NCBI GenBank assembly: GCA_947570215.1
Contig: CANOTO010000002.1
Coordinates: forward strand, 124,001-188,000
DNA: 64,000 bases
Source of the DNA: an uncultured Clostridia bacterium
GTDB taxonomy: Bacteria; Bacillota; Clostridia; Christensenellales; CAG-314
Direction of reading: 5' to 3'
The notes beneath the pieces are model-generated. The model was not told where the DNA came from and searched no databases. It saw nothing but the letters and a program-made list of their open reading frames with translations. Each line of letters begins with the position of its first letter. The stretch's first letter is position 1. Shown here one piece after another: positions 1 through 64,000 of this stretch. A program made the position numbers and the translations under genes.

Positions 1-467
1 CGCAAGGTATGGACGCTTCGGATATCGCCAAGCGCTCGCGCTCCCGCGCGGGAGCGGTGCGCGCATCATTTATAATCGATACATTGGAGTTCTTATATAA
101 GGGCGGCCGTTGTTCGTCGTTGGCTTATTTGGGCGCTAATCTGCTGCAAATCAAGCCGGTAATCGAAGTCAAGGACGGGCGTATGGGCATTGCGTCCAAG
201 CCTATGGGACGTTACAAGCGCTGTATCGAAAAATATGCCGAATGGGTCAAAAGCAACTGCACCGCGCCGGACAAAACCCGCTGCTTCGTCACTCACACCA
301 AAATGGACGACGGCTTGACGGAGAAGATAGTGGAAATCGTCCGTTCTTGGGGAATATTCGACGAGATATTGGAAACGACCGCGGGCTGCACCGTAACCAC
401 TCACTGCGGAGCCAATACGATAGGTATTCTGTTTATCAACGACAGCGGCGAAGCAAATACCGATTGA
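1..467 (+). CDS. DegV family fatty-acid-binding protein, C-terminal part (cut by window edge)
   Basis: The visible 155 or so codons match the C-terminal half of DegV proteins, which bind a fatty acid between two domains and in Gram-positives deliver it to the FakA kinase. The family signatures visible are FIIDTLEFLYKGGRCSSLAYLG, read as the usual helix after the hinge, then an IKPVIEVKDG strand, and a late THCGANTIGILF segment. The frame is open to the left edge, so the start codon and the N-terminal domain lie outside the window; the internal ATG at base 9 is not a likely start. A hairpin follows 22 nt after the stop. Family assignment is from motif memory and fairly sure; which fatty acid it binds cannot be said. 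Confidence 0.85.
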   Translation, partial: QGMDASDIAKRSRSRAGAVRASFIIDTLEFLYKGGRCSSLAYLGANLLQIKPVIEVKDGRMGIASKPMGRYKRCIEKYAEWVKSNCTAPDKTRCFVTHTKMDDGLTEKIVEIVRSWGIFDEILETTAGCTVTTHCGANTIGILFINDSGEANTD

Positions 468-489
468 CGCGATTGTTTACAAAAATTAT

Positions 490-523
490 AACCGTCCCGC
501 GCTTTACTGCGTTCGGGACGGTT
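490..523 (+). terminator. Hairpin terminator after degV-like gene
   Basis: A 9-bp arm pair AACCGTCCC / GGGACGGTT encloses a 16-nt loop just after the degV-like stop and before the end of the convergent DUF421 gene. The following T tract is interrupted, so termination strength is uncertain. Confidence 0.6.
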
Positions 524-575
524 ATTTGCATATTATATATTTTCGGATGTGTTTTTATTAAGGCGTAAGCAAGCT

Positions 576-1268
576 TCAGCTTAAGCTTTTTTTATTTACT
601 ACGGTCAGTTTCTGAGTTTTATCGTCGTATGTGGCGTACATTATTTTATCCGGTTCGGCGTCCTGTTCTTGAAGCCGTTGTTTAAGCCATTTCTTATCTT
701 TGTTTATTTGCGACAGCGCGTAGCTGCTGATTTGTCCGTCTACAACAAGGTAGGAAGTAAGGTCCACCTGCTGCGGCGGAACGTTGGGGAAGTCTTCTTT
801 TTTTACTTGCCGCGCTTGGTCGGTCGCAAGTATACTCAGTTCGCCGTCCGTTTCGAATACTGCGTATTCTATTTCGGACAGGTCGAAGTACCCTTTGGCG
901 CGGGCAAGACCTAACAGGTCGTAGAAGTCTATTTTGCTTTTTTTCAATGCTTTGAAGTCAATTTCTCCCTGACTAATCAATATTATCGGCGCGCCGCGCA
1001 AAAACCGCTTCATGGGGTTGCAGGTTCGTCCTATAAGCGTAACTGCAATGTCGAACAAGAAGAATATTCCCATTGCAATAAGGTAGTGGTAGAACGGCTT
1101 GTCCGTTTCAGTAGCCATTTCGGCGGCTATCGAGCCTATTGATATTCCTGTAACGTAGTCGATGAAGTCTAACTCGGCAAGCTGCTTTTTTCCGAGCAGC
1201 TTGGATATTACAAATAGCGTCGCGTATGATAACGCGGAAAATAACAGTACCTTTACAATATTGCTCAT
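576..1268 (-). CDS. DUF421 (YetF/YcaP-type) membrane protein
   Basis: 230 residues. The first 80 or so residues hold hydrophobic segments at about 5-25 and 62-82, followed by a soluble C-terminal domain. The stretch RGAPIILISQGEIDF near residue 92 and DLLGLARAKGYFDLSEIEYA near residue 116 are typical of the DUF421/YetF domain. In Bacillus such proteins sit in the membrane and several are linked to sporulation or stress; the biochemical role is unknown. It lies alone, convergent with the degV-like gene and divergent from the deacetylase gene. Length (usual 210-240) is normal, and nothing suggests damage. Confidence 0.85.
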   Translation of the reverse strand: MSNIVKVLLFSALSYATLFVISKLLGKKQLAELDFIDYVTGISIGSIAAEMATETDKPFYHYLIAMGIFFLFDIAVTLIGRTCNPMKRFLRGAPIILISQGEIDFKALKKSKIDFYDLLGLARAKGYFDLSEIEYAVFETDGELSILATDQARQVKKEDFPNVPPQQVDLTSYLVVDGQISSYALSQINKDKKWLKQRLQEQDAEPDKIMYATYDDKTQKLTVVNKKSLS

Positions 1269-1517
1269 AATGCTCGATTATTGCCTGTTTTGCCGTAAAT
1301 ATACCGTTGAAACCGATATCGGCGCTATTTTAGTGCGGACCTACACGGCGATTTTTTCGACCGTTGCATAATTTTGCAAGCGAATAAATATGTTACAGTA
1401 ATAACGTCGAATTATACGCCGTGCGAAATAGCGGCGTGTTACGCGAATTCCGTCCCGTAGATATTGCAAAAATACCCAATAATCTACCGTAACAGCTAAA
1501 ATTCGACAGTATGTTTT

Positions 1518-1527
1518 GTGCTATACT
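1518..1527 (+). promoter_or_regulatory. Extended -10 promoter before the deacetylase gene
   Basis: TATACT at 1522-1527 preceded by TG one base earlier makes an extended -10; the -35 region is poor. It lies 43 nt before the GTG start. The rest of the 302-nt divergent gap (1269-1570) shows AT-rich sequence but no RNA gene or repeat that I can recognise. Confidence 0.45.
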
Positions 1528-1570
1528 GTAAGCGAGTGGCGGACGCTTGCGTAGCCGTAGGAGAGTGTAA

Positions 1571-2326
1571 GTGAAGCAAGCAATCGTGGCTATATCCGTA
1601 ACGCTTATTTGCGTTACCATTGTGTGCGGAATAGGCGGCATATCTCAAGTTTATGCAGACAAAAGGCAAGTGCCTATTTACTGTGTAGACCGTCAAGACG
1701 GTTGCGTAGCAATCAGTTTCGACGCAGCTTGGGGCGCCGATAAAACTCGGCGGATTATGGATGTTTGCGACGAATACGGCGTAAAAGCCACTTTTTTTCT
1801 TGTCGGTTTTTGGATAGACAAGTATCCGGAAATGGTGGCGGAAATCAATAACCGCGGCTTCGAAATAGGCACTCACAGCTCCACGCATCCGCAGATGAGC
1901 AAACTTTCGGCGGACAAGTGCAGGGAAGAACTGAGCGTAAGCAGCAAAAAAATCTTCGATATTACGGGTAAGCCCGTCCGACTTTTCCGCCCGCCGTTTG
2001 GCGACTACAACAATCAACTGCTTACTACCGCTTCGTCCTTGGGGCTGTACACTATCCAGTGGAGTATAGACAGCTTGGATTGGAAGGGGCTGTCCGCAAG
2101 AGAGATAGCCGAACGCGTTCAAAAGGCGAACTCGGGCGACATAATTCTTTGTCACAACAACAGCGACCATATCGTAGAAGCGCTTCCGCTTATTTTCGAA
2201 GCGGCTAAGCTCAAAAATCTGAAATTCCTAACTATCGGCGAATTGATTTACACGGAAAATTACTACGTAGACAACAGCGGCAAGCAGATATTACGCAAAG
2301 ACAATTCTGCTTTGGACAACGCGTAG
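1571..2326 (+). CDS. PdaB-like polysaccharide deacetylase, exported
   Basis: 251 residues, started at GTG 1571 because AGGAG at 1559-1563 lies 7 nt before it. The N-terminus is a signal peptide or signal anchor (hydrophobic residues 4-25). The NodB/CE4 fold is complete: Asp51 in SFDAAWG, the metal-binding pair His102 and His106 in HSSTH, RPPFGDYN at 140-147, WSIDSLDW and a late ILCHNN with the catalytic His. The family removes acetyl groups from peptidoglycan or other glycans outside the membrane. Closest in style and length to PdaB, a sporulation deacetylase, but unlike the Bacillus protein as I recall it the metal histidines are intact, so it is probably active. The exact substrate is inferred. 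Confidence 0.85.
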   Translation: MKQAIVAISVTLICVTIVCGIGGISQVYADKRQVPIYCVDRQDGCVAISFDAAWGADKTRRIMDVCDEYGVKATFFLVGFWIDKYPEMVAEINNRGFEIGTHSSTHPQMSKLSADKCREELSVSSKKIFDITGKPVRLFRPPFGDYNNQLLTTASSLGLYTIQWSIDSLDWKGLSAREIAERVQKANSGDIILCHNNSDHIVEALPLIFEAAKLKNLKFLTIGELIYTENYYVDNSGKQILRKDNSALDNA

Positions 2327-2473
2327 CGCCGCCGAGTAACGCGGCTATTACGCCGCGCGCTGTTGTCGGTATCAACGAACGTAAAAAACTTTACCGACGC
2401 AATTACGCGCCGCAAAGATTATTATTAGGCACAATTATAAACGAGTATTCGGCAAACGTAGGAGGAGATATAT

Positions 2474-3115
2474 ATGAATACGAATTTGAGCAACAATTCG
2501 GTTACTCTTTCGGGTAGAGTAACGGGCGAACCGACTTTTTCGCACGAAGTTTTCGGCGAAAAGTTTTACGAAGCGAGCTTGGCGGTAAAAAGACTTTCGG
2601 GAATGGAAGACGTGCTGCCCGTTTCCGTGTCGGAACATTTAATGGGCGATCGCTTTCACGACGGCGCGGAAATGTGCGTCAAGGGACAGTTCCGCAGCTA
2701 CAACAAGGTAGTGGGGGAACACAGCAAGCTTATGCTGACCGTCTTCGTTCGAGACGTATGCGATTACGACGAAGCGGAAAACCCCAACGTTATGGAGTTG
2801 TCGGGCTATGTGTGCAAACAGCCGGTATACCGTACAACCCCGTTTAACAGGGAGATATGCGACCTGCTGATTGCCGTCAACCGTCAATATAACAAGAGCG
2901 ACTACATTCCATGCATTGTGTGGGGACGTAACGCGCGTTTTGCGGGCAATTTGCCGGTAGGCGAACACGTAAGCATTTCGGGCCGCGTTCAGTCGCGCAA
3001 CTATAACAAAAAGCTTTCCGACGATACTGTTGTTACGCGTACCGCTTACGAAGTGTCCGTAAGCAAAATTACCGTCGTGGACGAGGAGCAAAGTCCTATG
3101 GAAGTGCTAATGTAA
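2474..3115 (+). CDS. Single-stranded DNA-binding protein with two OB folds
   Basis: 213 residues with an ideal AGGAGG site just upstream. Two SSB-like OB folds are visible in tandem: the first spans about residues 5-100 (VTLSGRVTGEPTFS ... FYEASLAVKRLSG), the second about 105-200 (MELSGYVCKQPVYRTT ... ICDLLIAVNRQYNKSDYIPCIVWG ... GRVQSRNYNKK). The second domain carries the classic SSB core; the first is degenerate. There is no acidic C-terminal tail ending in DDDIPF, so binding to the usual SSB partners is doubtful. Stand-alone duplicated SSBs are seen in Clostridia beside the normal ssb of the rpsF operon. A role in DNA repair or competence is only a guess. Confidence 0.8.
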   Translation: MNTNLSNNSVTLSGRVTGEPTFSHEVFGEKFYEASLAVKRLSGMEDVLPVSVSEHLMGDRFHDGAEMCVKGQFRSYNKVVGEHSKLMLTVFVRDVCDYDEAENPNVMELSGYVCKQPVYRTTPFNREICDLLIAVNRQYNKSDYIPCIVWGRNARFAGNLPVGEHVSISGRVQSRNYNKKLSDDTVVTRTAYEVSVSKITVVDEEQSPMEVLM

Positions 3116-3131
3116 TTCAATTTGATATATA

Positions 3132-3156
3132 AAAAGGACGGCCGCGGCCGTCCTTT
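3132..3156. terminator. Bidirectional terminator between convergent genes
   Basis: AAAAGGACGGCC and GGCCGTCCTTTT form an almost perfect palindrome with a two-base centre, flanked by A and T tracts on both sides. It sits between the ends of the SSB gene and the convergent 602-residue exported protein, so it can serve both. Confidence 0.8.
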
Positions 3157-3184
3157 TGTATTTTCGGTTTGTTATCAAAGCAGC

Positions 3185-4993
3185 TTATTTATCGTTCGTA
3201 ACGTTTTTCAGGCGTTTTTTGCGTTTGAGAAATATTACGAGCAACGTCGCTGTCAGAGCAACTGCAAACGCTAACAGGGACAGTCCTACTATGGCGTTGG
3301 TGGTTATGTTGTGAACGCCTATCAGTCTGTCCGTAGCTATCCAGCCGAAGTCGCGCGTACCGTCGGATCTTTGGCGCATAATGAAAGACGCGCCGTCTTC
3401 TTCGCTTATTACGGTTACGCGGTCTCCCGAATACAATTTGATTAGATTCTCATGTTCGTCGTATACAACGTCGGTTTCCGCCATTCCTTTGTCGGCGTAT
3501 AACGTCACGGCTTCGAACAGCGTAGAATTTATTTTTCTGTCGCCTAACGGTACGATGTCTTCCGTTGTGGGCTTCACGCGAAAGTTCCCAAGCGCCGCGC
3601 GCTCTACAAACCCGCGCTGTCCTTCGTCATATTCAACCCAGTACCATTCGTACGTGCTATCGGCGGTAGTCTCGGTAAAGCGTTTAAGCAGCTTAACCTC
3701 CTTCATCGAAGAAGCCGTCTGCGTAAATGTGGTTTTCGGGCTGTCGTAGTAGGGCAGCTGTCTTACCGTAACTGCTCTTAGCGAATTGAATTTTGTAACG
3801 TATCCTACCTGACCGTTATCCAACTTCAAGTCGGCAATCTGCAGCTTCGTGTCTGTTTCTACCGTCGCCGTAACTTGGCTCTTTTTTACCCAGCCGAATT
3901 TACCGCCCGTTAAAACGTAGTAATAGCCGCTGTTCTCGTCCCCTTCGTAGCCCAATACGATATATTCGTCGGCGTGGTCTATAAGCTCGGGTACGCTCGT
4001 TTGCTCCTTGGTTTTGTAAACTATATTGGTGGGGTAGCCCTTGGATTTTACCAACGTAAAGCTCGTATATTCCGTCGGGACGTTTTTGCTTACCACGTCG
4101 CTGCCTATGGTAGCGTCGGCGTAAACGTACGTTTCGTTTTCCGCGCTTTTGGCAAATATGTCTATTTTATGGTCGCCGTTCAGCAAAAACAGCTTGTCTC
4201 CCGCCGAAGCAGCGTCCGATATCGTTTTGTCGTAATTCAATATAAGCGGAATAAGCGCATATTTTACGCCGCTTTTGCTGACTGCGTAAACGTTGTGGTC
4301 GTCGTACAAAACTATGTTGTCGTTAACAAGGGTTATACCTTTGGGCGTCAGCCCCGCAAGCTCTAAATTGTTTTCGAAATTTTCGTCGTCGCCGAAGATG
4401 ACGTAACTGAAACGCTTGCAGTTGCGTCCGTACAGGTAGTACAGATAATCCCCCGAGAATACGCAGCCCTTGGTATCCGTTAATTTGTTAATGTTGGCAA
4501 ATTGCTGAAATTTTGCGCCGTCGTATCTCAGCATTTGAGTAGCGGTGTAAACGTACAGCGTGTTTTCGGGAGACGTGCCGACGTTTTTGCCGTAAGCCGC
4601 GTCTACAATACTTTCGGTAAAGCCTTCGTCGTACGTATGGCTTACGGTAAGCGCCGTTCCGCTTGTAATCGTCAATTCGGTAATGCCGTTTCTTTTTACG
4701 GCGTACAGCAGATCGGTTCCGTTATCGGACAGGTTCGTAACGGTACCGTCCAATTCGTACGTTCCCGCCTGCGTCGGCGTTTCGCGCGATATGTCGAATA
4801 TAAGTATAGCGCATTTGTTTTCTTCCACGTTATCCGCCACGTACAAATAATTTCCCACAATCGTCATAGCAGTCGGATTGACGAAGTGTACCGTTTCTTC
4901 GTCTGCCGATACGGCGTACGCAGTATACGTCGCTCCCGCCAAGCAGGATACTGCTATAGTCAAACATAATATAATGCCGAATACTTTCTTCAT
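3185..4993 (-). CDS. Exported, membrane-anchored protein with SH3-like modules
   Basis: 602 residues. A signal peptide covers about residues 1-27 (ending near TAYA), a beta-rich region to about 290 has recurring short strands such as NYLYVADN and TLYVYTATQMLRYDG that recall a propeller, and about 330-560 holds SH3-type modules (YYYVLTGGKFGWVKKSQ; YEWYWVEYDEGQRGFVERA). A single membrane helix at about 567-588 precedes a KRKKRLK stop-transfer tail. The protein should thus face outside, held by its C-terminus. The gene at 6078-6833 encodes a shorter relative with the same layout, so the two likely share a wall-related job. Function is unknown; SH3 modules in exported proteins often bind peptidoglycan. 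Confidence 0.75.
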   Translation of the reverse strand: MKKVFGIILCLTIAVSCLAGATYTAYAVSADEETVHFVNPTAMTIVGNYLYVADNVEENKCAILIFDISRETPTQAGTYELDGTVTNLSDNGTDLLYAVKRNGITELTITSGTALTVSHTYDEGFTESIVDAAYGKNVGTSPENTLYVYTATQMLRYDGAKFQQFANINKLTDTKGCVFSGDYLYYLYGRNCKRFSYVIFGDDENFENNLELAGLTPKGITLVNDNIVLYDDHNVYAVSKSGVKYALIPLILNYDKTISDAASAGDKLFLLNGDHKIDIFAKSAENETYVYADATIGSDVVSKNVPTEYTSFTLVKSKGYPTNIVYKTKEQTSVPELIDHADEYIVLGYEGDENSGYYYVLTGGKFGWVKKSQVTATVETDTKLQIADLKLDNGQVGYVTKFNSLRAVTVRQLPYYDSPKTTFTQTASSMKEVKLLKRFTETTADSTYEWYWVEYDEGQRGFVERAALGNFRVKPTTEDIVPLGDRKINSTLFEAVTLYADKGMAETDVVYDEHENLIKLYSGDRVTVISEEDGASFIMRQRSDGTRDFGWIATDRLIGVHNITTNAIVGLSLLAFAVALTATLLVIFLKRKKRLKNVTNDK

Positions 4994-5147
4994 ACGTTCC
5001 CCTTGAAGGTACTTTTATCTTTCATATTTGTAAATTTTCCGAATGCGCCGACCGCCCGTTTTGCCGTTTATATCTAACCTGATAACCGTGCGCCGAGCAC
5101 ATAACGTCGTCCGTTCGCTTCCCGCTTGCAGTACATTCGTAATAAAC

Positions 5148-5176
5148 AGTATATCAAATAAAGCGTTTTTTTTCAA
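5148..5176 (-). promoter_or_regulatory. Sigma-A type promoter of the 602-residue exported protein
   Basis: Read on the minus strand, TTGAAA, a 17-nt spacer and TATACT. The expected start is near 5141, giving a 5' UTR of about 150 nt before the ATG at 4993. The wider 584-nt gap 4994-5577 otherwise holds AT-rich sequence and the regulator promoter on the other strand. Confidence 0.65.
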
Positions 5177-5507
5177 CAATTTACAACATATTATGCGGTT
5201 TTAATTATATTTTACGCACCCGACGCCTGATTTTTTGCGCCGACAATCTTATTTTAACTTCGTTTTCTTCCGACTTTTTATTGCGCTCTTTCAAGTTCCC
5301 CGCCGGCGAGTGCCGCTTGCAATGCGGAGCGTTTCGAGATATGACAAGCCGAGTAAACATATTAAATGCTGTTACGTTATATAACATTTTCTTTCGTAAT
5401 CGCGTTTTTTTATTGCGCTTTCGGCTTTATCTGCACAAAAAGCGAAATTTTTTCGAAATTTTTACGAAAAAAATATAAAAACTGACAGACAGTTGTCATA
5501 TTTAGTT

Positions 5508-5516
5508 TGCTATAAT
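5508..5516 (+). promoter_or_regulatory. Extended -10 element of the small regulator gene
   Basis: TGCTATAAT at 5508-5516 is a consensus extended -10. Upstream at 5483-5498 lies TGACA, six bases, TGTCA, a small inverted repeat overlapping the -35 position, where no good -35 hexamer exists. The predicted start near 5523 falls inside the palindrome array at 5523-5547. Confidence 0.6.
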
Positions 5517-5522
5517 GATGGC

Positions 5523-5547
5523 GTTCTAAAATAGAACAAACGTTCTA
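5523..5547. promoter_or_regulatory. Three-half-site palindromic operator, SOS-box-like
   Basis: The sequence reads GTTCTA, AAA, TAGAAC, AAAC, GTTCTA. Each neighbouring pair of half-sites forms a perfect 6-bp inverted repeat, with spacers of 3 and 4 bases. The second pair contains GAAC-AAAC-GTTC, which fits the core of the Gram-positive LexA (DinR) box, GAACRNRYGTTC, though the outer bases C and G of the full box are A and T here. Position over the predicted transcription start suggests repression. LexA binding is inference. Confidence 0.55.
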
Positions 5548-5577
5548 ATAAACACGCAAAACAGGAGGTGATAAACA

Positions 5578-6027
5578 ATGAATCACGAATTGATAATGTT
5601 GCGCGGAGCAAACAGAATGAAATATTGCGCTGTAAGCGTTTCGCAGGAAATTATGAACATAGCGTTAACGTCCTATTCTACTCTAAACTACAAGGGCGGA
5701 ACGTTAGGGCAAGTGGAAGCGATAAGCAAGCGTGCGGAAACGCGCGACAGATGCCTTCTGTTTTATAACGCGCTTATGCGGGGGCTGCGCAGCATACCCA
5801 AGGGCAACCGAGCGTTGCTTGTTGCAATTTATCTCAAAAACGCCGACAAGCGCGGACTGTGCGCCAAATATAACGCTTCCGTTTCTACGCTGTACCGCAA
5901 GCTTACGGCTTCGCGGATAATGCTAAGGTCCGCTTTGGACGCGCTGGGCTACGGCGAGCAGTGGTTTGACGACAATTTCGGTTGCTTCGAGTGGATATCG
6001 GCAATGCGCAAAACGGCGTATTGTTAA
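5578..6027 (+). CDS. Small sigma-region-4-like / RinA-ArpU-like regulator candidate
   Basis: 149 residues, started at ATG 5578 behind a perfect AGGAGGTGA. I do not recognise a named family with certainty. The C-terminal third, residues about 95-140 (GLCAKYNASVSTLYRKLTAS), reads as a helix-turn-helix of the sigma region 4 kind, preceded by a basic stretch KGNRALLVAIYLKNADKR. Phage late-gene activators of the RinA/ArpU group have this size, this C-terminal HTH and a place just before the terminase genes; here the terminase begins 1 kb downstream with one opposite-strand gene between. Its promoter carries a palindrome array. Role as activator of the capsid cassette is inference; it could equally regulate the flanking envelope genes. 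Confidence 0.55.
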   Translation: MNHELIMLRGANRMKYCAVSVSQEIMNIALTSYSTLNYKGGTLGQVEAISKRAETRDRCLLFYNALMRGLRSIPKGNRALLVAIYLKNADKRGLCAKYNASVSTLYRKLTASRIMLRSALDALGYGEQWFDDNFGCFEWISAMRKTAYC

Positions 6028-6077
6028 AAGTAATTACAGACGCAAACGCGCAAAGCATTATCGGCGAAATACTCGAT

Positions 6078-6833
6078 TTATATATCCTGGTCAAACACAT
6101 TTTTTTTGAGATTGCCTGGCAAAAACAGCGCAAGGGTAAGTCCCACCGCAAGCAGCACGACAAATACTATAAGCAGTATTTCCGCGGTGGGCGTCAAACC
6201 GTCGTTTTTCTCCGACGGTTTCTCGCTCCCGTCGGGTTTGTCGGGGTTAAATGTCGGAGGGTCTTTGACTATAGGCGTAGGGTGAAGCTCTATCTGCGGC
6301 GGCGAAGCTTTGGTTTTTTCGACGTAGCCGAACCGTCCGCCTGCGTAGACGTAGTACCAAGTAGTTCCGTAGGAGTTAATTTTGCCGTAGTAATTAAGCT
6401 TTTGTCCGTTTACTGCGACAATCACGTTTTCGGCGGAAGGCAGGGGCAGCAGCTTCAACGGCGCGGAATCTTCCGTCACCGTCAGCTGAACGGCAGGGTA
6501 TATGGGCGATAGCGGCGGAATTTCGCAGGCTTCCGTTTCGATGCGTCTTACGTATCCGCAAATAGTAGGAAAGTCGTCGTTATTGTTTATTACGGAAACG
6601 AACAGCGTGTTGTCTTGTTCGGAAATAATCTTGACGTAGTAGGACTTTTCCAACGTAAACATAACTCTTTCAAGCGATTCGTCAGTGTACAGGTTAACGT
6701 TGTTTTTTACAATGCGCGCCCAAGGACAATCCGTTTCGGCGTAAACGCCGTCGGTTGGGTAAAAACAGGCTATTAACGCTATCGCGTAAATTATCGATAA
6801 TGCTTTTAACAATCCGTTTCGGCGTTTGGTCAT
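6078..6833 (-). CDS. Exported SH3-like protein with C-terminal membrane anchor
   Basis: 251 residues. A signal peptide spans about 1-31 (ALIACFYPTDGVYA), an SH3-like segment about 40-175 ends with TWYYVYAGGRFGYVEKTK, then a Pro/Lys/Asp-rich linker, and a membrane helix at about 217-238 before a short tail. The layout and the Tyr-Tyr-Val ... Gly-Gly-Arg/Lys-Phe-Gly motif match the C-terminal half of the 602-residue protein at 3185-4993, so the two are likely paralogs. It is convergent with the small regulator gene and divergent from the terminase gene, with about 180 nt between. Unknown function, presumably wall binding. Confidence 0.7.
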   Translation of the reverse strand: MTKRRNGLLKALSIIYAIALIACFYPTDGVYAETDCPWARIVKNNVNLYTDESLERVMFTLEKSYYVKIISEQDNTLFVSVINNNDDFPTICGYVRRIETEACEIPPLSPIYPAVQLTVTEDSAPLKLLPLPSAENVIVAVNGQKLNYYGKINSYGTTWYYVYAGGRFGYVEKTKASPPQIELHPTPIVKDPPTFNPDKPDGSEKPSEKNDGLTPTAEILLIVFVVLLAVGLTLALFLPGNLKKNVFDQDI

Positions 6834-7015
6834 TGTTCACACTCCTTATTTCGTATACTCGCAATTATACCGCAACGGTAAAAGCGTATTTTGCCGAGTT
6901 ATGTCTTGTTGTCGCGCATATAGTCGCCATTGAGTTCGCTCTCCCAAGGCTTCGAAGCAGCGTTTGTAACAGTTCTGACCACCGAAAACAATACCAAGCC
7001 TAAGAAGGAATTACA

Positions 7016-8431
7016 ATGAAAGAAATATTACGGCAAATTCAACTGATCGAGCGCGAAGAAGACCGCCGTCGGAGTTCGCCCCTTGCTCGATATAATAAAA
7101 GCAAGATTCACGCCAAGCAAATGGCTTTTCACAAGTGTCTCAAACGCAACCGCTGGGTGTTCGGCGGCAACCGCAGCGGCAAGACGGAGTGCGGCGCGGT
7201 GGAAACGGTGTGGCTTGCGCGGGGAATCCATCCGTACCGTCCCAACAAGCCGTCCGTCAGCTGTTGGGTGGTGTCGGTATCACAGCAGGTTCAGCGCGAA
7301 GTCGCTCAGCAAAAAATACTGTATTATCTTGACAAAAGCTGGATATCCGACGTCGTAATGTCGTCAGGCTCCAAGGGCAGTCCCGACTATGGCGTAATCG
7401 ACTGCATAATCGTAAAAAACGTATTCGGAGGAACAAGCAAAATCGGCTTTAAGAGCTGCGAAGCAGGCCGAGACAAGTTTCAAGGCGCGAGCTTGGACTT
7501 TGTGTGGTTCGACGAAGAGCCGCCCAAGGACGTTTACGACGAGTGCAAAATGCGCGTGCTCGACCGTCGCGGACACATTTTCGGCACAATGACTCCGCTT
7601 AAAGGTCTCACGTGGGTGTACGACGAAATCTATCTAAATTCCTACAATTCCAAGGAAGTATGGTACGAATTTATGGAGTGGGCGGACAATCCCTATCTTT
7701 CTGCCGACGAAGCTGCGGAAATGTCGCGCTCTATGTCCGACGATATGCTTCAAAGCCGACGCTTCGGCAGGTTTACCGCAGGGCAGGGGCTTGTGTATAC
7801 GGAGTTCGGCGAAGCCAACGTAATCGACCCCTTTCTTCCTCCCGCCGATTGGCAGGATACCTTGTCTATTGATCCGGGGCTCAGCAATCCGCTGTCCTGT
7901 CATTGGTATTGCCGAGACTACGACGGTAACGTATACGTCGTGGCGGAGCATTACGAAGCCAACCGCGACGTGTGTTATCATGCCGCCGCAATCAAACGGA
8001 TATCGGACGAGCTTTGCTGGAAGCGCGACAAACTCGGACGTATCGAAGCGCTTATCGACAGTGCTGCCAATCAACGCACTCTCGGCGGAGTCAAGAGCGT
8101 CGCGGAGCTGTTTGCCGACAACGGTATTTCCGTTAATACGCGAGTGGACAAGGGAGTATACGCGGGCGTAAACAGGGTCAAGGCTCTGTTAAAGCCCGCC
8201 GAAGGTAAACCCAAGTTGTACGTATTCAGCTGCTGCGTCAATATGATTAGGGAATTCAAGGGCTACTTTTGGGGCAATAACGACGCGCCGGTCAAACGCG
8301 ACGACCACGCGATGGACGAGCTTCGCTACTACGTGTCCGACCTTGTCGCCAAGACTGATAAGCCCGTAAAAACGTGGGTACAGCAGGATAAGGAAAGGCT
8401 ATACCGTACCTTGAAGCGGGGCAGACTATGA
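7016..8431 (+). CDS. terL: Phage terminase large subunit (TerL)
   Basis: 471 residues, ATG behind AAGGA. The ATPase half shows Walker A GGNRSGKT at 50-57, Walker B with VWFDEEPP (Asp166, Glu167) and the coupling motif GTMTPLKG near 190. The nuclease half is RNase H-like with Asp286 (LSIDPGLS), Asp348 (EALIDSAAN) and the KRDDHAMDELRYYV motif with Asp430 and Asp434. All catalytic residues for DNA packaging and cutting appear present. TerL docks on the portal, pumps DNA into the prohead and cuts the concatemer. The Gly-Asn-Arg-Ser-Gly-Lys-Thr loop is of the kind seen in podovirus-like and phBC6A51-like terminases. First gene of the cassette and overlapping the next by ATGA. Confidence 0.93.
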   Translation: MKEILRQIQLIEREEDRRRSSPLARYNKSKIHAKQMAFHKCLKRNRWVFGGNRSGKTECGAVETVWLARGIHPYRPNKPSVSCWVVSVSQQVQREVAQQKILYYLDKSWISDVVMSSGSKGSPDYGVIDCIIVKNVFGGTSKIGFKSCEAGRDKFQGASLDFVWFDEEPPKDVYDECKMRVLDRRGHIFGTMTPLKGLTWVYDEIYLNSYNSKEVWYEFMEWADNPYLSADEAAEMSRSMSDDMLQSRRFGRFTAGQGLVYTEFGEANVIDPFLPPADWQDTLSIDPGLSNPLSCHWYCRDYDGNVYVVAEHYEANRDVCYHAAAIKRISDELCWKRDKLGRIEALIDSAANQRTLGGVKSVAELFADNGISVNTRVDKGVYAGVNRVKALLKPAEGKPKLYVFSCCVNMIREFKGYFWGNNDAPVKRDDHAMDELRYYVSDLVAKTDKPVKTWVQQDKERLYRTLKRGRL

Positions 8432-8715
8432 AAACGGCGGATTACAAAACCCTGCTCGTATCTGTTTTACTCAAAAAAGCCAAGGGGTATTTATACCGCG
8501 AAAAGACGGACGAATACAACGTCGTAGACGGTAAAAAACAGCTTGTAAAAAGCAAGGTGGTAACCAAACGTATGCAGCCGGACGTGTCCGCCGTCAAGCT
8601 TCTGCTGCAATTGGACGTCGGCTGCGACGTGTCAGAGCTGTCGGACGAGCAGCTCCGCGCGGAGAAGCTGCGACTTATCGCCTTGCTCGACGACGGCGAA
8701 CAACAACAAGAATAG
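8428..8715 (+). CDS. Small terminase-like protein
   Basis: 95 residues, starting inside the terL stop (ATGA overlap), so translationally coupled. The stretch LKKAKGYLYREKTDEYNVVD followed by VVTKRMQPDVSAVKLLL resembles the C-terminal segment of small terminase subunits of the phBC6A51 group, where a helix, a charged beta hairpin and a K-x-x-P-P-D-x-x-A motif recur. The N-terminal DNA-binding HTH of those proteins is missing, so it would be a trimmed form. Position after rather than before terL is also unusual. Assignment is inference from motif pattern; a generic phage hypothetical protein is the alternative. Confidence 0.5.
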   Translation: MKTADYKTLLVSVLLKKAKGYLYREKTDEYNVVDGKKQLVKSKVVTKRMQPDVSAVKLLLQLDVGCDVSELSDEQLRAEKLRLIALLDDGEQQQE

Positions 8716-8760
8716 CCGCGCAGACGAATCTTGCGCGGCGGATAAAGGAGAATTAAACTT

Positions 8761-8994
8761 ATGCTTTATACTACTGAAACCAAAACCAAGTGCGACGTAA
8801 AAAACTGCAAAAACGCCGCCGACTATTACTTCGAAGTCAAGGGACGCGCGGGCAAATGCTTTCTTTGCGGGCAATGCTTCGACGCTCTCGTCTCCGACGC
8901 GTTAAAAAAGCGCGCGCCGAAAAGCCCCGTAAATTCCATTCGCAAACAAATGAGCAAAAAGGAAAAGGAGAACGCCTATGTCGAAAAACAGTAA
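8761..8994 (+). CDS. Small zinc-finger protein in capsid cassette
   Basis: 77 residues behind AAAGGAG. Cysteines in CDVKNC and CFLCGQC make a likely four-cysteine zinc site across residues 11-40; the remainder is basic (ALKKRAPK, MSKKEKEN). Small zinc proteins of this kind are common between terminase and portal genes in phages and in clostridial genomes generally, and none is well characterised to my knowledge. Its end overlaps the portal start by 17 nt. It may bind DNA or regulate packaging, but the sequence alone does not tell. Confidence 0.6.
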   Translation: MLYTTETKTKCDVKNCKNAADYYFEVKGRAGKCFLCGQCFDALVSDALKKRAPKSPVNSIRKQMSKKEKENAYVEKQ

Positions 8995-10804
8995 AAAAGC
9001 CGTCGCTCCCGATAATTCGCGCGTATTTGCGGAAGACGCGGTTGCTGATATAAAACGGGACTTTGCCGCGCGGCAAAAGGCGCGCCGCCCCTACGAGCTC
9101 AATTGGCAGCTCAATATGAACTTTGTAATGGGCAATCAGTATTGCCAAGTATCTCCGCGCGGGGCGATAGAGCAGGAAGACAAGTATTACTTCTGGCAGG
9201 AAAAGCAGGTGTACAATCACATTGCTCCCATTGTGGAAACGCGTCTCGCCCGCTTAAATCGGGTTCGTCCGCGCCCGATAGTGCGTCCCTTTACGAACAG
9301 CGATCAAGATGTCAACGCCGCCAAGCTTACTACCAAGATACTCAATGCTTCGCGGGATAAGAACCGTTTGGACGACGTAGTTACCCGTGCTACGGCTTGG
9401 AGCGAAACGTGCGGCACGGCGTTTTACAAGGTAAGCTGGAACGCCGACAAGGACGACGCCGAAGTGTCGGTTTGCTCGCCCTTCGAGATATACCCCGACA
9501 GCAACGTAACGGCAACAGTGGACGAGTGCGCGTCCGTCATACACGCCAAGGTGTATTCCGCGCAGGAAGTAAACGATTTATGGAACGTAAACGTCAAGGG
9601 CGAGAGCATCAAGGTGTTTGCCTGCGGCGACGGCAGCGCGCAGGTGTGCGGGTTAGGGTACAGCTCGTCATATCCGTCCGTCGCGCAGGAAGAGAAGAGC
9701 GATCAAGTGCTGGTAATAGAACGCTATACCAAGCCTACCAAGCGTTATCCCAACGGGCGTTTGGAGATAGTGGCTTCCGACATTCTGCTGTATGCAGGCG
9801 ACCTTCCGTACGTCTTGGGTGAAGACGGCGAACGCCGTTATCCCTTCGTTCGTCAAACGTCAATCGAACAGGCGGGCTGCTTTTGGGGAGCGAGCGTAGT
9901 GGACAGGGTAATTCCCGTTCAGCGCGCATACAACGCCGTCAAAAACCGCAAGCACGAGTTTCTCAACCGATTGGCAATGGGCGTTTTGACTGTCGAAAAC
10001 GGATCGGTAGATACTGACAGCTTGGAAGAAGAAGGGCTGTCTCCCGGTAAAATCTTAGTTTACCGTCAGGGCGCGGAAAAACCCGCTCTTATGGATTCGG
10101 GCAGAGTTCCGTCGGATTTCGCCGACGAAGAAACCAAGCTGCTCGGCGAATTCGTAACCGTTTCCGGCGTTTCGGAGTTTGCGCGCAACAGCAGTACGCC
10201 TACGACGGTAACCAGCGGCGTGGCCTTGCAGCTTATCGCCGAGCAGGACGATATACGGCTTGCCAACAGCATAGACAGCGTGCGCTGCTGCATCAAGACT
10301 ATAGCCAAGTATATTCTGCGGCTGTACAAGCAGTATGTTACGCGCGCCAAGCTGTACCGCATAACCGACGGTCAAAACGGCGCGGAGGTGTTCTACTTCA
10401 ACGGCAGCGACGTAGGTTCCGACGATGTGGTTTTCGAAACGGAAAACGAGCTTTCCGATACCCCTGCAACCCGCAGAACAATGCTGTTCGACCTGTTGAA
10501 GGCGGGGGTTTTGACGGATAGGGACGGACGGCTGTCGCAAAGCGCCAAGGCTAAGATTTTGACTCTTATGGGCTTCGGCAATTGGGACAATGCTCAAGAC
10601 GTTGCGGCTCTGCATATTGCCCGCGCGGAAAAGGAGAATCTCGATATCCTTACCGCTCGGGTTATGCCGATAGACGATCACGAGCTGCACGTTACGGAGC
10701 ATACCCGTTATCTGCTTGCCAACGACGGCTTATCCGAGTCTGTCCGCGACGGAATTGTCGAGCACGTTCGAGAACACAAAAACTACGTAAAGGAGAATAT
10801 TTGA
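8978..10804 (+). CDS. Phage portal protein
   Basis: 608 residues with AAGGAG 7 nt before the ATG. The pattern QKARRPYELNWQLNMNFVMGNQY near residue 33, VYNHIAPIVETRLARL, NASRDKNRLDDVVTRATAWS with an Asp-Pro-like FEIYPDS, then NAVKNRKHEFLNR and TSGVALQLIAEQDD matches portal proteins of podovirus/P22-type phages. The portal dodecamer sits at one capsid vertex, nucleates assembly with scaffold and forms the DNA channel used by TerL. Length is in the range for this class (550-720). No frameshift seen. It is followed 4 nt later by the scaffold-like gene. Confidence 0.88.
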   Translation: MSKNSKKAVAPDNSRVFAEDAVADIKRDFAARQKARRPYELNWQLNMNFVMGNQYCQVSPRGAIEQEDKYYFWQEKQVYNHIAPIVETRLARLNRVRPRPIVRPFTNSDQDVNAAKLTTKILNASRDKNRLDDVVTRATAWSETCGTAFYKVSWNADKDDAEVSVCSPFEIYPDSNVTATVDECASVIHAKVYSAQEVNDLWNVNVKGESIKVFACGDGSAQVCGLGYSSSYPSVAQEEKSDQVLVIERYTKPTKRYPNGRLEIVASDILLYAGDLPYVLGEDGERRYPFVRQTSIEQAGCFWGASVVDRVIPVQRAYNAVKNRKHEFLNRLAMGVLTVENGSVDTDSLEEEGLSPGKILVYRQGAEKPALMDSGRVPSDFADEETKLLGEFVTVSGVSEFARNSSTPTTVTSGVALQLIAEQDDIRLANSIDSVRCCIKTIAKYILRLYKQYVTRAKLYRITDGQNGAEVFYFNGSDVGSDDVVFETENELSDTPATRRTMLFDLLKAGVLTDRDGRLSQSAKAKILTLMGFGNWDNAQDVAALHIARAEKENLDILTARVMPIDDHELHVTEHTRYLLANDGLSESVRDGIVEHVREHKNYVKENI

Positions 10805-10808
10805 AGCA

Positions 10809-11255
10809 ATGCAATACGGCAAATTCAATTCGGCGGAAGAGCTGCTCAAAGGCTATGAAGAACTGGAAAAAAGCTTCACGCAAAAGTGTCAGCGGCTTTC
10901 CGCTTTGGAAAAACAATACGGCGGTACAAACGCGGACGACGCGTCACCGCAAACGGACGCAAAGGCAGAGCAATCTGCAGTAACGGGATCGAATACAGTC
11001 CCCGCGCAAGCGAAGTCCGACGTAACGCTTGCCGATTCGCCGCCCGTCTCTGCCCAAACCGTCTCGGCGGAACAGTCTGCGCAATACCCCGCAGGTCTAA
11101 ACGAACAGGCTTGCCCGCTGCAAGACGACGGTAACCGCCGCATCATATACGCGCCCAAGGTTATGACCGCGGGCGGGAACGTCTCTATGGCGCTGCCAAA
11201 CCGCCCTAAGACGATTAAGGAAGCGTCGGAATTGGCAAAACAATACTTTAAGTAA
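10809..11255 (+). CDS. Scaffold-like capsid assembly protein
   Basis: 148 residues. The N-terminus FNSAEELLKGYEELEKSFTQK is the helical motif seen at the start of many phage scaffolding proteins, followed by a Gln/Ala/Ser/Asp-rich disordered middle (residues about 40-105) and a basic C-terminal end (RPKTIKEASELAKQYFK) that could bind the capsid protein, as scaffold tails do. It is shorter than usual scaffolds (200-350). It lies where a scaffold is expected, directly before the major capsid gene. No protease domain is fused or adjacent, so scaffold would leave intact, as in P22. The SD AAGGAG lies 13 nt from the ATG, rather far. Confidence 0.65.
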   Translation: MQYGKFNSAEELLKGYEELEKSFTQKCQRLSALEKQYGGTNADDASPQTDAKAEQSAVTGSNTVPAQAKSDVTLADSPPVSAQTVSAEQSAQYPAGLNEQACPLQDDGNRRIIYAPKVMTAGGNVSMALPNRPKTIKEASELAKQYFK

Positions 11256-11273
11256 AGGAGAATCAACACAATT

Positions 11274-12440
11274 ATGGTAACACTTGCAAGCGCGGATAAC
11301 GCGCTTAAAACACTCTATCTCGGCGTAGTGGCGGATCAGCTCAACACGTCCGTAAATCCGCTGTTTAACAAAATTCAACAAACCACCTCCGACGTATGGG
11401 GCAAGGAGATTCGCAAGCTTGCGCCCTTCGGAATAAACGGCGGTATTGGCGCAGGTACGGAGGACGGCGCGCTGCCCGCTTCCGCAAGCAACAACTACGC
11501 GCAGTTCGTATTAACTCTCAAAAACCTGTACGGAACAATCGAAATATCCGACAAGGCCATCCGCGCAAGCGCCGATAACAGCGGCGCGTTCGTCAATCTT
11601 CTCGAAGCGGAAATGGAAGGTCTGCTCAAAGCTTCCCGTTTCAACTTCGGACGTATGCTTTTCGGCGACGGCTCGGGCGTTATCGCCAAGGCGGTTTCCA
11701 ACACAGGCAACGTAATAACCGTCGACAACGTACGCAATCTCATTGAAGGTATGGTGGTGGACGTCCTTAGTTCCGCGTCCGATTCGCCGATAGTTTCCTG
11801 CCGCCGCATAACGGAAGTGGATCGAGCAAACAACAAGATAACGCTTAGCGGCGCGGCCCTTTCGGCTTCCGCGGTATCCGAAGGCGACAAAATAACGGTT
11901 CAGGGCAGCTACGGCAACGAGCTCACCGGTCTCAAAGCAATCTTCGGCGACTCTGAAACTCTTTACGGGCTTAACCGCTCTCAAAACAAGTGGCTCACCC
12001 CTTACAAAAAGACGGCCGCTGCTGTCACCGACGTAGTAATACAGCGTGCTATCGACGAATTGGACGAAGTCGCCGGCTCGACCGCGGACTTTATCGTGTG
12101 CTCCGGCGGGGTCAAGCGCGCCTATCAGGATTACCTTATCACCAACCGCACCAACATAGACGTTATGAATCTGCAAGGCGGATACAAAGCCATTTCCTAC
12201 AACGGCATACCCCTTGTTTCGGACAGATTCGCCCCTAAGGGTACGATGTACATTCTCAACACGTCCGATTTCAAACTTCACCAGCTGTGCGATTGGCGTT
12301 GGCTCGAAGGCGACGACGGACGGGTAATCAAGCAGGTTGCCAACAGACCTACGTATACCGCTACGCTGGTCAAGTACGCCGATCTCATCTGCGACAGACC
12401 CATCGGTCAAGCTATGATAAGCGGTATTGCCGAAGTCTAA
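11274..12440 (+). CDS. Major capsid protein
   Basis: 388 residues. The protein is rich in small residues and shows the build of an HK97-fold major capsid protein: an N-terminal arm, an E-loop-like stretch around 40-75 (GAGTEDGALPASASNNYAQF), a long spine-helix region ISDKAIRASADNSGAFVNLLE, a beta-rich insert around 145-205 and a P-domain/A-domain end with VAGSTADFIVCSGGVKRAYQDYL and a late RPTYTATLVKYADLICDRP. It resembles SU10- and N4-type capsid proteins that mature without proteolysis. It would form the shell around the portal. Two strong GC-rich hairpins follow its stop and may set its expression above the genes after it. Confidence 0.82.
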   Translation: MVTLASADNALKTLYLGVVADQLNTSVNPLFNKIQQTTSDVWGKEIRKLAPFGINGGIGAGTEDGALPASASNNYAQFVLTLKNLYGTIEISDKAIRASADNSGAFVNLLEAEMEGLLKASRFNFGRMLFGDGSGVIAKAVSNTGNVITVDNVRNLIEGMVVDVLSSASDSPIVSCRRITEVDRANNKITLSGAALSASAVSEGDKITVQGSYGNELTGLKAIFGDSETLYGLNRSQNKWLTPYKKTAAAVTDVVIQRAIDELDEVAGSTADFIVCSGGVKRAYQDYLITNRTNIDVMNLQGGYKAISYNGIPLVSDRFAPKGTMYILNTSDFKLHQLCDWRWLEGDDGRVIKQVANRPTYTATLVKYADLICDRPIGQAMISGIAEV

Positions 12441-12468
12441 GTTCGCGCGCTTATATAAAACCGCACGC

Positions 12469-12523
12469 AAGCGGACGCGTCGTCTCCGCTTGAACATAAC
12501 GCCGCGCCGCTTGTCGGCGCGGC
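12469..12523 (+). terminator. Twin hairpins after the capsid gene (attenuator or mRNA shield)
   Basis: Hairpin one is AAGCGGA, nine bases, TCCGCTT (12469-12491). Hairpin two is GCCGCGCCG, five bases, CGGCGCGGC (12501-12523). No T run follows, so full termination is unlikely; they more likely slow 3' decay or lower readthrough so that capsid protein is made in excess. Confidence 0.6.
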
Positions 12524-12537
12524 TCTGTCAAATTATT

Positions 12538-12885
12538 ATGAAACCGAATTTAATACCTATAACAAACGATTTATTCGACATTGCCGCGCGTTTACGCACC
12601 GTCAACGACGGCTATCGCGTATACTATAACGTTGCGCGCAGCCGTTTCGAAGTGTACGACGAATCGCGCGTTACGCCTACGTTGGCTTTCGTGTCGCCGT
12701 ACGACGAGCTGGACTGCCGAACGGTAGATTACGCGGTGTATTCCCGCGTGGAAAACGCCGACGTCGTACTGTCCGACGTGGAACGCAGCAACGCCGCAGT
12801 CGAACACAGTTTGGAGCATGAAGCTCTGAATAATTTAGAAAAATACGAAAAAAGGAGATTTTATGAAGGTACTGGACGTTATTAA
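12538..12885 (+). CDS. Phage hypothetical protein between capsid and connector genes
   Basis: 115 residues from ATG 12538. The open frame extends back to a TTG inside the capsid gene, but that stretch covers the two hairpins and is arginine-rich non-coding-looking sequence, so the inner ATG is preferred even though no clear Shine-Dalgarno is seen. Residues 20-65 (YRVYYNVARSRFEVYDESR) look beta-rich, and the C-terminal half is acidic and helical (VERSNAAVEHSLEHEALNNLEKYEK). I do not recognise the family; its place suggests a head decoration or connector accessory protein. Its end overlaps the next gene by 23 nt. Confidence 0.6.
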   Translation: MKPNLIPITNDLFDIAARLRTVNDGYRVYYNVARSRFEVYDESRVTPTLAFVSPYDELDCRTVDYAVYSRVENADVVLSDVERSNAAVEHSLEHEALNNLEKYEKRRFYEGTGRY

Positions 12886-13411
12886 CGCCTGTAATAAAAT
12901 ATTAGAGCTCGACATCGCCGTTGACGATATCGCAAACGGCAGTGCGGAGCCCTGCGACAAAACAAACCGAATCATCGACTGCTGCAACACAATTTCGGAG
13001 GAATTGTACCGCGATTATCCCACGCATTGCCGCAGGACGGTCGCGGAAGCGGATTTAGAAGGCTTTATTCCCACTTCGCAGTACAGTCTGTGCCGAGTGC
13101 TGTCGCTGTGCGACGGCGAAGGCTCAGCAGTACCGTATCGGTATACGCAGGGCGGTCTGCTTGTAGGCAAAAGCGGCAAATACAACCTTACATACGCCAA
13201 GCTGCCTCGAATCGTAGGTCTGCGCGACGAATTGGAAATGCCGTCTCCGCGCATTACCGACCGCATTTTCGTGTACGGCGTTTTGCGCGAGTACACGCTG
13301 CAAACAGGCGATTTCACATCGTCCGCTGTGTGGGCGGACAAGTACGACGCGGCTTTGAACGTCGCCGTAAAGCAGGCGTCGGCGGTTATGCCGGCAAGGA
13401 GATGGCTATGA
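12863..13411 (+). CDS. Putative head-completion (adaptor) protein
   Basis: 182 residues with AAGGAG 5 nt before ATG. N-terminal helices (VLDVINACNKILELDIAVDD) and the pattern INRC-like CCNTISEELYRDYPT, with a central beta part and a helical end YAALNV-like (KYDAALNVAVKQAS), resemble the all-helical-plus-beta head-tail connector or adaptor class found after capsid genes in podovirus-like phages. These form a ring under the portal that seals packaged DNA. Sequence recognition is weak; the assignment rests mainly on position and size. Overlaps the following gene by ATGA, so the two are translationally coupled. Confidence 0.5.
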   Translation: MKVLDVINACNKILELDIAVDDIANGSAEPCDKTNRIIDCCNTISEELYRDYPTHCRRTVAEADLEGFIPTSQYSLCRVLSLCDGEGSAVPYRYTQGGLLVGKSGKYNLTYAKLPRIVGLRDELEMPSPRITDRIFVYGVLREYTLQTGDFTSSAVWADKYDAALNVAVKQASAVMPARRWL

Positions 13412-14652
13412 CACCGTCCAAACGCGGCGTGCTTCGCTACAAGTTCGATTTTGCGTTGGACTGCGCTTCGGCGGATATTGCGGACTGCGCTTCCGTCGAG
13501 GTGACGGGCGGCGCTTTGCGCGCATTGCCGAGCTTTACGCGTATGTCCACGCGAAGCGCCTATCAAGGCATTTTCGGACGTCTCGGCGATAAGCTTTATC
13601 TGCACAGCAACAACAAGGTGTACACCTACGACGGCGCCTTGCAGGAGATTGCCACCGTAAGCAAAGGTATAGGCAAGCCCTGTTCTACGGAATACCGCGG
13701 CAAAATTATAACGAGTATCAAGTCGTTCGGTACGTGCGTTATGCAGGGGTCGGACTTTACGCGTGTAACTCAGGACGCGTACGACGACTTGACCGTTGCG
13801 GGCGAACGCGTATTTGCTTTGCGCGGCGGCACCGTGTATTTCGGCGAAGTCGGCGAACACAGCGTCAGCGACTCATGCGAGTACGCAGAGCTTCCTGCGC
13901 AGTGCAATGCTATCGTGACTCTCGGCGATTCGGCGTACGCATTGGGGAATACGTGCTGTAAGCTCACTCCGTCGGCGGATTACAACGGTTTCCAAGTGTC
14001 CGTGGCGGCTCGCGGAATAGGCGAAGTACAGCGCGGCAGCGCGGCTGTTTTGGGTAACCGCGTCGTATTCGCGGCTTCCGACGGTCTGTATTGCCTTGAC
14101 GGCGGCAGGGTAAAGCGCATATTTAACAAGATGAGCCGCAATATCGATTTTACCGACTGCTTTGCAAGCGTTTACCGCGGCGGGTACCTGCTCAGCCTGC
14201 CCGCGACCGCTAACCGTCCGACGTTGCTGTTGGATATCGACGAGGAGAAGTGTCTATGCGTATACGCCGCAAATATTTCTCAGACTCAGGTATACCGCGG
14301 CAAAATTTCGGCGGTATTCGCAAACGGACTTTTCAAGGGAGAAACGGGCGTTGCCGCGGAATACAACGACGAAATGCGTTATAAGCTCTCGAACGTAGAT
14401 TTCGGAGTTAACGGAGTAAAGCATCTGCGCAGCCTTCTGATAAAAACCGACGCCCCCGTCGATTTGTATTTGTCGTCGGAATCGGAAACACGCCTTACGC
14501 GCGTCAATGGCAAAACCCGCGTTCAGCGTATTCCGCTTTACGGCAGCGGACGCAGGTTTTCCGTGCATATCAAGGCCGAGGGCAACGCGCGCATAGAGTA
14601 CTTGGAATTGGCGGCGGAAACGTTTAAGGAGAAGAATTATGGCGATAAGTAG
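13408..14652 (+). CDS. Phage protein, beta-propeller-like, probably head-completion or injection structure
   Basis: 414 residues. ATG 13408 is chosen because AAGGAG ends 6 nt before it and it overlaps the previous stop by ATGA; an ATG at 13402 abuts the SD. Repeated short units such as GRLGDKLYLHSNNKVYTYDG, GERVFALRGGTVYFGEVGE, LGDSAYALGNTCCKLTPS and GNRVVFAASDGLYCLDGG recur about every 45-50 residues over positions 50-240, a blade-like pattern. A C-terminal beta region of about 170 residues follows. In podovirus-like particles, ring-forming stabilisation or tail-hub proteins hold this place. No closer identity is claimed. Overlaps the next gene by 14 nt. Confidence 0.55.
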   Translation: MTPSKRGVLRYKFDFALDCASADIADCASVEVTGGALRALPSFTRMSTRSAYQGIFGRLGDKLYLHSNNKVYTYDGALQEIATVSKGIGKPCSTEYRGKIITSIKSFGTCVMQGSDFTRVTQDAYDDLTVAGERVFALRGGTVYFGEVGEHSVSDSCEYAELPAQCNAIVTLGDSAYALGNTCCKLTPSADYNGFQVSVAARGIGEVQRGSAAVLGNRVVFAASDGLYCLDGGRVKRIFNKMSRNIDFTDCFASVYRGGYLLSLPATANRPTLLLDIDEEKCLCVYAANISQTQVYRGKISAVFANGLFKGETGVAAEYNDEMRYKLSNVDFGVNGVKHLRSLLIKTDAPVDLYLSSESETRLTRVNGKTRVQRIPLYGSGRRFSVHIKAEGNARIEYLELAAETFKEKNYGDK

Positions 14653-15565
14653 CGCGCGAATGAAGGAACTGATTGCAAAGTACGACGTAATCAAGGGCAA
14701 GGTGGAAGATATAGACCGCAAGTACAGTCTCGACTACCGCGAGCCTTTGCTAAATATGCCGGAAAGTCTCGGACTCACCAAGCTGCAATACGTCCCCAAG
14801 ACGGAAGAGCAGCTTCGCGCGGCGGCGGAAGAGCGTATTGCGGCGAGCTATATTGCAAAGCAAAGTCGGTTGGATTCGTCCTACACTGTAAATTTGCAAA
14901 AGCTTGCCAAAAGGTACTCCGAGTTAGACGCCGACCTGCGCGCCAAGCTTAACAAGCTGTTAAAGGATTACAACGAAACGTGCGACAAGCTGTACGTGCG
15001 CTTGGTGGACAACGGTTTGCGCTTTTCCAGTATTCTAACCCGAGCAAGCAATCAGGCGCGGGACGACTACAATAAGGCCGTTGCGGAGCAAAATGCCGCA
15101 GCGCAGGGCGAGCGAAGCTTAATCGACTCGGACAAACAGTCGCAAGAATCGGTTTATTCGGACGCGTGCGCGTCGCTCGAAGAAGAAAAGCAGACCAAGC
15201 TAAACGAAACGTATGCCAAGCTTGTGCGGGACGAAAGCAAGACAAGGCAAAATATAGACAAGTACAACGCCAAATTGGACGAAAAGGAAGCCAAGTATCA
15301 AGCTTCGCGCGCAAGGGCGTACGAGTACGCGCGTCAGGCGGAGTACGACCGCTCCTTTACGGCGGCTAAACTGTACGCTCAATTGGGCGCTACCGGGTAT
15401 GCCGAAAAAATGCAGTGGGAGAAGTATCGGGTTTTTCAGCAGGGTTTCGTATCATTGCTTAAAGAAGAAGCGTTGGCTCTCGTCAATATGGATACATTCG
15501 CCCGCGGACACTTGCAGGATTACTATACGACCCTTATAGACTGGATTAACAGAAATCTGCAGTAA
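14639..15565 (+). CDS. Long coiled-coil protein ending the capsid cassette
   Basis: 308 residues, with AAGGAG shortly upstream inside the previous gene. Residues about 60-260 are almost entirely charged helical heptads rich in Lys, Glu, Ala, Tyr and Arg with no glycine or proline runs, that is a long coiled coil; the N-terminal 40 residues and the last 50 (FARGHLQDYYTTLIDWINRN) are different and may be capping or binding ends. It could be an internal core/ejection protein, a needle, or a tape-like fragment; length of helix (about 200 residues, near 30 nm) is too short for most tail tapes. Last gene of the cassette, followed by a hairpin terminator. Confidence 0.6.
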   Translation: MAISSARMKELIAKYDVIKGKVEDIDRKYSLDYREPLLNMPESLGLTKLQYVPKTEEQLRAAAEERIAASYIAKQSRLDSSYTVNLQKLAKRYSELDADLRAKLNKLLKDYNETCDKLYVRLVDNGLRFSSILTRASNQARDDYNKAVAEQNAAAQGERSLIDSDKQSQESVYSDACASLEEEKQTKLNETYAKLVRDESKTRQNIDKYNAKLDEKEAKYQASRARAYEYARQAEYDRSFTAAKLYAQLGATGYAEKMQWEKYRVFQQGFVSLLKEEALALVNMDTFARGHLQDYYTTLIDWINRNLQ

Positions 15566-15618
15566 ACTCGCTTGCCTGTTCCGCCGAATTATAGTCAATA
15601 ACCGCTATATTTTAATAT

Positions 15619-15648
15619 AAGCCCGTTGGCAGCAACGGGCTTCTTGCA
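15619..15648 (+). terminator. Terminator of the capsid cassette
   Basis: AAGCCCGTTG, four bases, CAACGGGCTT forms a 10-bp hairpin followed by TTCTTGC. It closes the cassette 54 nt after its last stop and precedes an independent promoter. Confidence 0.7.
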
Positions 15649-15710
15649 TTACGTTAAAACACAGTCGTTTGCAAAGCAGACGGCGGTGATTGCAAAAAGT
15701 AATCAAATAC

Positions 15711-15739
15711 TTGTAAAATTTACGGTAATAGTGTATAAT
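15711..15739 (+). promoter_or_regulatory. Promoter giving an apparently leaderless mRNA
   Basis: TTGTAA, 17 nt, TATAAT at 15734-15739. The expected first transcribed base is about 15746, which is the A of the ATG of the next gene, and no Shine-Dalgarno fits between. Confidence 0.65.
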
Positions 15740-15745
15740 TTCTTT

Positions 15746-16567
15746 ATGCGTTATCAAAGCAAATCTTCAATAGCGTATATGTTCCGCAATTTCTGGCAGT
15801 TGATTTTAGTAGCGTTGCCGGTGTCGCTTTCTTTCGCATTTTTTATGACTCCCGACGCCGAAATAAACTTCGTCCGCGCTCTTATCGACGGAGAACTGAA
15901 CGGCGGCAATCTTCTCACGCGTTATATTTCCGCCGTGACCGTGCTTCGTTACGGAAAGTATTGGTGGACGGCGGTTATCAACGTCGTGTTGTTCGCTTTG
16001 ACGGTAAGTGTGCTCGTAGTCAAGATAGACCGTCATATGCGCGTAGGCGAAATTTCCGCGCTGCCGTTGAAGTCGGCGTTTAAGCTGTTTCCCGTAACGC
16101 TGCTGTTGACCCTGTGCTGCGTGGCGACGGTGGAAGTGCTTGCGCTTCTAAGCGTAGGAGTTATGATGCTGCTGCGTTTCGCCGATAACGTGACGGTAGT
16201 GGCTTGCGTAAGCTTAGCCGTGTCGGTAGTCGTTCGTTTAATAGAAACTTGGCTGTTTATGCTGTTATTGCCGGCGTTTCCGCTGAAATACAGCGAGCAT
16301 TACCCGCTCAATGTCGCCTTTTCTTATTCCGCGCGTATAATGTCTAAGCATAAAAGGATTACATGGGGTATAAGCTTCGCGTTCGTATTCGCGCGTATGG
16401 CAATCGTATTGTTGGGGGCATTGCTTGCTCCGTACCGTTTGGACGTGCCGTTGTATTGCTTGGCGTACGTCTTTGTAATCGCGTATATTCCTTGTCTTGC
16501 ATACAAGCTGTACTACGACGAAGTCGGAGGCGAGCGCCGCGACGTTCGCGAAATTATTTTCCGTTGA
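15746..16567 (+). CDS. Polytopic membrane protein of unknown function
   Basis: 273 residues from ATG 15746. An upstream in-frame ATG at 15626 lies inside the cassette terminator and before the promoter, so it is excluded. Six or so hydrophobic segments are visible, for example LILVALPVSLSFAFFM near 15-30, AVINVVLFALTVSVLVV near 80, VTLLLTLCCVATVEVLALLS and WGISFAFVFARMAIVLLGALL. It is paired with the next gene, 15 nt downstream, which has the same size class and topology; the two are probably distant relatives or partners. I do not recognise a family; a membrane remodelling or DUF624-like (YesL) relation is possible but unproven. Confidence 0.65.
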   Translation: MRYQSKSSIAYMFRNFWQLILVALPVSLSFAFFMTPDAEINFVRALIDGELNGGNLLTRYISAVTVLRYGKYWWTAVINVVLFALTVSVLVVKIDRHMRVGEISALPLKSAFKLFPVTLLLTLCCVATVEVLALLSVGVMMLLRFADNVTVVACVSLAVSVVVRLIETWLFMLLLPAFPLKYSEHYPLNVAFSYSARIMSKHKRITWGISFAFVFARMAIVLLGALLAPYRLDVPLYCLAYVFVIAYIPCLAYKLYYDEVGGERRDVREIIFR

Positions 16568-16582
16568 TAGGGGGATTAGGAG

Positions 16583-17560
16583 ATGATTAAACCGCTCAGT
16601 CTTGCTTCCTTCAATTGGAAAGTACTGTTAAAATCCTTATTCTGCCAAGTGTTGGTATTGGCTATCGTTATGGCGTTCGGCGTTACGGTATTCGGCGACC
16701 TTGCGCGCGACGTAATGCGCGTATTGGGCGAGAGCAATCTGCGCGAATTCGCAAATTCTACAATAGCGTCTATTATGAACGGCACGTTTAACAGCGCCGA
16801 TTTTACCGCGCAGTTAAACGCCGTAATATCCAACGTGCAGGAGAATATCAAATCTATTCATTATCCTTTCGCTTGGGGCGGCGCAACGTTGTCTTATATA
16901 GTAGTAATATTAACGCTTCTCGTCTATCGGCTGTTCGTGTCCTACACCGACGTTACGGTCGAATGTCAGTTGGAAGAATTTATGACGTCCAACGCAAGCC
17001 GTCCGTTTATATGGTTCTTGCTTAAAAAGCAGGGTCGGACTTGGGCGTTTTCCGCATTGCAGCTGTTGTGTACCGTGCCGTTGGATTTACTGATACTAAC
17101 AGGCTGTTTGGGTCTGTATCTCACGTTTTTGATAGCCTTCGGCTGGTGGACGATAATACCCGTGCTAATTATCGCGCTGGTTTTATATGCGGCAAGACAA
17201 ACGGTGTTCGCGTTCTGTCTGCCTGCGGTGGTGTGCGAAGATATGTCCGCAAGACAAGCCTTCAAGTACGGCGCAAGTCGGATCGTTTTCCGCTTTTGGA
17301 GCGTATTTTGGAAGACGCTTATTGTAATCGGCTCTATGACGGCGATTTCTGCCGCCGCGCTTGTGTGCATTTCCAACCCGGTGTGGTGTACCGTGGTAAT
17401 AACTATCCCCAATCTGCTGTTGTTTTTCTATCTCAAATGCGTCAACATAGTGGAATACTTCAATGCGCACAACCGTCCGTATTTCTACAAGCGTGTGGTT
17501 ATCGAAGGTACGGACAGATACAACAAACGCCTTGCAAAAAAACAGCGTAAAACCAAATAA
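16583..17560 (+). CDS. Polytopic membrane protein, partner of the preceding gene
   Basis: 325 residues, ATG preceded by GGGGGA at a 7-nt spacing. It shows about six membrane segments (LFCQVLVLAIVMAFGVTVFG, ATLSYIVVILTLLVYRLFV, LLDLLILTGCLGLYLTFL-like region, IIPVLIIALVLYAARQTVFAF) and a basic C-terminal tail ending in KKQRKTK. A long soluble stretch at about 50-95 probably lies outside. The motif DMSARQAFKYGASR is the sort of amphipathic loop found in YesL/GlpM-like clostridial membrane proteins with a central repeated four-helix unit. No named function. Followed by a strong terminator. Confidence 0.65.
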   Translation: MIKPLSLASFNWKVLLKSLFCQVLVLAIVMAFGVTVFGDLARDVMRVLGESNLREFANSTIASIMNGTFNSADFTAQLNAVISNVQENIKSIHYPFAWGGATLSYIVVILTLLVYRLFVSYTDVTVECQLEEFMTSNASRPFIWFLLKKQGRTWAFSALQLLCTVPLDLLILTGCLGLYLTFLIAFGWWTIIPVLIIALVLYAARQTVFAFCLPAVVCEDMSARQAFKYGASRIVFRFWSVFWKTLIVIGSMTAISAAALVCISNPVWCTVVITIPNLLLFFYLKCVNIVEYFNAHNRPYFYKRVVIEGTDRYNKRLAKKQRKTK

Positions 17561-17572
17561 AAATTTATTTTT

Positions 17573-17604
17573 AGCCTTGACCGTTATCGCGTCAGGGCTT
17601 TTTG
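17573..17604 (+). terminator. Terminator after the membrane protein pair
   Basis: AGCCTTGAC and GTCAGGGCT pair with one G-T wobble around a 9-nt loop, followed directly by TTTTTG. It ends the 15746-17560 operon. Confidence 0.8.
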
Positions 17605-17775
17605 TTTGCGAATATAAATAGCGTTTCGAAGCATTCGGACATTACGTATATAATGCAAGAGTTGTAAAGACCGTATCTGTGCAAATCGAACGGTTCGGCG
17701 CGTCGCAGCCTTGTAAATTTTGCCGCGGATGTTTTTTGCGCAATCTGTTTTTAACGTTATATGCAGACGATTTAG

Positions 17776-17804
17776 TTGTCATATTTGCCGTCTTGGTGTA
17801 TAAT
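17776..17804 (+). promoter_or_regulatory. Promoter of the RNase J gene
   Basis: TTGTCA, 17 nt, TATAAT. Predicted start near 17811. A second TATAAT at about 17649 lacks a convincing -35. Confidence 0.7.
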
Positions 17805-17810
17805 GTAAAA

Positions 17811-18065
17811 GTCGAGTTTTGTGTTTTTTGCCGATTATTGGGCAATAATAATAAAACTTTAACGCGGATTTTTTTGCCAAGGCAGGCTTGGCAGTGAAAT
17901 ATATGAAGGCAAGCGTATGCCGTTAACGAAGACGGTTGCGGCTTGTCGAAGCAAAACGGAAAAACTTTTTTAATTCAACCGCAGCCGAATCGGACGACCC
18001 CTTCGGTTTCGCAAGCGCTGTTGTTTTAACGGTTTTTGCGTTAATGAACAAGGAGATTAACTGTT
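17811..18065 (+). promoter_or_regulatory. Long structured 5' UTR of the RNase J gene
   Basis: About 255 nt between the predicted start and ATG. Small stems are visible: TTGCC/GGCAA at about 17828-17845 and a perfect GCCAAG, five bases, CTTGGC at 17876-17892. No known riboswitch motif is recognised. A leader this long before an RNA-degrading enzyme could allow feedback control through its own cleavage, as known for RNase E; this is inference. AAGGAG sits just before the start. Confidence 0.45.
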
Positions 18066-19946
18066 ATGAAGAAAAATAAGAAACAAGGCGATACGCTGAA
18101 TAACGGCGCGTCGCAGCAATTAACATTCGCCCCGCAGGCGAGCGCTTTGCCCGTTCAAAAGCCTCTCGGCGGCAAGGGCAAGGATAAAAACCGTCGTCCG
18201 TCCGCGCCTAAGCAGGGCAAGAGCTTCAACAAGTCCAACGCCGTCTCGGGGGCGGAGCTTATGGGGCAAACCCGTCCCAAGGGTAAGTTAAAGGTTATAT
18301 TTTTGGGCGGCGTAGGCGAAATCGGCAAAAATATGACTGCGTTCCAGTACAACGACAGCATCGTAATCATCGACGCGGGAACGACGTTTCCCGGCAGCGA
18401 TATGCCGGGCGTGGATATGGTCATTCCCGATATGTCCTATTTGGCGGAAAACCGTTCCAAGATCAAGGCCGTTTTGTTAACCCACGGACACGAAGACCAC
18501 ATCGGCGCAATACCGTACTTGGTGGAAAAGTTGGGCGGTAAATTGGATATTTACGGCACAAAGCTTACGCTCGCGCTTGTGGAAAACAAGCTTATAGAAC
18601 ACAATATTTTGGATAAAACCAATCTAATCGCCGTATCGAGCAAAAGTATAGTAACCTTGGGAGACTTTTCTGCGGAGTTTATTCACGTGTCACACTCGGT
18701 CGCAGGGTCGGTGGCAATATGCCTGCGCACCCCCTTGGGAACCGTTTTGCACACGGGCGACTTCAAGATAGACTACACCCCTTTGGGCAACGAAATAATG
18801 AACCTTAACCGCATAGCGGAAATAGGCAAACAAGGCGTATTGCTGTTGATGAGCGAATCTACCAACGTCGAAAAGCCGGGCTATACCATGAGCGAGTCGG
18901 TGGTGGAAGAAACTATGAACAAGGTATTCCAGGAAGCCAAGGGTCGCAGAATAATAGTAGCTACGTTCGCATCCAACGTGGACCGTCTCGGGATGATAAT
19001 CGAGCTTGCCCGTCAGTACAAGCGCCGCATTGCGGTATCGGGCAGAAGTATGATCAAGTATATCGAAACGGCTCAGCGCGTAGGACTGCTTAATGTCGAT
19101 AACAAAATGTTCGTGGATATAGACAAGATAAACAACGTGGACGACGGCAGGCTTGTAATACTGTCCACGGGCAGTCAGGGCGAGCCGATGTCCGCGCTCA
19201 CGCGTATGGCAAGCGGCGAATTTAACAAGGTGCAAATCGGCTCTAACGACACAATCGTCATTTCTGCCACTCCTATACCCGGCAACGAGCGCGATATCTA
19301 CAACGTAATCAACAAGCTGTATCGCTTGGGCGCAATGGTGGTTTATTCCGCTCTGTCCGCGGTGCACGTATCGGGGCACGCCTGTCAGGAAGAATTGAAG
19401 CTGGTTTACACCCTTGTCAAACCCAAGTATTTCATTCCCGTACACGGCGAGTACCGTCACTTAAAGCAGCACGCAATGTTGGTGGAAAAGCTCCATCACA
19501 AGCGCGCCAATATCATTCTTCCGGAAATCGGCAACTGCGTCGAAATAGACAGTAACACGTTTAAGGTCGTAGGACAGGTTGTAAGCGGCAGTATTATGGT
19601 GGACGGCTTGGGAGTGGGCGACGTAGGCAACGTCGTTCTGCGTGACCGTTTGAACCTTGCCGAAGACGGTATTTTGGTGTGTGTGGCAGGCGTGGACAAG
19701 CATAGCGGCAATCTCGTTTCCGATATCGAAGTGGTAAGCCGCGGCTGCTTCTTTCAGGGCGATACGGACACGGCAAACCCGGTAGACGAAGTAAAGCGGC
19801 TTATCAAGGAAGAGCTTGTCAAGACGCTGCAAACGTCACACACGATAGCCGCGTTGAAGACGGCGATACAGCGTTCGGCAAAGCATTATTTCCGCGTCAA
19901 GCTCAAACGCAACCCCGTGGTTTTGCCGGTTATAATCGAGGTCTAA
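18066..19946 (+). CDS. rnj: Ribonuclease J
   Basis: 626 residues. The beta-lactamase/beta-CASP core starts near residue 74 (KLKVIFLGGVGEIGKNM) and carries the metal motif HGHEDH at 140-145, SHSVAGS, HTGDFKID, the beta-CASP motif ATFASNVDR, and STGSQGEPMSAL plus a late VSGHACQEELK and HGEYRHL. RNase J is a combined endonuclease and 5'-3' exonuclease central to Gram-positive mRNA decay and rRNA maturation. The first 70 residues are an added basic, Gln/Lys/Gly-rich disordered arm not present in Bacillus RNase J1 (about 555 residues); such arms occur in some clostridia and actinobacteria and may bind RNA or partners. All catalytic residues are present. Confidence 0.93.
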   Translation: MKKNKKQGDTLNNGASQQLTFAPQASALPVQKPLGGKGKDKNRRPSAPKQGKSFNKSNAVSGAELMGQTRPKGKLKVIFLGGVGEIGKNMTAFQYNDSIVIIDAGTTFPGSDMPGVDMVIPDMSYLAENRSKIKAVLLTHGHEDHIGAIPYLVEKLGGKLDIYGTKLTLALVENKLIEHNILDKTNLIAVSSKSIVTLGDFSAEFIHVSHSVAGSVAICLRTPLGTVLHTGDFKIDYTPLGNEIMNLNRIAEIGKQGVLLLMSESTNVEKPGYTMSESVVEETMNKVFQEAKGRRIIVATFASNVDRLGMIIELARQYKRRIAVSGRSMIKYIETAQRVGLLNVDNKMFVDIDKINNVDDGRLVILSTGSQGEPMSALTRMASGEFNKVQIGSNDTIVISATPIPGNERDIYNVINKLYRLGAMVVYSALSAVHVSGHACQEELKLVYTLVKPKYFIPVHGEYRHLKQHAMLVEKLHHKRANIILPEIGNCVEIDSNTFKVVGQVVSGSIMVDGLGVGDVGNVVLRDRLNLAEDGILVCVAGVDKHSGNLVSDIEVVSRGCFFQGDTDTANPVDEVKRLIKEELVKTLQTSHTIAALKTAIQRSAKHYFRVKLKRNPVVLPVIIEV

Positions 19947-20033
19947 GCTATCGATACGGCTGTTGCCCGAATGTAAACCGCGTATGCTCGCTCGGGCATA
20001 TGCCCCGTCTTACAACCCATTTACACATAACTT

Positions 20034-20618
20034 ATGAAAACTCTCGAAGATATACTGCAATTCGCGCGCGAACGCCGCATACCCGTTATGTTGGACGATA
20101 CCAAGCAGCTGCTGTTCGATGTCGTGTCCAAGCGTCGTCCAAGGCGCATATTGGAAATCGGCACTGCAATAGGGTACAGCGGAATAATTATGCTGACCGC
20201 GGCTCCGCAGGCAACGCTCAATACGGTGGAGCTGTCCGAGCAATCGGCTGATTTGGCGCGCGCTAATTTTCAATCGTTCGGAGTGTCCGACCGCGTTAAT
20301 ATTTTTGTCGGCGACGCGCGGGAGATAGTTCGTATGGCGGACGGTAGCTACGACTTTATTTTTCTCGACGGTCCCAAGGGACAGTATCCGTACTTCCTGC
20401 CGTATTTGACCGATTTGTTGGACGCGGGCGGAACGCTTGTTTGCGACAACGTTCTGTACAAGGGATTGGTGGAGCGCGTCCCCGACGACAGAAGGCACAA
20501 GCATATAACGGTGGCGCGCAATATGCGCGCGTTTCTCGACGGTCTTTTGTCGAGCGAAGTATACGACACCGTATTGCATCGTATCGGCGACGGTGTAACG
20601 GTATCCACTAAAAAATAG
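20034..20618 (+). CDS. trmR: SAM-dependent O-methyltransferase, TrmR-like tRNA modification enzyme
   Basis: 194 residues. The O-methyltransferase fold shows the SAM loop EIGTAIGYSG near 41-50, VELSEQSADLARANF, GDAREIV and the metal-binding FLDGPKGQYPYFLPYL with a later CDNVLYKG. This matches the YrrM/TrmR type, which methylates 5-hydroxyuridine at tRNA wobble position 34 to 5-methoxyuridine. The next gene encodes the U32 protein TrhP that makes the hydroxyuridine, the same pairing as in the Bacillus yrrMNO cluster, and this makes the assignment much safer than for a lone family member. No clear Shine-Dalgarno precedes the ATG. The gene is shorter than B. subtilis TrmR (217). Confidence 0.82.
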   Translation: MKTLEDILQFARERRIPVMLDDTKQLLFDVVSKRRPRRILEIGTAIGYSGIIMLTAAPQATLNTVELSEQSADLARANFQSFGVSDRVNIFVGDAREIVRMADGSYDFIFLDGPKGQYPYFLPYLTDLLDAGGTLVCDNVLYKGLVERVPDDRRHKHITVARNMRAFLDGLLSSEVYDTVLHRIGDGVTVSTKK

Positions 20619-20777
20619 CCGCGCCGTTTCGTATCGGTTACGAATAAGCATAACCGATTCGATACTGAGTTGCTTCGTGCATACGGCGCGTATTGTTGCG
20701 CGCTGAAGAAGACCGACGCGGCAAAAGCTTTGTTTTATACCTAAATAATAGCCGAATTTTACAAGATATAAAGTACT

Positions 20778-22061
20778 ATGACAAACATAATAAGCGAAAA
20801 CACCCGAAAAAAAGCGAATAATGTCGAACTTTTAGCTCCTGCGGGCAATATGGAGAAGCTGCAAACGGCAATCCATTTCGGCGCAAACGCGGTATATCTC
20901 GCAGGCAAGCGCTACGGCTTGCGCGCGTACGCCGACAATTTCGACGACGGCGAGATAGAGCGGGCGGTAGGCTATGCTCACGAACGTAACGTCAAGGTAT
21001 ACGTCACTCTCAACATTTTCGCAAGCAACGCCGATTTCGACGGTTTGACAGATTATCTTGCCGTTTTGGAGCGCGCCAAGGTGGACGCGGTGTTAGTGTC
21101 CGATCTCGGCGTGTTCGATTTCGTCAGGTCGCATTCGTCCTTGCGTATACATATATCCACTCAGGCTAATACCACCAATAAGTTTGCGGCGGATTACTGG
21201 CGCAGGGCAGGCGCGGAGCGCGTGGTTTTGGCTCGCGAAGTCCCCCTGCGGGAAATCGCGGAAATATCCGATTATTGCCCCGATTTTCAATTGGAAGCGT
21301 TTGTCCACGGCGCAATGTGCGTCAGCTATTCGGGACGTTGTTTAATGTCCAACTATCTGGCGCACCGCAACGCCAACCGCGGCGAATGCGTTCAGGCGTG
21401 CCGTTGGCAGTGGGAAGTAAGGGAAGTAGGCCGCGACGGTTTTATGCCCGTTGACGAAGACGAGCGCGGCACCTACCTGTTCAATTCCAAGGATATCAAT
21501 ATGTTGGCGCATCTGCCCGAGCTTATCGACGCAGGCGTTGTCAGCTTCAAGCTGGAAGGACGTATGAAGTCGTCCTTCTACGTCGCGACTGTAACAAACG
21601 CCTACCGCAGGGCGTTGGACGCCATAGCGCGCGGCGAATTCGATACCGAGCTTACAGCGGAGCTCGAAGCCGAGCTTTCCAAGGCTTCTCACCGCGAGTA
21701 TACAACGGGGTTTTATTTCGGCGAACAGTCAAGCCGCCAGTACTATCCGTCGTCCAAGGCTCTCGAAACGTACAAGTTCATTGCGGTAGTCAAGTCGGTA
21801 AACTCCGACGGAACCGTAACAATCGAGCAGCGCAACAAGTTTGCAATCGGCGACGTATTGGAAACGCTTTCGGTAACGGACGGTACTAACAAGACCTTTA
21901 CCGTTACGGACTGCCGCGACGAGCAGGGGCGAACGGTGGAAGTTGCAAACCGCGTTCAGCAGCTGCTCACAATCAACTGTCCGCATAACCTGTCGGCAGG
22001 CGATATATTGCGCTCGCGTAATTCCGCAACGGCTTCGGGCGAGATAGCTAATATTAAATAG
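20778..22061 (+). CDS. trhP: Peptidase U32 family tRNA hydroxylation protein TrhP
   Basis: 427 residues. The N-terminus VELLAPAGNMEKLQTAIHFG and ADAVYL-like GANAVYLAG are U32 signatures; the centre carries EAFVHGAMCVSYSGRCLMSN with the conserved Cys cluster continuing in CVQACRW, and FNSKDINMLAHLPEL, SFKLEGRMKS follow. TrhP (YrrO/YegQ type) hydroxylates U34 of tRNAs using prephenate-dependent chemistry and an Fe-S cluster; the old peptidase label is misleading. With TrmR just upstream the pathway to mo5U is complete up to 5-methoxyuridine. It has a C-terminal beta-barrel of about 80 residues as usual for the long form. No SD is obvious before the ATG. Confidence 0.88.
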   Translation: MTNIISENTRKKANNVELLAPAGNMEKLQTAIHFGANAVYLAGKRYGLRAYADNFDDGEIERAVGYAHERNVKVYVTLNIFASNADFDGLTDYLAVLERAKVDAVLVSDLGVFDFVRSHSSLRIHISTQANTTNKFAADYWRRAGAERVVLAREVPLREIAEISDYCPDFQLEAFVHGAMCVSYSGRCLMSNYLAHRNANRGECVQACRWQWEVREVGRDGFMPVDEDERGTYLFNSKDINMLAHLPELIDAGVVSFKLEGRMKSSFYVATVTNAYRRALDAIARGEFDTELTAELEAELSKASHREYTTGFYFGEQSSRQYYPSSKALETYKFIAVVKSVNSDGTVTIEQRNKFAIGDVLETLSVTDGTNKTFTVTDCRDEQGRTVEVANRVQQLLTINCPHNLSAGDILRSRNSATASGEIANIK

Positions 22062-22071
22062 TTTGCAACAA

Positions 22072-22090
22072 GGGGACGCTCTGCGTCCCC
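22072..22090. terminator. Hairpin between convergent trhP and dapB
   Basis: GGGGACGC, three bases, GCGTCCCC, without a clear T tract. Probably an end-of-transcript structure shared by convergent transcripts; weak as an intrinsic terminator. Confidence 0.4.
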
Positions 22091-22193
22091 CGATTATTGT
22101 CAAATGTCAATCGCAGCGGTAGGCTTGTTGCAGCTTGCGTAAGCCGCAATACGTCCGTATTCCAATAGCGCATATCACGCCGTTACCGTTATG

Positions 22194-22820
22194 CTATTTT
22201 CCTTTTACAATTTCTTCCAACGTTTTAACCGCGCCCAACGCAAATATTTCCACGTTTTCCGCCGTATGAGTAAGCGTAATGCTTTCGCCATGCGTAGCGA
22301 AGGTAACCTCGTGCGTTCCGAAGCAGCTTCCGAGCCGTCTGGAATGTACCGTAACGCTGCTAAAGCTTCCTCTTGCCGCCGCTATTTTTCCCGCAAGCAT
22401 TTTCGCCGTTCCGCTCGGGCAGTCGCGTTTTCCTTTTCGGTGCGTTTCCACAATCTCGCAGTCCCAATTTCTGAGCTCCGCGGCTATTTTTTCGCATACT
22501 TTTTCAAAAACAGTCATTCCGCAGGAAAAATTCGCTTTTTCCGCAACCGTAACTTGTTTTTTCAAGACTTCCAACATTTCCGTTTGCTTCTCGTTGCGTC
22601 CGGTAACTCCGCTTACAAGCGGACAGCGGTGTTTCATACACAAATCGCGCGCCAGCTCGGTGGCTTCCGCCACGGAAAAGTCTATCACGCCGTCTAACCT
22701 TTCCAACGGGTTTTTCTGATAATCCGCGTCTATTTCCCATACGTTGTGTCCGCGCTTTGCGGCTATTTCCGCGGTTTTGCTTCCGACTCTTCCGCGTGCT
22801 CCCAATACCGCTATATTCAT
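22194..22820 (-). CDS. dapB: 4-Hydroxy-tetrahydrodipicolinate reductase, short form
   Basis: 208 residues against a usual 240-270. The NAD(P) loop GARGRVGSK lies at 7-15, VIDFSVAEAT and VSGVTGRNE follow, and the catalytic motif ETHRKGKRDCPSGTA (family ElHHxxKxDAPSGTA) is present though the first His is Thr-His and Ala is Cys. It reduces the DapA product on the way to diaminopimelate. The deletion lies between the Rossmann start and the FSVAEAT strand, where most enzymes carry an extra strand and loop; short dapB of this kind is common in Clostridia. Last gene of the asd-dapA-dapB minus-strand cluster. Confidence 0.88.
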   Translation of the reverse strand: MNIAVLGARGRVGSKTAEIAAKRGHNVWEIDADYQKNPLERLDGVIDFSVAEATELARDLCMKHRCPLVSGVTGRNEKQTEMLEVLKKQVTVAEKANFSCGMTVFEKVCEKIAAELRNWDCEIVETHRKGKRDCPSGTAKMLAGKIAAARGSFSSVTVHSRRLGSCFGTHEVTFATHGESITLTHTAENVEIFALGAVKTLEEIVKGK

Positions 22821-22880
22821 TTTCCTTTCGTCTCCTTGCCGTTGTATTTCGGGTAAAACTCCGCTGTTATTTGCAGTTTA

Positions 22881-23711
22881 TCACACGATTTTATCGCCGT
22901 ATTTCCGCCAAAATTCGTCAATTGTTTTTTGCGTGCAGGCGTTTGCGCTTGTCAGCGGCAAACGTACGTCGAAGGCGCGGAAGATTCCTGCCTTGTACAA
23001 AAAGTATTTTATCGCTATCGGGTTTACTTCCGTCATCGTAAGCCTTGCAAACAGCTCGAACTCCTGCGAACGCTCGCCTTCGAGAATTTTTTTAGTCCAT
23101 AGCGGCGCTACGTTGGACGTTACGGAAATTACTCCGCAAGCGCCCGCTTCCAGGTAGCTTGTCAGCCGTTCGTCGCTTCCGCATAGTACGGGTACGCTCG
23201 CAGATATTTTTTTTGCGAATTCCGCGCTGTCGCAGGCGTCCTTAACCGCGGCTATTTTTCCCGACAGTTCAATAATTGTTTGCGCGTCAAGGCAATAGCC
23301 CGCGCGGGACGGTACGTTGTACGAAATTACGGGTACGTCAGCCGCTTGGCAAATCGTTTCTATGTGCCGTTTGTAGCCCTCCGCCGTGCATTTGCAAAAG
23401 GCGGGCGGCGCAACAAGCAGCGCGTTCGCGCCAAGGTCTGCAAGACGCTTCGCTTCTTCGGCGGCTTTGCCCGTCGCCGATTCGTGTATTCCCGCAATTA
23501 GGGGGAGTTTTCCCGCAAGTATGCCGCACAACGTCAAGAGCCGCGTGCTTTCGGCTTTGCTCAGCAATTGGCTTTCGGCGGTAGTGCCGAGAGCAAGTAA
23601 CGCGTCCGCTCCGTTCTCCGCTTGAAATTCCACAAGACGCGCAAAGCTTGCTTCGTCTATTTTTCCGCCTTCGAAGGGCGTAGCCAACGCCGTAATTAAC
23701 TTTTTAGTCAT
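22881..23711 (-). CDS. dapA: 4-Hydroxy-tetrahydrodipicolinate synthase
   Basis: 276 residues from ATG 23711, chosen over an ATG 24 nt upstream because GGAG lies 8 nt before it and MTKKLITALATPF is the family start. The active-site features are GTTAES for substrate binding, the catalytic Tyr in VISYNVPSRAGY, the Schiff-base Lys in IAAVKDACDS and the GSDERL glycine-rich turn. It condenses pyruvate and aspartate semialdehyde, the committed step of lysine and diaminopimelate synthesis. Slightly shorter than usual (290). Placed 28-60 nt from its neighbours asd and dapB, so one operon. No lysine riboswitch precedes the cluster. Confidence 0.93.
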   Translation of the reverse strand: MTKKLITALATPFEGGKIDEASFARLVEFQAENGADALLALGTTAESQLLSKAESTRLLTLCGILAGKLPLIAGIHESATGKAAEEAKRLADLGANALLVAPPAFCKCTAEGYKRHIETICQAADVPVISYNVPSRAGYCLDAQTIIELSGKIAAVKDACDSAEFAKKISASVPVLCGSDERLTSYLEAGACGVISVTSNVAPLWTKKILEGERSQEFELFARLTMTEVNPIAIKYFLYKAGIFRAFDVRLPLTSANACTQKTIDEFWRKYGDKIV

Positions 23712-23763
23712 TTTCCCGTCTCCGTTTTTTTTCATAACCCGTTGTCCGAACGGGCTTCATTCA

Positions 23764-24744
23764 TTACGCATCGGAACGGCGTATTACGTATTCCAATATC
23801 TCGTAGGCGTTGTACGCCGCTCCGCGCAGCAGATTGTCCGCCACAACGAACATATTCACGGCGTTGGCGGTGCGGTCCTTGCATATTCTTCCCACGCCCA
23901 CGTACTTGGTATTTCGCATTGTCATCGGCATAGGGTATACGTGCCCTTCGGGGGAGTCTAACAGTATAACGTTTTCCGCTTGTTTTAATAGCTCGCGTAT
24001 TTCGCCTATATCCGCTTTTTTTGCGAACGCAAGGTTTACAAATACTCCGTGTCCCGCGCTTACGGGAACTCTCGCGCAAAAGCAGTTTACTTTGAGCCTC
24101 GGCATATCCAATATTTTTCGGCTTTCGTATAGCATTTTGCGTTCTTCTGTGGTGTAGCCGTCCTTGCAAACCTCGCCGATTTGCGGTATTACGTTATCGT
24201 ATATCGGGTGCTTAAATGCCGTCAGCCTGCCGTAACCGTTTTTTTCGGTAAGGTCTGACAGTCCCGCCTTGCCCGCTCCGCTTACCGATTGGTAAGTCGC
24301 CGCGGTCAGCTTCGTCGGCTGCAGCGATTTCAATGCGTTAACCGCTATTACCGTTTGTATGGTGGAGCAGTTCGGGTTCGCTATAATTCTTGCGTCTCCG
24401 ATTTTGTCGCCGTTTACCGACGGCACAATCAGCGGAACGTGCTTTTTCAGTCGGAAATACGCGCTGTTGTCTATACAGATAACTCCCCGCTCGGCAAGGC
24501 TCGGAATCAGCTCCTTCGCCGTTTCTTCGGTTGCCGCAAACACTGCGTAATCGACGTCCGCGCGCGCAAGCAGTTCCGTTTTTTCCACGGTTACTCGTCT
24601 GTTGCGGAAGATTATGCGTTTGCCGGATTGCGTGTTTCCGAACAGTCTGACGTCGCAGTCCGTCAGCTTGCTTTGCATGATTTCCGTCAGTTTTTCGCCT
24701 ACCAATCCCGTTGCGCCCACAATCGCGACAGTTTTTTTATACAA
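23764..24744 (-). CDS. asd: Aspartate-semialdehyde dehydrogenase
   Basis: 326 residues from a TTG at 24744, preferred because GGAG lies 7 nt before it and the next residues YKKTVAIVGATGLVGEKL are the family N-terminus. The frame stays open far upstream, but that stretch includes the divergent promoter region. Catalytic Cys is in NPNCSTIQ, the substrate Arg in an R-x-P-V-x-x-GHGV-like VPVSAGHGVFVNL, and GAGKAGLSDL is visible. It reduces aspartyl phosphate to the semialdehyde used by DapA and in threonine and methionine synthesis. First gene of the lysine cluster; the divergent gene at 24993 shares the upstream gap. Confidence 0.9.
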   Translation of the reverse strand: MYKKTVAIVGATGLVGEKLTEIMQSKLTDCDVRLFGNTQSGKRIIFRNRRVTVEKTELLARADVDYAVFAATEETAKELIPSLAERGVICIDNSAYFRLKKHVPLIVPSVNGDKIGDARIIANPNCSTIQTVIAVNALKSLQPTKLTAATYQSVSGAGKAGLSDLTEKNGYGRLTAFKHPIYDNVIPQIGEVCKDGYTTEERKMLYESRKILDMPRLKVNCFCARVPVSAGHGVFVNLAFAKKADIGEIRELLKQAENVILLDSPEGHVYPMPMTMRNTKYVGVGRICKDRTANAVNMFVVADNLLRGAAYNAYEILEYVIRRSDA

Positions 24745-24894
24745 ATCATTTCTCCGAAATATCGTTTGTATTATCCTATTTAGTTGCATTGCAATAAATG
24801 CCCTTTTTTTTGTTTTTTCGACAGCCTGTTCCGTCCGCCTGTCGTGTCCTGCCGCCCTCGTACAAAAAGATTTCGTCAAAAGGCGGTAATAAGG

Positions 24895-24923
24895 TTGAAA
24901 AATATTGCGTTTTAATATATAAT
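24895..24923 (+). promoter_or_regulatory. Promoter of the DUF624-like gene
   Basis: TTGAAA, 17 nt, TATAAT; predicted start near 24930, leaving a 5' UTR of about 63 nt with AAAGGA before the ATG. In the same gap no lysine riboswitch is visible for the divergent asd gene. Confidence 0.7.
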
Positions 24924-24992
24924 TATCAGTAATTAAACGTCCGTTTAAGGTTGAACGTGTAAACTTTACACGGATAAAAGGAAAGTACTGCA

Positions 24993-26171
24993 ATGGATTT
25001 CAGCAAAATAAGATTAAATAACGAACGTAACGAACACGTTACCAAACGTCTCAACCGTCTCAATACTTGGAATTTTTTCAAGGTATTATACCGCGAGAAT
25101 ATATGGCGTCTGTTCGGTTTCAGTATACTTATGATACTGTGCCTTGCGCCCGTATTCGCGGTGCTTATACTCAACAGCTTCAATAACGCCACGCTTTTGC
25201 AAAGCCTGCCGCAGCTCAATTCTTTCGGCTTTTCTACCGGCGCGTGGGAAGGTCTCACCGAGCATTATACGGAGCAGCTTGCGCATAACAACCTGATTTA
25301 CGGCTTGTACGCCGTACTCGGTTCATTGCTTGCGACGGTTGTTTTCTCCGGCGGCTACGCCGTAATCCGCGACGCTTTTTGGACGGGCAAGCTGTCGGCG
25401 GTAGGAATTTTCAAGAGCATCGGCATGGGCTTGAAGGCCAATATCCTGTATTCCTTCGTAACGACGGTAGTGCTGGCGTTTACGGTGTTCGGTTTGTATA
25501 ACTTCTACGTATGGGGCGTAACCGTTATGCCGCTGTGGCTTACTATCGTCCTTTTGGTATTGCTGTGCATTATAGCTATGTTCATTGCAATCTACCTTAT
25601 GATACTTTGCTCGGTGTCCGTAACCTACAAGCAATCCGTATACGACAATCTCGACGACAGTTGGAGACTGATGTGGCTCAACATCTTGCCCAACATCATC
25701 CATTTCTTAATTGCCGTTATACCCATAGGCTTGTATTTCGCCTTCCGCAGCTCTATGCTCAACACTATATTTATGGTTTTGGTACTTATGTTCGGCGGAA
25801 TGTACTTCCCGTTGGTATGGCACACCCATATGATGAAGACCTTCGCGCTGTTCCACCCTGTGGAAGTCAAGAAAAAGAAGCAAGCTCAGCGAGAAGCTCA
25901 ATCCGCTCTTGTTCAGTCTCAGCCCGAGCAAGACGAGCAAAAGCAAACCCCCGCCGCCAAGGGCAAAAAGGGTAAAAAGAACAAATCCGCGGTTTCGGAA
26001 GAAGCGCAGGCGGACGAGCCCGCTCGCGAGCAAGCCTTTACCCCGTCCGATTCCGACGATCCGTATGCAGTGGACGAAGAAATCGCGCCCGTTTCCGATA
26101 TTTCGGAAGAACCCGCTTCGGACGTTGCGACTGCGGAAGAAAAGCAGCCCGACGCAGCCGACGGCAAATAA
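24993..26171 (+). CDS. DUF624/YesL-like membrane protein with charged C-terminal tail
   Basis: 392 residues. Residues 1-290 hold six or so membrane helices (LFGFSILMILCLAPVFAVLIL, LLATVVFSGGYAVIRDAFW, ILYSFVTTVVLAFTVFGLYNF, IVLLVLLCIIAMFIAIYLMIL, IIHFLIAVIPIGLYFAF, FMVLVLMFGGMYFPLVW) with the short DGFW-like basic loops typical of YesL/DUF624 proteins. The last 100 residues are a hydrophilic tail rich in Lys, Gln, Ala, Pro and then Asp/Glu/Ser, not part of the family. YesL-type proteins lie in sugar-uptake gene sets in Bacillus, but no such context exists here. Unknown function; the tail may tether to a cytoplasmic partner. Confidence 0.75.
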   Translation: MDFSKIRLNNERNEHVTKRLNRLNTWNFFKVLYRENIWRLFGFSILMILCLAPVFAVLILNSFNNATLLQSLPQLNSFGFSTGAWEGLTEHYTEQLAHNNLIYGLYAVLGSLLATVVFSGGYAVIRDAFWTGKLSAVGIFKSIGMGLKANILYSFVTTVVLAFTVFGLYNFYVWGVTVMPLWLTIVLLVLLCIIAMFIAIYLMILCSVSVTYKQSVYDNLDDSWRLMWLNILPNIIHFLIAVIPIGLYFAFRSSMLNTIFMVLVLMFGGMYFPLVWHTHMMKTFALFHPVEVKKKKQAQREAQSALVQSQPEQDEQKQTPAAKGKKGKKNKSAVSEEAQADEPAREQAFTPSDSDDPYAVDEEIAPVSDISEEPASDVATAEEKQPDAADGK

Positions 26172-26189
26172 CGAATATTTTAATTATCT

Positions 26190-26222
26190 AATTGCGACCG
26201 AATGCGTTTCAGTCGCAATTTT
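26190..26222 (+). terminator. Terminator between DUF624-like gene and hslO
   Basis: AATTGCGAC and GTCGCAATT pair around a 13-nt loop, followed by TTAC. The T tract is short, so readthrough into hslO is possible. Confidence 0.55.
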
Positions 26223-26243
26223 ACTGTTGAATTAGGAGTAAAT

Positions 26244-27113
26244 ATGGCTTCGATATACACAAAAGCGATAATCGGCAACGCGATAACGGTGTCCGCCGTA
26301 GAAAGTAAGGACATAGTAAACAAGGCTATTAAAATTCACAAATTATCCCCCGTAGCCGCGGTGGCTTTGGGGCGCGCGCTAACTATGGCGTGTCTTATGG
26401 GCAAGGAGATGAAAAACACCGACGACTATTTGTCCGCCACAATAGACGGCGGCGGTCCGCTTGGTAAAATAACCGTCTGCGCGGATTCTCTCGGCAATGT
26501 CAAGGGGGACGTAATCAACCCCGCCTGCGAAACTCTGCTCAAGCCCGACGGAACTTTGGACGTAGGCGCGGCGGTGGGGCGCGACGGCTCTTTGACGGTA
26601 ATCAGGGATATAGGTCTCAAACAGCCGTATGTGGGTACTTCCCGTCTTATCGGCGGAGAAATTGCCAACGATTTCGCCTACTACTATGCCAAGAGCGAGC
26701 AGCAGCCATGCGGCGTAACCTTGGGCGTAGGCTTGGACGGCAGCGCTCGCGCTAAGTCTGCGGGCGGAGTGTTCGTGCAGGTAATGCCCAACTGCCCCGA
26801 TGACTTGCTTTTCCGTATCGAAACCGTTATGTACGCTATGGACGAGATGAGCTACCAGTTCGACGGTAGCACCGCAAGGGAAGTAATAACCCGCTTTTTC
26901 GGCGAATTTAATCCGCAATTCGTCGCCGAAGCGGAAGTAAAATACAAATGCAACTGTAACAAACGCAAGATAAACCGTATTGTCGTCAGTCTGGGCAAGA
27001 GCGAAGCGGACGCCATAATCGCGGAAAACGGACAAATAGAAGTGTGCTGTCATTTCTGCGGTAAAAAATACATATACCGTCAACAGGACGTAGACAAGCT
27101 TTTTGCAAAATGA
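26244..27113 (+). CDS. hslO: Hsp33 redox-regulated chaperone
   Basis: 289 residues from ATG 26244, selected over an ATG 42 nt upstream since AGGAG lies 5 nt before it and the upstream ATG falls inside the hairpin. The family core RALTMACLMGKEMK, VVR-like IRDIGLKQPYVGTS, and the C-terminal redox switch CNC ... CCHFC (CxC and CxxC) are present. Hsp33 is a cytosolic holdase activated when its zinc-bound cysteines are oxidised. Four zinc cysteines intact; an additional Cys directly before CxxC is odd. Overlaps the next gene by ATGA, suggesting coupled translation. Confidence 0.93.
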   Translation: MASIYTKAIIGNAITVSAVESKDIVNKAIKIHKLSPVAAVALGRALTMACLMGKEMKNTDDYLSATIDGGGPLGKITVCADSLGNVKGDVINPACETLLKPDGTLDVGAAVGRDGSLTVIRDIGLKQPYVGTSRLIGGEIANDFAYYYAKSEQQPCGVTLGVGLDGSARAKSAGGVFVQVMPNCPDDLLFRIETVMYAMDEMSYQFDGSTAREVITRFFGEFNPQFVAEAEVKYKCNCNKRKINRIVVSLGKSEADAIIAENGQIEVCCHFCGKKYIYRQQDVDKLFAK

Positions 27114-28810
27114 TAGTAAATTTAGACGGAAAACAAACGTTAAGAACAGGCAAAATACAGGCGGGTAAGGGCGAATATTTCGACGCGCTTACAACTTTTG
27201 CGCGCGTAGACGGCTACGAAAGTCTGCTCAATCAAGTAGGCTGTCTTACAATGACCTACGACGACACCTACGCGCTGCAAATGTTAGGCGAAGTAATCTC
27301 GCGATACGCCGCCGAATACGACGTTTTCGGCGATTTAAGCCGACTTGGCGACTCGGTAAGCCCCATTTTACGCTATTACAAATCCAAACCGAGCTTTGCC
27401 GACGGCAAAGTCACCCGCAAGGGCGATTTGTTTCTTATAGCAAGCTACCGTCAGTTCGAAGAATACGGCGACGTGATGGAAGTAATCGGCGAAGAGCTGC
27501 ATCGCGCTTTCCGTTACGAAAGCGAAGGCAAGGTGTTCGACGTTCATTCGCAGGAGTATTTTCAGCATCTGCGCTCCGCTATGCAAACCGCGCTGCTGCG
27601 CCGACAGACTTCCAAGGTGAAGGATTTGGAAGCAAGGATTATGGACTATTCTCCGGATGACGCGCGCACGTTGGAAACCAAAATAATGGTGTGCATTCAC
27701 GCCGGCGACAAGGACAGAGCGCTTGCCTATGCGTCCGATTTGGCTAACCTTCCGGAAGTATCCTTTTCCGTACTAAGGCGTACGATAGACTTGGTAATAC
27801 GCTTTTTCGACGCCGACGTAAGATTCGAAGTCCTGCGCAAGCTTATTTTGCGCGCCTTGGAGCTATCCGCCGATGCGTCCGACTACTATCTAAGATATTT
27901 CGTTCTAACGGCAATCGTCGACCTTGCGGACGACGAAGTCGCGTTCTCGTGCGCCGTAAAGTTGTACGAACGCCGCAAGGACTGCGGCTGCTTGGCGCTC
28001 AAATTGTGTTTTATAGCCTTTTACAATGCAAAACGCTTTGATTTGTGCCGCGAGATTCTGTTGGAATTCTCTCGGGCTCTGCCGCGCAACGCTTTTTGGC
28101 AGGTGGCGATGTCCTTTTTGGATTCCGACTGCGCTTTTTCTCGTATGAAGCTAAAACGCGGCAGGGGCTGGTATTTCAATCAACCCGAGCAGCTTGTCCG
28201 CTTCGCCGAAAGCCGACTCGAAGCGACTCTCCGCGACGGCGCGCCCATCGGCGTCGGCGACTGCGTCAACCTCGACTTCTTGTACGAAGCTGTGCGCGGA
28301 GCCCTTCTCGGCGAAGACTACGATACAGCGGACGGTTTGGCGGACTGTATGTGCGGTTTTATTTCGTCCGTCGATCTCGGCGACGGCAGCCTGTTCTGCG
28401 AATTGGCGTTAAAGCAGCTTGCAACCCCTTTGCAGGAAGCGTTTGTAAACGCTGCGCTGCTGTCGGGACTGATAGAATCGGGTTACCGCAAAAAGACGGT
28501 TATAACTCTGGAAAGCAACGCTTACCTTTTGGATTTGTCCAAACTTACGGTGGACGACGCTGTTTTCGTCGCGGCGCTTTCGCTGTGCGCGTGTATGCGC
28601 AAAGTAACGGTAGCCCGTTTGACGTCGGCGTACGCCAAGCTGAAAGCATTTAAGGAACTTCCGTCGGATTTAATCGACGACGCCGTATTCAAAACCGCGT
28701 ATTTTCTGCTTGCGGTAAGCTACAAGGATTTTGCCTCGGGTGCGGATGCCGACATTTTTACCCCTGACGAGCGCTCTTGGTACGACGAATACGTTCGGCA
28801 GTCAGACTGA
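27110..28810 (+). CDS. Helical-repeat (TPR-like) protein of unknown function
   Basis: 566 residues, coupled to hslO by an ATGA overlap. No named family is recognised. From about residue 125 on the protein is built of helical pairs with TPR-like spacing (LKTKIMVCIHAGDKDRALAY-type, LALKLCFIAFYNAKRFDLCR, VAMSFLDSDCAFSRMKL), so a solenoid scaffold is likely. There is no signal peptide or membrane segment. Its end overlaps the end of the convergent YkvI-like gene by 53 nt. Such hypothetical proteins are common next to hslO-type genes in clostridial metagenome bins, but a link to protein folding is only a guess. Confidence 0.65.
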   Translation: MIVNLDGKQTLRTGKIQAGKGEYFDALTTFARVDGYESLLNQVGCLTMTYDDTYALQMLGEVISRYAAEYDVFGDLSRLGDSVSPILRYYKSKPSFADGKVTRKGDLFLIASYRQFEEYGDVMEVIGEELHRAFRYESEGKVFDVHSQEYFQHLRSAMQTALLRRQTSKVKDLEARIMDYSPDDARTLETKIMVCIHAGDKDRALAYASDLANLPEVSFSVLRRTIDLVIRFFDADVRFEVLRKLILRALELSADASDYYLRYFVLTAIVDLADDEVAFSCAVKLYERRKDCGCLALKLCFIAFYNAKRFDLCREILLEFSRALPRNAFWQVAMSFLDSDCAFSRMKLKRGRGWYFNQPEQLVRFAESRLEATLRDGAPIGVGDCVNLDFLYEAVRGALLGEDYDTADGLADCMCGFISSVDLGDGSLFCELALKQLATPLQEAFVNAALLSGLIESGYRKKTVITLESNAYLLDLSKLTVDDAVFVAALSLCACMRKVTVARLTSAYAKLKAFKELPSDLIDDAVFKTAYFLLAVSYKDFASGADADIFTPDERSWYDEYVRQSD

Positions 28811-29747
28811 TTGCGGACAATGCGACGGTTATTCCGCCTATAATGCCCACAATCAGGTATCCCGCTTTTACCGCAAAGTCGAAGCCTAACGCCGACAGAG
28901 CGAGAGACAGCGCAAATGTCAGCGCGCAGCACAGGCTTTCGTCGGGTATAACGTCCTTTATGCGTTCTACAATGGGCGCGGCGTTTGCTACCACGCCGGT
29001 TACCGCGGCAAGCGTAAGCGTTACCGCCGCATACGCCAATAGATACGGATTGGTAATATTTTCTATTGCGGGCAGACTCAGCGAGAAGTCGCTCAGCTTC
29101 ATTACCGCGGCAGTTATCGAGGCGAGTACCGCGCTTGCAATTACGGAGCAGATTATATTCTTTTTCCTGTCGCTGTCCGCGCCTAACCTTGTCAATACGC
29201 CGAAGGACATAGTTACGGAAAACAGCGTATATATCAATGGATTGACGGGACTGACGCTGCAAGCGTCGCCTGCGTTGTCCTTTATACAAAACAGTACGGC
29301 AATCAGTATAACCGCCAACGCAATGGAAACCGCGTTGGCTATTTTTAACGCCTTCATACCCTTGCTCATTACAATTGCTGCTAACGTCGCGCACACCACG
29401 CCGTATAACGGCAGCGAGCCTACGGGCATAATGGCTTCCAAGCATTCGTTAACGCCGGCAAGCATAGTTGTAACGCAAACAAAGCTGCACAGCGCAAGTC
29501 CTACGCCGAACGGGGCGGACAGTCTGCCGAAGCATTTTTTCGATAGCCTCACGGTGTCGCAAACGTTATTTTTGCGGCAATACTCGCGGAACAGTATGTT
29601 GACAAGGCAAAATGCCGCCGCGAATATAATCACGTTCGCCGTATTGCCGAAGAAAACCTGCGCTTCCTTTCCGCTCAGCATTCCCACACCCAAGCAGCAG
29701 CCTATCACAACCCCCGCGTCGGACAAATAATTTAACGCTTTTCTCAT
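28758..29747 (-). CDS. YkvI-type membrane transporter
   Basis: 329 residues with about ten membrane helices. The first helix VVIGCCLGVGMLSGKEAQVFF, with its Gly-rich unwound region followed by Gly-Lys-Glu, is the pattern of the YkvI family, a branch of the amino-acid permease (LeuT-like APC) superfamily with unknown substrate. Other helices are clear (ANVIIFAAAFCLVNILF, LYGVVCATLAAIVMS, VSIALAVILIAVLFC, IASAVLASITAAVM, YLIVGIIGGITVALSAI). It stands alone. The 53-nt tail overlap with the opposite-strand gene means that the two transcripts must end inside or past each other; no hairpin is seen in the overlap. Confidence 0.78.
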   Translation of the reverse strand: MRKALNYLSDAGVVIGCCLGVGMLSGKEAQVFFGNTANVIIFAAAFCLVNILFREYCRKNNVCDTVRLSKKCFGRLSAPFGVGLALCSFVCVTTMLAGVNECLEAIMPVGSLPLYGVVCATLAAIVMSKGMKALKIANAVSIALAVILIAVLFCIKDNAGDACSVSPVNPLIYTLFSVTMSFGVLTRLGADSDRKKNIICSVIASAVLASITAAVMKLSDFSLSLPAIENITNPYLLAYAAVTLTLAAVTGVVANAAPIVERIKDVIPDESLCCALTFALSLALSALGFDFAVKAGYLIVGIIGGITVALSAISLTAERIRRTKSARQG

Positions 29748-29939
29748 ACTGTGTTTTATTTGCGGACGTTGTCTTTTATGCGTAATCCGTTTAATTAACG
29801 TATTTCTTTTCCGATTGCCGTCCCGTAGCCGAACGCGGCGTAATTACGATAAATATTTTTTCATATGCTGAGTAACGGGCAGCCCTCGATATATTTGCTT
29901 TATTATTTGAGATATTGCGGACGTTTTATTATCCGCGGC

Positions 29940-30758
29940 TTACTCGAAGTGGAATGCGCGGGCGACAATTTTTTCCAACATTGTCACAAGCGCGTACATA
30001 ATTCCCGCAAGGGCGCACAGCACAATGGTGCAGGTCATCACAACGTCCAAGCGGAAAACCTGACTGCCGTAAACAAGCAAATATCCCAAGCCTTCCTTGG
30101 ACGCGAGATATTCGCCCATTATCGACCCTATCCAACTCATGCCTACGTTAATTTTGAGCGTAGCCATAAGTGTCGGCACGTTAGACGGCGCAACTAATTT
30201 GGTAAATATCTGCATACGGTTTGCGCCCATAGATCTAAGCAGCACTGCTTTGTCTTTGTCCGTTTCCATAAACCCGTTAAGCACGGTAATGGTGGTAATA
30301 ACGACGGATATCAGCACAGCCATGGTAATAATAGCGGCTTTGCCCGTGCCCACCCATATTATGATAATCGGTCCCAATGCAATCTTGGGCAGGCTGTTAA
30401 GCACAACTACGTACGGCTCGAATACGTCTTTAAGAAAGTTGTTCCACCACAGTATCACCGCGGCAACGTAGCCCATCGTCGTGCCTATAACAAATCCCGC
30501 AAGGGTTTCCAATGTCGATACCCCCGCGTGATACCACAGCGTGCCGCCCGCGGACAGTTCTAATAAAGTATTCCATATTTTGGACGGACAGCTCATAATA
30601 AATGCGTCTATCCAGCCCAAATGCGCGGCAAGCTCCCATATCGCAAGCAGCAGAACAAGTATTCCCACCTGCGTTACGTGCACCAATATGTTGCGCGTTC
30701 GGGCTTTTTTAAGATACAGCAAGTGTTCTCTTGTAAAGTTTTTGGCGTTTTTGTTCAT
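29940..30758 (-). CDS. NMT1-type ABC importer, permease
   Basis: 272 residues with six membrane helices of the BPD_transp_1 (SsuC/TauC/ThiX) type: LLLAIWELAAHLGW, IGTTMGYVAAVILWW, IALGPIIIIWVGTGKAAIITM and a final VMTCTIVLCALAGIMYALVT. The coupling-helix segment LRSMGANRMQIFTKLVAPSNVPTL carries the EAA loop that docks on the ATPase. It is the third gene of the SBP-ATPase-permease operon on the minus strand, ending with a short unstructured gap toward the YkvI gene. Solute is unknown; members import thiamine precursors, sulfonates, nitrate or guanidine-related compounds. Confidence 0.9.
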   Translation of the reverse strand: MNKNAKNFTREHLLYLKKARTRNILVHVTQVGILVLLLAIWELAAHLGWIDAFIMSCPSKIWNTLLELSAGGTLWYHAGVSTLETLAGFVIGTTMGYVAAVILWWNNFLKDVFEPYVVVLNSLPKIALGPIIIIWVGTGKAAIITMAVLISVVITTITVLNGFMETDKDKAVLLRSMGANRMQIFTKLVAPSNVPTLMATLKINVGMSWIGSIMGEYLASKEGLGYLLVYGSQVFRLDVVMTCTIVLCALAGIMYALVTMLEKIVARAFHFE

Positions 30759-30783
30759 CTTGTGTTCTCCTTAAAACACCGTG

Positions 30784-31755
30784 TCAACCGTGCAAGTACT
30801 CGTGAAGCAGCTCGAACTGCGCCGAAAATTCCGGCGACTGCCGACGCTTCAATGGCGTATCTATGTTTTCCATATGCGTTTCGTGTATGGCTTTTACCGT
30901 TGCGGGGCGTTTGGTTAACACAATCACCTTGTCCGCAAGTGAAATCGCTTCCGATATGTCGTGCGTAACAAGCAAAGCCGTCTTTTTCTCACGTTTTATT
31001 ATGGAATACACGTCGTCGCACACTTCCAACCGCGTCTGAAAGTCCAACGCGGAAAACGGCTCGTCTAACAGAAGCAGGTCGGGGTTGGTTGCAAGCGTGC
31101 GTATCAACGCCGCCCTTTGCCGCATACCGCCCGAAAGCTCCTGCGGATGATGTTTTCTAAACTCCCACAAGCCGTATTTTTTCAGCAAGTCGTTTGCGGC
31201 TTTCAAGTTCTCGTGCGTAACCTTTTTCTGTATTTCCAAGCCCAAGCGCACATTCTGTTCTATGGTTCGCCATTCGAATAACTGGTCTCGTTGCAGCATA
31301 TAGCCTATGCCGTTGAATTCGGCGCGCTTTTGTCCGAGCCGCATAGCCGACCCGCGTTTTACTTCCGTTTGTGTATTTCCGCCTTGTAATACTGCCGCGT
31401 TGCTTTCGGCATCTGTTTGAATGCCGCGTTCCGCCGCAGAATTATCGGCATTGTCCGATACGGACTTCTTTTTTGATAATTTGCCTTTCAATGCGGACAA
31501 TAAGCCCGTTTTACCGTTATCCGTGTTTTGCCGCGTTTGCAATTCGCTGTCGCTCGCGCGCACAATCACTCCGGAAGTCGGCTCGATTAGCCCGCACACT
31601 AAGGAAAGAATGGTGGTTTTGCCGCAGCCCGACGGACCGATAATCGCCACGAACTCCCCTTCGTTTATCTCGAAAGAAAGGTCGGCAATCGCCGTCGTCT
31701 GCTGCGTTTTGGAGTAAAATATTTTACTCACCTTGTCGAATTTGAGAATAACCAT
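30784..31755 (-). CDS. NMT1-type ABC importer, ATPase with large internal insertion
   Basis: 323 residues against 240-270 in the family. Walker A GPSGCGKT at 40-47, Q-loop in GYMLQRDQLFEW at about 152-163, signature LSGGMRQ, Walker B LLLLDEPFSALD and H-loop LLVTHD are all present, so it should be active. Between residues about 67 and 147 an 80-residue Lys/Ser/Asn/Glu-rich stretch replaces the short strand-loop that normally links Walker A to the Q-loop. It powers uptake together with the permease and binding protein on either side (24 and 39 nt gaps). The insertion is low complexity and in frame, so I read it as expansion, not damage. Confidence 0.9.
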   Translation of the reverse strand: MVILKFDKVSKIFYSKTQQTTAIADLSFEINEGEFVAIIGPSGCGKTTILSLVCGLIEPTSGVIVRASDSELQTRQNTDNGKTGLLSALKGKLSKKKSVSDNADNSAAERGIQTDAESNAAVLQGGNTQTEVKRGSAMRLGQKRAEFNGIGYMLQRDQLFEWRTIEQNVRLGLEIQKKVTHENLKAANDLLKKYGLWEFRKHHPQELSGGMRQRAALIRTLATNPDLLLLDEPFSALDFQTRLEVCDDVYSIIKREKKTALLVTHDISEAISLADKVIVLTKRPATVKAIHETHMENIDTPLKRRQSPEFSAQFELLHEYLHG

Positions 31756-31794
31756 ATATTTTGCTCCCTTTTTCTTATGCTTGCGCGCTTCATT

Positions 31795-32802
31795 TTACTT
31801 TACGACAGCTTCGATTTTGTTCGCCAAGGTGTTGTCTACAATCACGTCGTAGCCCACTCTTTGCGACAGCTCGCCCGCATTCTCCATAATGTCCTGTATG
31901 CGCTCGAACGCCTGTTTGTTCGTTATCGGCGTGGTCGTCCATACGTCGAACGTTTGGTAGTTCTTTATCGCCGCCGTCAACATGTCAAGCGACGTACCTA
32001 CAAAGTGCTTTTCCACAAGCTTTGCGCAGTCTTCGGCGGAATGCGTCATCGCGTACTGCGTGCCTTTCCATACGGCCCGCAAAAACTTTTCTACGTTCTC
32101 GGGGTGTTTTTCAATATATTGCGTGGTAGCGGTGTAGCAGGTGTAGGGGATTTCTCCGCTGTCCATACCGATTGCGGACACAATGTAGCCCTTGCCTTCT
32201 TTCGCCAATTGGCTCGCCGACGGTTCAAACAAAGGCACATAATCGCCCGTGCCGGCAGTAAACGCGGGACCTAACGCGCCGAATTCTATCGAGTAGTCCA
32301 TCGTGATATTTTTGCCGTTTACGTAGCCCTTGTTGTTCAGCACGTATTGCAGTATCATGGCGGGCATGCCGCCCTTGCGGCCCATAAGCACCGTTTTGCC
32401 TTCTAAACCCGAGTAGTCGAAGCTGTTGTTTTCCGTACGCGCCACAAGGAAACTGCCGTCACGCTTGGTAAGCTGTCCTATAACCCGCGGATAGTCTTTT
32501 TTGCCTTGCAGATAAACGTAAATGTTGGCTTCGCAGCCCATAAGTCCAATGTCCGCTTCGTTGGTAAGCAGCGCGGTCATAACGTTGTTCGCGCCTTGCC
32601 CGTTGGTAATTTCCACAGTCAGTCCTTCTTCTTCGAAGTACCCAAGGCTCAGCGCCAAGTACTGCGGCGTGTAAAACAGACTGTGAGTTACTTCGTTTAA
32701 CCTTATAACGTTGCCGTTATCCTTGTTGCAGGCGGTAATGCCTAATACAAGCGTGCATAACAGCACGATAACGGCTAACAAGGTAGCTACGGTTTTTTTC
32801 AA
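31795..32802 (-). CDS. NMT1/SsuA-type solute-binding lipoprotein
   Basis: 335 residues from TTG 32802, chosen because GGAG lies 7 nt before it and the peptide then begins with LKKTVATLLAVIVLLCTLVLG and a lipobox ending ITAC (Cys about 24). An ATG 42 nt upstream would add a charged stretch and spoil the signal. The NMT1 fold shows HSLFYTPQYLALSLGYF, GANNVMTALLTNEADIGLMG, and LVARTENN, all family motifs for capturing small solutes. It feeds the permease and ATPase encoded next. Preceded by a 160-nt structured leader with a terminator, so expression is probably ligand- or RNA-controlled. Solute unknown. Confidence 0.88.
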   Translation of the reverse strand: MKKTVATLLAVIVLLCTLVLGITACNKDNGNVIRLNEVTHSLFYTPQYLALSLGYFEEEGLTVEITNGQGANNVMTALLTNEADIGLMGCEANIYVYLQGKKDYPRVIGQLTKRDGSFLVARTENNSFDYSGLEGKTVLMGRKGGMPAMILQYVLNNKGYVNGKNITMDYSIEFGALGPAFTAGTGDYVPLFEPSASQLAKEGKGYIVSAIGMDSGEIPYTCYTATTQYIEKHPENVEKFLRAVWKGTQYAMTHSAEDCAKLVEKHFVGTSLDMLTAAIKNYQTFDVWTTTPITNKQAFERIQDIMENAGELSQRVGYDVIVDNTLANKIEAVVK

Positions 32803-32842
32803 GTTCGTTCTCCTTTTGATTTTGATATATTGCATACTATGC

Positions 32843-33006
32843 AAAAAACGCCGCTTCGTGTTCGCTTTTTAAGCGGCGTGCGCAGCCCTTGCTTTCGCTC
32901 GTCGTCTGTCCGCGCAATACCCTTGCTCTCGGTACTAAGCGAGTTCGCGCGGAATATCGCTGCGGCTAAGTCCGCTGCCGATCGAACGATAGGCGGAGCA
33001 ACCTGC
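32843..33006 (-). promoter_or_regulatory. Orphan structured leader with premature terminator
   Basis: On the minus strand the leader shows a GCGG/CCGC stem, a 7-bp TCCGCGC/GCGCGGA stem enclosing a CTCG/CGAG hairpin, and two copies of AGCAAGGG followed shortly by TGCGC. It ends in ACGCCGCTT, 14 bases, AAGCGGCGT plus TTTTTT at 32843-32879, a typical intrinsic terminator, only 40 nt before the binding-protein start. A 7-1-7 palindrome TTGCATA-C-TATGCAA follows at 32830-32844. I checked TPP and guanidine-I motifs and do not find them. No clear promoter is visible upstream. A riboswitch-like role is inference. Confidence 0.5.
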
Positions 33007-33042
33007 AAAAAAAGTCTTCCGCATTTTTTGCGGAAGACTTTT
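33007..33042 (-). terminator. Terminator of the Cys-containing small gene
   Basis: On the minus strand AAAAGTCTTCCGC and GCGGAAGACTTTT pair over a 7-nt loop and run into a T tract. Very stable and clearly the end of the 33060-33377 transcript. Confidence 0.85.
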
Positions 33043-33059
33043 CCTTTTTAATTTCCTAT

Positions 33060-33377
33060 TCAATCTTCTTCGTCCGTTTTACATTTTATCAATTCGTTCC
33101 AATGCAAAAACGTTTCTATCGACCTAACCTGTTCCTTTATTATATCAAGGCTCTCTTGAATGTCGCTTACCCGTTCCGCCGTCGGGCGTTCCGTCGGTAC
33201 AAAGTATTCGCATTTGCGTTTGTTGCCGAATTTTAGCTTACGTTCTTTTTCCGCCAACTTCGCATTGAAGCACGCAATCGCCCTGTCCACGCTTATTTTA
33301 TCGCCTATTCCGATATAGCTTTTCATACTGTGCTTGCAAAATTGACAATTGTTTTCAATCATCTCTTCCTTTTTCAT
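33060..33377 (-). CDS. Small Cys-containing protein of unknown function, divergent from XRE quartet
   Basis: 105 residues from ATG 33377, where GGAG sits 9 nt upstream; an earlier ATG at 33392 has no SD. The N-terminal half has Cys in NNCQFCKHS, ACFNAK and RKCEYFV, possibly a four-Cys zinc site, and the C-terminal half is one long charged helix (RVSDIQESLDIIKEQVRSIE) that could dimerise. I recognise no family. It is transcribed away from the first XRE gene across a 138-nt region full of half-site repeats, so it is probably under the same repressors. AT-richer codon choice than its neighbours hints at acquired DNA. Confidence 0.6.
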   Translation of the reverse strand: MKKEEMIENNCQFCKHSMKSYIGIGDKISVDRAIACFNAKLAEKERKLKFGNKRKCEYFVPTERPTAERVSDIQESLDIIKEQVRSIETFLHWNELIKCKTDEED

Positions 33378-33410
33378 TCGTTTTAGCTCCATAGATTTGC
33401 AAAAATGTAT

Positions 33411-33490
33411 ACAACATAAAGTATAGTATCAAAATATATTCTACAACACTTAGTGTTGTTTGTGAAGTATTTTACAACATTTTGTGTTAA
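33411..33490. promoter_or_regulatory. Three helically phased ACAACA operator sites
   Basis: ACAACAT starts at 33411, ACAACACTTAGTGTTGT (a perfect 7-3-7 palindrome) at 33443, and ACAACATTTTGTGTTAA (a degraded 7-3-7 palindrome) at 33474. Spacings are 32 and 31 nt, close to three helical turns, so dimers bound at each would face the same side of DNA. The sites lie between the divergent Cys-containing gene and the XRE quartet. Binding by one of the quartet is inferred. Confidence 0.55.
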
Positions 33491-33515
33491 TCATTAAGTA
33501 CTTTTAAGGAGATGT

Positions 33516-33743
33516 GTGAAATTATCTATGGATATTAAAAAGCAGGTCGGTGAACGTTTGGCGCAAGCAAGAAAGCAAGCGGGATATACTCAAAAGCAAG
33601 TCGGAGAAAAACTAAATATACTTCAACAAGCTTATGCCCGTTTCGAAAGCGGTGTGTTTGAGTTAAACTACGAACAGATTATAACACTATGCAGATTATT
33701 TGATTGTTCCAGCGACTTCTTATTTGGTTTGTCCGATATTTAG
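33516..33743 (+). CDS. XRE-family regulator 1 of 4
   Basis: 75 residues from GTG 33516, which has AAGGAG 4 nt upstream; an in-frame ATG at 33528 is too far from it. It is a bare HTH_3 domain: KQVGERLAQARKQAGYTQKQ, recognition helix around LNILQQAYARFESG, and the terminal helix ITLCRLFDCSSDFLFGLSDI. There is no sensor domain. It is most like number 3 of the array (same V-G-x-R-L-x-Q-A-R-K and Q-Q-A-Y motif), so the array grew by duplication. Probable dimeric repressor of the operator region just upstream. Confidence 0.85.
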   Translation: MKLSMDIKKQVGERLAQARKQAGYTQKQVGEKLNILQQAYARFESGVFELNYEQIITLCRLFDCSSDFLFGLSDI

Positions 33744-33754
33744 AATTATATATT

Positions 33755-33973
33755 ATGATTACATTAGAAGAAATACAAAAAAGAATTGCGGAAGCGATTA
33801 CGCAAAGCGGAATGTCTCAAACCGCAATAGCCAATGCTGTTAACGTAAAGCCCACGCAGATTTGCAGCTATCTAAAAGGTCGCAAGATGCCCGCTTTGGA
33901 TACTCTTGCCAATCTTTGCAAGCTTCTGGACGTGGACGCAAACTATATTTTGTGTCAAGATAAGGTACTGTGA
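33755..33973 (+). CDS. XRE-family regulator 2 of 4
   Basis: 72 residues from ATG 33755, 11 nt after the stop of regulator 1; no strong SD, so translation may depend on reinitiation. The HTH is IAEAITQSGMSQTAIANAVN with recognition helix KPTQICSYLKGRKMPALD, then LANLCKLLDVDANYILCQD. This recognition helix differs from numbers 1 and 3 and resembles number 4 (T-x-I/V-x-x-Y), so two subtypes alternate in the array. Stand-alone DNA-binding domain; target unknown. Confidence 0.8.
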   Translation: MITLEEIQKRIAEAITQSGMSQTAIANAVNVKPTQICSYLKGRKMPALDTLANLCKLLDVDANYILCQDKVL

Positions 33974-33974
33974 T

Positions 33975-34190
33975 ATGACATTTGCGCAGGAAGTAGGTCA
34001 AAGGCTTAAACAAGCAAGAAAAGAGAAAGGTCTAACGCAAACACAAGCAGGCAAAGCAATAAATCAAGTTCAGCAAGCTTATGTAAAATACGAAAGCGGC
34101 ATTATACAACTTGACTACGAAAAAATGGCGAAACTTTGTAAGCTGTTCGACTGTTCCGCCGATTATCTTTTGGGTTTGTCGGAAATTTAG
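33975..34190 (+). CDS. XRE-family regulator 3 of 4
   Basis: 71 residues from ATG 33975, starting 1 nt after the stop of regulator 2, so likely coupled by termination-reinitiation. EVGQRLKQARKEKGLTQTQ, then INQVQQAYVKYESGIIQLDY and LCKLFDCSADYLLGLSEI make a complete HTH_3. Near-paralog of regulator 1, sharing the recognition helix QQAY and hence probably the same operator type. No other domain is attached. Confidence 0.85.
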   Translation: MTFAQEVGQRLKQARKEKGLTQTQAGKAINQVQQAYVKYESGIIQLDYEKMAKLCKLFDCSADYLLGLSEI

Positions 34191-34208
34191 AGTATTGCAG
34201 GTAACATT

Positions 34209-34430
34209 ATGATTGAACTAAACGACCAAGCTTTCAAAACAAGGTTAAAAGAAGAATTGGAAAACAGCAAACTGACTGTTAAACAACTCGCCGAAAAGAT
34301 AGGCGTTTCTCGCGAAATGGTTACTCAGTACTATACGACCAAGAAGCTGCCCAAGCTGGACACTTTCGTCAGAATTTGCAAAGCGTTAAACGTTTCCGCC
34401 GACTATCTTCTCGGTCTTTCGGATATTTAG
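34209..34430 (+). CDS. XRE-family regulator 4 of 4
   Basis: 73 residues from ATG 34209. LKEELENSKLTVKQLAEKIG, recognition helix SREMVTQYYTTKKLPKLD and FVRICKALNVSADYLLGLSDI form a single HTH_3 domain. Its recognition helix differs from numbers 1 and 3 and is close to number 2. Last of the array; the T-box promoter of valS starts only 14 nt after it, with no terminator between. No toxin, phage gene or target enzyme follows. Confidence 0.83.
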   Translation: MIELNDQAFKTRLKEELENSKLTVKQLAEKIGVSREMVTQYYTTKKLPKLDTFVRICKALNVSADYLLGLSDI

Positions 34431-34443
34431 AGCGCAATTTCGC

Positions 34444-34472
34444 TTGCCAAATTTTTACGCTTGCTATATAAT
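34444..34472 (+). promoter_or_regulatory. Promoter of the valS T-box leader
   Basis: TTGCCA, 17 nt, TATAAT; predicted start about 34479. Confidence 0.75.
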
Positions 34473-34478
34473 AAGCAG

Positions 34479-34935
34479 GTAAAAACGTTTTAGGCAAAAG
34501 ACCTTGTTTACCTGCCTTCAAGAGAGCGGACTACGGTGAGAATTCCGCAGGAAAGGGTATGCAACGGCGTAGTTTGCCGATGTTGACAGGGCGAAACGGC
34601 GTTTGCTTTGCAAGCGAAAGTAGCTTTGTTCGGGTAGTTCCGTTATAAGCTTCCAAGTGTTTTCGAGCGATTTGTCCGAAATAAGGCTGAACTTTTCCGC
34701 AAAGTCAGGGCATGTACCGAAGCTTTGCGCCCAAACGTGGCGGGGTGCGCGCCCGCCGAAAGGAAAAGACGCGCTTGTGTCAAGCGCAACCTAACAGTCG
34801 GACTTCGACGGAATACGTTTACAAGCGCAAAGCGACAGCGACCGCGCAGTAAACCCGTCGAACGATTGGTTCGAAAACAAAAATTAAGGTGGTACCGCGA
34901 TATAATTCGCCCTTTGCTTATGCAAAGGGTTTTTT
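34479..34935 (+). promoter_or_regulatory. T-box leader controlling valS
   Basis: The 3' part has AAGGTGGTACCGCG (34886-34899), the T-box that pairs with uncharged tRNA ends, then a terminator CCCTTTGC, four bases, GCAAAGGG with T run (34910-34935). The 5' part has AGAGAG near 34521 and GGTGAGA near 34535, the stem I bulge and loop motifs. A GTA valine triplet at about 34557 is a candidate specifier, not proven. At about 455 nt the leader is longer than most (200-300), with some 300 nt between stem I motifs and the T-box. A 9-bp GCAGGTAAA/TTTACCTGC stem opens it. Confidence 0.88.
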
Positions 34936-35055
34936 ATTTAACAGCGGTTGCGCGCTTTTAATTGTTACGGTATTGCAAAATAAATATAATAACGTCAATC
35001 GCGCCGGCTGCGTATGCAGCTTCTCCGCGTTTGGCAGTACAAGGAGTTTTACTAT

Positions 35056-37668
35056 ATGATTGACAAAACCTATCAACCAAGCAGCTTCGAACGTCGTCTT
35101 TATAAGCAGTGGATGGAGCGCGGCTACTTCACGCCGTCCGTCCACAGTGACGCGCCGCCCTTTTCGATGGTCACGCCGCCGCCCAATATAACGGGTCAGC
35201 TCCATTTGGGACACGGCTTGGACAACGCCATACAGGATACGCTCATTCGCTTCAAGCGTATGCAGGGCTACAATACGTTGTGGCTTCCGGGTACCGACCA
35301 CGCAAGCATAGCTACGGAAGTAAAAATCGTCGAAGCGTTAAAGAAGGAAGGTGTCGACAAGCGCGATCTCGGACGCGAAGGCTTTCTCGAGCGCGCTTGG
35401 CAGTGGAAGGAGCAGTACGGCGGACGAATCGTCGAGCAGCTCAAAAGTCTCGGCAGTAGCTGCGACTGGACGCGCCTTGCCTTTACCATGGACGAAAATT
35501 GCAGCAAAGCCGTCCGCAAAGCCTTCGTGCGTATGTATAAGGACGGGCTAATCTACCGCGGCGACCGCATCATCAACTGGTGTCCGCAATGCAAAACCGC
35601 GCTTTCCGACGCGGAAGTGGAATACGAAGAACGGGACGGGCATTTTTGGCATTACGGCTATACCACGCCGGACGGCAAGACGACCGTAACCTTTGCAACC
35701 ACCCGTCCGGAAACTATGCTCGGCGACACGGCAGTCGCCGTCAATCCCAACGACGCGCGCTATACTCACTTGGTGGGCAAGACGGTTGTCGTCCCCTTTG
35801 TCAACCGCGAAATCCCCGTTATTGCCGACGAATACGTAGATATGGAATTCGGCACGGGCGTGGTCAAGATAACTCCCGCCCACGACCCTAACGACTTCGA
35901 AGTAGGTCGCCGTCACAACCTGCCCGTTATCCGCGTGATGAACGACGACGGAACTATGAACGAAAATGCAGGCGAATTTGCCGGTATGGACCGTTACGAA
36001 GCGCGCAAGGCTATCGTCGCCCGATTGCAAGAAATGGGCGTTCTTCAAAAGGTTGAGCCTCACAAGCACAACGTAGGCAGCTGCTACCGTTGTCATACCA
36101 CCGTCGAACCTATCGTATCCAAGCAATGGTTTGTTAAAATGGAACCGCTTGCCAAGCCGGCAATACAGGCTGTAAAAAGCGGTGAAATCAAGTTCCACCC
36201 CGAACGCTTCGAAAAGACCTATCTCAACTGGATGGAGAACATTCGCGACTGGTGCATTTCCCGTCAGCTGTGGTGGGGGCACCGCATTCCCGTTTGGTAC
36301 TGCGACGACTGCGGCGCTGAAATCTGCGAAGAAACCGACCCTACCGTATGCCCCAACTGCGGCGGAAAGCATATCCGTCAAGACGAAGACGTGTTGGACA
36401 CATGGTTTTCCAGCGCGCTGTGGCCGTTCTCAACTCTCGGCTATTGCAGCAACAGCGACGATTTCAAGACCTTCTTCCCCACAAGCGTTCTTTCCTGCGG
36501 CTACGACATAATTTTCTTCTGGGTAGCGCGTATGATCTTCAGCTCGCTGTATAATACGGGCAAGGCCCCCTTCAAGGACGTTTTAATGCACGGCATAGTA
36601 CGCGACGAACAGGGGCGCAAGATGAGCAAGTCCTTGGGCAACGGCGTAGACCCTGTGGAGTTTATCGACAGGTACGGCGCGGACACCCTGCGCTTTGCCC
36701 TTATAAACGGCGTAGCTAACGGCTCGGATATCCGTTTCTCGCAGGACAAAATAGACGGTACGCGCAACTTTATGAATAAAGTATGGAACGCCAGCCGATT
36801 CGTGCTGATGAACTGCGAAGGCAAGACGTTGAAGGATATTTCAGCCGTCAAGCTGTCGCTTGCGGACAAGTGGATTTTGACCAAGCTCAACGACGTTATC
36901 CGTCAGGTTACGGAATTGCTCGACAAGTTCGAGCTGGGTATGGCAAGTCAGTGTATGTACGACTTTGTATGGAGCGAATTTTGCGATTGGTATATCGAGC
37001 TTACCAAGCCCGCGCTTTACGGCTCTGACGATAAGGCGCGTATAGATACCTTGTCGGTGTTGGCATACGTTTTGGACAAAATACTCAAACTTCTTCACCC
37101 CTTCGCTCCCTTTATAACGGAAGAAATCTATCAAGGTATGCCCGTTCATTCCGAAACGGTTATGACGGAGCGTTACCCCGAGTACGACGGCAAGTACTTC
37201 TTTGCCGACGATTGCAAATTGGTGGAAGAATTAAAGGAGCTGATAGCCAAAATCCGCAATATTCGCTCGGAGTACGGAGTCGCGCCGTCCAAGCGTATCC
37301 GCGCGTATGTACTTGCCTTCGACAATCGCATTACAGAGTGCGACGGCTATATCGCCAAGCTGTGCGGCTTGGAAGAGACGGTGTACGCTCCCGCGCCCAA
37401 GGGCGAGAAAACGGTCAAGGCTGTGTGCAGCGCCGCTGCGTGCGAAGTGCCTCTCGGAGATTTGGTAGACAAGGACAAGGAAATCGAACGTATAAACAAG
37501 GAATTGGAAAACGTAACTGGCGAGATTGCCCGCGCCAACGGTAAGCTCGGTAATCGGGGCTTCCTTGCCAAGGCTCCCGCAAACTTGGTAGAAGCGGAAA
37601 AAGCAAAGCTCGCCAAATACGAAGATTTGCGCAAGCAGCTTCAAGCCCGTTTGGACGAATTGTCGTAG
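35056..37668 (+). CDS. valS: Valyl-tRNA synthetase
   Basis: 870 residues from ATG 35056 with AAGGAG 9 nt upstream; the earlier in-frame ATG at 35014 has none. Class I signatures are HLGHG in PPPNITGQLHLGHGLDN and KMSKS in GRKMSKSLGNG. The editing domain (ATTRPETMLGDTAVAV, FGTGVVKITPAHDPNDFEVG) removes Thr-tRNA(Val), and the anticodon-binding and C-terminal coiled-coil arm (IERINKELENVTGEIARANG) end the protein. Four Cys in CDDCGAE and CPNCGGK suggest a zinc knuckle in the connecting domain. Regulated by the T-box just upstream, so made when tRNA(Val) is uncharged. Confidence 0.96.
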   Translation: MIDKTYQPSSFERRLYKQWMERGYFTPSVHSDAPPFSMVTPPPNITGQLHLGHGLDNAIQDTLIRFKRMQGYNTLWLPGTDHASIATEVKIVEALKKEGVDKRDLGREGFLERAWQWKEQYGGRIVEQLKSLGSSCDWTRLAFTMDENCSKAVRKAFVRMYKDGLIYRGDRIINWCPQCKTALSDAEVEYEERDGHFWHYGYTTPDGKTTVTFATTRPETMLGDTAVAVNPNDARYTHLVGKTVVVPFVNREIPVIADEYVDMEFGTGVVKITPAHDPNDFEVGRRHNLPVIRVMNDDGTMNENAGEFAGMDRYEARKAIVARLQEMGVLQKVEPHKHNVGSCYRCHTTVEPIVSKQWFVKMEPLAKPAIQAVKSGEIKFHPERFEKTYLNWMENIRDWCISRQLWWGHRIPVWYCDDCGAEICEETDPTVCPNCGGKHIRQDEDVLDTWFSSALWPFSTLGYCSNSDDFKTFFPTSVLSCGYDIIFFWVARMIFSSLYNTGKAPFKDVLMHGIVRDEQGRKMSKSLGNGVDPVEFIDRYGADTLRFALINGVANGSDIRFSQDKIDGTRNFMNKVWNASRFVLMNCEGKTLKDISAVKLSLADKWILTKLNDVIRQVTELLDKFELGMASQCMYDFVWSEFCDWYIELTKPALYGSDDKARIDTLSVLAYVLDKILKLLHPFAPFITEEIYQGMPVHSETVMTERYPEYDGKYFFADDCKLVEELKELIAKIRNIRSEYGVAPSKRIRAYVLAFDNRITECDGYIAKLCGLEETVYAPAPKGEKTVKAVCSAAACEVPLGDLVDKDKEIERINKELENVTGEIARANGKLGNRGFLAKAPANLVEAEKAKLAKYEDLRKQLQARLDELS

Positions 37669-37804
37669 TCGTGCCGCAAAGTTACGCTAATAGGGTACTA
37701 ATGCCGACGGAACGCATAGGATTTCACTTGCGGATTCGTCCGCGCGCAATTGCGTCGCTGTCGGCTGATATACAAATTATATAAATACAAAAGGAGAAAA
37801 TGAT

Positions 37805-38800
37805 ATGAACGTTTTAAGACTGCTCGCTGCCGAAGCGGGCGCGGAAGAACCCATAGTCGATCTTACGTTTTTTCAAAAACTGTGGGCTACAATCGTAACT
37901 TGGTTTATAGACGAACGCGGTTGGGTCAAGCTGCTGTGCTGCCTTGCGGTGGTGGTGCTGGGACTTATACTAATCAAGATTATTCTTGTCGTTACCCGCA
38001 AAATCGTCAACCGCGGCAAGCTTAAAGGAATCGCAGGTAACTTTATAGTAACTATACTCAAAATCATTTTGGTATTTATTTATCTTATCGCGATTATGCG
38101 CGTTTTGGGTATCGATACCTCAAGCTTCGTTGCTTTATTTACCGTCGGCACGTTGGCAATTTCCCTTGCCGTACAGTCCGTTATATCCAACTTCGCAAGC
38201 GGAATAATTCTTGTCACCAATCACCCGTTCAAGGAAGGCGACTTTGTGGAAATTGCAGGAATCTCCGGCACCGTGGAGAAGATTACTCTGTTTTCAACCA
38301 AACTGATAACTACCGATAATAAGGTTATTTCCGTTCCCAATTCGTCCGTATCGGGCGGCAACATAATCAACTATTCCACCGAAGAAAAACGCCGCGTAGA
38401 CCTTAAATTCGGCGTGGCGTACGGTTCGGATATCGACAAGGTAAAGCTGACTATTCAGTCCGTTTTAGACGAACACGAATTAGTGCTTCATGACGAAGGT
38501 TATACCGTTCGTCTTTCCGAGCAGAGCGCAAGCTCGCTTGATTTCGTATGCCGCTGCTGGACGAAAAACGCCGACTATTGGACAGTGTATTTCGACCTTA
38601 ACGAGCGTATGGTTAAGCGTTTCGAGCAGGAAGGCATTCAGATTCCGTTCAACACTTTGGACGTCAATATTCTTCCCGCTGCGCCCGCAGCCAAATTATC
38701 CAAAGCTCAGGACAAGCCGTCGTCGAAAGCGGCGTCGCCTGCGGCAAAGCGTTCGGGCAGTAAGTCGTCCGCCAAGAAGCCGACCTCCGATAAAAAGTAG
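37805..38800 (+). CDS. mscS: Small-conductance mechanosensitive channel, MscS family
   Basis: 331 residues with AAAGGAG before the ATG. Three membrane helices are followed by the TM3 pore motif FTVGTLAISLAVQSVISNFASG and the beta domain FKEGDFVEIAGISGTVEKI, then a C-terminal alpha/beta domain to about 295. The last 35 residues are a Lys/Ala/Ser-rich tail outside the family. The channel opens under membrane tension to release solutes during hypo-osmotic shock. N-terminal residues 1-35 include an amphipathic part before TM1. Monocistronic; terminator 85 nt downstream. Confidence 0.92.
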   Translation: MNVLRLLAAEAGAEEPIVDLTFFQKLWATIVTWFIDERGWVKLLCCLAVVVLGLILIKIILVVTRKIVNRGKLKGIAGNFIVTILKIILVFIYLIAIMRVLGIDTSSFVALFTVGTLAISLAVQSVISNFASGIILVTNHPFKEGDFVEIAGISGTVEKITLFSTKLITTDNKVISVPNSSVSGGNIINYSTEEKRRVDLKFGVAYGSDIDKVKLTIQSVLDEHELVLHDEGYTVRLSEQSASSLDFVCRCWTKNADYWTVYFDLNERMVKRFEQEGIQIPFNTLDVNILPAAPAAKLSKAQDKPSSKAASPAAKRSGSKSSAKKPTSDKK

Positions 38801-38885
38801 ACTTGGAAGCGTAAAATCGCTGCTACTATATAATTATAGCAAAGCGTAGTATACTATTACATACATAATATCATATAAATGCAAT

Positions 38886-38913
38886 AAAACCGCTCGTTTT
38901 GAGCGGTTTTTTT
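38886..38913 (+). terminator. Terminator after mscS
   Basis: AAAACCGCTC, five T-rich bases, GAGCGGTTTTTTT. Classic intrinsic terminator. The 38801-39072 gap holds nothing else recognised. Confidence 0.85.
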
Positions 38914-39072
38914 ACTGTTTTCCGTTATGTGCAGCATATCTAACCGTAGCTTGCAAAGGCGCGTTCGGAATTGCGTTCTAAGTTTATTTTTACGGTAACG
39001 GGGGTCATTTTATGCGTTCCGATATGGTGTAATACGCGTCGAAGACGGCGCGTTCATGTCGGCGCGGCGCAG

Positions 39073-39411
39073 CTAAAAGCCGAGACTTATCAGCAGCGCG
39101 CTATCTATTTGCTGCATTGTTTCCGGCGGAAGCTCGCCTATGCGTTCCTTTATTCGGCTTTTGTCTATGGTGCGTATTTGTTCCAGCAGTACTACCGAAT
39201 CCTTGGGCAGCGGCGAGTGCTCCTTGGTGAGCTCTATATGCGTGGGCAGCTTGGCTTTGGTCAGCCTGCTTGTTGTTGCCGCGGCAATGACGGTAGGGCT
39301 GTATTTGTTTCCCACGTCGTTTTGAAGCACGACGATAGGACGCACGCCCCCTTGCTCGCTGCCGATTACGGGGTTCAAGTCTGCATAATATATTTCTCCG
39401 CGTTTAATCAT
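39073..39411 (-). CDS. ndoA: MazF/NdoA-type endoribonuclease toxin, no adjacent antitoxin
   Basis: 112 residues with AAAGGAG 5 nt before [45 protein letters not shown] and [12 protein letters not shown] are MazF/NdoA signatures, with the conserved Arg, Gln and Thr of the active site region. It would cut single-stranded mRNA at a short site (UACAU in Bacillus). The antitoxin gene (NdoAI, about 93 codons) normally sits directly upstream; here 750 nt upstream contains no frame of that kind, only the 76-codon start-less remnant and the repeat region. Stand-alone ndoA occurs in some Clostridia with the antitoxin elsewhere, so autoregulation is not obvious here. Confidence 0.88.
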
Positions 39412-39489
39412 TTTCGCTCCTTTGTTCTTTTCGGACGCGTAAAGTTTGCAAGCGCTATTTTTTGCCGCCGCCGTTTTCGTTTGCCGCGA

Positions 39490-39722
39490 TTAAACCTTTT
39501 TCCGCCAATGCTTTAAGAACTCCCATTTGTAGACTATGTAATCGCTCGGCAAAACGTGCTTTTCCCGCGTAATGCTATTATTAACTTTCAGCTTCGTTTT
39601 ATACCTGCCGTCCGTGTATTTTGTTCTTTTGTCTGATCGGAAATTGGCGGTAATAATAACTCCGCCGTCTTGTTTTTTTGTCGCTTTACCGCCGAAATAA
39701 CGCTTGAATAATATGTCAAGCT
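39490..39722 (-). pseudogene. Start-less coding-like remnant upstream of ndoA
   Basis: On the minus strand an open frame of 76 codons ends at TAA 39490-39492 and is bounded upstream by TAG; it contains no ATG or GTG, and its only TTG lies near the 3' end. It reads like coding sequence with local codon style (YFGGKATKKQDGGVIITA and LPSDYIVYKWEFLKHW). Its 5' edge coincides with the first unit of the tandem repeat, as if the start had been lost there. I do not recognise the family. It could be a decayed antitoxin or unrelated gene; chance cannot be excluded. Confidence 0.3.
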
Positions 39723-40000
39723 ATGTTATAATAGTATACGAACAATAATTATCGACGTTTGACTACAAATAACTACTATTAATTATTCGCTATTACATCG
39801 TATCACGCGATAAGTTGTGTAATGTGCGTTAAGTTGGTTCGTGTACGATATAATAGTATATGAACAACCATTAACTGCGTTAATCTGCAACTAACTGCTA
39901 TCAGTTATTCGCTGTTACATCGTATCGCGTTGATGATTACTTATTGCGAAAAATATCGCTCGTGTGCGGTATAATAATATCGAATATAGCATTATATCGC
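39721..40000. repeat. Tandem repeat of about 122 nt with TATAAT boxes
   Basis: Units begin at about 39721, 39843 and 39964. The first two align along most of their length (for example TTATTCGCTATTACATCGTA versus TTATTCGCTGTTACATCGTA); the third keeps only the first 20-25 bases. Each carries TATAAT at the same place (39727, 39849, 39970), and two more TATAAT boxes follow at 40040 and 40132. Unit one also has TTGAAT 17 nt before TATAAT. The 752-nt gap 39412-40163 thus holds the ndoA upstream region, a gene remnant and this promoter-like array, and no RNA gene I can recognise. Confidence 0.65.
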
Positions 40001-40163
40001 ATTTGACGATGTCTTGCTTCTGCTGCCGACGAAAGTGCGTATAATCGGATAGGTTGTTATTTTTCTATCGTTTGGTTATTCGGATGACGGCATACTTTCT
40101 ATCGTTACGTTACGTTTTGTTGCGGCGCGATTATAATACGTTAAAATTATTGGAGTTTACCGT

Positions 40164-41318
40164 ATGAGTAATAAAAGAGTCGTGTTCCCTTTCGCCGAAG
40201 CGGGTATGGGACATATAATTCCTATGCGCGGTATTGCAGACGCATTCGAGCACAATTACGGCGACAGGGTTGATTGCTTACGTTCGCGCTTTTTTACCGA
40301 AAGCGGCAATGAGAGTCTCAAAGCGTTCGAAGAACGTATGTGCAATTCCGTAGAACGGCAGAATAAAGACAGGTCTTTCGGCTTCTTTATGACTGATAGT
40401 ATGAACTTTTGGGGCGCTCGCATATCCACTCGCAGCTCGGCGCGCTATTTGAAGTCGGGCGCGTTCGGAGCCGCTGTGCTCCATATGGACGAGCTCGAAC
40501 CCGACGTAGTAATAAGTACGCATTGGTCTACTAATTATTTTGCTTGTAAATGTAACCGCAAGCCTGCCACAGTGTTGTACTGTCCGGATCCGAGAACATA
40601 CCCGTTGTACAATTATCCCTGCGATTTGTTCGTTATTCCGTCGAGAATAGGCTATGCCGAAGCGATAAAAAAATATCGCCGCCGTTTCAACAAAAATAAC
40701 GCGCTGTACGTTCCGTACCCTATACGCCGCGAAGCGTATGACGTTTGCCCGGATAAGGAGGCTTTACGAGCGAAATTGGGCATAGACAATCGCTTTACCG
40801 CATTGCTTGCCGAGGGCGGATACGGCATAGGTAAAATGTCCAAAATTTGCCGTCTTGCCATAGAGCGCGATTTGCCTGTAAATATCATTGCGGTTTGCGG
40901 TAAAAACGAAGAGTTATACAAGGAGCTGTCCGCTATTGAAACCGTAGGTAAATGTCGCTTGATACCCATTGGTTTTACAAATAAAATACTCGATTACATA
41001 GCTGCTTCGGATTTGTTCTGCGGCAAAAGCGGCGCTAATATTTTTGCCGAAGCGTGTTTCTTCGGCGTTCCGCAAATCGCCACAAATTATTCCAGCGGAG
41101 TGGAGCAGCTTAACGGTGAATATTATGTAAATATGGTCAAGAGCGCGCTTAAAATATTCGATCCGGAAGACGTGGTTAATAAGATTTCTCAATTCGCCGA
41201 CGGTTCGTCCGAATACGACGCTCTGCTTTATTCCGCTCGGTCTTTGCGTTCCGATTACGGCGCCGACAGCTGCGCCGAGATAATATTTAATTGGCTTCTA
41301 TCTCACGGAAAATTGTAA
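40164..41318 (+). CDS. Glycosyltransferase of the GT28/MGDG-synthase-like type
   Basis: 384 residues with TGGAG 8 nt before the ATG. The N-terminus FPFAEAGMGHIIPMRGIADAF holds the Gly-x-Gly-His motif that starts MurG/Ugt folds, STHWSTNYFACK lies in the acceptor half, and the C-terminal domain has LLAEGGYGIGKMSK and CGKSGANIFAEACFFGVPQI, the sugar-nucleotide motif. It resembles the diacylglycerol glucosyl- and galactosyltransferases (UgtP-like) that make glycolipids anchoring teichoic acids. Expected at the inner face of the membrane with UDP-sugar as donor. No neighbour confirms the acceptor; a polyketide-type glycosylation is less likely. Upstream lies the promoter-like repeat array. Confidence 0.72.
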   Translation: MSNKRVVFPFAEAGMGHIIPMRGIADAFEHNYGDRVDCLRSRFFTESGNESLKAFEERMCNSVERQNKDRSFGFFMTDSMNFWGARISTRSSARYLKSGAFGAAVLHMDELEPDVVISTHWSTNYFACKCNRKPATVLYCPDPRTYPLYNYPCDLFVIPSRIGYAEAIKKYRRRFNKNNALYVPYPIRREAYDVCPDKEALRAKLGIDNRFTALLAEGGYGIGKMSKICRLAIERDLPVNIIAVCGKNEELYKELSAIETVGKCRLIPIGFTNKILDYIAASDLFCGKSGANIFAEACFFGVPQIATNYSSGVEQLNGEYYVNMVKSALKIFDPEDVVNKISQFADGSSEYDALLYSARSLRSDYGADSCAEIIFNWLLSHGKL

Positions 41319-41325
41319 AATACGC

Positions 41326-41359
41326 CGTCCCGTTTATTTTTTCAAACGGGACGTTTTTT
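41326..41359 (+). terminator. Terminator after the glycosyltransferase gene
   Basis: CGTCCCGTTT, eight bases, AAACGGGACG and TTTTTT. Strong. Confidence 0.88.
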
Positions 41360-41371
41360 ACGCCCCTATTA

Positions 41372-41400
41372 TTGACACCTAATAATAAAAATAGTAAAAT
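41372..41400 (+). promoter_or_regulatory. Promoter of lgt
   Basis: TTGACA, 17 nt, TAAAAT; predicted start near 41407. It follows directly on the terminator of the gene before, so lgt is an independent unit. Confidence 0.8.
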
Positions 41401-41473
41401 AATATATTATACAACGCGCGGTTTGTGTTTCGGGGCTGCCCGTTCTAAGCCGCGCCGTCAAGAAGGTGCCAAC

Positions 41474-43108
41474 TTGCTAAATATACTTTCAGACGTTTTC
41501 GTATTCGGAAACGAAAAATTCGGTTTGTGCTGGGATACAAGCCATCCTTATCTGTCCGTTTTCGGCTTGGAAATCTATCTCTACGCAATAGTGATAGTGT
41601 TCGGTATGTGTATGGCAATTATTACAGCGGGGCTTTATTTCAAAAAGCGCGGCTACGACCCGTACGATATAACGATTTACGCTCTCGTCGTAATTCCGTT
41701 GGGAGTGCTCGGCGCGCGCGCTTACGTATACATATTCCCGTGGAGCAACACCTACACGCCCGATTGGTCCACGTTTTTCGATTTCCGCAGCGGCGGCTTG
41801 GGCATCTACGGCGGCGTAATCTTGGGCTATCTTGCCGCTATGGTTACGGCTAAAATCAAGAAGCAGGATTTCCGCATCGTGGCGGATTCCATAATGCCGG
41901 GGCTTTTCTTGGCGCAGAGTTTGGGACGTTGGGGCAACTTTTTCAATCAGGAAGCGTACGGCAATCTCATAACTAACGATTACAATGCTTTGCCTAACTT
42001 TTTCGAATGGCTCAATCACGGTCCGCGGCACGGCTTCAACGGCTACGCCGTATGGATTGGCGGCGAAACGGGCGGTTGGTATCAAGCCACCTTCTTTTAC
42101 GAAAGCGTATGTACTTTTCTCGGATTTTTGGTGTGCGTGCTGCTGCTTACCCGTAGCAAACGCTACAAGTTGGGTTGGTGTTCGGCGTTTTACGGCATTT
42201 ACTACGGTATAGTACGCCTTGTTATCGAAGGCTTCCGCAGCGACAGCTTGTACCTGTACGTCGGACATATCGAAACGGATATCAAGATTTCTCAGCTCGT
42301 TTCCGTATTCGCGATAATCTTCGGCGTATTGACTCTTTGCAAAATTTACCGCAAACAGCTTCACGCTCTGTACAAAAAAATGTTCAAGGACGATCTTGAC
42401 GAATTGTCCAAATCCCGTTGGATATTGCTTGCCGTATCCGTCTTATTCTTGGGTGTGGGCGTAACTATGTGCGTTCTAAGCGCGTTAACCAAGTCTGTAA
42501 GCGGCAAGGGCGGCGAGTCGTATTTGATTGCGGGTGTTATTTTGTTGGCGTTATGCGTTTACTCGGCGCTCGGCGTTTGGTCGCTGTTCGACAGAATGAA
42601 GCTGTATTGTAAAAGCTGCCGTCAAAACAACGTTCCCGTCGAAGACTGGCAGTCGCCGTACGAAAAGACGCTTACGCAGGTAATCTGCTACGGCGCGGCA
42701 ATCGCTTTGCTTTTGGGTTTTGGGTTGTTTGCTCTTGTACGTTGGGGATTAATCGGCGGCATACCCAACGGAACGGTGCTGTTTGTGCTGTGCTTGCTGT
42801 GTATCGCGGCGCTTGCGGTGTGGAAGTTTGCCCCGTCGCTCAAAACGCTGTTAAAGCTTGCGGAAACTCGCGGCGCAACGCGCGCCAAGTGCGATTGCGG
42901 AGCGGAATACGGCTACAAGCTTAACAAATTCCTGCTGTTTTTGTTTCCGCCTAAGGTATATCTCGATTACGGCGTAGAGCATCTCAAACCCTACGTCGAC
43001 CCGGACGCGGACAAGAAGGCGAAGGGCAAAGCCGCCAAAGCGAAAAAGAAAAACCCGTCCGAGCGACACCCGTCGCAAGACGATACCGAATCGCATTCCG
43101 ACGACTGA
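41474..43108 (+). CDS. lgt: Prolipoprotein diacylglyceryl transferase with extra C-terminal domain
   Basis: 544 residues from TTG 41474, behind AGAAGGTG; the open frame starts earlier inside the previous gene, which the promoter at 41372 rules out. The Lgt core (residues about 1-300) has the seven-helix build with GGLGIYGGVILGYLAA and LGRWGNFFNQEAYGN, the conserved Arg and Glu region that moves diacylglyceryl from phosphatidylglycerol to lipobox Cys. The family averages 270 residues; here about 240 more follow: four membrane helices, Cys pairs in CKSCRQN and CDCGAEYGYK (possible zinc ribbon), and a Lys/Ala/Ser/Asp tail. The extension is unlike any Lgt I know and may bring partners or sense metal. 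Confidence 0.9.
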   Translation: MLNILSDVFVFGNEKFGLCWDTSHPYLSVFGLEIYLYAIVIVFGMCMAIITAGLYFKKRGYDPYDITIYALVVIPLGVLGARAYVYIFPWSNTYTPDWSTFFDFRSGGLGIYGGVILGYLAAMVTAKIKKQDFRIVADSIMPGLFLAQSLGRWGNFFNQEAYGNLITNDYNALPNFFEWLNHGPRHGFNGYAVWIGGETGGWYQATFFYESVCTFLGFLVCVLLLTRSKRYKLGWCSAFYGIYYGIVRLVIEGFRSDSLYLYVGHIETDIKISQLVSVFAIIFGVLTLCKIYRKQLHALYKKMFKDDLDELSKSRWILLAVSVLFLGVGVTMCVLSALTKSVSGKGGESYLIAGVILLALCVYSALGVWSLFDRMKLYCKSCRQNNVPVEDWQSPYEKTLTQVICYGAAIALLLGFGLFALVRWGLIGGIPNGTVLFVLCLLCIAALAVWKFAPSLKTLLKLAETRGATRAKCDCGAEYGYKLNKFLLFLFPPKVYLDYGVEHLKPYVDPDADKKAKGKAAKAKKKNPSERHPSQDDTESHSDD

Positions 43109-43276
43109 AATAACGATATCCGCGTTCTGTTCCGAACGGTCGAGCCGAGTCGACGCGGTATGCTAATTGGACTGAAATAATTATTATATCCCTTCGCCCG
43201 AACAATATGCGCCATGCGCGCGGAGACGCTCGGCTAATCAAATCTTATAAAAACTAACCGTCAAGAAGGTAATTAT

Positions 43277-44722
43277 ATGCGAAATTTAACTCTTTTAACC
43301 GATTTTTACGAACTTACAATGATGTACGGCTATTTTCTCCAAGGTAAGACGGACGAAGTCGCCACCTTCGATTTGTTTTTCCGCCCGTATGAAGAGAGTA
43401 ACTTCTGCATTGCCGCGGGATTGGAGCAAGCGGTTGAATACGTAGAAAATCTCCGTTTTACCGAAGACGATATCGAGTATCTGCGCGCGACAAAGGCTTT
43501 TAACGACGCGTTTCTTTCTTGGCTTGCCGATTTCCGCTTCACCGGCAGTATCCGCGCCGTGCCGGAAGGAACGGTGGTGTTCCCCTATGAGCCGTTGATG
43601 ATTGTCACCGCCCCAATTTGTCAAGCCCAGCTTATGGAAGCGGCGCTGCTCAATATCATCAATTTTCAAACGCTTATCGCCACCAAGGCGCGCCGAATAA
43701 CGCACGCGGCAAGTCCGGCAAGCGTATTGGAATTCGGCTTACGCCGCGCGCAAGCCCCCGACGCTTCTATTTACGGCGCGCGCGCCGCGGTAATAGGCGG
43801 CTGTTCGTCCACCAGTAACGTACTGTGCTGCCAAATGTTCGGTATGCCCCCCAAGGGTACGCACGCGCACAGCTGGGTAATGTCCTTCCCTACGGAATAC
43901 GACGCTTTCAAGGCGTACGCCGATACCTATCCCGACGGCTGTCTGCTGCTTGTCGATACTTACGACACTTTGCATTCCGGCGTGCCTAACGCCATCAAGA
44001 TATTCGATTATCTCAAGGCCAACGGTCACAAGCCCTTGGGTATCCGTCTCGATTCGGGCGACCTTGCCTATTTGTCCAAGGAAGCGCGCAAGCTGTTAGA
44101 CGCGGCGGGGCATACGGAATGTAAGATATTCGCAAGTTCCGATATCGACGAATACGTACTGCAATCTCTCAAAGAGCAGGACGCTCGGATCGACCAATAC
44201 GGCGTAGGTACCAAGATGATAACCAGTCACGGTACGCCCAGTCTCGGCGGTGTGTACAAGCTGTGCAACCTAAACGTCGACGGTGTAGATTACCCCAAGA
44301 TGAAGATTTCCGACAACCCCGTCAAGGTTACCAATCCGGGAGTCAAGACGGTGTACCGCCTGTTCGACAGGGCTACGGACAAAGCGATAGCCGACCTTAT
44401 GTGCCTGGCCGACGAAGTTATCGACGAATCCCGCCCGCTTACGATAACTCATCCCGTCGAGCGGTGGAAGACAAAGGAAGTCGTTGATTTTTATACAAAG
44501 GAACTGTATACCGACGTTTTTGTAAACGGCCGCAAGACATACGCTCCGCAGTCCGTTTACGAACTGCAAGCGCGTTGTCAAGCGGGGCTCGACGGCTTTT
44601 GGGACGAGTATAAGCGTCTGCAAAAGCCGCATCGGTACAAGGTGGATCTGTCCGACAAGCTGTACGAATTAAAGCATCGTTTGATTTCGCAAGAAAAGAG
44701 GGACGTAAGGAATGGAATTTAG
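43277..44722 (+). CDS. pncB: Nicotinate phosphoribosyltransferase
   Basis: 481 residues. LLTDFYELTMMYGYFLQGK is the N-terminal signature of the family, FGLRRAQAPDASIYGARAAV follows with the conserved Ala-x-Asp loop, then THAHSWVMSF with the phosphorylated His of the PncB1 type, and GIRLDSGDLAYLSKEARKLL with GVGTKMITS. It makes nicotinate mononucleotide from nicotinate, PRPP and ATP in NAD salvage. Length and start are normal (AAGG before ATG). Its end overlaps the DivIVA-like gene by 11 nt, so the two are cotranscribed, a pairing without obvious biochemical sense. Confidence 0.93.
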   Translation: MRNLTLLTDFYELTMMYGYFLQGKTDEVATFDLFFRPYEESNFCIAAGLEQAVEYVENLRFTEDDIEYLRATKAFNDAFLSWLADFRFTGSIRAVPEGTVVFPYEPLMIVTAPICQAQLMEAALLNIINFQTLIATKARRITHAASPASVLEFGLRRAQAPDASIYGARAAVIGGCSSTSNVLCCQMFGMPPKGTHAHSWVMSFPTEYDAFKAYADTYPDGCLLLVDTYDTLHSGVPNAIKIFDYLKANGHKPLGIRLDSGDLAYLSKEARKLLDAAGHTECKIFASSDIDEYVLQSLKEQDARIDQYGVGTKMITSHGTPSLGGVYKLCNLNVDGVDYPKMKISDNPVKVTNPGVKTVYRLFDRATDKAIADLMCLADEVIDESRPLTITHPVERWKTKEVVDFYTKELYTDVFVNGRKTYAPQSVYELQARCQAGLDGFWDEYKRLQKPHRYKVDLSDKLYELKHRLISQEKRDVRNGI

Positions 44723-45419
44723 AAAGATATTTCGCGGCTACGACCCGCAATCGGTAGACAAATATATAGCGGATTTAACTGATAAAAACAAAAAAATCCA
44801 TTCGTCCCAGCGTGAACGTATTGACGAGCTGTTGGACGAAAATTCAACGCTTCGCGAACATATAGCAGAGCTTCAAGCCAAGGAAAACGCCGTCTCCGAC
44901 GCGCTCGTCGTATCGCGCAATGCCGCGTTGCAAATGGAGCGGCAAGCCAAGGACTATTCGGATAAGGCGCTGTTCCAAGCCAAAAAGTTTTACGCTACTT
45001 GGCAGGCATACGCGCAGACGGTGGTGTCAAGCTTCACCAAGGAAGAGCTCTCTGCATTCAACGGCTTGCAAAGGAAGATAGAACGCGTTATTGCGGACTA
45101 CGAACGGGACGCGCGGAAGAAGGCGGAAAGCGACATACCTTTTTCTCAGCGTATGGAGCGCGAGCTGGAAGAACTGAACCGCCGTTCGCGCGAATTGGAA
45201 GAAGCCTCCGAGTCTGCCGCCGCGGCGTCGTTTGCGGAATCTGCCGTAAGCTCGGAGCAGTCGTCCGCTCAGGAGCAGGGCAGTATGCAAAATCCTATCG
45301 ATAAGGTGGAAAAAGCGGCGGAGCAGGTAATAGATCTGCGCGAGCTTGTGCGAGCTAACGACAGCTTGGAAGACCTTTGCGCCGATTTGGGACTTGTAGG
45401 CGGCAAGAGCGAAAAGTAA
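44712..45419 (+). CDS. DivIVA-domain coiled-coil protein
   Basis: 235 residues. The N-terminus FRKIFRGYDPQSVDKYIADL is the membrane-curvature-binding head of DivIVA/GpsB/SepIVA proteins (pattern F-x-x-x-x-RGYDxxxVDxY), followed by a coiled coil over about 25-80 (RIDELLDENSTLREHIAELQ) and a further helical region to about 150. The last 75 residues are Glu/Ser/Ala-rich. Such proteins sit at septa or poles and recruit division, wall or sporulation factors. The GAGGGA site lies 8 nt before ATG inside pncB. Second helical part and acidic tail differ from Bacillus DivIVA, so the partner cannot be predicted. Confidence 0.78.
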   Translation: MEFRKIFRGYDPQSVDKYIADLTDKNKKIHSSQRERIDELLDENSTLREHIAELQAKENAVSDALVVSRNAALQMERQAKDYSDKALFQAKKFYATWQAYAQTVVSSFTKEELSAFNGLQRKIERVIADYERDARKKAESDIPFSQRMERELEELNRRSRELEEASESAAAASFAESAVSSEQSSAQEQGSMQNPIDKVEKAAEQVIDLRELVRANDSLEDLCADLGLVGGKSEK

Positions 45420-45476
45420 CGTATTTAGGACAAATAAGGGCGGATTACCTAATTTTTTCAAGGAAGATATAATACT

Positions 45477-46493
45477 ATGTGGGGCATAGTACTGGATTCT
45501 TTAATAGACAGCCTTAAAGCCGCGCCGTTTTTATTGGCAATTTACCTGCTTATGGAGTTTTTGGAAAGCAACGGCAAGGCGCGCGGTAAGACGGTAAGAC
45601 TGCTTAACGGCAGACTGTCTCCGCTGATTGCGGGCGGCGTGGGACTTATTCCGCAGTGCGGCTTTTCCGTAATGGCTACGGACTTGTATTGTCAGAATTT
45701 TTTAAGAACAGGCACTCTCGTTGCATTTTTTATAGCTACAAGCGACGAAGCTTTGCCCATACTTTTAACAAACTCCGACACGGTGGGCGTGGTGTGGATA
45801 GTACTTATCGTAAAAATGGTCTACGCCGTGCTTTTGGGATATCTCATCAACCTGTTCGACAGGCGCAAGCTCGAAACTGTTTCCGAACGTATCGTGGTCG
45901 TCCAAGACGAACGCGAACCGCACGACCATAGCCACAGCGGAGAACATGATTCTCATGCCGAAGTATGTCTTGACGTCGCCGACGGCGGCGAATCCGATAC
46001 GCAAGGCGGCTTGCCGACTGTACTGCATATGTCCGACGGCTGTTGTAAGCACGATATGCAAGCCGCAAATAGCGACGCAAGGCGCGGCGCGCGCTTTTGG
46101 AATTTTGTTAAGCATCCGCTTTTGCATACCTTCAAAGTATTCGTTTACATATTCGTCGTCAATGCCGTTTTCGGCTTACTGCTGTTCTATTTCGAGCAGC
46201 CTATCGTCGGCTTTACCGCAAATCTCGGAGTATTTCAGGGTTTTATAACCGCGGCGTTGGGGCTTGTTCCCAATTGCGCAAGCAGCGTCGTTATATGCGG
46301 TATGTATTCCGAAGGTATAATCACCTTTTCTGCGATGCTCGCAGGCTTGGTTTCCAACAGCGGTATTGCGTTAGCCGTGCTTTTCAAGGACCGCAAGCAT
46401 AGGAAGCGCAATTTGATTATAGTGGCAGTAATGTATTTCGCGGGCGCGGTGTTGGGGATAGCTTCGTATTTCGTAGAAGCGGCGCTCAAATAA
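45477..46493 (+). CDS. Putative metal permease of the ArsP-like (DUF2899) type with His-rich loop
   Basis: 338 residues with about ten membrane helices in two halves. Each half has the motif GLIPQCGFSVMATDLY / GLVPNCASSVVICGMY, an internal repeat with Pro-x-Cys/Asn-Cys, followed by LLTNSDTV and SNSGIALAVLF. This is the pattern of the putative manganese/arsenic permease family (ArsP_2 type). The central loop, about residues 140-205, is full of His and Cys (EPHDHSHSGEHDSHAEV, DGCCKHDM), a likely cytosolic metal buffer or sensor. It probably moves a divalent metal or metalloid; direction and ion are unknown. Confidence 0.72.
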   Translation: MWGIVLDSLIDSLKAAPFLLAIYLLMEFLESNGKARGKTVRLLNGRLSPLIAGGVGLIPQCGFSVMATDLYCQNFLRTGTLVAFFIATSDEALPILLTNSDTVGVVWIVLIVKMVYAVLLGYLINLFDRRKLETVSERIVVVQDEREPHDHSHSGEHDSHAEVCLDVADGGESDTQGGLPTVLHMSDGCCKHDMQAANSDARRGARFWNFVKHPLLHTFKVFVYIFVVNAVFGLLLFYFEQPIVGFTANLGVFQGFITAALGLVPNCASSVVICGMYSEGIITFSAMLAGLVSNSGIALAVLFKDRKHRKRNLIIVAVMYFAGAVLGIASYFVEAALK

Positions 46494-46526
46494 CCGCGCG
46501 GACAATTTCAAACTCGGAGTAATTTT

Positions 46527-47066
46527 ATGAAAATTTTTATAGCTACGGATATTCACGGCTCGGCGTATTGGGCAAGAAAAACGGCGGAAAAATTCGCGCA
46601 AAGCAAAGCGGACGTAATGGTGCTTTTAGGCGATATATACAATCACGGTCCGCGCAACCCTTTCCCGGACGAATACGCTCCGATGTCCGTTGCGGATACG
46701 TTCAATGCGCTGTCAAGCAGTATAATCGCAGTCAGGGGCAACTGCGATTCGCAAGTGGACGAAATGATAAGCCGTTTTCCGTTTGTTAACGACAACATAA
46801 TTCCTTTGGGCGGCAGCCGTCTGTACTTTACTCACGGACACATTTTCAATAAGGACAATTTACCCCCGCTTACCGACGGCGACGTAATGTTTTACGGGCA
46901 TTCCCACGTAAGCGAAATCGTCAAGGTGGACGGCGTTATATGCGTCAACGTCGGCAGCGCGTCCCTTCCCAAGGACGGCAGACGCGTCTATTGCGTAGTC
47001 GACGACGCGTCGATATCTATTTACGACCTTGTTTCCGACGAAACGGTCGCCAGTGTTTTCCGCTGA
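46527..47066 (+). CDS. yfcE: Metallophosphoesterase, YfcE-type
   Basis: 179 residues, GGAG before ATG. The MJ0936/YfcE signature is complete: ATDIHGS (Asp, His), LLGDIYNHGPR (Asp), VRGNCDSQVD (Asn), THGHIF, and YGHSHVSE (GHSH). It hydrolyses phosphodiesters using two metals (Mn in E. coli). True substrate unknown. Gap of 33 nt to the upstream metal permease, possibly one transcript. Ends before a strong terminator facing the groEL gene. Confidence 0.9.
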   Translation: MKIFIATDIHGSAYWARKTAEKFAQSKADVMVLLGDIYNHGPRNPFPDEYAPMSVADTFNALSSSIIAVRGNCDSQVDEMISRFPFVNDNIIPLGGSRLYFTHGHIFNKDNLPPLTDGDVMFYGHSHVSEIVKVDGVICVNVGSASLPKDGRRVYCVVDDASISIYDLVSDETVASVFR

Positions 47067-47125
47067 AAACCGCGTTCGTTTGCTTTAAGCGTTTAGCTGT
47101 TGAATTTATCGGTATTATAACAAAA

Positions 47126-47153
47126 AAACGGGACTGCGTTTGCAGTCCCGTTT
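47126..47153. terminator. Bidirectional terminator between yfcE and groEL
   Basis: AAACGGGACTGC, four bases, GCAGTCCCGTTT; an A7 run on the left gives the T tract for the minus-strand groEL transcript, and TTTG follows on the right for yfcE. Confidence 0.87.
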
Positions 47154-47199
47154 GCGTGTTATTATTCCGTTGTATGCTAAATGCGTGCGGCCGAATGTT

Positions 47200-48822
<1,623 letters not shown>

Positions 48823-49113
48823 CTACGCCTCCTCTATTAAAGCTAAAATATCGCTTTGCTTAATAACCGTAACTTCTTCGCCGTCGATTTTGAACGTGCT
48901 GCCCGCATACTTGCTGTACAGCACCCTGTCGCCGACCTTTACTACCATTTTTACTTCCTTTCCGTCAACGGTTCCTCCTTCGCCTACGGCTATTACTTCG
49001 GCGATTTCCTGCTTTTCCTTGGCGGACGTCGGCAGGAATATCCCTCCGACCGTTTGTTCCGTTTCTTCCGGTTGCTTAACTACTACTTTGTCGAATAGCG
49101 GTTTAAGTTTCAT
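48823..49113 (-). CDS. groES: 10-kDa co-chaperonin GroES
   Basis: 96 residues from ATG 49113, with GGAGG 9 nt upstream; another ATG 15 nt earlier overlaps that SD. LKPLFDKVVVKQPEETEQTV, the mobile loop GGIFLPTSAKEKQEIAEVIAVG and the roof GDRVLYSKYAGSTFKIDGEE are family motifs. It caps GroEL during folding. Typical length. First gene of the operon, preceded by promoter and CIRCE. Confidence 0.97.
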   Translation of the reverse strand: MKLKPLFDKVVVKQPEETEQTVGGIFLPTSAKEKQEIAEVIAVGEGGTVDGKEVKMVVKVGDRVLYSKYAGSTFKIDGEEVTVIKQSDILALIEEA

Positions 49114-49206
49114 TCTATTTGCCTCCATTTTGCTTTTATTTTAATTTTAACGGCGCAGGCTTTTACTTTGCTTAAAAACGTGCCTGACATATAGCGTTCC
49201 CACTTT

Positions 49207-49233
49207 TTAGCACTCTTAAAGCCCGACTGCTAA
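49207..49233. promoter_or_regulatory. CIRCE operator (HrcA site) of groES-groEL
   Basis: TTAGCACTC, nine bases, GACTGCTAA. The consensus right arm is GAGTGCTAA, so one base differs. It lies between the promoter and groES, where HrcA binds to repress until heat stress. hrcA itself is not in this window. Confidence 0.9.
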
Positions 49234-49245
49234 TCGTCTACGTAT

Positions 49246-49273
49246 ATTATACTACCAAATACGGATTTGTCAA
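49246..49273 (-). promoter_or_regulatory. Promoter of groES-groEL
   Basis: On the minus strand TTGACA, 16 nt, TATAAT. The start at about 49239 puts the CIRCE element right at the beginning of the transcript. Confidence 0.85.
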
Positions 49274-49445
49274 CATTTTTTTTCGTTATTTAGCCAATAT
49301 TTTTTTAAGTCGCATCGATTGCGTTTCGGCGCATATTATATATAAATAATGTAAAAAAATTTCTTGCAAATAATTGAAATCTTTGTAGAAAAATGCTAAA
49401 ATAGATATGTTTTGAAATTTACTCGTTACAAGGGGTGACATATTT

Positions 49446-50342
49446 ATGCCGTTTTTTACCGACACGTTGTTTACTATCAAGGATTTCCCCGTATTGGGTT
49501 GGCACGTCGTTGCCGCGGGCGGAGTAGTGCTGCTTTTGATAATTATAATCGCAGCGGCAGCTTCCAAGAAGAAAAAGGCAAAACGTCTCCAAGCGGCGCA
49601 AAGTCAAGCGCAGCGCGCGCCCGTATCGGAGCAGGCGTCTACGGCAACCTCCGTTGCCGAGCAAGAAACGCCCTCCGCCGAATCGGAGCCTGCAGCCGTC
49701 GCCGACAATGCCGAGCAAGAAACGTTCGTCCAAACGTCTGACGAAAAGGAAACGGAAATGAAAAAAGAAACAGTCGAAAGGCATGAAAAAGCGGAAGAGT
49801 CCGCAATGCAAGCTTCCGTAGCCAAGGAAGAAAAGCCTGTCGCAGTCCCGGCTTCCAAGTCGAAGCCTGCGCGTGCCAAGGCAAGCGAGTCCAAGACGGC
49901 AGCCGCCGCTAAAGAAACCAAGTCCGCCGCGGAGAAAAAGAGCGAGTCTCCCGCCGAGACGGAGTCTGCCTCCGACAATGATACCAAGGCTACTCAGACT
50001 AAGAATCCATCTTCGAAGGCAGCCGCCGCAAGCGATAGTAAGCCTGCCGCCAATAAGGAGCCCAAGGCGGACGCCAAGCCCGTCCCTAAAAAGGAACCTG
50101 CTCCCAAACCCATCGAGAAGGTGGGCGAGCCTACTCCCGAAACGAACAAAGGACCGAAGGTATATCACGTTTCGCTGCGCGACGACGACAAGTGGCAGGT
50201 AAAGCTCAGCAAGGGCGACAAGGCTATCAAGCTGTTCGACAAGCAGTCCGAAGCCATAGCCTACGCTAACGAGCTCGCCGTACACAACGGACGCGTTGTA
50301 ATTCACCGCGTCGACGGAAAAATACGCAAAAAAAGATACTGA
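49446..50342 (+). CDS. Membrane protein with disordered middle and C-terminal DUF2188 domain
   Basis: 298 residues. One membrane helix at about 20-38 (VVAAGGVVLLLIIIIAAAA) is followed by a basic KKKKAK stop, then about 175 residues of Ala/Glu/Lys/Ser/Pro-rich repeats without fold, and from about 235 on a DUF2188 domain: VYHVSLRDDDKWQVKLSKGD, KQSEAIAYANELAVHNGR, VVIHRVDGKIRKK. DUF2188 is a small all-beta/alpha fold of unknown role. With its N-in helix the domain would lie in the cytosol at the end of a long tether. Divergent from groES; no partner gene. No function can be given. Confidence 0.75.
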   Translation: MPFFTDTLFTIKDFPVLGWHVVAAGGVVLLLIIIIAAAASKKKKAKRLQAAQSQAQRAPVSEQASTATSVAEQETPSAESEPAAVADNAEQETFVQTSDEKETEMKKETVERHEKAEESAMQASVAKEEKPVAVPASKSKPARAKASESKTAAAAKETKSAAEKKSESPAETESASDNDTKATQTKNPSSKAAAASDSKPAANKEPKADAKPVPKKEPAPKPIEKVGEPTPETNKGPKVYHVSLRDDDKWQVKLSKGDKAIKLFDKQSEAIAYANELAVHNGRVVIHRVDGKIRKKRY

Positions 50343-50520
50343 GATTGCATATTCCGCGATCTTCGCTCACAGGCGCGCAAGCGTCGCTCGCTTCGGTTAT
50401 AAGCGGTTAGCTTTATTGGGACTTGTCCGCGTTAAGTCATAACCGATTATATTGTGCTTTCGGCAAAAGCGCCGCAGGCGTCAAATGCGGCCGCGACAGT
50501 ATACAAAAGGTGTTTTATTT

Positions 50521-50973
50521 ATGAACAAATGGGATAAAAGATTTATGGAACTTACGGAGCAGGTTGCAACTTGGTCCAGCTGCTTCAAGTCCGACCGCCA
50601 AGTAGGCGCGGTAATAGTCAAGAACAAACGCATTTTAACCACAGGCTACAACGGCGCGCCGGAAGGGGTAGTTTCCTGCAAGGAAAAGGGCGAATGCCTG
50701 CGCGTAAAGTTAGGCATAGCAAGCGGAACACGACACGAGTTGTGCTACGCCGTCCACGCCGAACAGAACGCCATAATTCAAGCCGCGCGCTTGGGAATAG
50801 TGTTAGAGGGCGCAACGCTGTACTGCACGCATCAGCCCTGCGTTATCTGCGCCAAGATGATTATCAACGCCGGTATCAAGCGTATCGTTTACAAGGAAGG
50901 CTATCCCGACGAATTTTCTACTCAATTGCTGCAAGAAGCCGGCGTTCAGGTGGACGTCTGCGACAAATTATAA
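50521..50973 (+). CDS. dCMP deaminase, ComEB-like
   Basis: 150 residues from ATG 50521 (AAAGGTG upstream). The cytidine/deoxycytidylate deaminase zinc motifs are complete: [11 protein letters not shown] (His-Ala-Glu) and QPCVICAK (Pro-Cys-x-x-Cys). [21 protein letters not shown] and [11 protein letters not shown] with Cys at the insert are typical of dCMP deaminases, which make dUMP for thymidylate synthesis and are usually controlled by dCTP and dTTP. In Bacillus the homologous comEB lies in the competence operon, but no competence gene is here. Own terminator follows. Confidence 0.9.
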
Positions 50974-50984
50974 AATATAGCAGT

Positions 50985-51018
50985 AAACCCCTGCCGTTTG
51001 CCGACGGCAGGGGTTTTT
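50985..51018. terminator. Terminator after the dCMP deaminase gene
   Basis: AAACCCCTGCCGT, six bases, ACGGCAGGGGTTTTT. Strong, and could serve the convergent ddh gene too. Confidence 0.88.
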
Positions 51019-51041
51019 GTATTTATGCGCCGACGTAATTA

Positions 51042-51926
51042 TCAAATAAGATTGCCGTCCGCTATGTATCTAAGCGGTATGTCGAATACGTCTAACGCGC
51101 CTTTGTAGCCGTCTTTTAGCAGCCGCGGAATCGCCTGCGCGTACCGCAGCATTATTTTTGCGGTAAAATCCGCGTTGCTTTCCATAAAAACTTCCGTCCT
51201 TGCGCTGAATCCGCAGCCTTCCGTTATAACTCGGCCGCTGTGTTCCTCGCGCTCTTTCAAGCGTCTTACTTCCTGCGCGCTTACAAATGTCACTTCGGTT
51301 TCGTAGCCCTCGAAGTACCGCGGCATAGTCTTTATTTCAGTTTCTATGCGTTCTTTGTCGCTTTCAACTGCGGCGACGAAGCAAACGCGGCGGTGCAGGC
51401 GGCAGCCGTCCCGTTCGCCGTTTTTTACAAGCCGTTCGTAGTCGTCCTTAGGCACGGTAAACTGAACCGCGTCCAAAACGCCGTCAATTGCGCGTATGGC
51501 GTTGGAATGGCCCTGCGATACGCCTTCGCCCCATACCGTAACGTTCTCCGCGCCGTCGTTGGCAAAAATTCCGCGCGCAAGGCTAAGCAATCCGGGGTCC
51601 CAGCCTGCGGAGATTATCGACAGTCCGTCCGTTTTGAGTCCTGACAATTTTTGCTTGTATTCCGCAATTCTCGCGTGCGTGTCGAAGCTGTCCACCGTAT
51701 TGATATGCGCAAACCTGTCTGCGTAGCTCATAACGTCGCGCAGGCTTCCCAACGCGATTAGCGCAACGTCTGCGTCGCATTTGTCTATATATGCTGCCGA
51801 GCGGTATAACGGGTTGTCTAACGTTCTGCGCGAGTATATTGCCGTCAGTTCCAACCCGTCTCTTTTCTTTATTTCCCGTTCCAAGCTTTTGCCCAAGTTG
51901 CCGTAGCCGATTATTGCAAGTTTCAT
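51042..51926 (-). CDS. ddh: meso-Diaminopimelate D-dehydrogenase
   Basis: 294 residues. AIIGYGNLGKSLE is the NADP loop; TVDSFDTHARI, SAGWDPGLLSLARGI and WGEGVSQGHSNAIRAIDGV are strong family signatures, with RVCFVAA and HSGRVITEGCGF later. The enzyme makes meso-diaminopimelate from tetrahydrodipicolinate, ammonia and NADPH in one step, bypassing the acylated branch. It works with asd, dapA and dapB at 22-25 kb and aspartokinase at 53 kb; no dapD/dapE is present in the window. Shorter than Corynebacterium Ddh (320). Divergent from cdaA. Confidence 0.94.
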   Translation of the reverse strand: MKLAIIGYGNLGKSLEREIKKRDGLELTAIYSRRTLDNPLYRSAAYIDKCDADVALIALGSLRDVMSYADRFAHINTVDSFDTHARIAEYKQKLSGLKTDGLSIISAGWDPGLLSLARGIFANDGAENVTVWGEGVSQGHSNAIRAIDGVLDAVQFTVPKDDYERLVKNGERDGCRLHRRVCFVAAVESDKERIETEIKTMPRYFEGYETEVTFVSAQEVRRLKEREEHSGRVITEGCGFSARTEVFMESNADFTAKIMLRYAQAIPRLLKDGYKGALDVFDIPLRYIADGNLI

Positions 51927-52076
51927 ATTTATCTCCTTATTACAGGTATTATTTATGCAAATTTGTAAAAAAAATTGTCAAAAAATTAAAAATTCGCCCT
52001 AAAAGTTGATATATACGCTTTATTTTTTTGATAAAATATTGTATTATATATATGTAATAATTGTTTCACAGTGTTT

Positions 52077-52128
52077 AACGGAGAGTTTTTTCTTTCCGTT
52101 TCGGGCGTAATCGTACGGTTTTACGCCC
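52077..52128 (+). promoter_or_regulatory. Twin hairpins in the cdaA leader
   Basis: AACGGA/TCCGTT (52077-52100) then GGGCGTAA, ten bases, TTACGCCC (52103-52128) lie between an AT-rich promoter region (two TTGATA-type boxes near 52007 and 52031) and the cdaA start. No T tract follows, and no ydaO/c-di-AMP riboswitch pattern is seen. They may shape mRNA stability or respond to a factor; unproven. The rest of the 254-nt gap is AT-rich. Confidence 0.4.
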
Positions 52129-52189
52129 TTATAAAACGCTCTGACGGTTATGATTTTGTAACGTAATTTCTTAAAAAGGGATGCAAAAA

Positions 52190-53041
52190 ATGTGGGATTT
52201 TCTGACAAACTTTTTTACTGATTGGACTCTATCGACGGTATTCGCCCGCGTAGGAATAGTGCTTTTGTTTACGCTCGTATTCTACGCGCTGTTTTACTAC
52301 GCAAAAAAGAGCAATATGCAGACGCTTATAATTTTCGCGGTATTGGCGGTTTTGTTTGTATTTGCTCTGTCCTTCGCTTTGCCCAAGACGGTAGTTATGT
52401 TCCTTGCATATACCACGTACGGAATCATTTGCCTTGTGGGCGTATCGCTGTTTAATCAGGAATTCCATCGCGACTTGTTCCGTCTGTCGCTAAAACGCTC
52501 CGAAGACCGCGACAGCGGCGAAGACGACTACGGACGGGACGATCTCAATCAATCCGTTTCCGAAATCGTCAAGGCGTGTCTCCGCCTGTCCAAGACGGAC
52601 ACGGGCGCGCTCATAATAGTAGCGGACGACCTGTCCGACACAATTTTGGAGAGCGGCACCAAGGTAAACGCGGAAATATCCGCCGAGCTTTTGGAAACGC
52701 TGTTTTTCCCCAAAACGCCCCTTCACGACGGAGCCGTAGTAATAACGGACAACAAGGTTGTGTCCGCAGGGTGTTATCTGCCCCTTACGCAGGCGCACAA
52801 TCTCCCGCGCGAATTCGGAACTCGTCACCGCGCCGCAATAGGCGTATCCGAAGCGTTTCCGAGCCTGACCGCAATAGTAGTCAGCGAAGAAACGGGTATT
52901 ATTTCCGCCGTACGCGACGGCAAAATCAAACGTTATTTGGATGCCGACCAGTTGAAAGCCATACTGGAATGCGCTATGAAATTGGCGGATAAGGGACAGG
53001 AAGTAAGTATTTGGGGGTTGCTGAACGATGAAGAAGACTGA
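52190..53041 (+). CDS. cdaA: Diadenylate cyclase CdaA
   Basis: 283 residues from ATG 52190, with AAAGGG 9 nt upstream; an ATG at 52181 directly abuts that site. Three membrane helices cover about 15-100, a short coiled link follows, and the DAC domain shows TGALIIVAD, LHDGAVVITDNKVV (Asp-Gly-Ala), and GTRHRAAIGVSE (Arg-His-Arg) that bind two ATP molecules. It makes c-di-AMP, which controls potassium, osmolyte uptake and wall strength in Firmicutes. In most relatives cdaR and glmM follow; here a 44-codon membrane peptide overlaps the end instead. All catalytic motifs intact. Confidence 0.95.
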   Translation: MWDFLTNFFTDWTLSTVFARVGIVLLFTLVFYALFYYAKKSNMQTLIIFAVLAVLFVFALSFALPKTVVMFLAYTTYGIICLVGVSLFNQEFHRDLFRLSLKRSEDRDSGEDDYGRDDLNQSVSEIVKACLRLSKTDTGALIIVADDLSDTILESGTKVNAEISAELLETLFFPKTPLHDGAVVITDNKVVSAGCYLPLTQAHNLPREFGTRHRAAIGVSEAFPSLTAIVVSEETGIISAVRDGKIKRYLDADQLKAILECAMKLADKGQEVSIWGLLNDEED

Positions 53042-53162
53042 TAACAAACACGGCTTCGGCGCGAGATTCAAACACTTTTTCAAGCATTATTTCGGATTGC
53101 TGCTTTTGGCGGTGGTTTGCGCCGTCGTAGTAACGTTGGTAATATCGTTTTGCGCCGTTTAA
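53028..53162 (+). CDS. Membrane microprotein overlapping the cdaA end
   Basis: 44 codons from ATG 53028 to TAA 53160-53162, beginning 14 nt inside cdaA. The first 22 residues are basic with His and Phe (ARFKHFFKHYFG) and the remaining 22 form a membrane helix (LLLLAVVCAVVVTLVI). The position of cdaR (YbbR-repeat protein) after cdaA is thereby taken by a peptide far too small to be CdaR. A GGGGG run 9-13 nt before the ATG may serve as SD. Translation is likely by coupling; regulation of CdaA through its membrane helices is speculation. Confidence 0.5.
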   Translation: MKKTDNKHGFGARFKHFFKHYFGLLLLAVVCAVVVTLVISFCAV

Positions 53163-53204
53163 GACGTTCTCGGCGTTACCCTTTTTCTTTCGTTATGTAA
53201 TATG

Positions 53205-53232
53205 CGCCGCTTGTATAAGCGGCGTTTTTTTT
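53205..53232 (+). terminator. Terminator of the cdaA unit
   Basis: CGCCGCTT, four bases, AAGCGGCG followed by eight T. Strong. Confidence 0.9.
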
Positions 53233-53277
53233 GTCGTTTTTTCGAATTAAAAGCAGATAATCACAGTACATTACATT

Positions 53278-54339
53278 ATGATTACGGCAAAGTTCGGCGG
53301 CACGGCAATAACCCCCGCCAATCTTCATTTTGTAAAGGATATTCTGACGCCGTTCCATAACCGCGTTGTTGTTAGCGCAGTCGGCAAGGAGTATGCGCAG
53401 GACGTCAAGACCACCGATTTGTTGTATCGCTACTACGTTACGGGCGACGAAGGCGTTTGGCGAGCAATAGCCGACAAGTACGCGCGTCTCGCCGCAGTCA
53501 ACTGCATACCTATAAACGCCGAAGAAACGCTTGACGAAGCGCATTCCCGCGCCCGCTCGCGCGATACGAGTTATTGTATGTCTTTGGGGGAAGAACTGTC
53601 CGCCAAGTTCGTGGCAAAGTATCTAAACGCAACCTATGTAGAAGCGGACGAAATAGTGCGCTTTAACGGTTCCAAACTGTCGTTTAACGCTACGGTGTCG
53701 CTTATGAAAAGGGCGTTCAAGGGCGTAGAATTGGCCGTAACGGGCGGATACTACGGTATGGGCAAATACGGCAGGCAAACCTTTTCTCGCGGCGGAAGCG
53801 ACGTTACGGGCGCGCTGTGCGCCGTAGCAAGCGGCAGCTCTCTGTACGAAAATTGGACGGACGCGTACGGCGTTCAAACGGCGAATCCGGCGTTGATTGC
53901 CGGCGTTCGAACCATTCCCACAATGAGCTACGACGAGATGTACCGCTTGTCTGTCGGCGGCGCGGAGGTGCTGCATCCCGACGCGGTGTCGCCCGTCGAA
54001 CGTAGCGGCATTCCTATCAGAATCGGCAATTTTTTCAATCCCGACGGCGCGTCTACGCTTATATCCAACTGTCCTTCGCGCAACGAGCTCCTGTCCGTTA
54101 CGGAAAAGCTTGCCGACGGCAAGTTCGTTACTACCGTTCTTCACGCAATGCCGCTAAGTAAAATCACGCAAATATTTTCGCGTTTTTTTTGCGATAACCG
54201 TTTCCGTTTCGACTGCTTCGGCAAGTCTTTTTCCGCGGACAGAGTGGAAGTTTACAGCTTCGAAGCGGACGGCTCCAGGGCGCTTTTGGTAACCGACGCG
54301 TCAGTCATTCGCAGTCTGTACGGATATTTCGTAAGTTAA
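53278..54339 (+). CDS. Aspartokinase, short form
   Basis: 353 residues. KFGGTA at 5-10 (usual KFGGTS), SLGEELSAKFVAKYLN, GYYGMGKYGRQTFSRGGSDVTGA, and TANPALIAGVRTIPTMSYDEM with GAEVLHPDAV are family motifs for the kinase domain. It phosphorylates aspartate, first step to diaminopimelate, threonine and methionine. After the kinase core (about 265 residues) only some 85 residues remain, instead of the usual pair of ACT domains (140-160); the ACT part seems partial. Feedback inhibition by lysine or threonine could thus be altered. No SD is seen and GATAAT lies only 17 nt before the ATG. Confidence 0.85.
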   Translation: MITAKFGGTAITPANLHFVKDILTPFHNRVVVSAVGKEYAQDVKTTDLLYRYYVTGDEGVWRAIADKYARLAAVNCIPINAEETLDEAHSRARSRDTSYCMSLGEELSAKFVAKYLNATYVEADEIVRFNGSKLSFNATVSLMKRAFKGVELAVTGGYYGMGKYGRQTFSRGGSDVTGALCAVASGSSLYENWTDAYGVQTANPALIAGVRTIPTMSYDEMYRLSVGGAEVLHPDAVSPVERSGIPIRIGNFFNPDGASTLISNCPSRNELLSVTEKLADGKFVTTVLHAMPLSKITQIFSRFFCDNRFRFDCFGKSFSADRVEVYSFEADGSRALLVTDASVIRSLYGYFVS

Positions 54340-54344
54340 TAAAG

Positions 54345-54374
54345 TTGACGAAACTCCCGCTTATTTGCTACAAT
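54345..54374 (+). promoter_or_regulatory. Promoter of the first flavoprotein gene
   Basis: TTGACG, 18 nt, TACAAT. The start near 54381 leaves 14 nt before ATG 54395, with AGGTGA as SD. Confidence 0.6.
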
Positions 54375-54394
54375 GTATAACGGTAGGTGAAGCA

Positions 54395-55573
54395 ATGAAA
54401 ATATTGGTTATCGGCGGCGGTATGGCGGGCTTGACGTACGCGATTGTCGCCGCAAAAAACGGCTGCGACGTAACGGTCGCCGAGCGCAACAGCCGCGTAG
54501 GCAAAAAAATATCTATGACGGGCAACGGCAAGTGCAACTTGGGCAATTCCGCCGTTTCGGCGGCGGATTACAACAAAAGTCCGCTTGTAAACCGCGTGCT
54601 GTCGGCAATTTCCGTCGGTGAATATCTGCGGTTTCTCGAAAGCTTGGGCGTGCGTACGTACGCCGATTCCGAAGGCAGGCTGTATCCCTTGTCCGATTCT
54701 GCGTCTAACGTCGTCGATTGCTTGCGGTACCAATTGGCTAAGTACGGCGGCAAAACGGAATGCGACGCCGAAGTCACCGGCTGCAAGGCCTGTAGGCAGG
54801 GCTACGAAGTACGCGTGGGCGGTGCAAGCCGTTGTTTCGACAAGGTAATACTCGCTTGCGGAAGCAGCAGTCAGGCGTTGGAAACGTCCCCGTACGCAGT
54901 CGCTCCCAAGGAGTATTTTACGCCACTTATTCCGTCGCTTGTTCCCGTCAAAATTCACAATATGGAAGGCATGCTCAACGGTATACGCGTAAAAGCCGAA
55001 GTTTCGTTGTACGACGGCGCGCTGCTTTTGGGCAAGCAAAGCGGAGAGATTTTGTTTAAGGACTACGGTCTGTCCGGCATATGCGTATTCAATCTGTCGG
55101 CGATAATAGCTCGCAGACAGGTCAAAAGACAGCATGGCGATTATGTTTTCGTTGCCGACCTTGTTCCGAGTATGACGCAGTGGGATCTCGCAGACCTGCT
55201 GTATTTAAGGACGAAATCGGGCTACGACGCGAACAAGCTGTTTTACGGAATACTTCACAATAAGGTTGCGGAATGCGTAATCAAACGCTGCGGCGGAACT
55301 TCGGATGTATCCGTTCTTGCGCATACCGCCAAGAATATGCGGTTTCAATATCTCAAATCTTTGGATTTTTCTATGAGTCAGGTAACTGCAGGCGGAATCG
55401 ACGACAGGTACGTTAATCCCGATACGCTTAATTTGCCCAACGGTATAACGGCTCTCGGCGAAGTACTCAACGTCGACGGCATATGCGGCGGCAACAATCT
55501 GTATTTTGCGGCGGCTTCCGCGCTGTATACATTCTCCGAAGAGCAACGTCAAACGGCGTACGGCAAAATTTAG
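54395..55573 (+). CDS. HI0933/YhiN-type FAD-dependent oxidoreductase
   Basis: 392 residues from ATG 54395, chosen because the promoter and AGGTGA lie just upstream. KILVIGGGMAGLTYAIVAAK is the FAD loop and RVGKKISMTGNGKCNLGN the family signature for this flavoprotein group; GITALGEVLNVDGICGGNNLYFAAASA is the C-terminal FAD contact. The family includes BaiN-like and YhiN-like proteins; substrate unknown here. A second flavoprotein gene starts 4 nt after its stop with no SD of its own, so the pair is translated together and may act on related substrates. Confidence 0.85.
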   Translation: MKILVIGGGMAGLTYAIVAAKNGCDVTVAERNSRVGKKISMTGNGKCNLGNSAVSAADYNKSPLVNRVLSAISVGEYLRFLESLGVRTYADSEGRLYPLSDSASNVVDCLRYQLAKYGGKTECDAEVTGCKACRQGYEVRVGGASRCFDKVILACGSSSQALETSPYAVAPKEYFTPLIPSLVPVKIHNMEGMLNGIRVKAEVSLYDGALLLGKQSGEILFKDYGLSGICVFNLSAIIARRQVKRQHGDYVFVADLVPSMTQWDLADLLYLRTKSGYDANKLFYGILHNKVAECVIKRCGGTSDVSVLAHTAKNMRFQYLKSLDFSMSQVTAGGIDDRYVNPDTLNLPNGITALGEVLNVDGICGGNNLYFAAASALYTFSEEQRQTAYGKI

Positions 55574-55577
55574 CAGT

Positions 55578-57164
55578 ATGGCGCAGTATCTTACCAAAGC
55601 AATAAATATTCCGCTTGGGGCATCTCGGCAGGAAGAGTTGAAGCGTATCGCTAAGTCGTTAAACGTCAAGCCGCAGCAGATCGAAGATTATCGGCTGTAT
55701 AAGCGTAGCGTGGACGCGCGTGACAAGTCCGCCGTCCGTTTCGTATGCTCGTACGTGGTGCAAACGGACGCGATTCCGTCTAACGCCGTTGCATACCGTC
55801 CGAAGGTAAACGTATTGGACGGCGTTCCGAAACTTACAATAGACAAACGCTGCGTCATAGTGGGCGCGGGTCCTGCGGGACTGTTCGCCGCCCTTTATCT
55901 TACCAAATGCGGTCTGGACGTTACGGTAATCGAACGCGGTTCGGATATCGCGCAGCGCGCAAGCAAGGTAAACGGCTTTTTCGGCGGAGGACAATTGGAC
56001 GAGAACACGAACGTTCAGTTCGGCTTGGGCGGAGCGGGAGCTTTTTCCGACGGCAAGCTGACAACTGGCACGTCGTCGCCCCTTATCTACACCGTATTCG
56101 ACGAGCTTGTGCGTTTCGGCGCGCCGCGGGATATTATGACGTCCGCGCTTCCCCATATCGGTACGGATAAGCTAAAACCGCTTGTCGCGAATATGCGCGA
56201 CCGTATAATTTCTTACGGCGGCAAGTTTCTGTTCGATACGACTGTAACCGATTTTTCTATATCGGACGGCGCGGTTGCAGGCGTTGAAATAAACGCAAAC
56301 GGCGAAAGGAAGCGTATATCCGCCGACTTCGTAATTTTAGCGTGCGGACACAGCGCGCGCGATACATTTCAAACGCTGTACTCGCGCGGGGCAGATATGA
56401 GCTTCAAACCTTTCGCCGTGGGTCTGCGTATAGAACACGAACGCGAATTTATAAACAAGGCTCAGTACGGCGAGCTTTTTGCCGCTCACCGCGATTTGGG
56501 CTCTGCAAGCTACAAGCTGATAAATAACTGCGCCGACGGCCGCGGCTGTTACAGCTTCTGTATGTGCCCGGGCGGAACGGTAGTCGCGGCTTCGAGCGAA
56601 CGCGGCGCGTTGGTGGTCAACGGTATGAGCGACTACGCGCGTAATGCGCCTAACAGCAACAGCGCTATTGTCGTAACCGTCAACGCCGACGATTTGGCTG
56701 CCTTCGGATACGGCAAGGACGTATTTTCGGGATTGCGTTTTCAGCGCGATTTGGAGCGTAAGGCATACGGCTTGGGCGGCGGCAATTATGTAGCGCCCTG
56801 TCAAAACGCCGCCGACTTCATAGCGGACGCGCAGTCCGCTTCGGCGGTAATAACGCCAAGCTATCCGCGCGGTATCAAATTGACCAATCTCCGCAGTCTG
56901 CTGCCCAAGGCTATTTCCGACGACCTTGCAAGCTCGCTTGCGTACTTCAACGGCAAAATAAGGGGCTTTGCGGATTACGGCGTATTGACGGGCGTTGAAA
57001 CGCGCACGTCCTCCCCGGTCAGGATAATACGCGGCGACGATTTTCAAAGTAATATCCGCAACCTGTATCCCGCAGGCGAAGGCGCGGGGTACGCGGGCGG
57101 CATAGTATCGTCGGCGGTGGACGGCCTGCGCGTAGCTATGGCGTTGGCAAAGCGTCTCGGTTAA
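55578..57164 (+). CDS. FAD-dependent dehydrogenase, COG2509 type
   Basis: 528 residues from ATG 55578. An N-terminal domain of about 95 residues (KAINIPLGASRQEELKRIAK, VKPQQIEDYRLYKRSVDAR) precedes the FAD site CVIVGAGPAGLFAALYLTK and VIERGSDIAQRASKV. Further motifs are FGLGGAGAFSDGKLTTG, YSFCMCPGGTVVAASSE and YPAGEGAGYAGGIVSSAVDG. The whole pattern is that of the large uncharacterised flavoprotein often called FAD-dependent dehydrogenase, related to the HI0933 group and commonly placed beside wall or glmM genes in Firmicutes. It may reduce an alicyclic or quinone-like substrate, unproven. Strong terminator follows. Confidence 0.85.
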   Translation: MAQYLTKAINIPLGASRQEELKRIAKSLNVKPQQIEDYRLYKRSVDARDKSAVRFVCSYVVQTDAIPSNAVAYRPKVNVLDGVPKLTIDKRCVIVGAGPAGLFAALYLTKCGLDVTVIERGSDIAQRASKVNGFFGGGQLDENTNVQFGLGGAGAFSDGKLTTGTSSPLIYTVFDELVRFGAPRDIMTSALPHIGTDKLKPLVANMRDRIISYGGKFLFDTTVTDFSISDGAVAGVEINANGERKRISADFVILACGHSARDTFQTLYSRGADMSFKPFAVGLRIEHEREFINKAQYGELFAAHRDLGSASYKLINNCADGRGCYSFCMCPGGTVVAASSERGALVVNGMSDYARNAPNSNSAIVVTVNADDLAAFGYGKDVFSGLRFQRDLERKAYGLGGGNYVAPCQNAADFIADAQSASAVITPSYPRGIKLTNLRSLLPKAISDDLASSLAYFNGKIRGFADYGVLTGVETRTSSPVRIIRGDDFQSNIRNLYPAGEGAGYAGGIVSSAVDGLRVAMALAKRLG

Positions 57165-57193
57165 CGTTTTGATTTGTATATCGTTGCGTTATA

Positions 57194-57230
57194 AAAAATC
57201 TCTCCGATAAAAATTTCGGAGAGATTTTTT
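57194..57230. terminator. Bidirectional terminator between convergent genes
   Basis: AAAAAATCTCTCCGA, 8 to 9 bases, TCGGAGAGATTTTTT. Serves the flavoprotein operon and the 1032-residue repeat protein. Confidence 0.88.
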
Positions 57231-57251
57231 TGCGTCAATAATATGTAATTA

Positions 57252-60200
57252 TCAGTTGATGGCTTGCAGTAAAGTATTCATAAATTCGTTGAGAGACGCG
57301 TTCTTCCATTCGTCGCGATGGGACGTTTTTTCCGTTTCCGTCATTTCTGCGTTCTCGTGACATTTTTCCCAGTATTCACGCGCGGTCACCGTCGCGCCGT
57401 GAGTTAACCTGTAAGCGGCGGAGTAACTCATAAAATCTTGGAAATTACACTTGAAAGTCTGCGTGCCGTAATCAAACGTATGCTCGGTTTCGGAACACGT
57501 TGCCGAAAGCAGAGCAAACTTGTAGTTATTGGTTTCCGCGCCGATATCCATCATTCCGCTGTCTATAAGGTCGCCAATCGTCAGCGTTTCGGTAATGCCG
57601 CTTATTGCGCTTCCTTGTCCTAAGTCGGCTATCGATTTATCTGCGATTTTTGCGCTGAGTCCCTTTACCTTGACGTAATTCTTGCCGTCTAATATAAGGT
57701 GTTGTCCGTGGCTGCAATCCGTTTTGCCGCATTCTTCCAACCAGCCGTAGCAGTCGCCGTTGTGCGCGTGGGACGCGTTGCCGCATAACGGTTTGGCGGT
57801 ATAATCTGTGTATCCCAATGCCACGCCCATTTTCAGGTTGCTTATTTTGCCCCCGATATCTGTAATCCTTTCGTCCTTTACGCTGTCCAATATCTTGTTT
57901 CCGTCGGTATTTATGCCCAATTTCGCAAGAGTAAGCTCGTTTGTCGCATTGGATATGCCGCTCAATGTGTAATTGCAAAACGCCTTTTTGACGCCCGTGG
58001 GTTTTTCGGTGCGCGTTGCGTCGGTATACCACACGTATTCGTAACACGCGGCGGGGTGCGTATGATTGTCATTACAGGTAAGTTCCGCTTCGTACCATTT
58101 GCCGTTGTACGTTTTTACGAAATCGTTGCCGTTGCTTTTAACTTCTCCGTCCGCAGTTGATTCGTCGGGATACTGTGTCCCGTCTTTTTCGTTACGGACG
58201 TATCCCATTGCCGAGCCTACGTACATATCGTTCAGTTTGTTGCCCAATTCGTCGATTCGTGTGTCGGCAAGGTCGGCAAGCATCGACGGCACGGGGTCTA
58301 ATACGTCGGCAAGAGTTAACTCCTTTACCGCGTCTCCTAATGTATTCAGTTGGTTTATTCGCTTATTGGCAAACTTGGCAAGCAGTCCTTCGGCAGGCTT
58401 GTCGTAGCAATCGTCCGTGTGCGCGTGGCTGTCGTCGCCGCAGCTCGCTTCGTACCAGCCGTAGCAGTCGTCTGTGTGCTCGTGCGTTTGTTTGCAATCC
58501 AACGTACGCTTGTAGCCCAACAGATCTCCGAGATACATACTGTTGATTGCCGTTCCAAGCTCGCTTACGGAAGTGTCGGAAAGCGACTTCAATATGCTCG
58601 GTACGGGATCTAACACGTCGGCTAAGGTAAGGGACGACACAATTCGGTTAATAGATGTAAGCTCTCTTACCGTTTTGCTCGCCAATCTTGCGCTTATACC
58701 GGCAACTTTGTTTTCGTATTGTTCGTTCGTGTACCACACGTAGCCGTAGCAGTCGGCAAAGCGGTGTTCGCAATCGGCTTTTTTGCAGTGGACGAGTCCT
58801 TCGTACCAGTGCTCGTTGTCGTCGGACAGCAGTAACGTCTTGTCGTTGTTTTCCCGCATGTAAAAGCGTATTTCGGTAGTGTCGGCGCCTACGCGGATTT
58901 CACTTACCGTCCCGATCGGCGCTTGGCATTGCTTGCGCGAATAGCTCAGCGCCGTGCCGAGATAAATACTTTCCAAGCCGCCGTTTATTAGCTCGTTTAT
59001 CGTCATGTTCGATAAGCTTGATATGGCTCCGCTCGTTTCTCCTGCGGCAAACAAATCGGATATTTTCATTTCCTTTATTTTGTCGAACAGCGCGTTTGTG
59101 TCTCCGTTTGTAAGATCTGCCATCGACAGATTGGCTAAAACGGAGTACAAGCCTTGAACACGCGGATAATACTGCCCGTCCTTTTCCATTTCGTCTACGT
59201 GGTCGTGATTGGACGTGCAGGCGGCGGTAGAGTACCACGCGTATGCAAAACAACCCGCCGTATGCGCGTGTTCTTCCTGCGCGCAATTGCCGTCGGCGTT
59301 GCACTCTCCGTCGTGAATATGCTCCGCTTTGCCGCAGTCGTCCGCTTCGTTCCAATTTACTTCCGTACCGTCTTGTATCCCTTTTGCATACATAACTTTT
59401 CCGTTCGAAGTCACCTTGGCAATCGTAACGTCGCCGTCTGTCAAATACGTCTCGAACGCTTCTTTATCGTACGACAATAAGCGCATTTGACAGCCCAACA
59501 GTCCGCCAAGGCTAACACCGTTAATCACCGAGTCGAAGCTGAGGTTGCCGCTGTCGTCCACGAAGGTGGCAATCGCGTTTTCTCCGAGTATTGCGCGCAC
59601 GTATCGGCTGTCGCCCGCAATGTCGAGTACGGACAGCGCGCCGAGCGTTGCGAATGCGCCGCCGTCTTTAAGCTGCGCAAATATATTGTCCGTGCCGGAC
59701 ATTCCGTCGAGCAGCTTGCCTATTTTGGTTTGACCTACCGCCCACATCAGCTTGTTGTCGCTGTTTTCTTCGGGGAAGGACGACGGAAGTACGTCTGCGA
59801 ACGCCACGTTTTGAAATACATAATTTATTCCCTTGTCGTTAGCAAGCAGGTCGGACAGGCTGTAATTGGACAGCTCTTTTATTACTTCGTCCGAAAAAGC
59901 CGCGCCGTTTCCGCCGTTATCGGAGCTTTGTCCGAACATATTTAATATTGCCGGCAGCGCGCTCACCTTTATCTGCGTCATAGCGTTGTTCAATCCGTCG
60001 TTGGTGTTGAAAAACTCGAGCGCCGGAATATCTAACACTTCTTGGGGCAGTTTCATACCGAAGGCCTTTTCGTCGCTTATATTGTATTTGGTCAAGAATT
60101 CGCCCAAGGTGAAGTATCGTCCCGTTTCTTCGTCGCGAACGCCTATTTTTGTCTGATACAGCTCGACAATGTTTTTGGCTATATTCAATAGAGACATATT

Positions 60201-60350
60201 TGCAAGGTCGCCGAGATAGTTTTCGCTCTCCGTCGAAATATCCGACGGTTTTACAACCGTTACGGCAATATAAATGCCGCCCGCCAAAGCTGCGAATATA
60301 AATATTATTCCGAACAACATTCCTAAGAAAAATACCAGTACTCTGTTCAT
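57252..60350 (-). CDS. Large membrane-anchored modular protein with His/Cys repeats
   Basis: 1032 residues, no recognised family. One membrane helix at about 6-30 anchors the rest outside. Five copies of a unit start near 400, 551, 655, 786 and 897: a helix like GLLAKFANKRINQL, then LTLADVLDPVPSIL, an L-x-D-T-x-I-x-E-L-G helix and MYLGDLLGY. Between units sit His/Cys modules at about 339-371, 519-535, 619-650, 759-770 and 856-882, typified by HEHTDDCYGWYEASC, which look able to bind zinc or another metal. Similar HTDDCY motifs occur in exported proteins of gut Clostridia. It has no LPXTG or S-layer motif. Role open: metal sequestration, envelope scaffold or export chaperone. Confidence 0.7.
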   Translation of the reverse strand: MNRVLVFFLGMLFGIIFIFAALAGGIYIAVTVVKPSDISTESENYLGDLANMSLLNIAKNIVELYQTKIGVRDEETGRYFTLGEFLTKYNISDEKAFGMKLPQEVLDIPALEFFNTNDGLNNAMTQIKVSALPAILNMFGQSSDNGGNGAAFSDEVIKELSNYSLSDLLANDKGINYVFQNVAFADVLPSSFPEENSDNKLMWAVGQTKIGKLLDGMSGTDNIFAQLKDGGAFATLGALSVLDIAGDSRYVRAILGENAIATFVDDSGNLSFDSVINGVSLGGLLGCQMRLLSYDKEAFETYLTDGDVTIAKVTSNGKVMYAKGIQDGTEVNWNEADDCGKAEHIHDGECNADGNCAQEEHAHTAGCFAYAWYSTAACTSNHDHVDEMEKDGQYYPRVQGLYSVLANLSMADLTNGDTNALFDKIKEMKISDLFAAGETSGAISSLSNMTINELINGGLESIYLGTALSYSRKQCQAPIGTVSEIRVGADTTEIRFYMRENNDKTLLLSDDNEHWYEGLVHCKKADCEHRFADCYGYVWYTNEQYENKVAGISARLASKTVRELTSINRIVSSLTLADVLDPVPSILKSLSDTSVSELGTAINSMYLGDLLGYKRTLDCKQTHEHTDDCYGWYEASCGDDSHAHTDDCYDKPAEGLLAKFANKRINQLNTLGDAVKELTLADVLDPVPSMLADLADTRIDELGNKLNDMYVGSAMGYVRNEKDGTQYPDESTADGEVKSNGNDFVKTYNGKWYEAELTCNDNHTHPAACYEYVWYTDATRTEKPTGVKKAFCNYTLSGISNATNELTLAKLGINTDGNKILDSVKDERITDIGGKISNLKMGVALGYTDYTAKPLCGNASHAHNGDCYGWLEECGKTDCSHGQHLILDGKNYVKVKGLSAKIADKSIADLGQGSAISGITETLTIGDLIDSGMMDIGAETNNYKFALLSATCSETEHTFDYGTQTFKCNFQDFMSYSAAYRLTHGATVTAREYWEKCHENAEMTETEKTSHRDEWKNASLNEFMNTLLQAIN

Positions 60351-60413
60351 AGCGTCTCCGTGAAGTGGTGTCTAATCTTTGCGATAGCGTTTGCTCGCAT
60401 TCGGTAGGGCGGC

Positions 60414-61163
60414 TTACTGTAAGTCGCGGCGTTCCGGAACGAAGGAGTCGAATATCATATTGTCGAAGTAGGGGGACAATTCGTCGTATTCGGCTTGGCT
60501 TTTAATCGTCCAGCAAATAATGGGGATTTTTTTGCCGAATTTTTTTACCGCTTTGTTCGTGGCTACCGTTTTCGCGTCGTATGCGATAAACTGACTGCCG
60601 TTCCATTTGCACAGTTTAAGGTTTGCAAGCAGTTTTTTCTTAAAGCGACTCCAAGGCGCGTTGGCGTAGTCGCAGGAAAGCGTACCGCGTATAACCTCGG
60701 GCGCGTTTTTCTTAAACCAGCGTATAATCAACGGGTTAAAGGATTCCACGCAGTAGTTCCCGTTGTAGCTTTTTAACGCTTCGTACGTTTTGCGTTCCAC
60801 TTCGCCTATGCTGTCGTGGGTTTTTATTTCTACTACAAGGTTAACGCCGTTTGCCGCCCGTAAAAATTCTTGAAAGGTTGGTATAACGCAATCGGTGTTC
60901 GCAAGCCGCATATTGCGCAGCTCGTCGAAGGTATAATCCGTAAGCTTGCCTTCCGCGCCTGTCATTCTTTTCAGTTTGTCATCGTGAAATACTACCAAAA
61001 CGCCGTCTTTGCTCATTTGAACGTCCGTTTCTATGCCGAACCCGTTCTCGGCGGCTTTTTCAAATGCGGGAATGGAATTTTCGGGAATACCGTTAGTATT
61101 GTCGAACAATCCCCTGTGAGCTATATATACGTCCGTCAGCCATTTGTATTCTTGTCGTATCAT
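60414..61163 (-). CDS. Glycerophosphodiester phosphodiesterase
   Basis: 249 residues. IAHRGLFDNTNGIPENSIPAF with His-Arg-Gly and Glu-Asn, the ETDVQMSKDGVLVVFHDDKLKRMTG stretch with Glu, Asp and His, and LVVEIKTHD with Glu form the metal and catalytic core of the GDPD family; the end IICWTIKSQAEYDEL is also typical. It splits glycerophosphodiesters into glycerol 3-phosphate and an alcohol; a lack of signal peptide makes it cytosolic. Sits between the large repeat protein and the acyltransferase gene, each on its own promoter. Start at ATG 61163 gives the normal length; AGGAG lies close upstream. Confidence 0.9.
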   Translation of the reverse strand: MIRQEYKWLTDVYIAHRGLFDNTNGIPENSIPAFEKAAENGFGIETDVQMSKDGVLVVFHDDKLKRMTGAEGKLTDYTFDELRNMRLANTDCVIPTFQEFLRAANGVNLVVEIKTHDSIGEVERKTYEALKSYNGNYCVESFNPLIIRWFKKNAPEVIRGTLSCDYANAPWSRFKKKLLANLKLCKWNGSQFIAYDAKTVATNKAVKKFGKKIPIICWTIKSQAEYDELSPYFDNMIFDSFVPERRDLQ

Positions 61164-61286
61164 TTCGCAGCGCGCTCCTTATAGTTTTTACTGTATGATA
61201 ATTATATAATATATACGCTCAAAATGCAACCTATTTGTCCGTCGTTAAGCCGCGTCTCTTGCGTTGCAAAAACACGCGTCCATAAC

Positions 61287-61315
61287 TGGACAAAAGTCGG
61301 TTTGTGATATATAAT
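61287..61315 (+). promoter_or_regulatory. Promoter giving an apparently leaderless mRNA
   Basis: TGGACA, 17 nt, TATAAT at 61310-61315. The next start codon, GTG at 61323, lies at the expected first base, and no SD exists between. Confidence 0.65.
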
Positions 61316-61322
61316 TGTTATC

Positions 61323-62183
61323 GTGAAAAACAAATTGCAGAAAAATTTCGACGGCAGTACGTTATCGGTCGTTCCGCCTAACAAACAGCGTGTTTGGGAA
61401 GTGGACTTCTTGCGCGGTATAATGATATTGTCGGTGGTATGGGATCACACTCTCAACGATATACGCGTCGACGCGGGCGGAAACTACAAGACGGCATTTT
61501 TTCGGGCGTTGTACGATTTTTCCTGCAAATATGCTTCAAGCGCGCTGCGCGCGGTTTGTCAGCCGGCTGTGGTAGTGTTGTTTATATTTACGGCGGGGCT
61601 GTCGTGCGGCTTTTCCAAAAACAATTTTAACCGCTCGTTAAAATTGATGGGCGCGTCGGTGTTTTTCACATTGGGCTGTTTTGTCGTGTCCGTAGTGTTA
61701 AAACGGCATATAATGGTGTATTTCAACGTAATTCGCGTAATCGCGCTTTCGGTGTTTTTGTGGTCGGTTATATCGTGGATTAGGAAAAAATGTGTAAAAA
61801 ATCGGCAAAGGAACCTGTTCGGCGTAGTTATGTTCGCTGTAATTATCGCAGTTTTACTTGCGGGTTATTGCGCAAAAGAACAGCCCTGGACAAGCGAAAA
61901 TCCCCATTGGTTTTTCCTCGCGGAACACAGCGGCGAAGCTTACGGGTATTTCAGAGCTATGGATTACCGCGCATTTTTCCCCGATTTCGGTTGGTTTTTG
62001 TTGGGCGCGTTTTTGGGCGGAATAGTCTATAAGGAAAAACGCACGCTGTTTCCTTCCGTAAATCCCAAGTACGTCCGTTTCGTAACCGCTTGCGGACGGA
62101 AAACTCTTATAATATATTTCATAAGCAAAATACTGACCTACGCGTTTGTTTACCTGTTCCACGGTATTTGGGACGTACTGTAA
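61323..62183 (+). CDS. DUF1624/HGSNAT-type membrane acyltransferase
   Basis: 286 residues from GTG 61323. RVWEVDFLRGIMILSVVWDH at residues 22-41 is the start of the heparan-alpha-glucosaminide N-acetyltransferase-like (DUF1624) family, with the Arg-Gly and the catalytic-type His. About seven or eight membrane helices follow (AVVVLFIFTAGLSCGF, ASVFFTLGCFVVSVVL, VIRVIALSVFLWSVISWI, FGVVMFAVIIAVLLAGYC, YFISKILTYAFVYLF). It may acetylate a sugar at the membrane using acetyl-CoA; substrate unknown. Leaderless start with no SD. Followed 50 nt later by lepA. Confidence 0.78.
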   Translation: MKNKLQKNFDGSTLSVVPPNKQRVWEVDFLRGIMILSVVWDHTLNDIRVDAGGNYKTAFFRALYDFSCKYASSALRAVCQPAVVVLFIFTAGLSCGFSKNNFNRSLKLMGASVFFTLGCFVVSVVLKRHIMVYFNVIRVIALSVFLWSVISWIRKKCVKNRQRNLFGVVMFAVIIAVLLAGYCAKEQPWTSENPHWFFLAEHSGEAYGYFRAMDYRAFFPDFGWFLLGAFLGGIVYKEKRTLFPSVNPKYVRFVTACGRKTLIIYFISKILTYAFVYLFHGIWDVL

Positions 62184-62233
62184 CGCAATACTGTCGGTTT
62201 TTATCAAATGTATAGCACACGGGAAGTTATTTT

Positions 62234-64000
62234 ATGTCTAAGCAAAACACACGTAATTTTTGTATCATAGCTCATATCGACCACGGCAAGAGTACGCTTG
62301 CCGACAGGCTTATGGAGTACACCGGGCAGGTTGCCAAGCGCGACTTGGCTGCGCAGATGTTGGACTCTATGGATATAGAGCGCGAACGCGGAATAACCAT
62401 CAAGCTGACGCCTGTCAAGATGACATATACCAAGGACGGGGTAGAGTACGAACTTAACCTAATCGACACCCCGGGACACGTAGACTTCAATTACGAAGTA
62501 TCCCGTTCGCTCGCCGCGTGCGAAGGCGCGTTGTTAGTTGTGGACGCTTCGCAAGGCGTAGAAGCTCAAACGCTCGCCAATTGCTATTTGGCTTTGGAAA
62601 ACGATTTGGAAATTATTCCCGTTATCAACAAGATAGATTTGCCGTCCGCCGATATCGACGGAGCCAAGCAGGAAATCGAAGATACGATAGGTCTCGACGC
62701 GTCGTGCGCTCCGCTCGTTTCCGCCAAGGAAGGCATAAATATTCAGTCGGTTTTGGACGCGGTTGTAGACAATATTCCCGCTCCCAAGGGTGACGCATCC
62801 GCTCCGCTTAAAGCGCTTATATTCGATTGTCAGTACGACAATTACAAGGGCGTAATAATTTTTGTCCGCATTTTCGACGGCGAAGTGCGCGTGGGTACGT
62901 CCATTAAAATGTTCGAAACCAAGGGCAAGGTGTTCGACGTTACGGAAGTAGGCATCTTCGCCCCGTCAATGCAGGCGGCCGACAAGTTGTCCGCCGGCGA
63001 CGTGGGCTACGTCTGCGCAAGCATCAAGACGGTGTCCGATACCAAGGTGGGCGATACGTTAACGGACGCTCACAATCCCTGTCAAACGCCTTTGAAGGGC
63101 TATAAGGAAGTAAAACCGATGGTTTTCTGCGGAATTTTCCCAGCCGACGGCAGCAAATACAACGATTTGAAGGACGCTTTGGAAAAGCTCAAGCTAAACG
63201 ACGCCGCTCTAACCTACGAGCCGGATACGTCGGTGGCCCTCGGCTTCGGTTTCCGTTGCGGCTTTTTGGGACTGCTGCATATGGAGATTATTCAAGAGCG
63301 TTTGGAGCGCGAATTCGATCTCGACCTTGTAACAACCGCGCCCAGCGTAGTATACAAGGTGTACACAACCCAAGGCGACGTACTTGATATCGACAACCCC
63401 ACCAAGCTCCCGCCCGTTACAAGTATCGAGCATATCGAGGAGCCCTTTGTCAAGGCGGAAATATATTCTCCGCCGGAGTACGTCGGCGATATTATGGGCT
63501 TATGTCAGGATAAGCGCGGCGTTTTTGCTGATATGACTTATCTTGATACTCGTAGGGTAAAGTTAACCTACGAAATGCCCCTTAACGAGATTATATACAA
63601 TTTTTTCGACAGTTTGAAGTCCCGCACGCGCGGCTACGCCAGTATGGACTACGAGCTTACGGGTTTTAAGACGGGACGGCTCGTCAGGATGGACATGATG
63701 CTCAACGGCGAAGTATGCGACGCTCTGTCTATTATCGTCAACGAAGAACGCGCCTACGCCCGCGGCAGACAAATGGCGGAAAAGTTAAAGGAAGCTATTC
63801 CGCGCCAAATGTTCGAAATTCCCGTTCAAGCGGCTATCGGCAACAAGATTATCGCGCGCGAAACCATCAAGGCATTGCGCAAGGACGTGCTTGCCAAGTG
63901 CTACGGAGGCGATATAACCCGTAAGAAGAAGCTGCTCGAAAAGCAAAAGGAAGGCAAAAAGCGTATGCGCCAAGTCGGTTCCGTTTCCGTTCCGAGCGAA
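62234..64000 (+). CDS. lepA: Elongation factor 4 (LepA), 3' end outside window
   Basis: 589 codons in frame to the window edge without stop; the family is about 600 long, so only some ten residues are missing. G1 [18 protein letters not shown]2 RGITI, G3 DTPGHVDF and G4 NKID of the GTPase are intact, and the LepA-specific C-terminal domain begins near [20 protein letters not shown] and [11 protein letters not shown]. The GTPase moves stalled ribosomes back one step under ionic or cold stress. In Firmicutes lepA often precedes hemN, dnaK or hrcA genes, so the CIRCE regulator may lie beyond the right edge (inference). Start at ATG 62234 with a weak GGGAAG. Confidence 0.96.

Follow-up and report, generated by a model that had tools for sequence, protein, structure and literature searches.

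The ten-gene cassette at positions 7016–15565 of the window (the whole stretch of DNA analyzed here, 64,000 nucleotides) is best explained as an element of podoviral origin, domesticated and passed on vertically, that functions like a gene transfer agent (GTA), a reading to which we give a probability of roughly 0.78. We infer that carriers make virus-like particles filled with the bacterium's own DNA; none has been seen. Whether this is an ancient, order-wide, LexA-switched podovirus-type GTA, explaining the packaging found in Christensenellaceae and moving host DNA among uncultured Clostridia after DNA damage, is to our judgment an evenly balanced question. The element is retained across much of a Clostridia order common in animal guts, and it supplies a candidate gene set for the packaging observed in Christensenellaceae viromes.

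Gene Content

All ten frames of the cassette are open and run in one direction (table 1). An earlier note on this DNA had described intact genes, a large terminase (TerL) with all catalytic residues, host-like codon use, no tRNA at the edges, and no genes for integration or replication, and each of these statements holds. Across 78 homologous proteins TerL shows no variation in its Walker A lysine, Walker B acids, or nuclease aspartates, K56, D166, E167, D286, and D348 being found in 78/78 and D434 in 77/77, with one protein incomplete there. Codon use correlates at 0.97 with that of the other window genes, at a distance of 0.34, where length-matched random gene sets average 0.40; no tRNA occurs anywhere in the window; and no integration or replication genes were found among the cassette genes or their conserved neighbors, the only genes scanned. 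The GTA criterion of phage-derived head, packaging, and tail genes is met, as is that of an element without replication or integration genes of its own, the rest of the genome lying outside the scan. No small terminase (TerS) could be identified with confidence, the match of gene 2 being weak, and alignments of genes 6, 8, and 9, run as profiles against the PDB, found no clear sequence match. The boundaries proposed in the earlier note are right for the ten genes but too narrow for the unit, as u5 and u6 are also co-conserved with the cassette and accompany terL even in relatives with a split set.

Table 1. Features of the cassette and of the region upstream of terL (positions in the window).
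Feature	Coordinates	Strand	Basis
Extended -10 TGCTATAAT before u5	5508..5516	+	Read from sequence; predicted
LexA/SOS-type box GAACAAACGTTC	5534..5545	.	Sequence match; no binding data
u5, phage-late-regulator-like protein, sigma-70 region 4-like HTH	5578..6027	+	Family in 49 loci
u6, secreted/membrane protein with SH3_3 domain, divergent from terL	6078..6833	-	PF08239 2.7e-7; family in 63 loci
ATTTTGCCGAGTTATGTCT, candidate operator/late promoter element	6888..6906	+	Conserved before terL
Gene 1, large terminase TerL	7016..8431	+	PF03237/PF17289
Gene 2, small conserved protein	8428..8715	+	Weak small-terminase-like match to phrog_309, E 0.0014; family in 64 loci
Gene 3, small conserved protein	8761..8994	+	Family in 32 loci
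Gene 4, P22-type portal	8978..10804	+	PF16510 7.9e-23; phrog_156 5e-41
Gene 5, scaffold-like protein	10809..11255	+	Family in 82 loci, between portal and capsid; function inferred from position
Gene 6, major capsid protein (podoviral)	11274..12440	+	NF033394 capsid_maj_Podo 298 bits (NCBIfam cut-off 80 bits); phrog_14242 2.7e-72
Gene 7, small conserved head protein	12538..12885	+	Family in 62 loci; function inferred from position
Gene 8, adaptor-like protein	12863..13411	+	Family in 73 loci; podoviral adaptor position
Gene 9, podoviral tail nozzle/hub (beta-propeller)	13402..14652	+	AlphaFold2 model and Foldseek
Gene 10, long coiled-coil protein (DUF7934), putative ejection/plug/tail-tip protein	14639..15565	+	PF25588 5e-15

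The cassette had also been called tail-less, and this was not borne out. The AlphaFold2 model of gene 9, built from a 44-sequence alignment (pLDDT 92, pTM 0.90), finds its best Foldseek PDB matches among podoviral nozzles and hubs (Pa223, VP1, P22, GP4, T7, and SU10), with E values of 7e-18 to 2e-10 for the first five. Since this modeled nozzle fold is joined by gene 8 in the adaptor position, a short tail appears to be encoded and "tail-less" should be dropped. A few members of the gene 8 family weakly match phrog_2941 (1.6e-5) and the head-tail adaptor phrog_2377 (0.007). For gene 10 the model is helical (pLDDT 93), and its comparison with viral structures returned only coiled-coil noise, without an informative fold match. 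In three loci (L054, L061, and L070) an additional gene of 366–386 aa, possibly a variable tail fiber, lies between genes 9 and 10; family searches with the extra genes found at this position in sister genera gave no useful match. Genes 8–10 and u5 are fast-evolving, which fits host recognition yet weakens functional assignment.

The highest omega values of the set belong to genes 9 and 10 (0.40 and 0.29), and these are the genes that would face the target if the product were a PBSX-like or tailocin-like particle that packs host DNA and kills relatives without delivering any DNA. The same architecture would serve such a particle, and PMC12946183 raises the same doubt for the GTA of Faecalibacterium (FpGTA). 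We nonetheless consider a killing particle unlikely: the nuclease and motor of TerL, needless for a pure killing device, are invariant, and no killing domain was recognized. A domesticated nanocompartment for protein or RNA, or a secretion capsule, would agree with the long retention of the capsid gene but not with that of a portal, a nozzle, and a TerL with all its catalytic residues, and we find it scarcely credible. An encapsulin, that is, a capsid protein without portal and terminase, was rejected because the portal and a catalytically intact TerL are present.

Distribution and Constraint

The genus of the host, within Clostridia, contains Candidatus Fimimonas merdipullorum (L033 = G007). 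For that genome (NCBI taxid 2840648) NCBI puts Candidatus Fimimonas in Myxococcota, and the related records L031 and L040 are titled Corallococcus; cassette, flanks, and relatives are Clostridial, and the Myxococcota placement looks like a name clash. In the window's genus the capsid gene is single-copy in all 25 of 25 genomes; it occurs in 9 of 12 genomes from other genera of the family, the three lacking it being only 76–82% complete. Among 297 genomes of the order that are at least 90% complete it was found in 180 (61 of 116 genera), nearly always as one copy and nearly always free of stops. It is dispensable, being absent from about 40% of the sampled order genomes. The relatives are mostly or wholly metagenome assemblies.

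Order and strand of those cassette genes that are present do not vary among the bacterial loci examined (80/80). Throughout the family the place is fixed (PDA-ssb-...-rnj-OMT-U32), with polysaccharide deacetylase and ssb on one side and RNase J, methyltransferase, and U32 peptidase on the other; RNase J adjoins the cassette in some other families too (L076, L078, L083, and L194). The earlier note had proposed as checks a constant chromosomal place across species and a dN/dS below 1, and as refutation a contiguous prophage at this locus or frameshifts in relatives. The place is constant within the family, relatives hold no contiguous prophage at the locus, and frames are intact in the great majority of them; terL is short in L114 and broken in L069, where it lies in two frames (L069:5367-6850), either a rare broken copy or an assembly error. 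The module lacks the integrase, immunity, and lysis genes that would mark a temperate prophage: host genes flank the cassette across the family and only holins occur, in sister families alone.

Just nine loci come from a viral collection. IMG/VR lists the cassette-bearing contigs L111 and L112–L118 as viral genomes; as evidence for a virus these entries are poor, at least L111 being bacterial, with the host genes PDA and ssb beside the cassette. The nearest capsids of isolate phages are 23–33% identical. More distant matches in the class (L181–L188) resemble modules of phages or prophages, their portals being larger, and were set aside. One f66 genome carries, in addition to its conserved capsid copy, another module of phage-like character that comprises TerL, portal, and a gene of 1325 aa (L183 G206:C18; L189 G206:C20), and a tandem pair of capsid genes lies inside one cassette at L194 (G172:C2:8035-10370).

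The cassette has descended with its host. Identity to the window genome in capsid and in ValRS is correlated (r=0.89, 36 genomes), and a tree of TerL, portal, and capsid has 10 of 22 splits in common with the ValRS tree, against a mean of 0.23 and a maximum of 4 for random labels; only two conflicts between cassette and ValRS are supported, both on shallow branches. Median omega is 0.09 for terL, 0.08 for the capsid gene, and 0.12 for the portal gene, compared with 0.09 for the host gene ssb and 0.13 for RNase J (rnj). These values are rough, as synonymous sites are near saturation; those of terL and capsid are nevertheless far below 1, so that the proposed check is passed. The GTA criterion of vertical inheritance with purifying selection is met. 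A prophage remnant, fixed long ago and decaying slowly, could be argued from the phage derivation of every gene, from the lack in the window's family (f1) of the holins found in sister families, and from the rare broken terL of L069. Yet constraint equals that of housekeeping genes, the cassette occurs in 61 genera with almost no stops, and sets that are split in small genomes are still intact; this reading is largely contradicted across the order and we regard it as very improbable. That the cassette is not a fresh decaying prophage, as the earlier note held, agrees with the constraint, the intact frames, the same place, and the absence of a contiguous prophage in relatives.

Separated Gene Sets

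The strongest single argument for a host function comes from two families in which packaging and capsid genes lie apart and are intact. In genus g36 of family f26, with genomes of 0.8–1.2 Mb, the capsid locus consists of portal, scaffold, capsid, genes 7–9, and two holins, without terL, and a profile search recovered one intact TerL per g36 genome tested. The terL gene lies 39–104 kb from the capsid gene in six of these genomes (G150, G216, G099, G304, G318, and G334) and on a different contig in others, for example G428 and G638; in G670, from another f26 genus, the gap is 24 kb. The split terL of f26 keeps u5 upstream and, where u6 would be expected, has a divergently oriented gene for a secreted protein. 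A secreted protein of ~760–810 aa directly follows terL at four of five f26 loci (L276, L277, L279, and L280). In family f66, TerL and capsid gene are on different contigs in three genomes, and an exact or near LexA-type box precedes the separate terL. In both families terL and the capsid operon are each intact and single-copy despite their separation. Neither a prophage nor a satellite would behave in this way: a set so divided is unable to excise or travel as one, and all its parts are still intact; we therefore infer a host function. The GTA criterion of genes dispersed over host loci is met in these f26 and f66 relatives; for the window genome one locus is known. Split sets in small genomes offer a natural experiment on why such elements persist.

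The same separation bears on a cfPICI-like element, a capsid-forming satellite dependent on a helper phage for its spread. Such a satellite would likewise carry genes for head and packaging while falling short of a full tail and lysis complement, but no integrase was found, the cassette does not move between loci of the family, its gene tree follows the host, and the set is split in f26 and f66, so that we find this reading barely tenable; a capsid-forming PICI was rejected on the grounds of absent integrase, fixed place, host-following tree, and split sets, attachment sites lying outside the scan. The earlier note had left open a retained gene transfer agent, a satellite, and a nanocompartment. 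The first of these remains; the other two fit badly, because of the missing integrase, the fixed place, the splitting in f26, the invariant nuclease and ATPase residues of TerL, and the presence of portal and nozzle.

Regulation, Release, and Proposed Mechanism

A candidate switch lies upstream of terL. Members of the u5 family stand upstream of the cassette and on its strand in all their loci, and weakly match phrog_36 (best 2.4e-5) and Sigma70_r4_2, the window member reaching only 0.048; those of u6 stand on the opposite strand. The palindrome GAACN4GTTC occurs within 300 bp upstream of 34 of 48 u5 homologs (shuffles: mean 0.13, maximum 2), and upstream of other cassette families in none or one case each; for u4, which has a common intergenic region with u5, the box was seen in 8 of 26 cases. 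In the window u4 (3185-4993) is a secreted SH3 protein on the opposite strand, separated from u5 by the region with the LexA-type box. The window's own genome has nine sites of GAACRNRYGTTC, one at u5 and one just before uvrB; lexA is present, with GAACAAACGTGC, one mismatch from the box, at its -10. LexA control of u5 is thus inferred from sequence evidence alone, without binding data. A second motif, WWTTTGCCGAGTTRTGTMK, lies 57–290 bp before terL in most loci of the genus, in the same direction, and in 8 of 13 genomes the cassette has the only exact copy of its core. This motif may be the site of u5 action, which is again an inference.

As to release, the earlier note's statement that lysis genes are lacking is correct for the window locus and does not extend to sister families, which carry holins right after gene 10, namely BhlA (PF10960, 6.7e-13) and phrog_297 (1.8e-9). 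A sample of 61 genomes included five with a phrog_297 holin, always adjacent to the capsid operon, and five with BhlA, which in four of these is adjacent to it as well. Neither holin, the only two families searched, was found in the window genome or in 36 sampled f1 relatives, and this search leaves the window's family without an identified release gene; since both are absent, this family has lost them or uses other genes. A search by operator motif found no second locus for tail fiber or lysis, and could have missed one, as the genome was searched and not read whole. Downstream of the cassette the family has two membrane proteins, d1 and d2 (15746-17560 in the window), which are inverted beside it in L070 and could be host genes or release factors.

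In the mechanism that we propose, DNA damage would inactivate LexA and free the regulator u5, which would act at the unique motif before terL to switch the cassette on. Small heads would assemble from scaffold, capsid, and portal, and TerL, with motor and nuclease intact, would fill them with host DNA by headful packaging. Genes 8–10 may then close the head with a short podoviral tail, and particles would leave by lysis, with holins of their own in sister families and a release gene located elsewhere, or of a different kind, in the window's family. LexA binding, action of u5 at the motif, the formation of particles, their filling with host DNA, delivery, and release are all inferred, without experimental data. 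The chain from LexA through u5 to one operator is a testable switch.

Comparison with Known Systems

Outside Alphaproteobacteria, to our knowledge, gene transfer agents have been recognized in very few cases. RcGTA and CcGTA of that class are siphovirus-like, whereas capsid, portal, and nozzle of the present element are podoviral. The likeness lies in vertical inheritance and long preservation (PMC10883770), in a dedicated activator, inferred here to be u5 and in those systems the direct activator GafA (PMC6363796), and in dispersed loci. Among isolate phages, the actinophages Shocker and Jasmine/Adat have the nearest capsids and the same order of TerL, two small genes, portal, and capsid; they differ in that these capsids are only 28–33% identical and their genomes are those of whole phages of ~45 kb. 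PBSX of Bacillus subtilis differs in its contractile tail and its complete late and lysis modules, and against the PBSX terminase model the TerL described here scores only 16 bits (cut-off 105), a distant match. The likeness lies in the packaging inferred here: PMC12946183 describes PBSX as a defective phage particle that packages ~13 kb of host DNA and is induced by mitomycin.

A literature search that left preprints and most subscription papers outside its scope found no account of the cassette. The closest known system is FpGTA of Faecalibacterium (Borodovich et al. 2026, PMC12946183), although homology has not been established; a 16S probe search for Faecalibacterium in the class sample gave no match. 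FpGTA was shown to have 40 nm capsids with 8.4–8.9 kb of host DNA, is near-ubiquitous in its Clostridia genus, and is presented in that paper as the first GTA of podovirus-like morphology; the same paper reports GTA-like packaging in Christensenellaceae too (HGM11616 and QANA01), the accessible text naming no gene cluster for it. The two elements are alike in having TerL, portal, scaffold, and capsid in one podovirus-like operon of about ten phage genes without replication genes. They differ in that retention is order-wide here, that the unit here includes an SH3 membrane protein and a regulator preceded by a LexA-type box, and that the holins of sister families lie in the same cluster, whereas FpGTA keeps its holin and endolysin, with a tail fiber, in a second operon.
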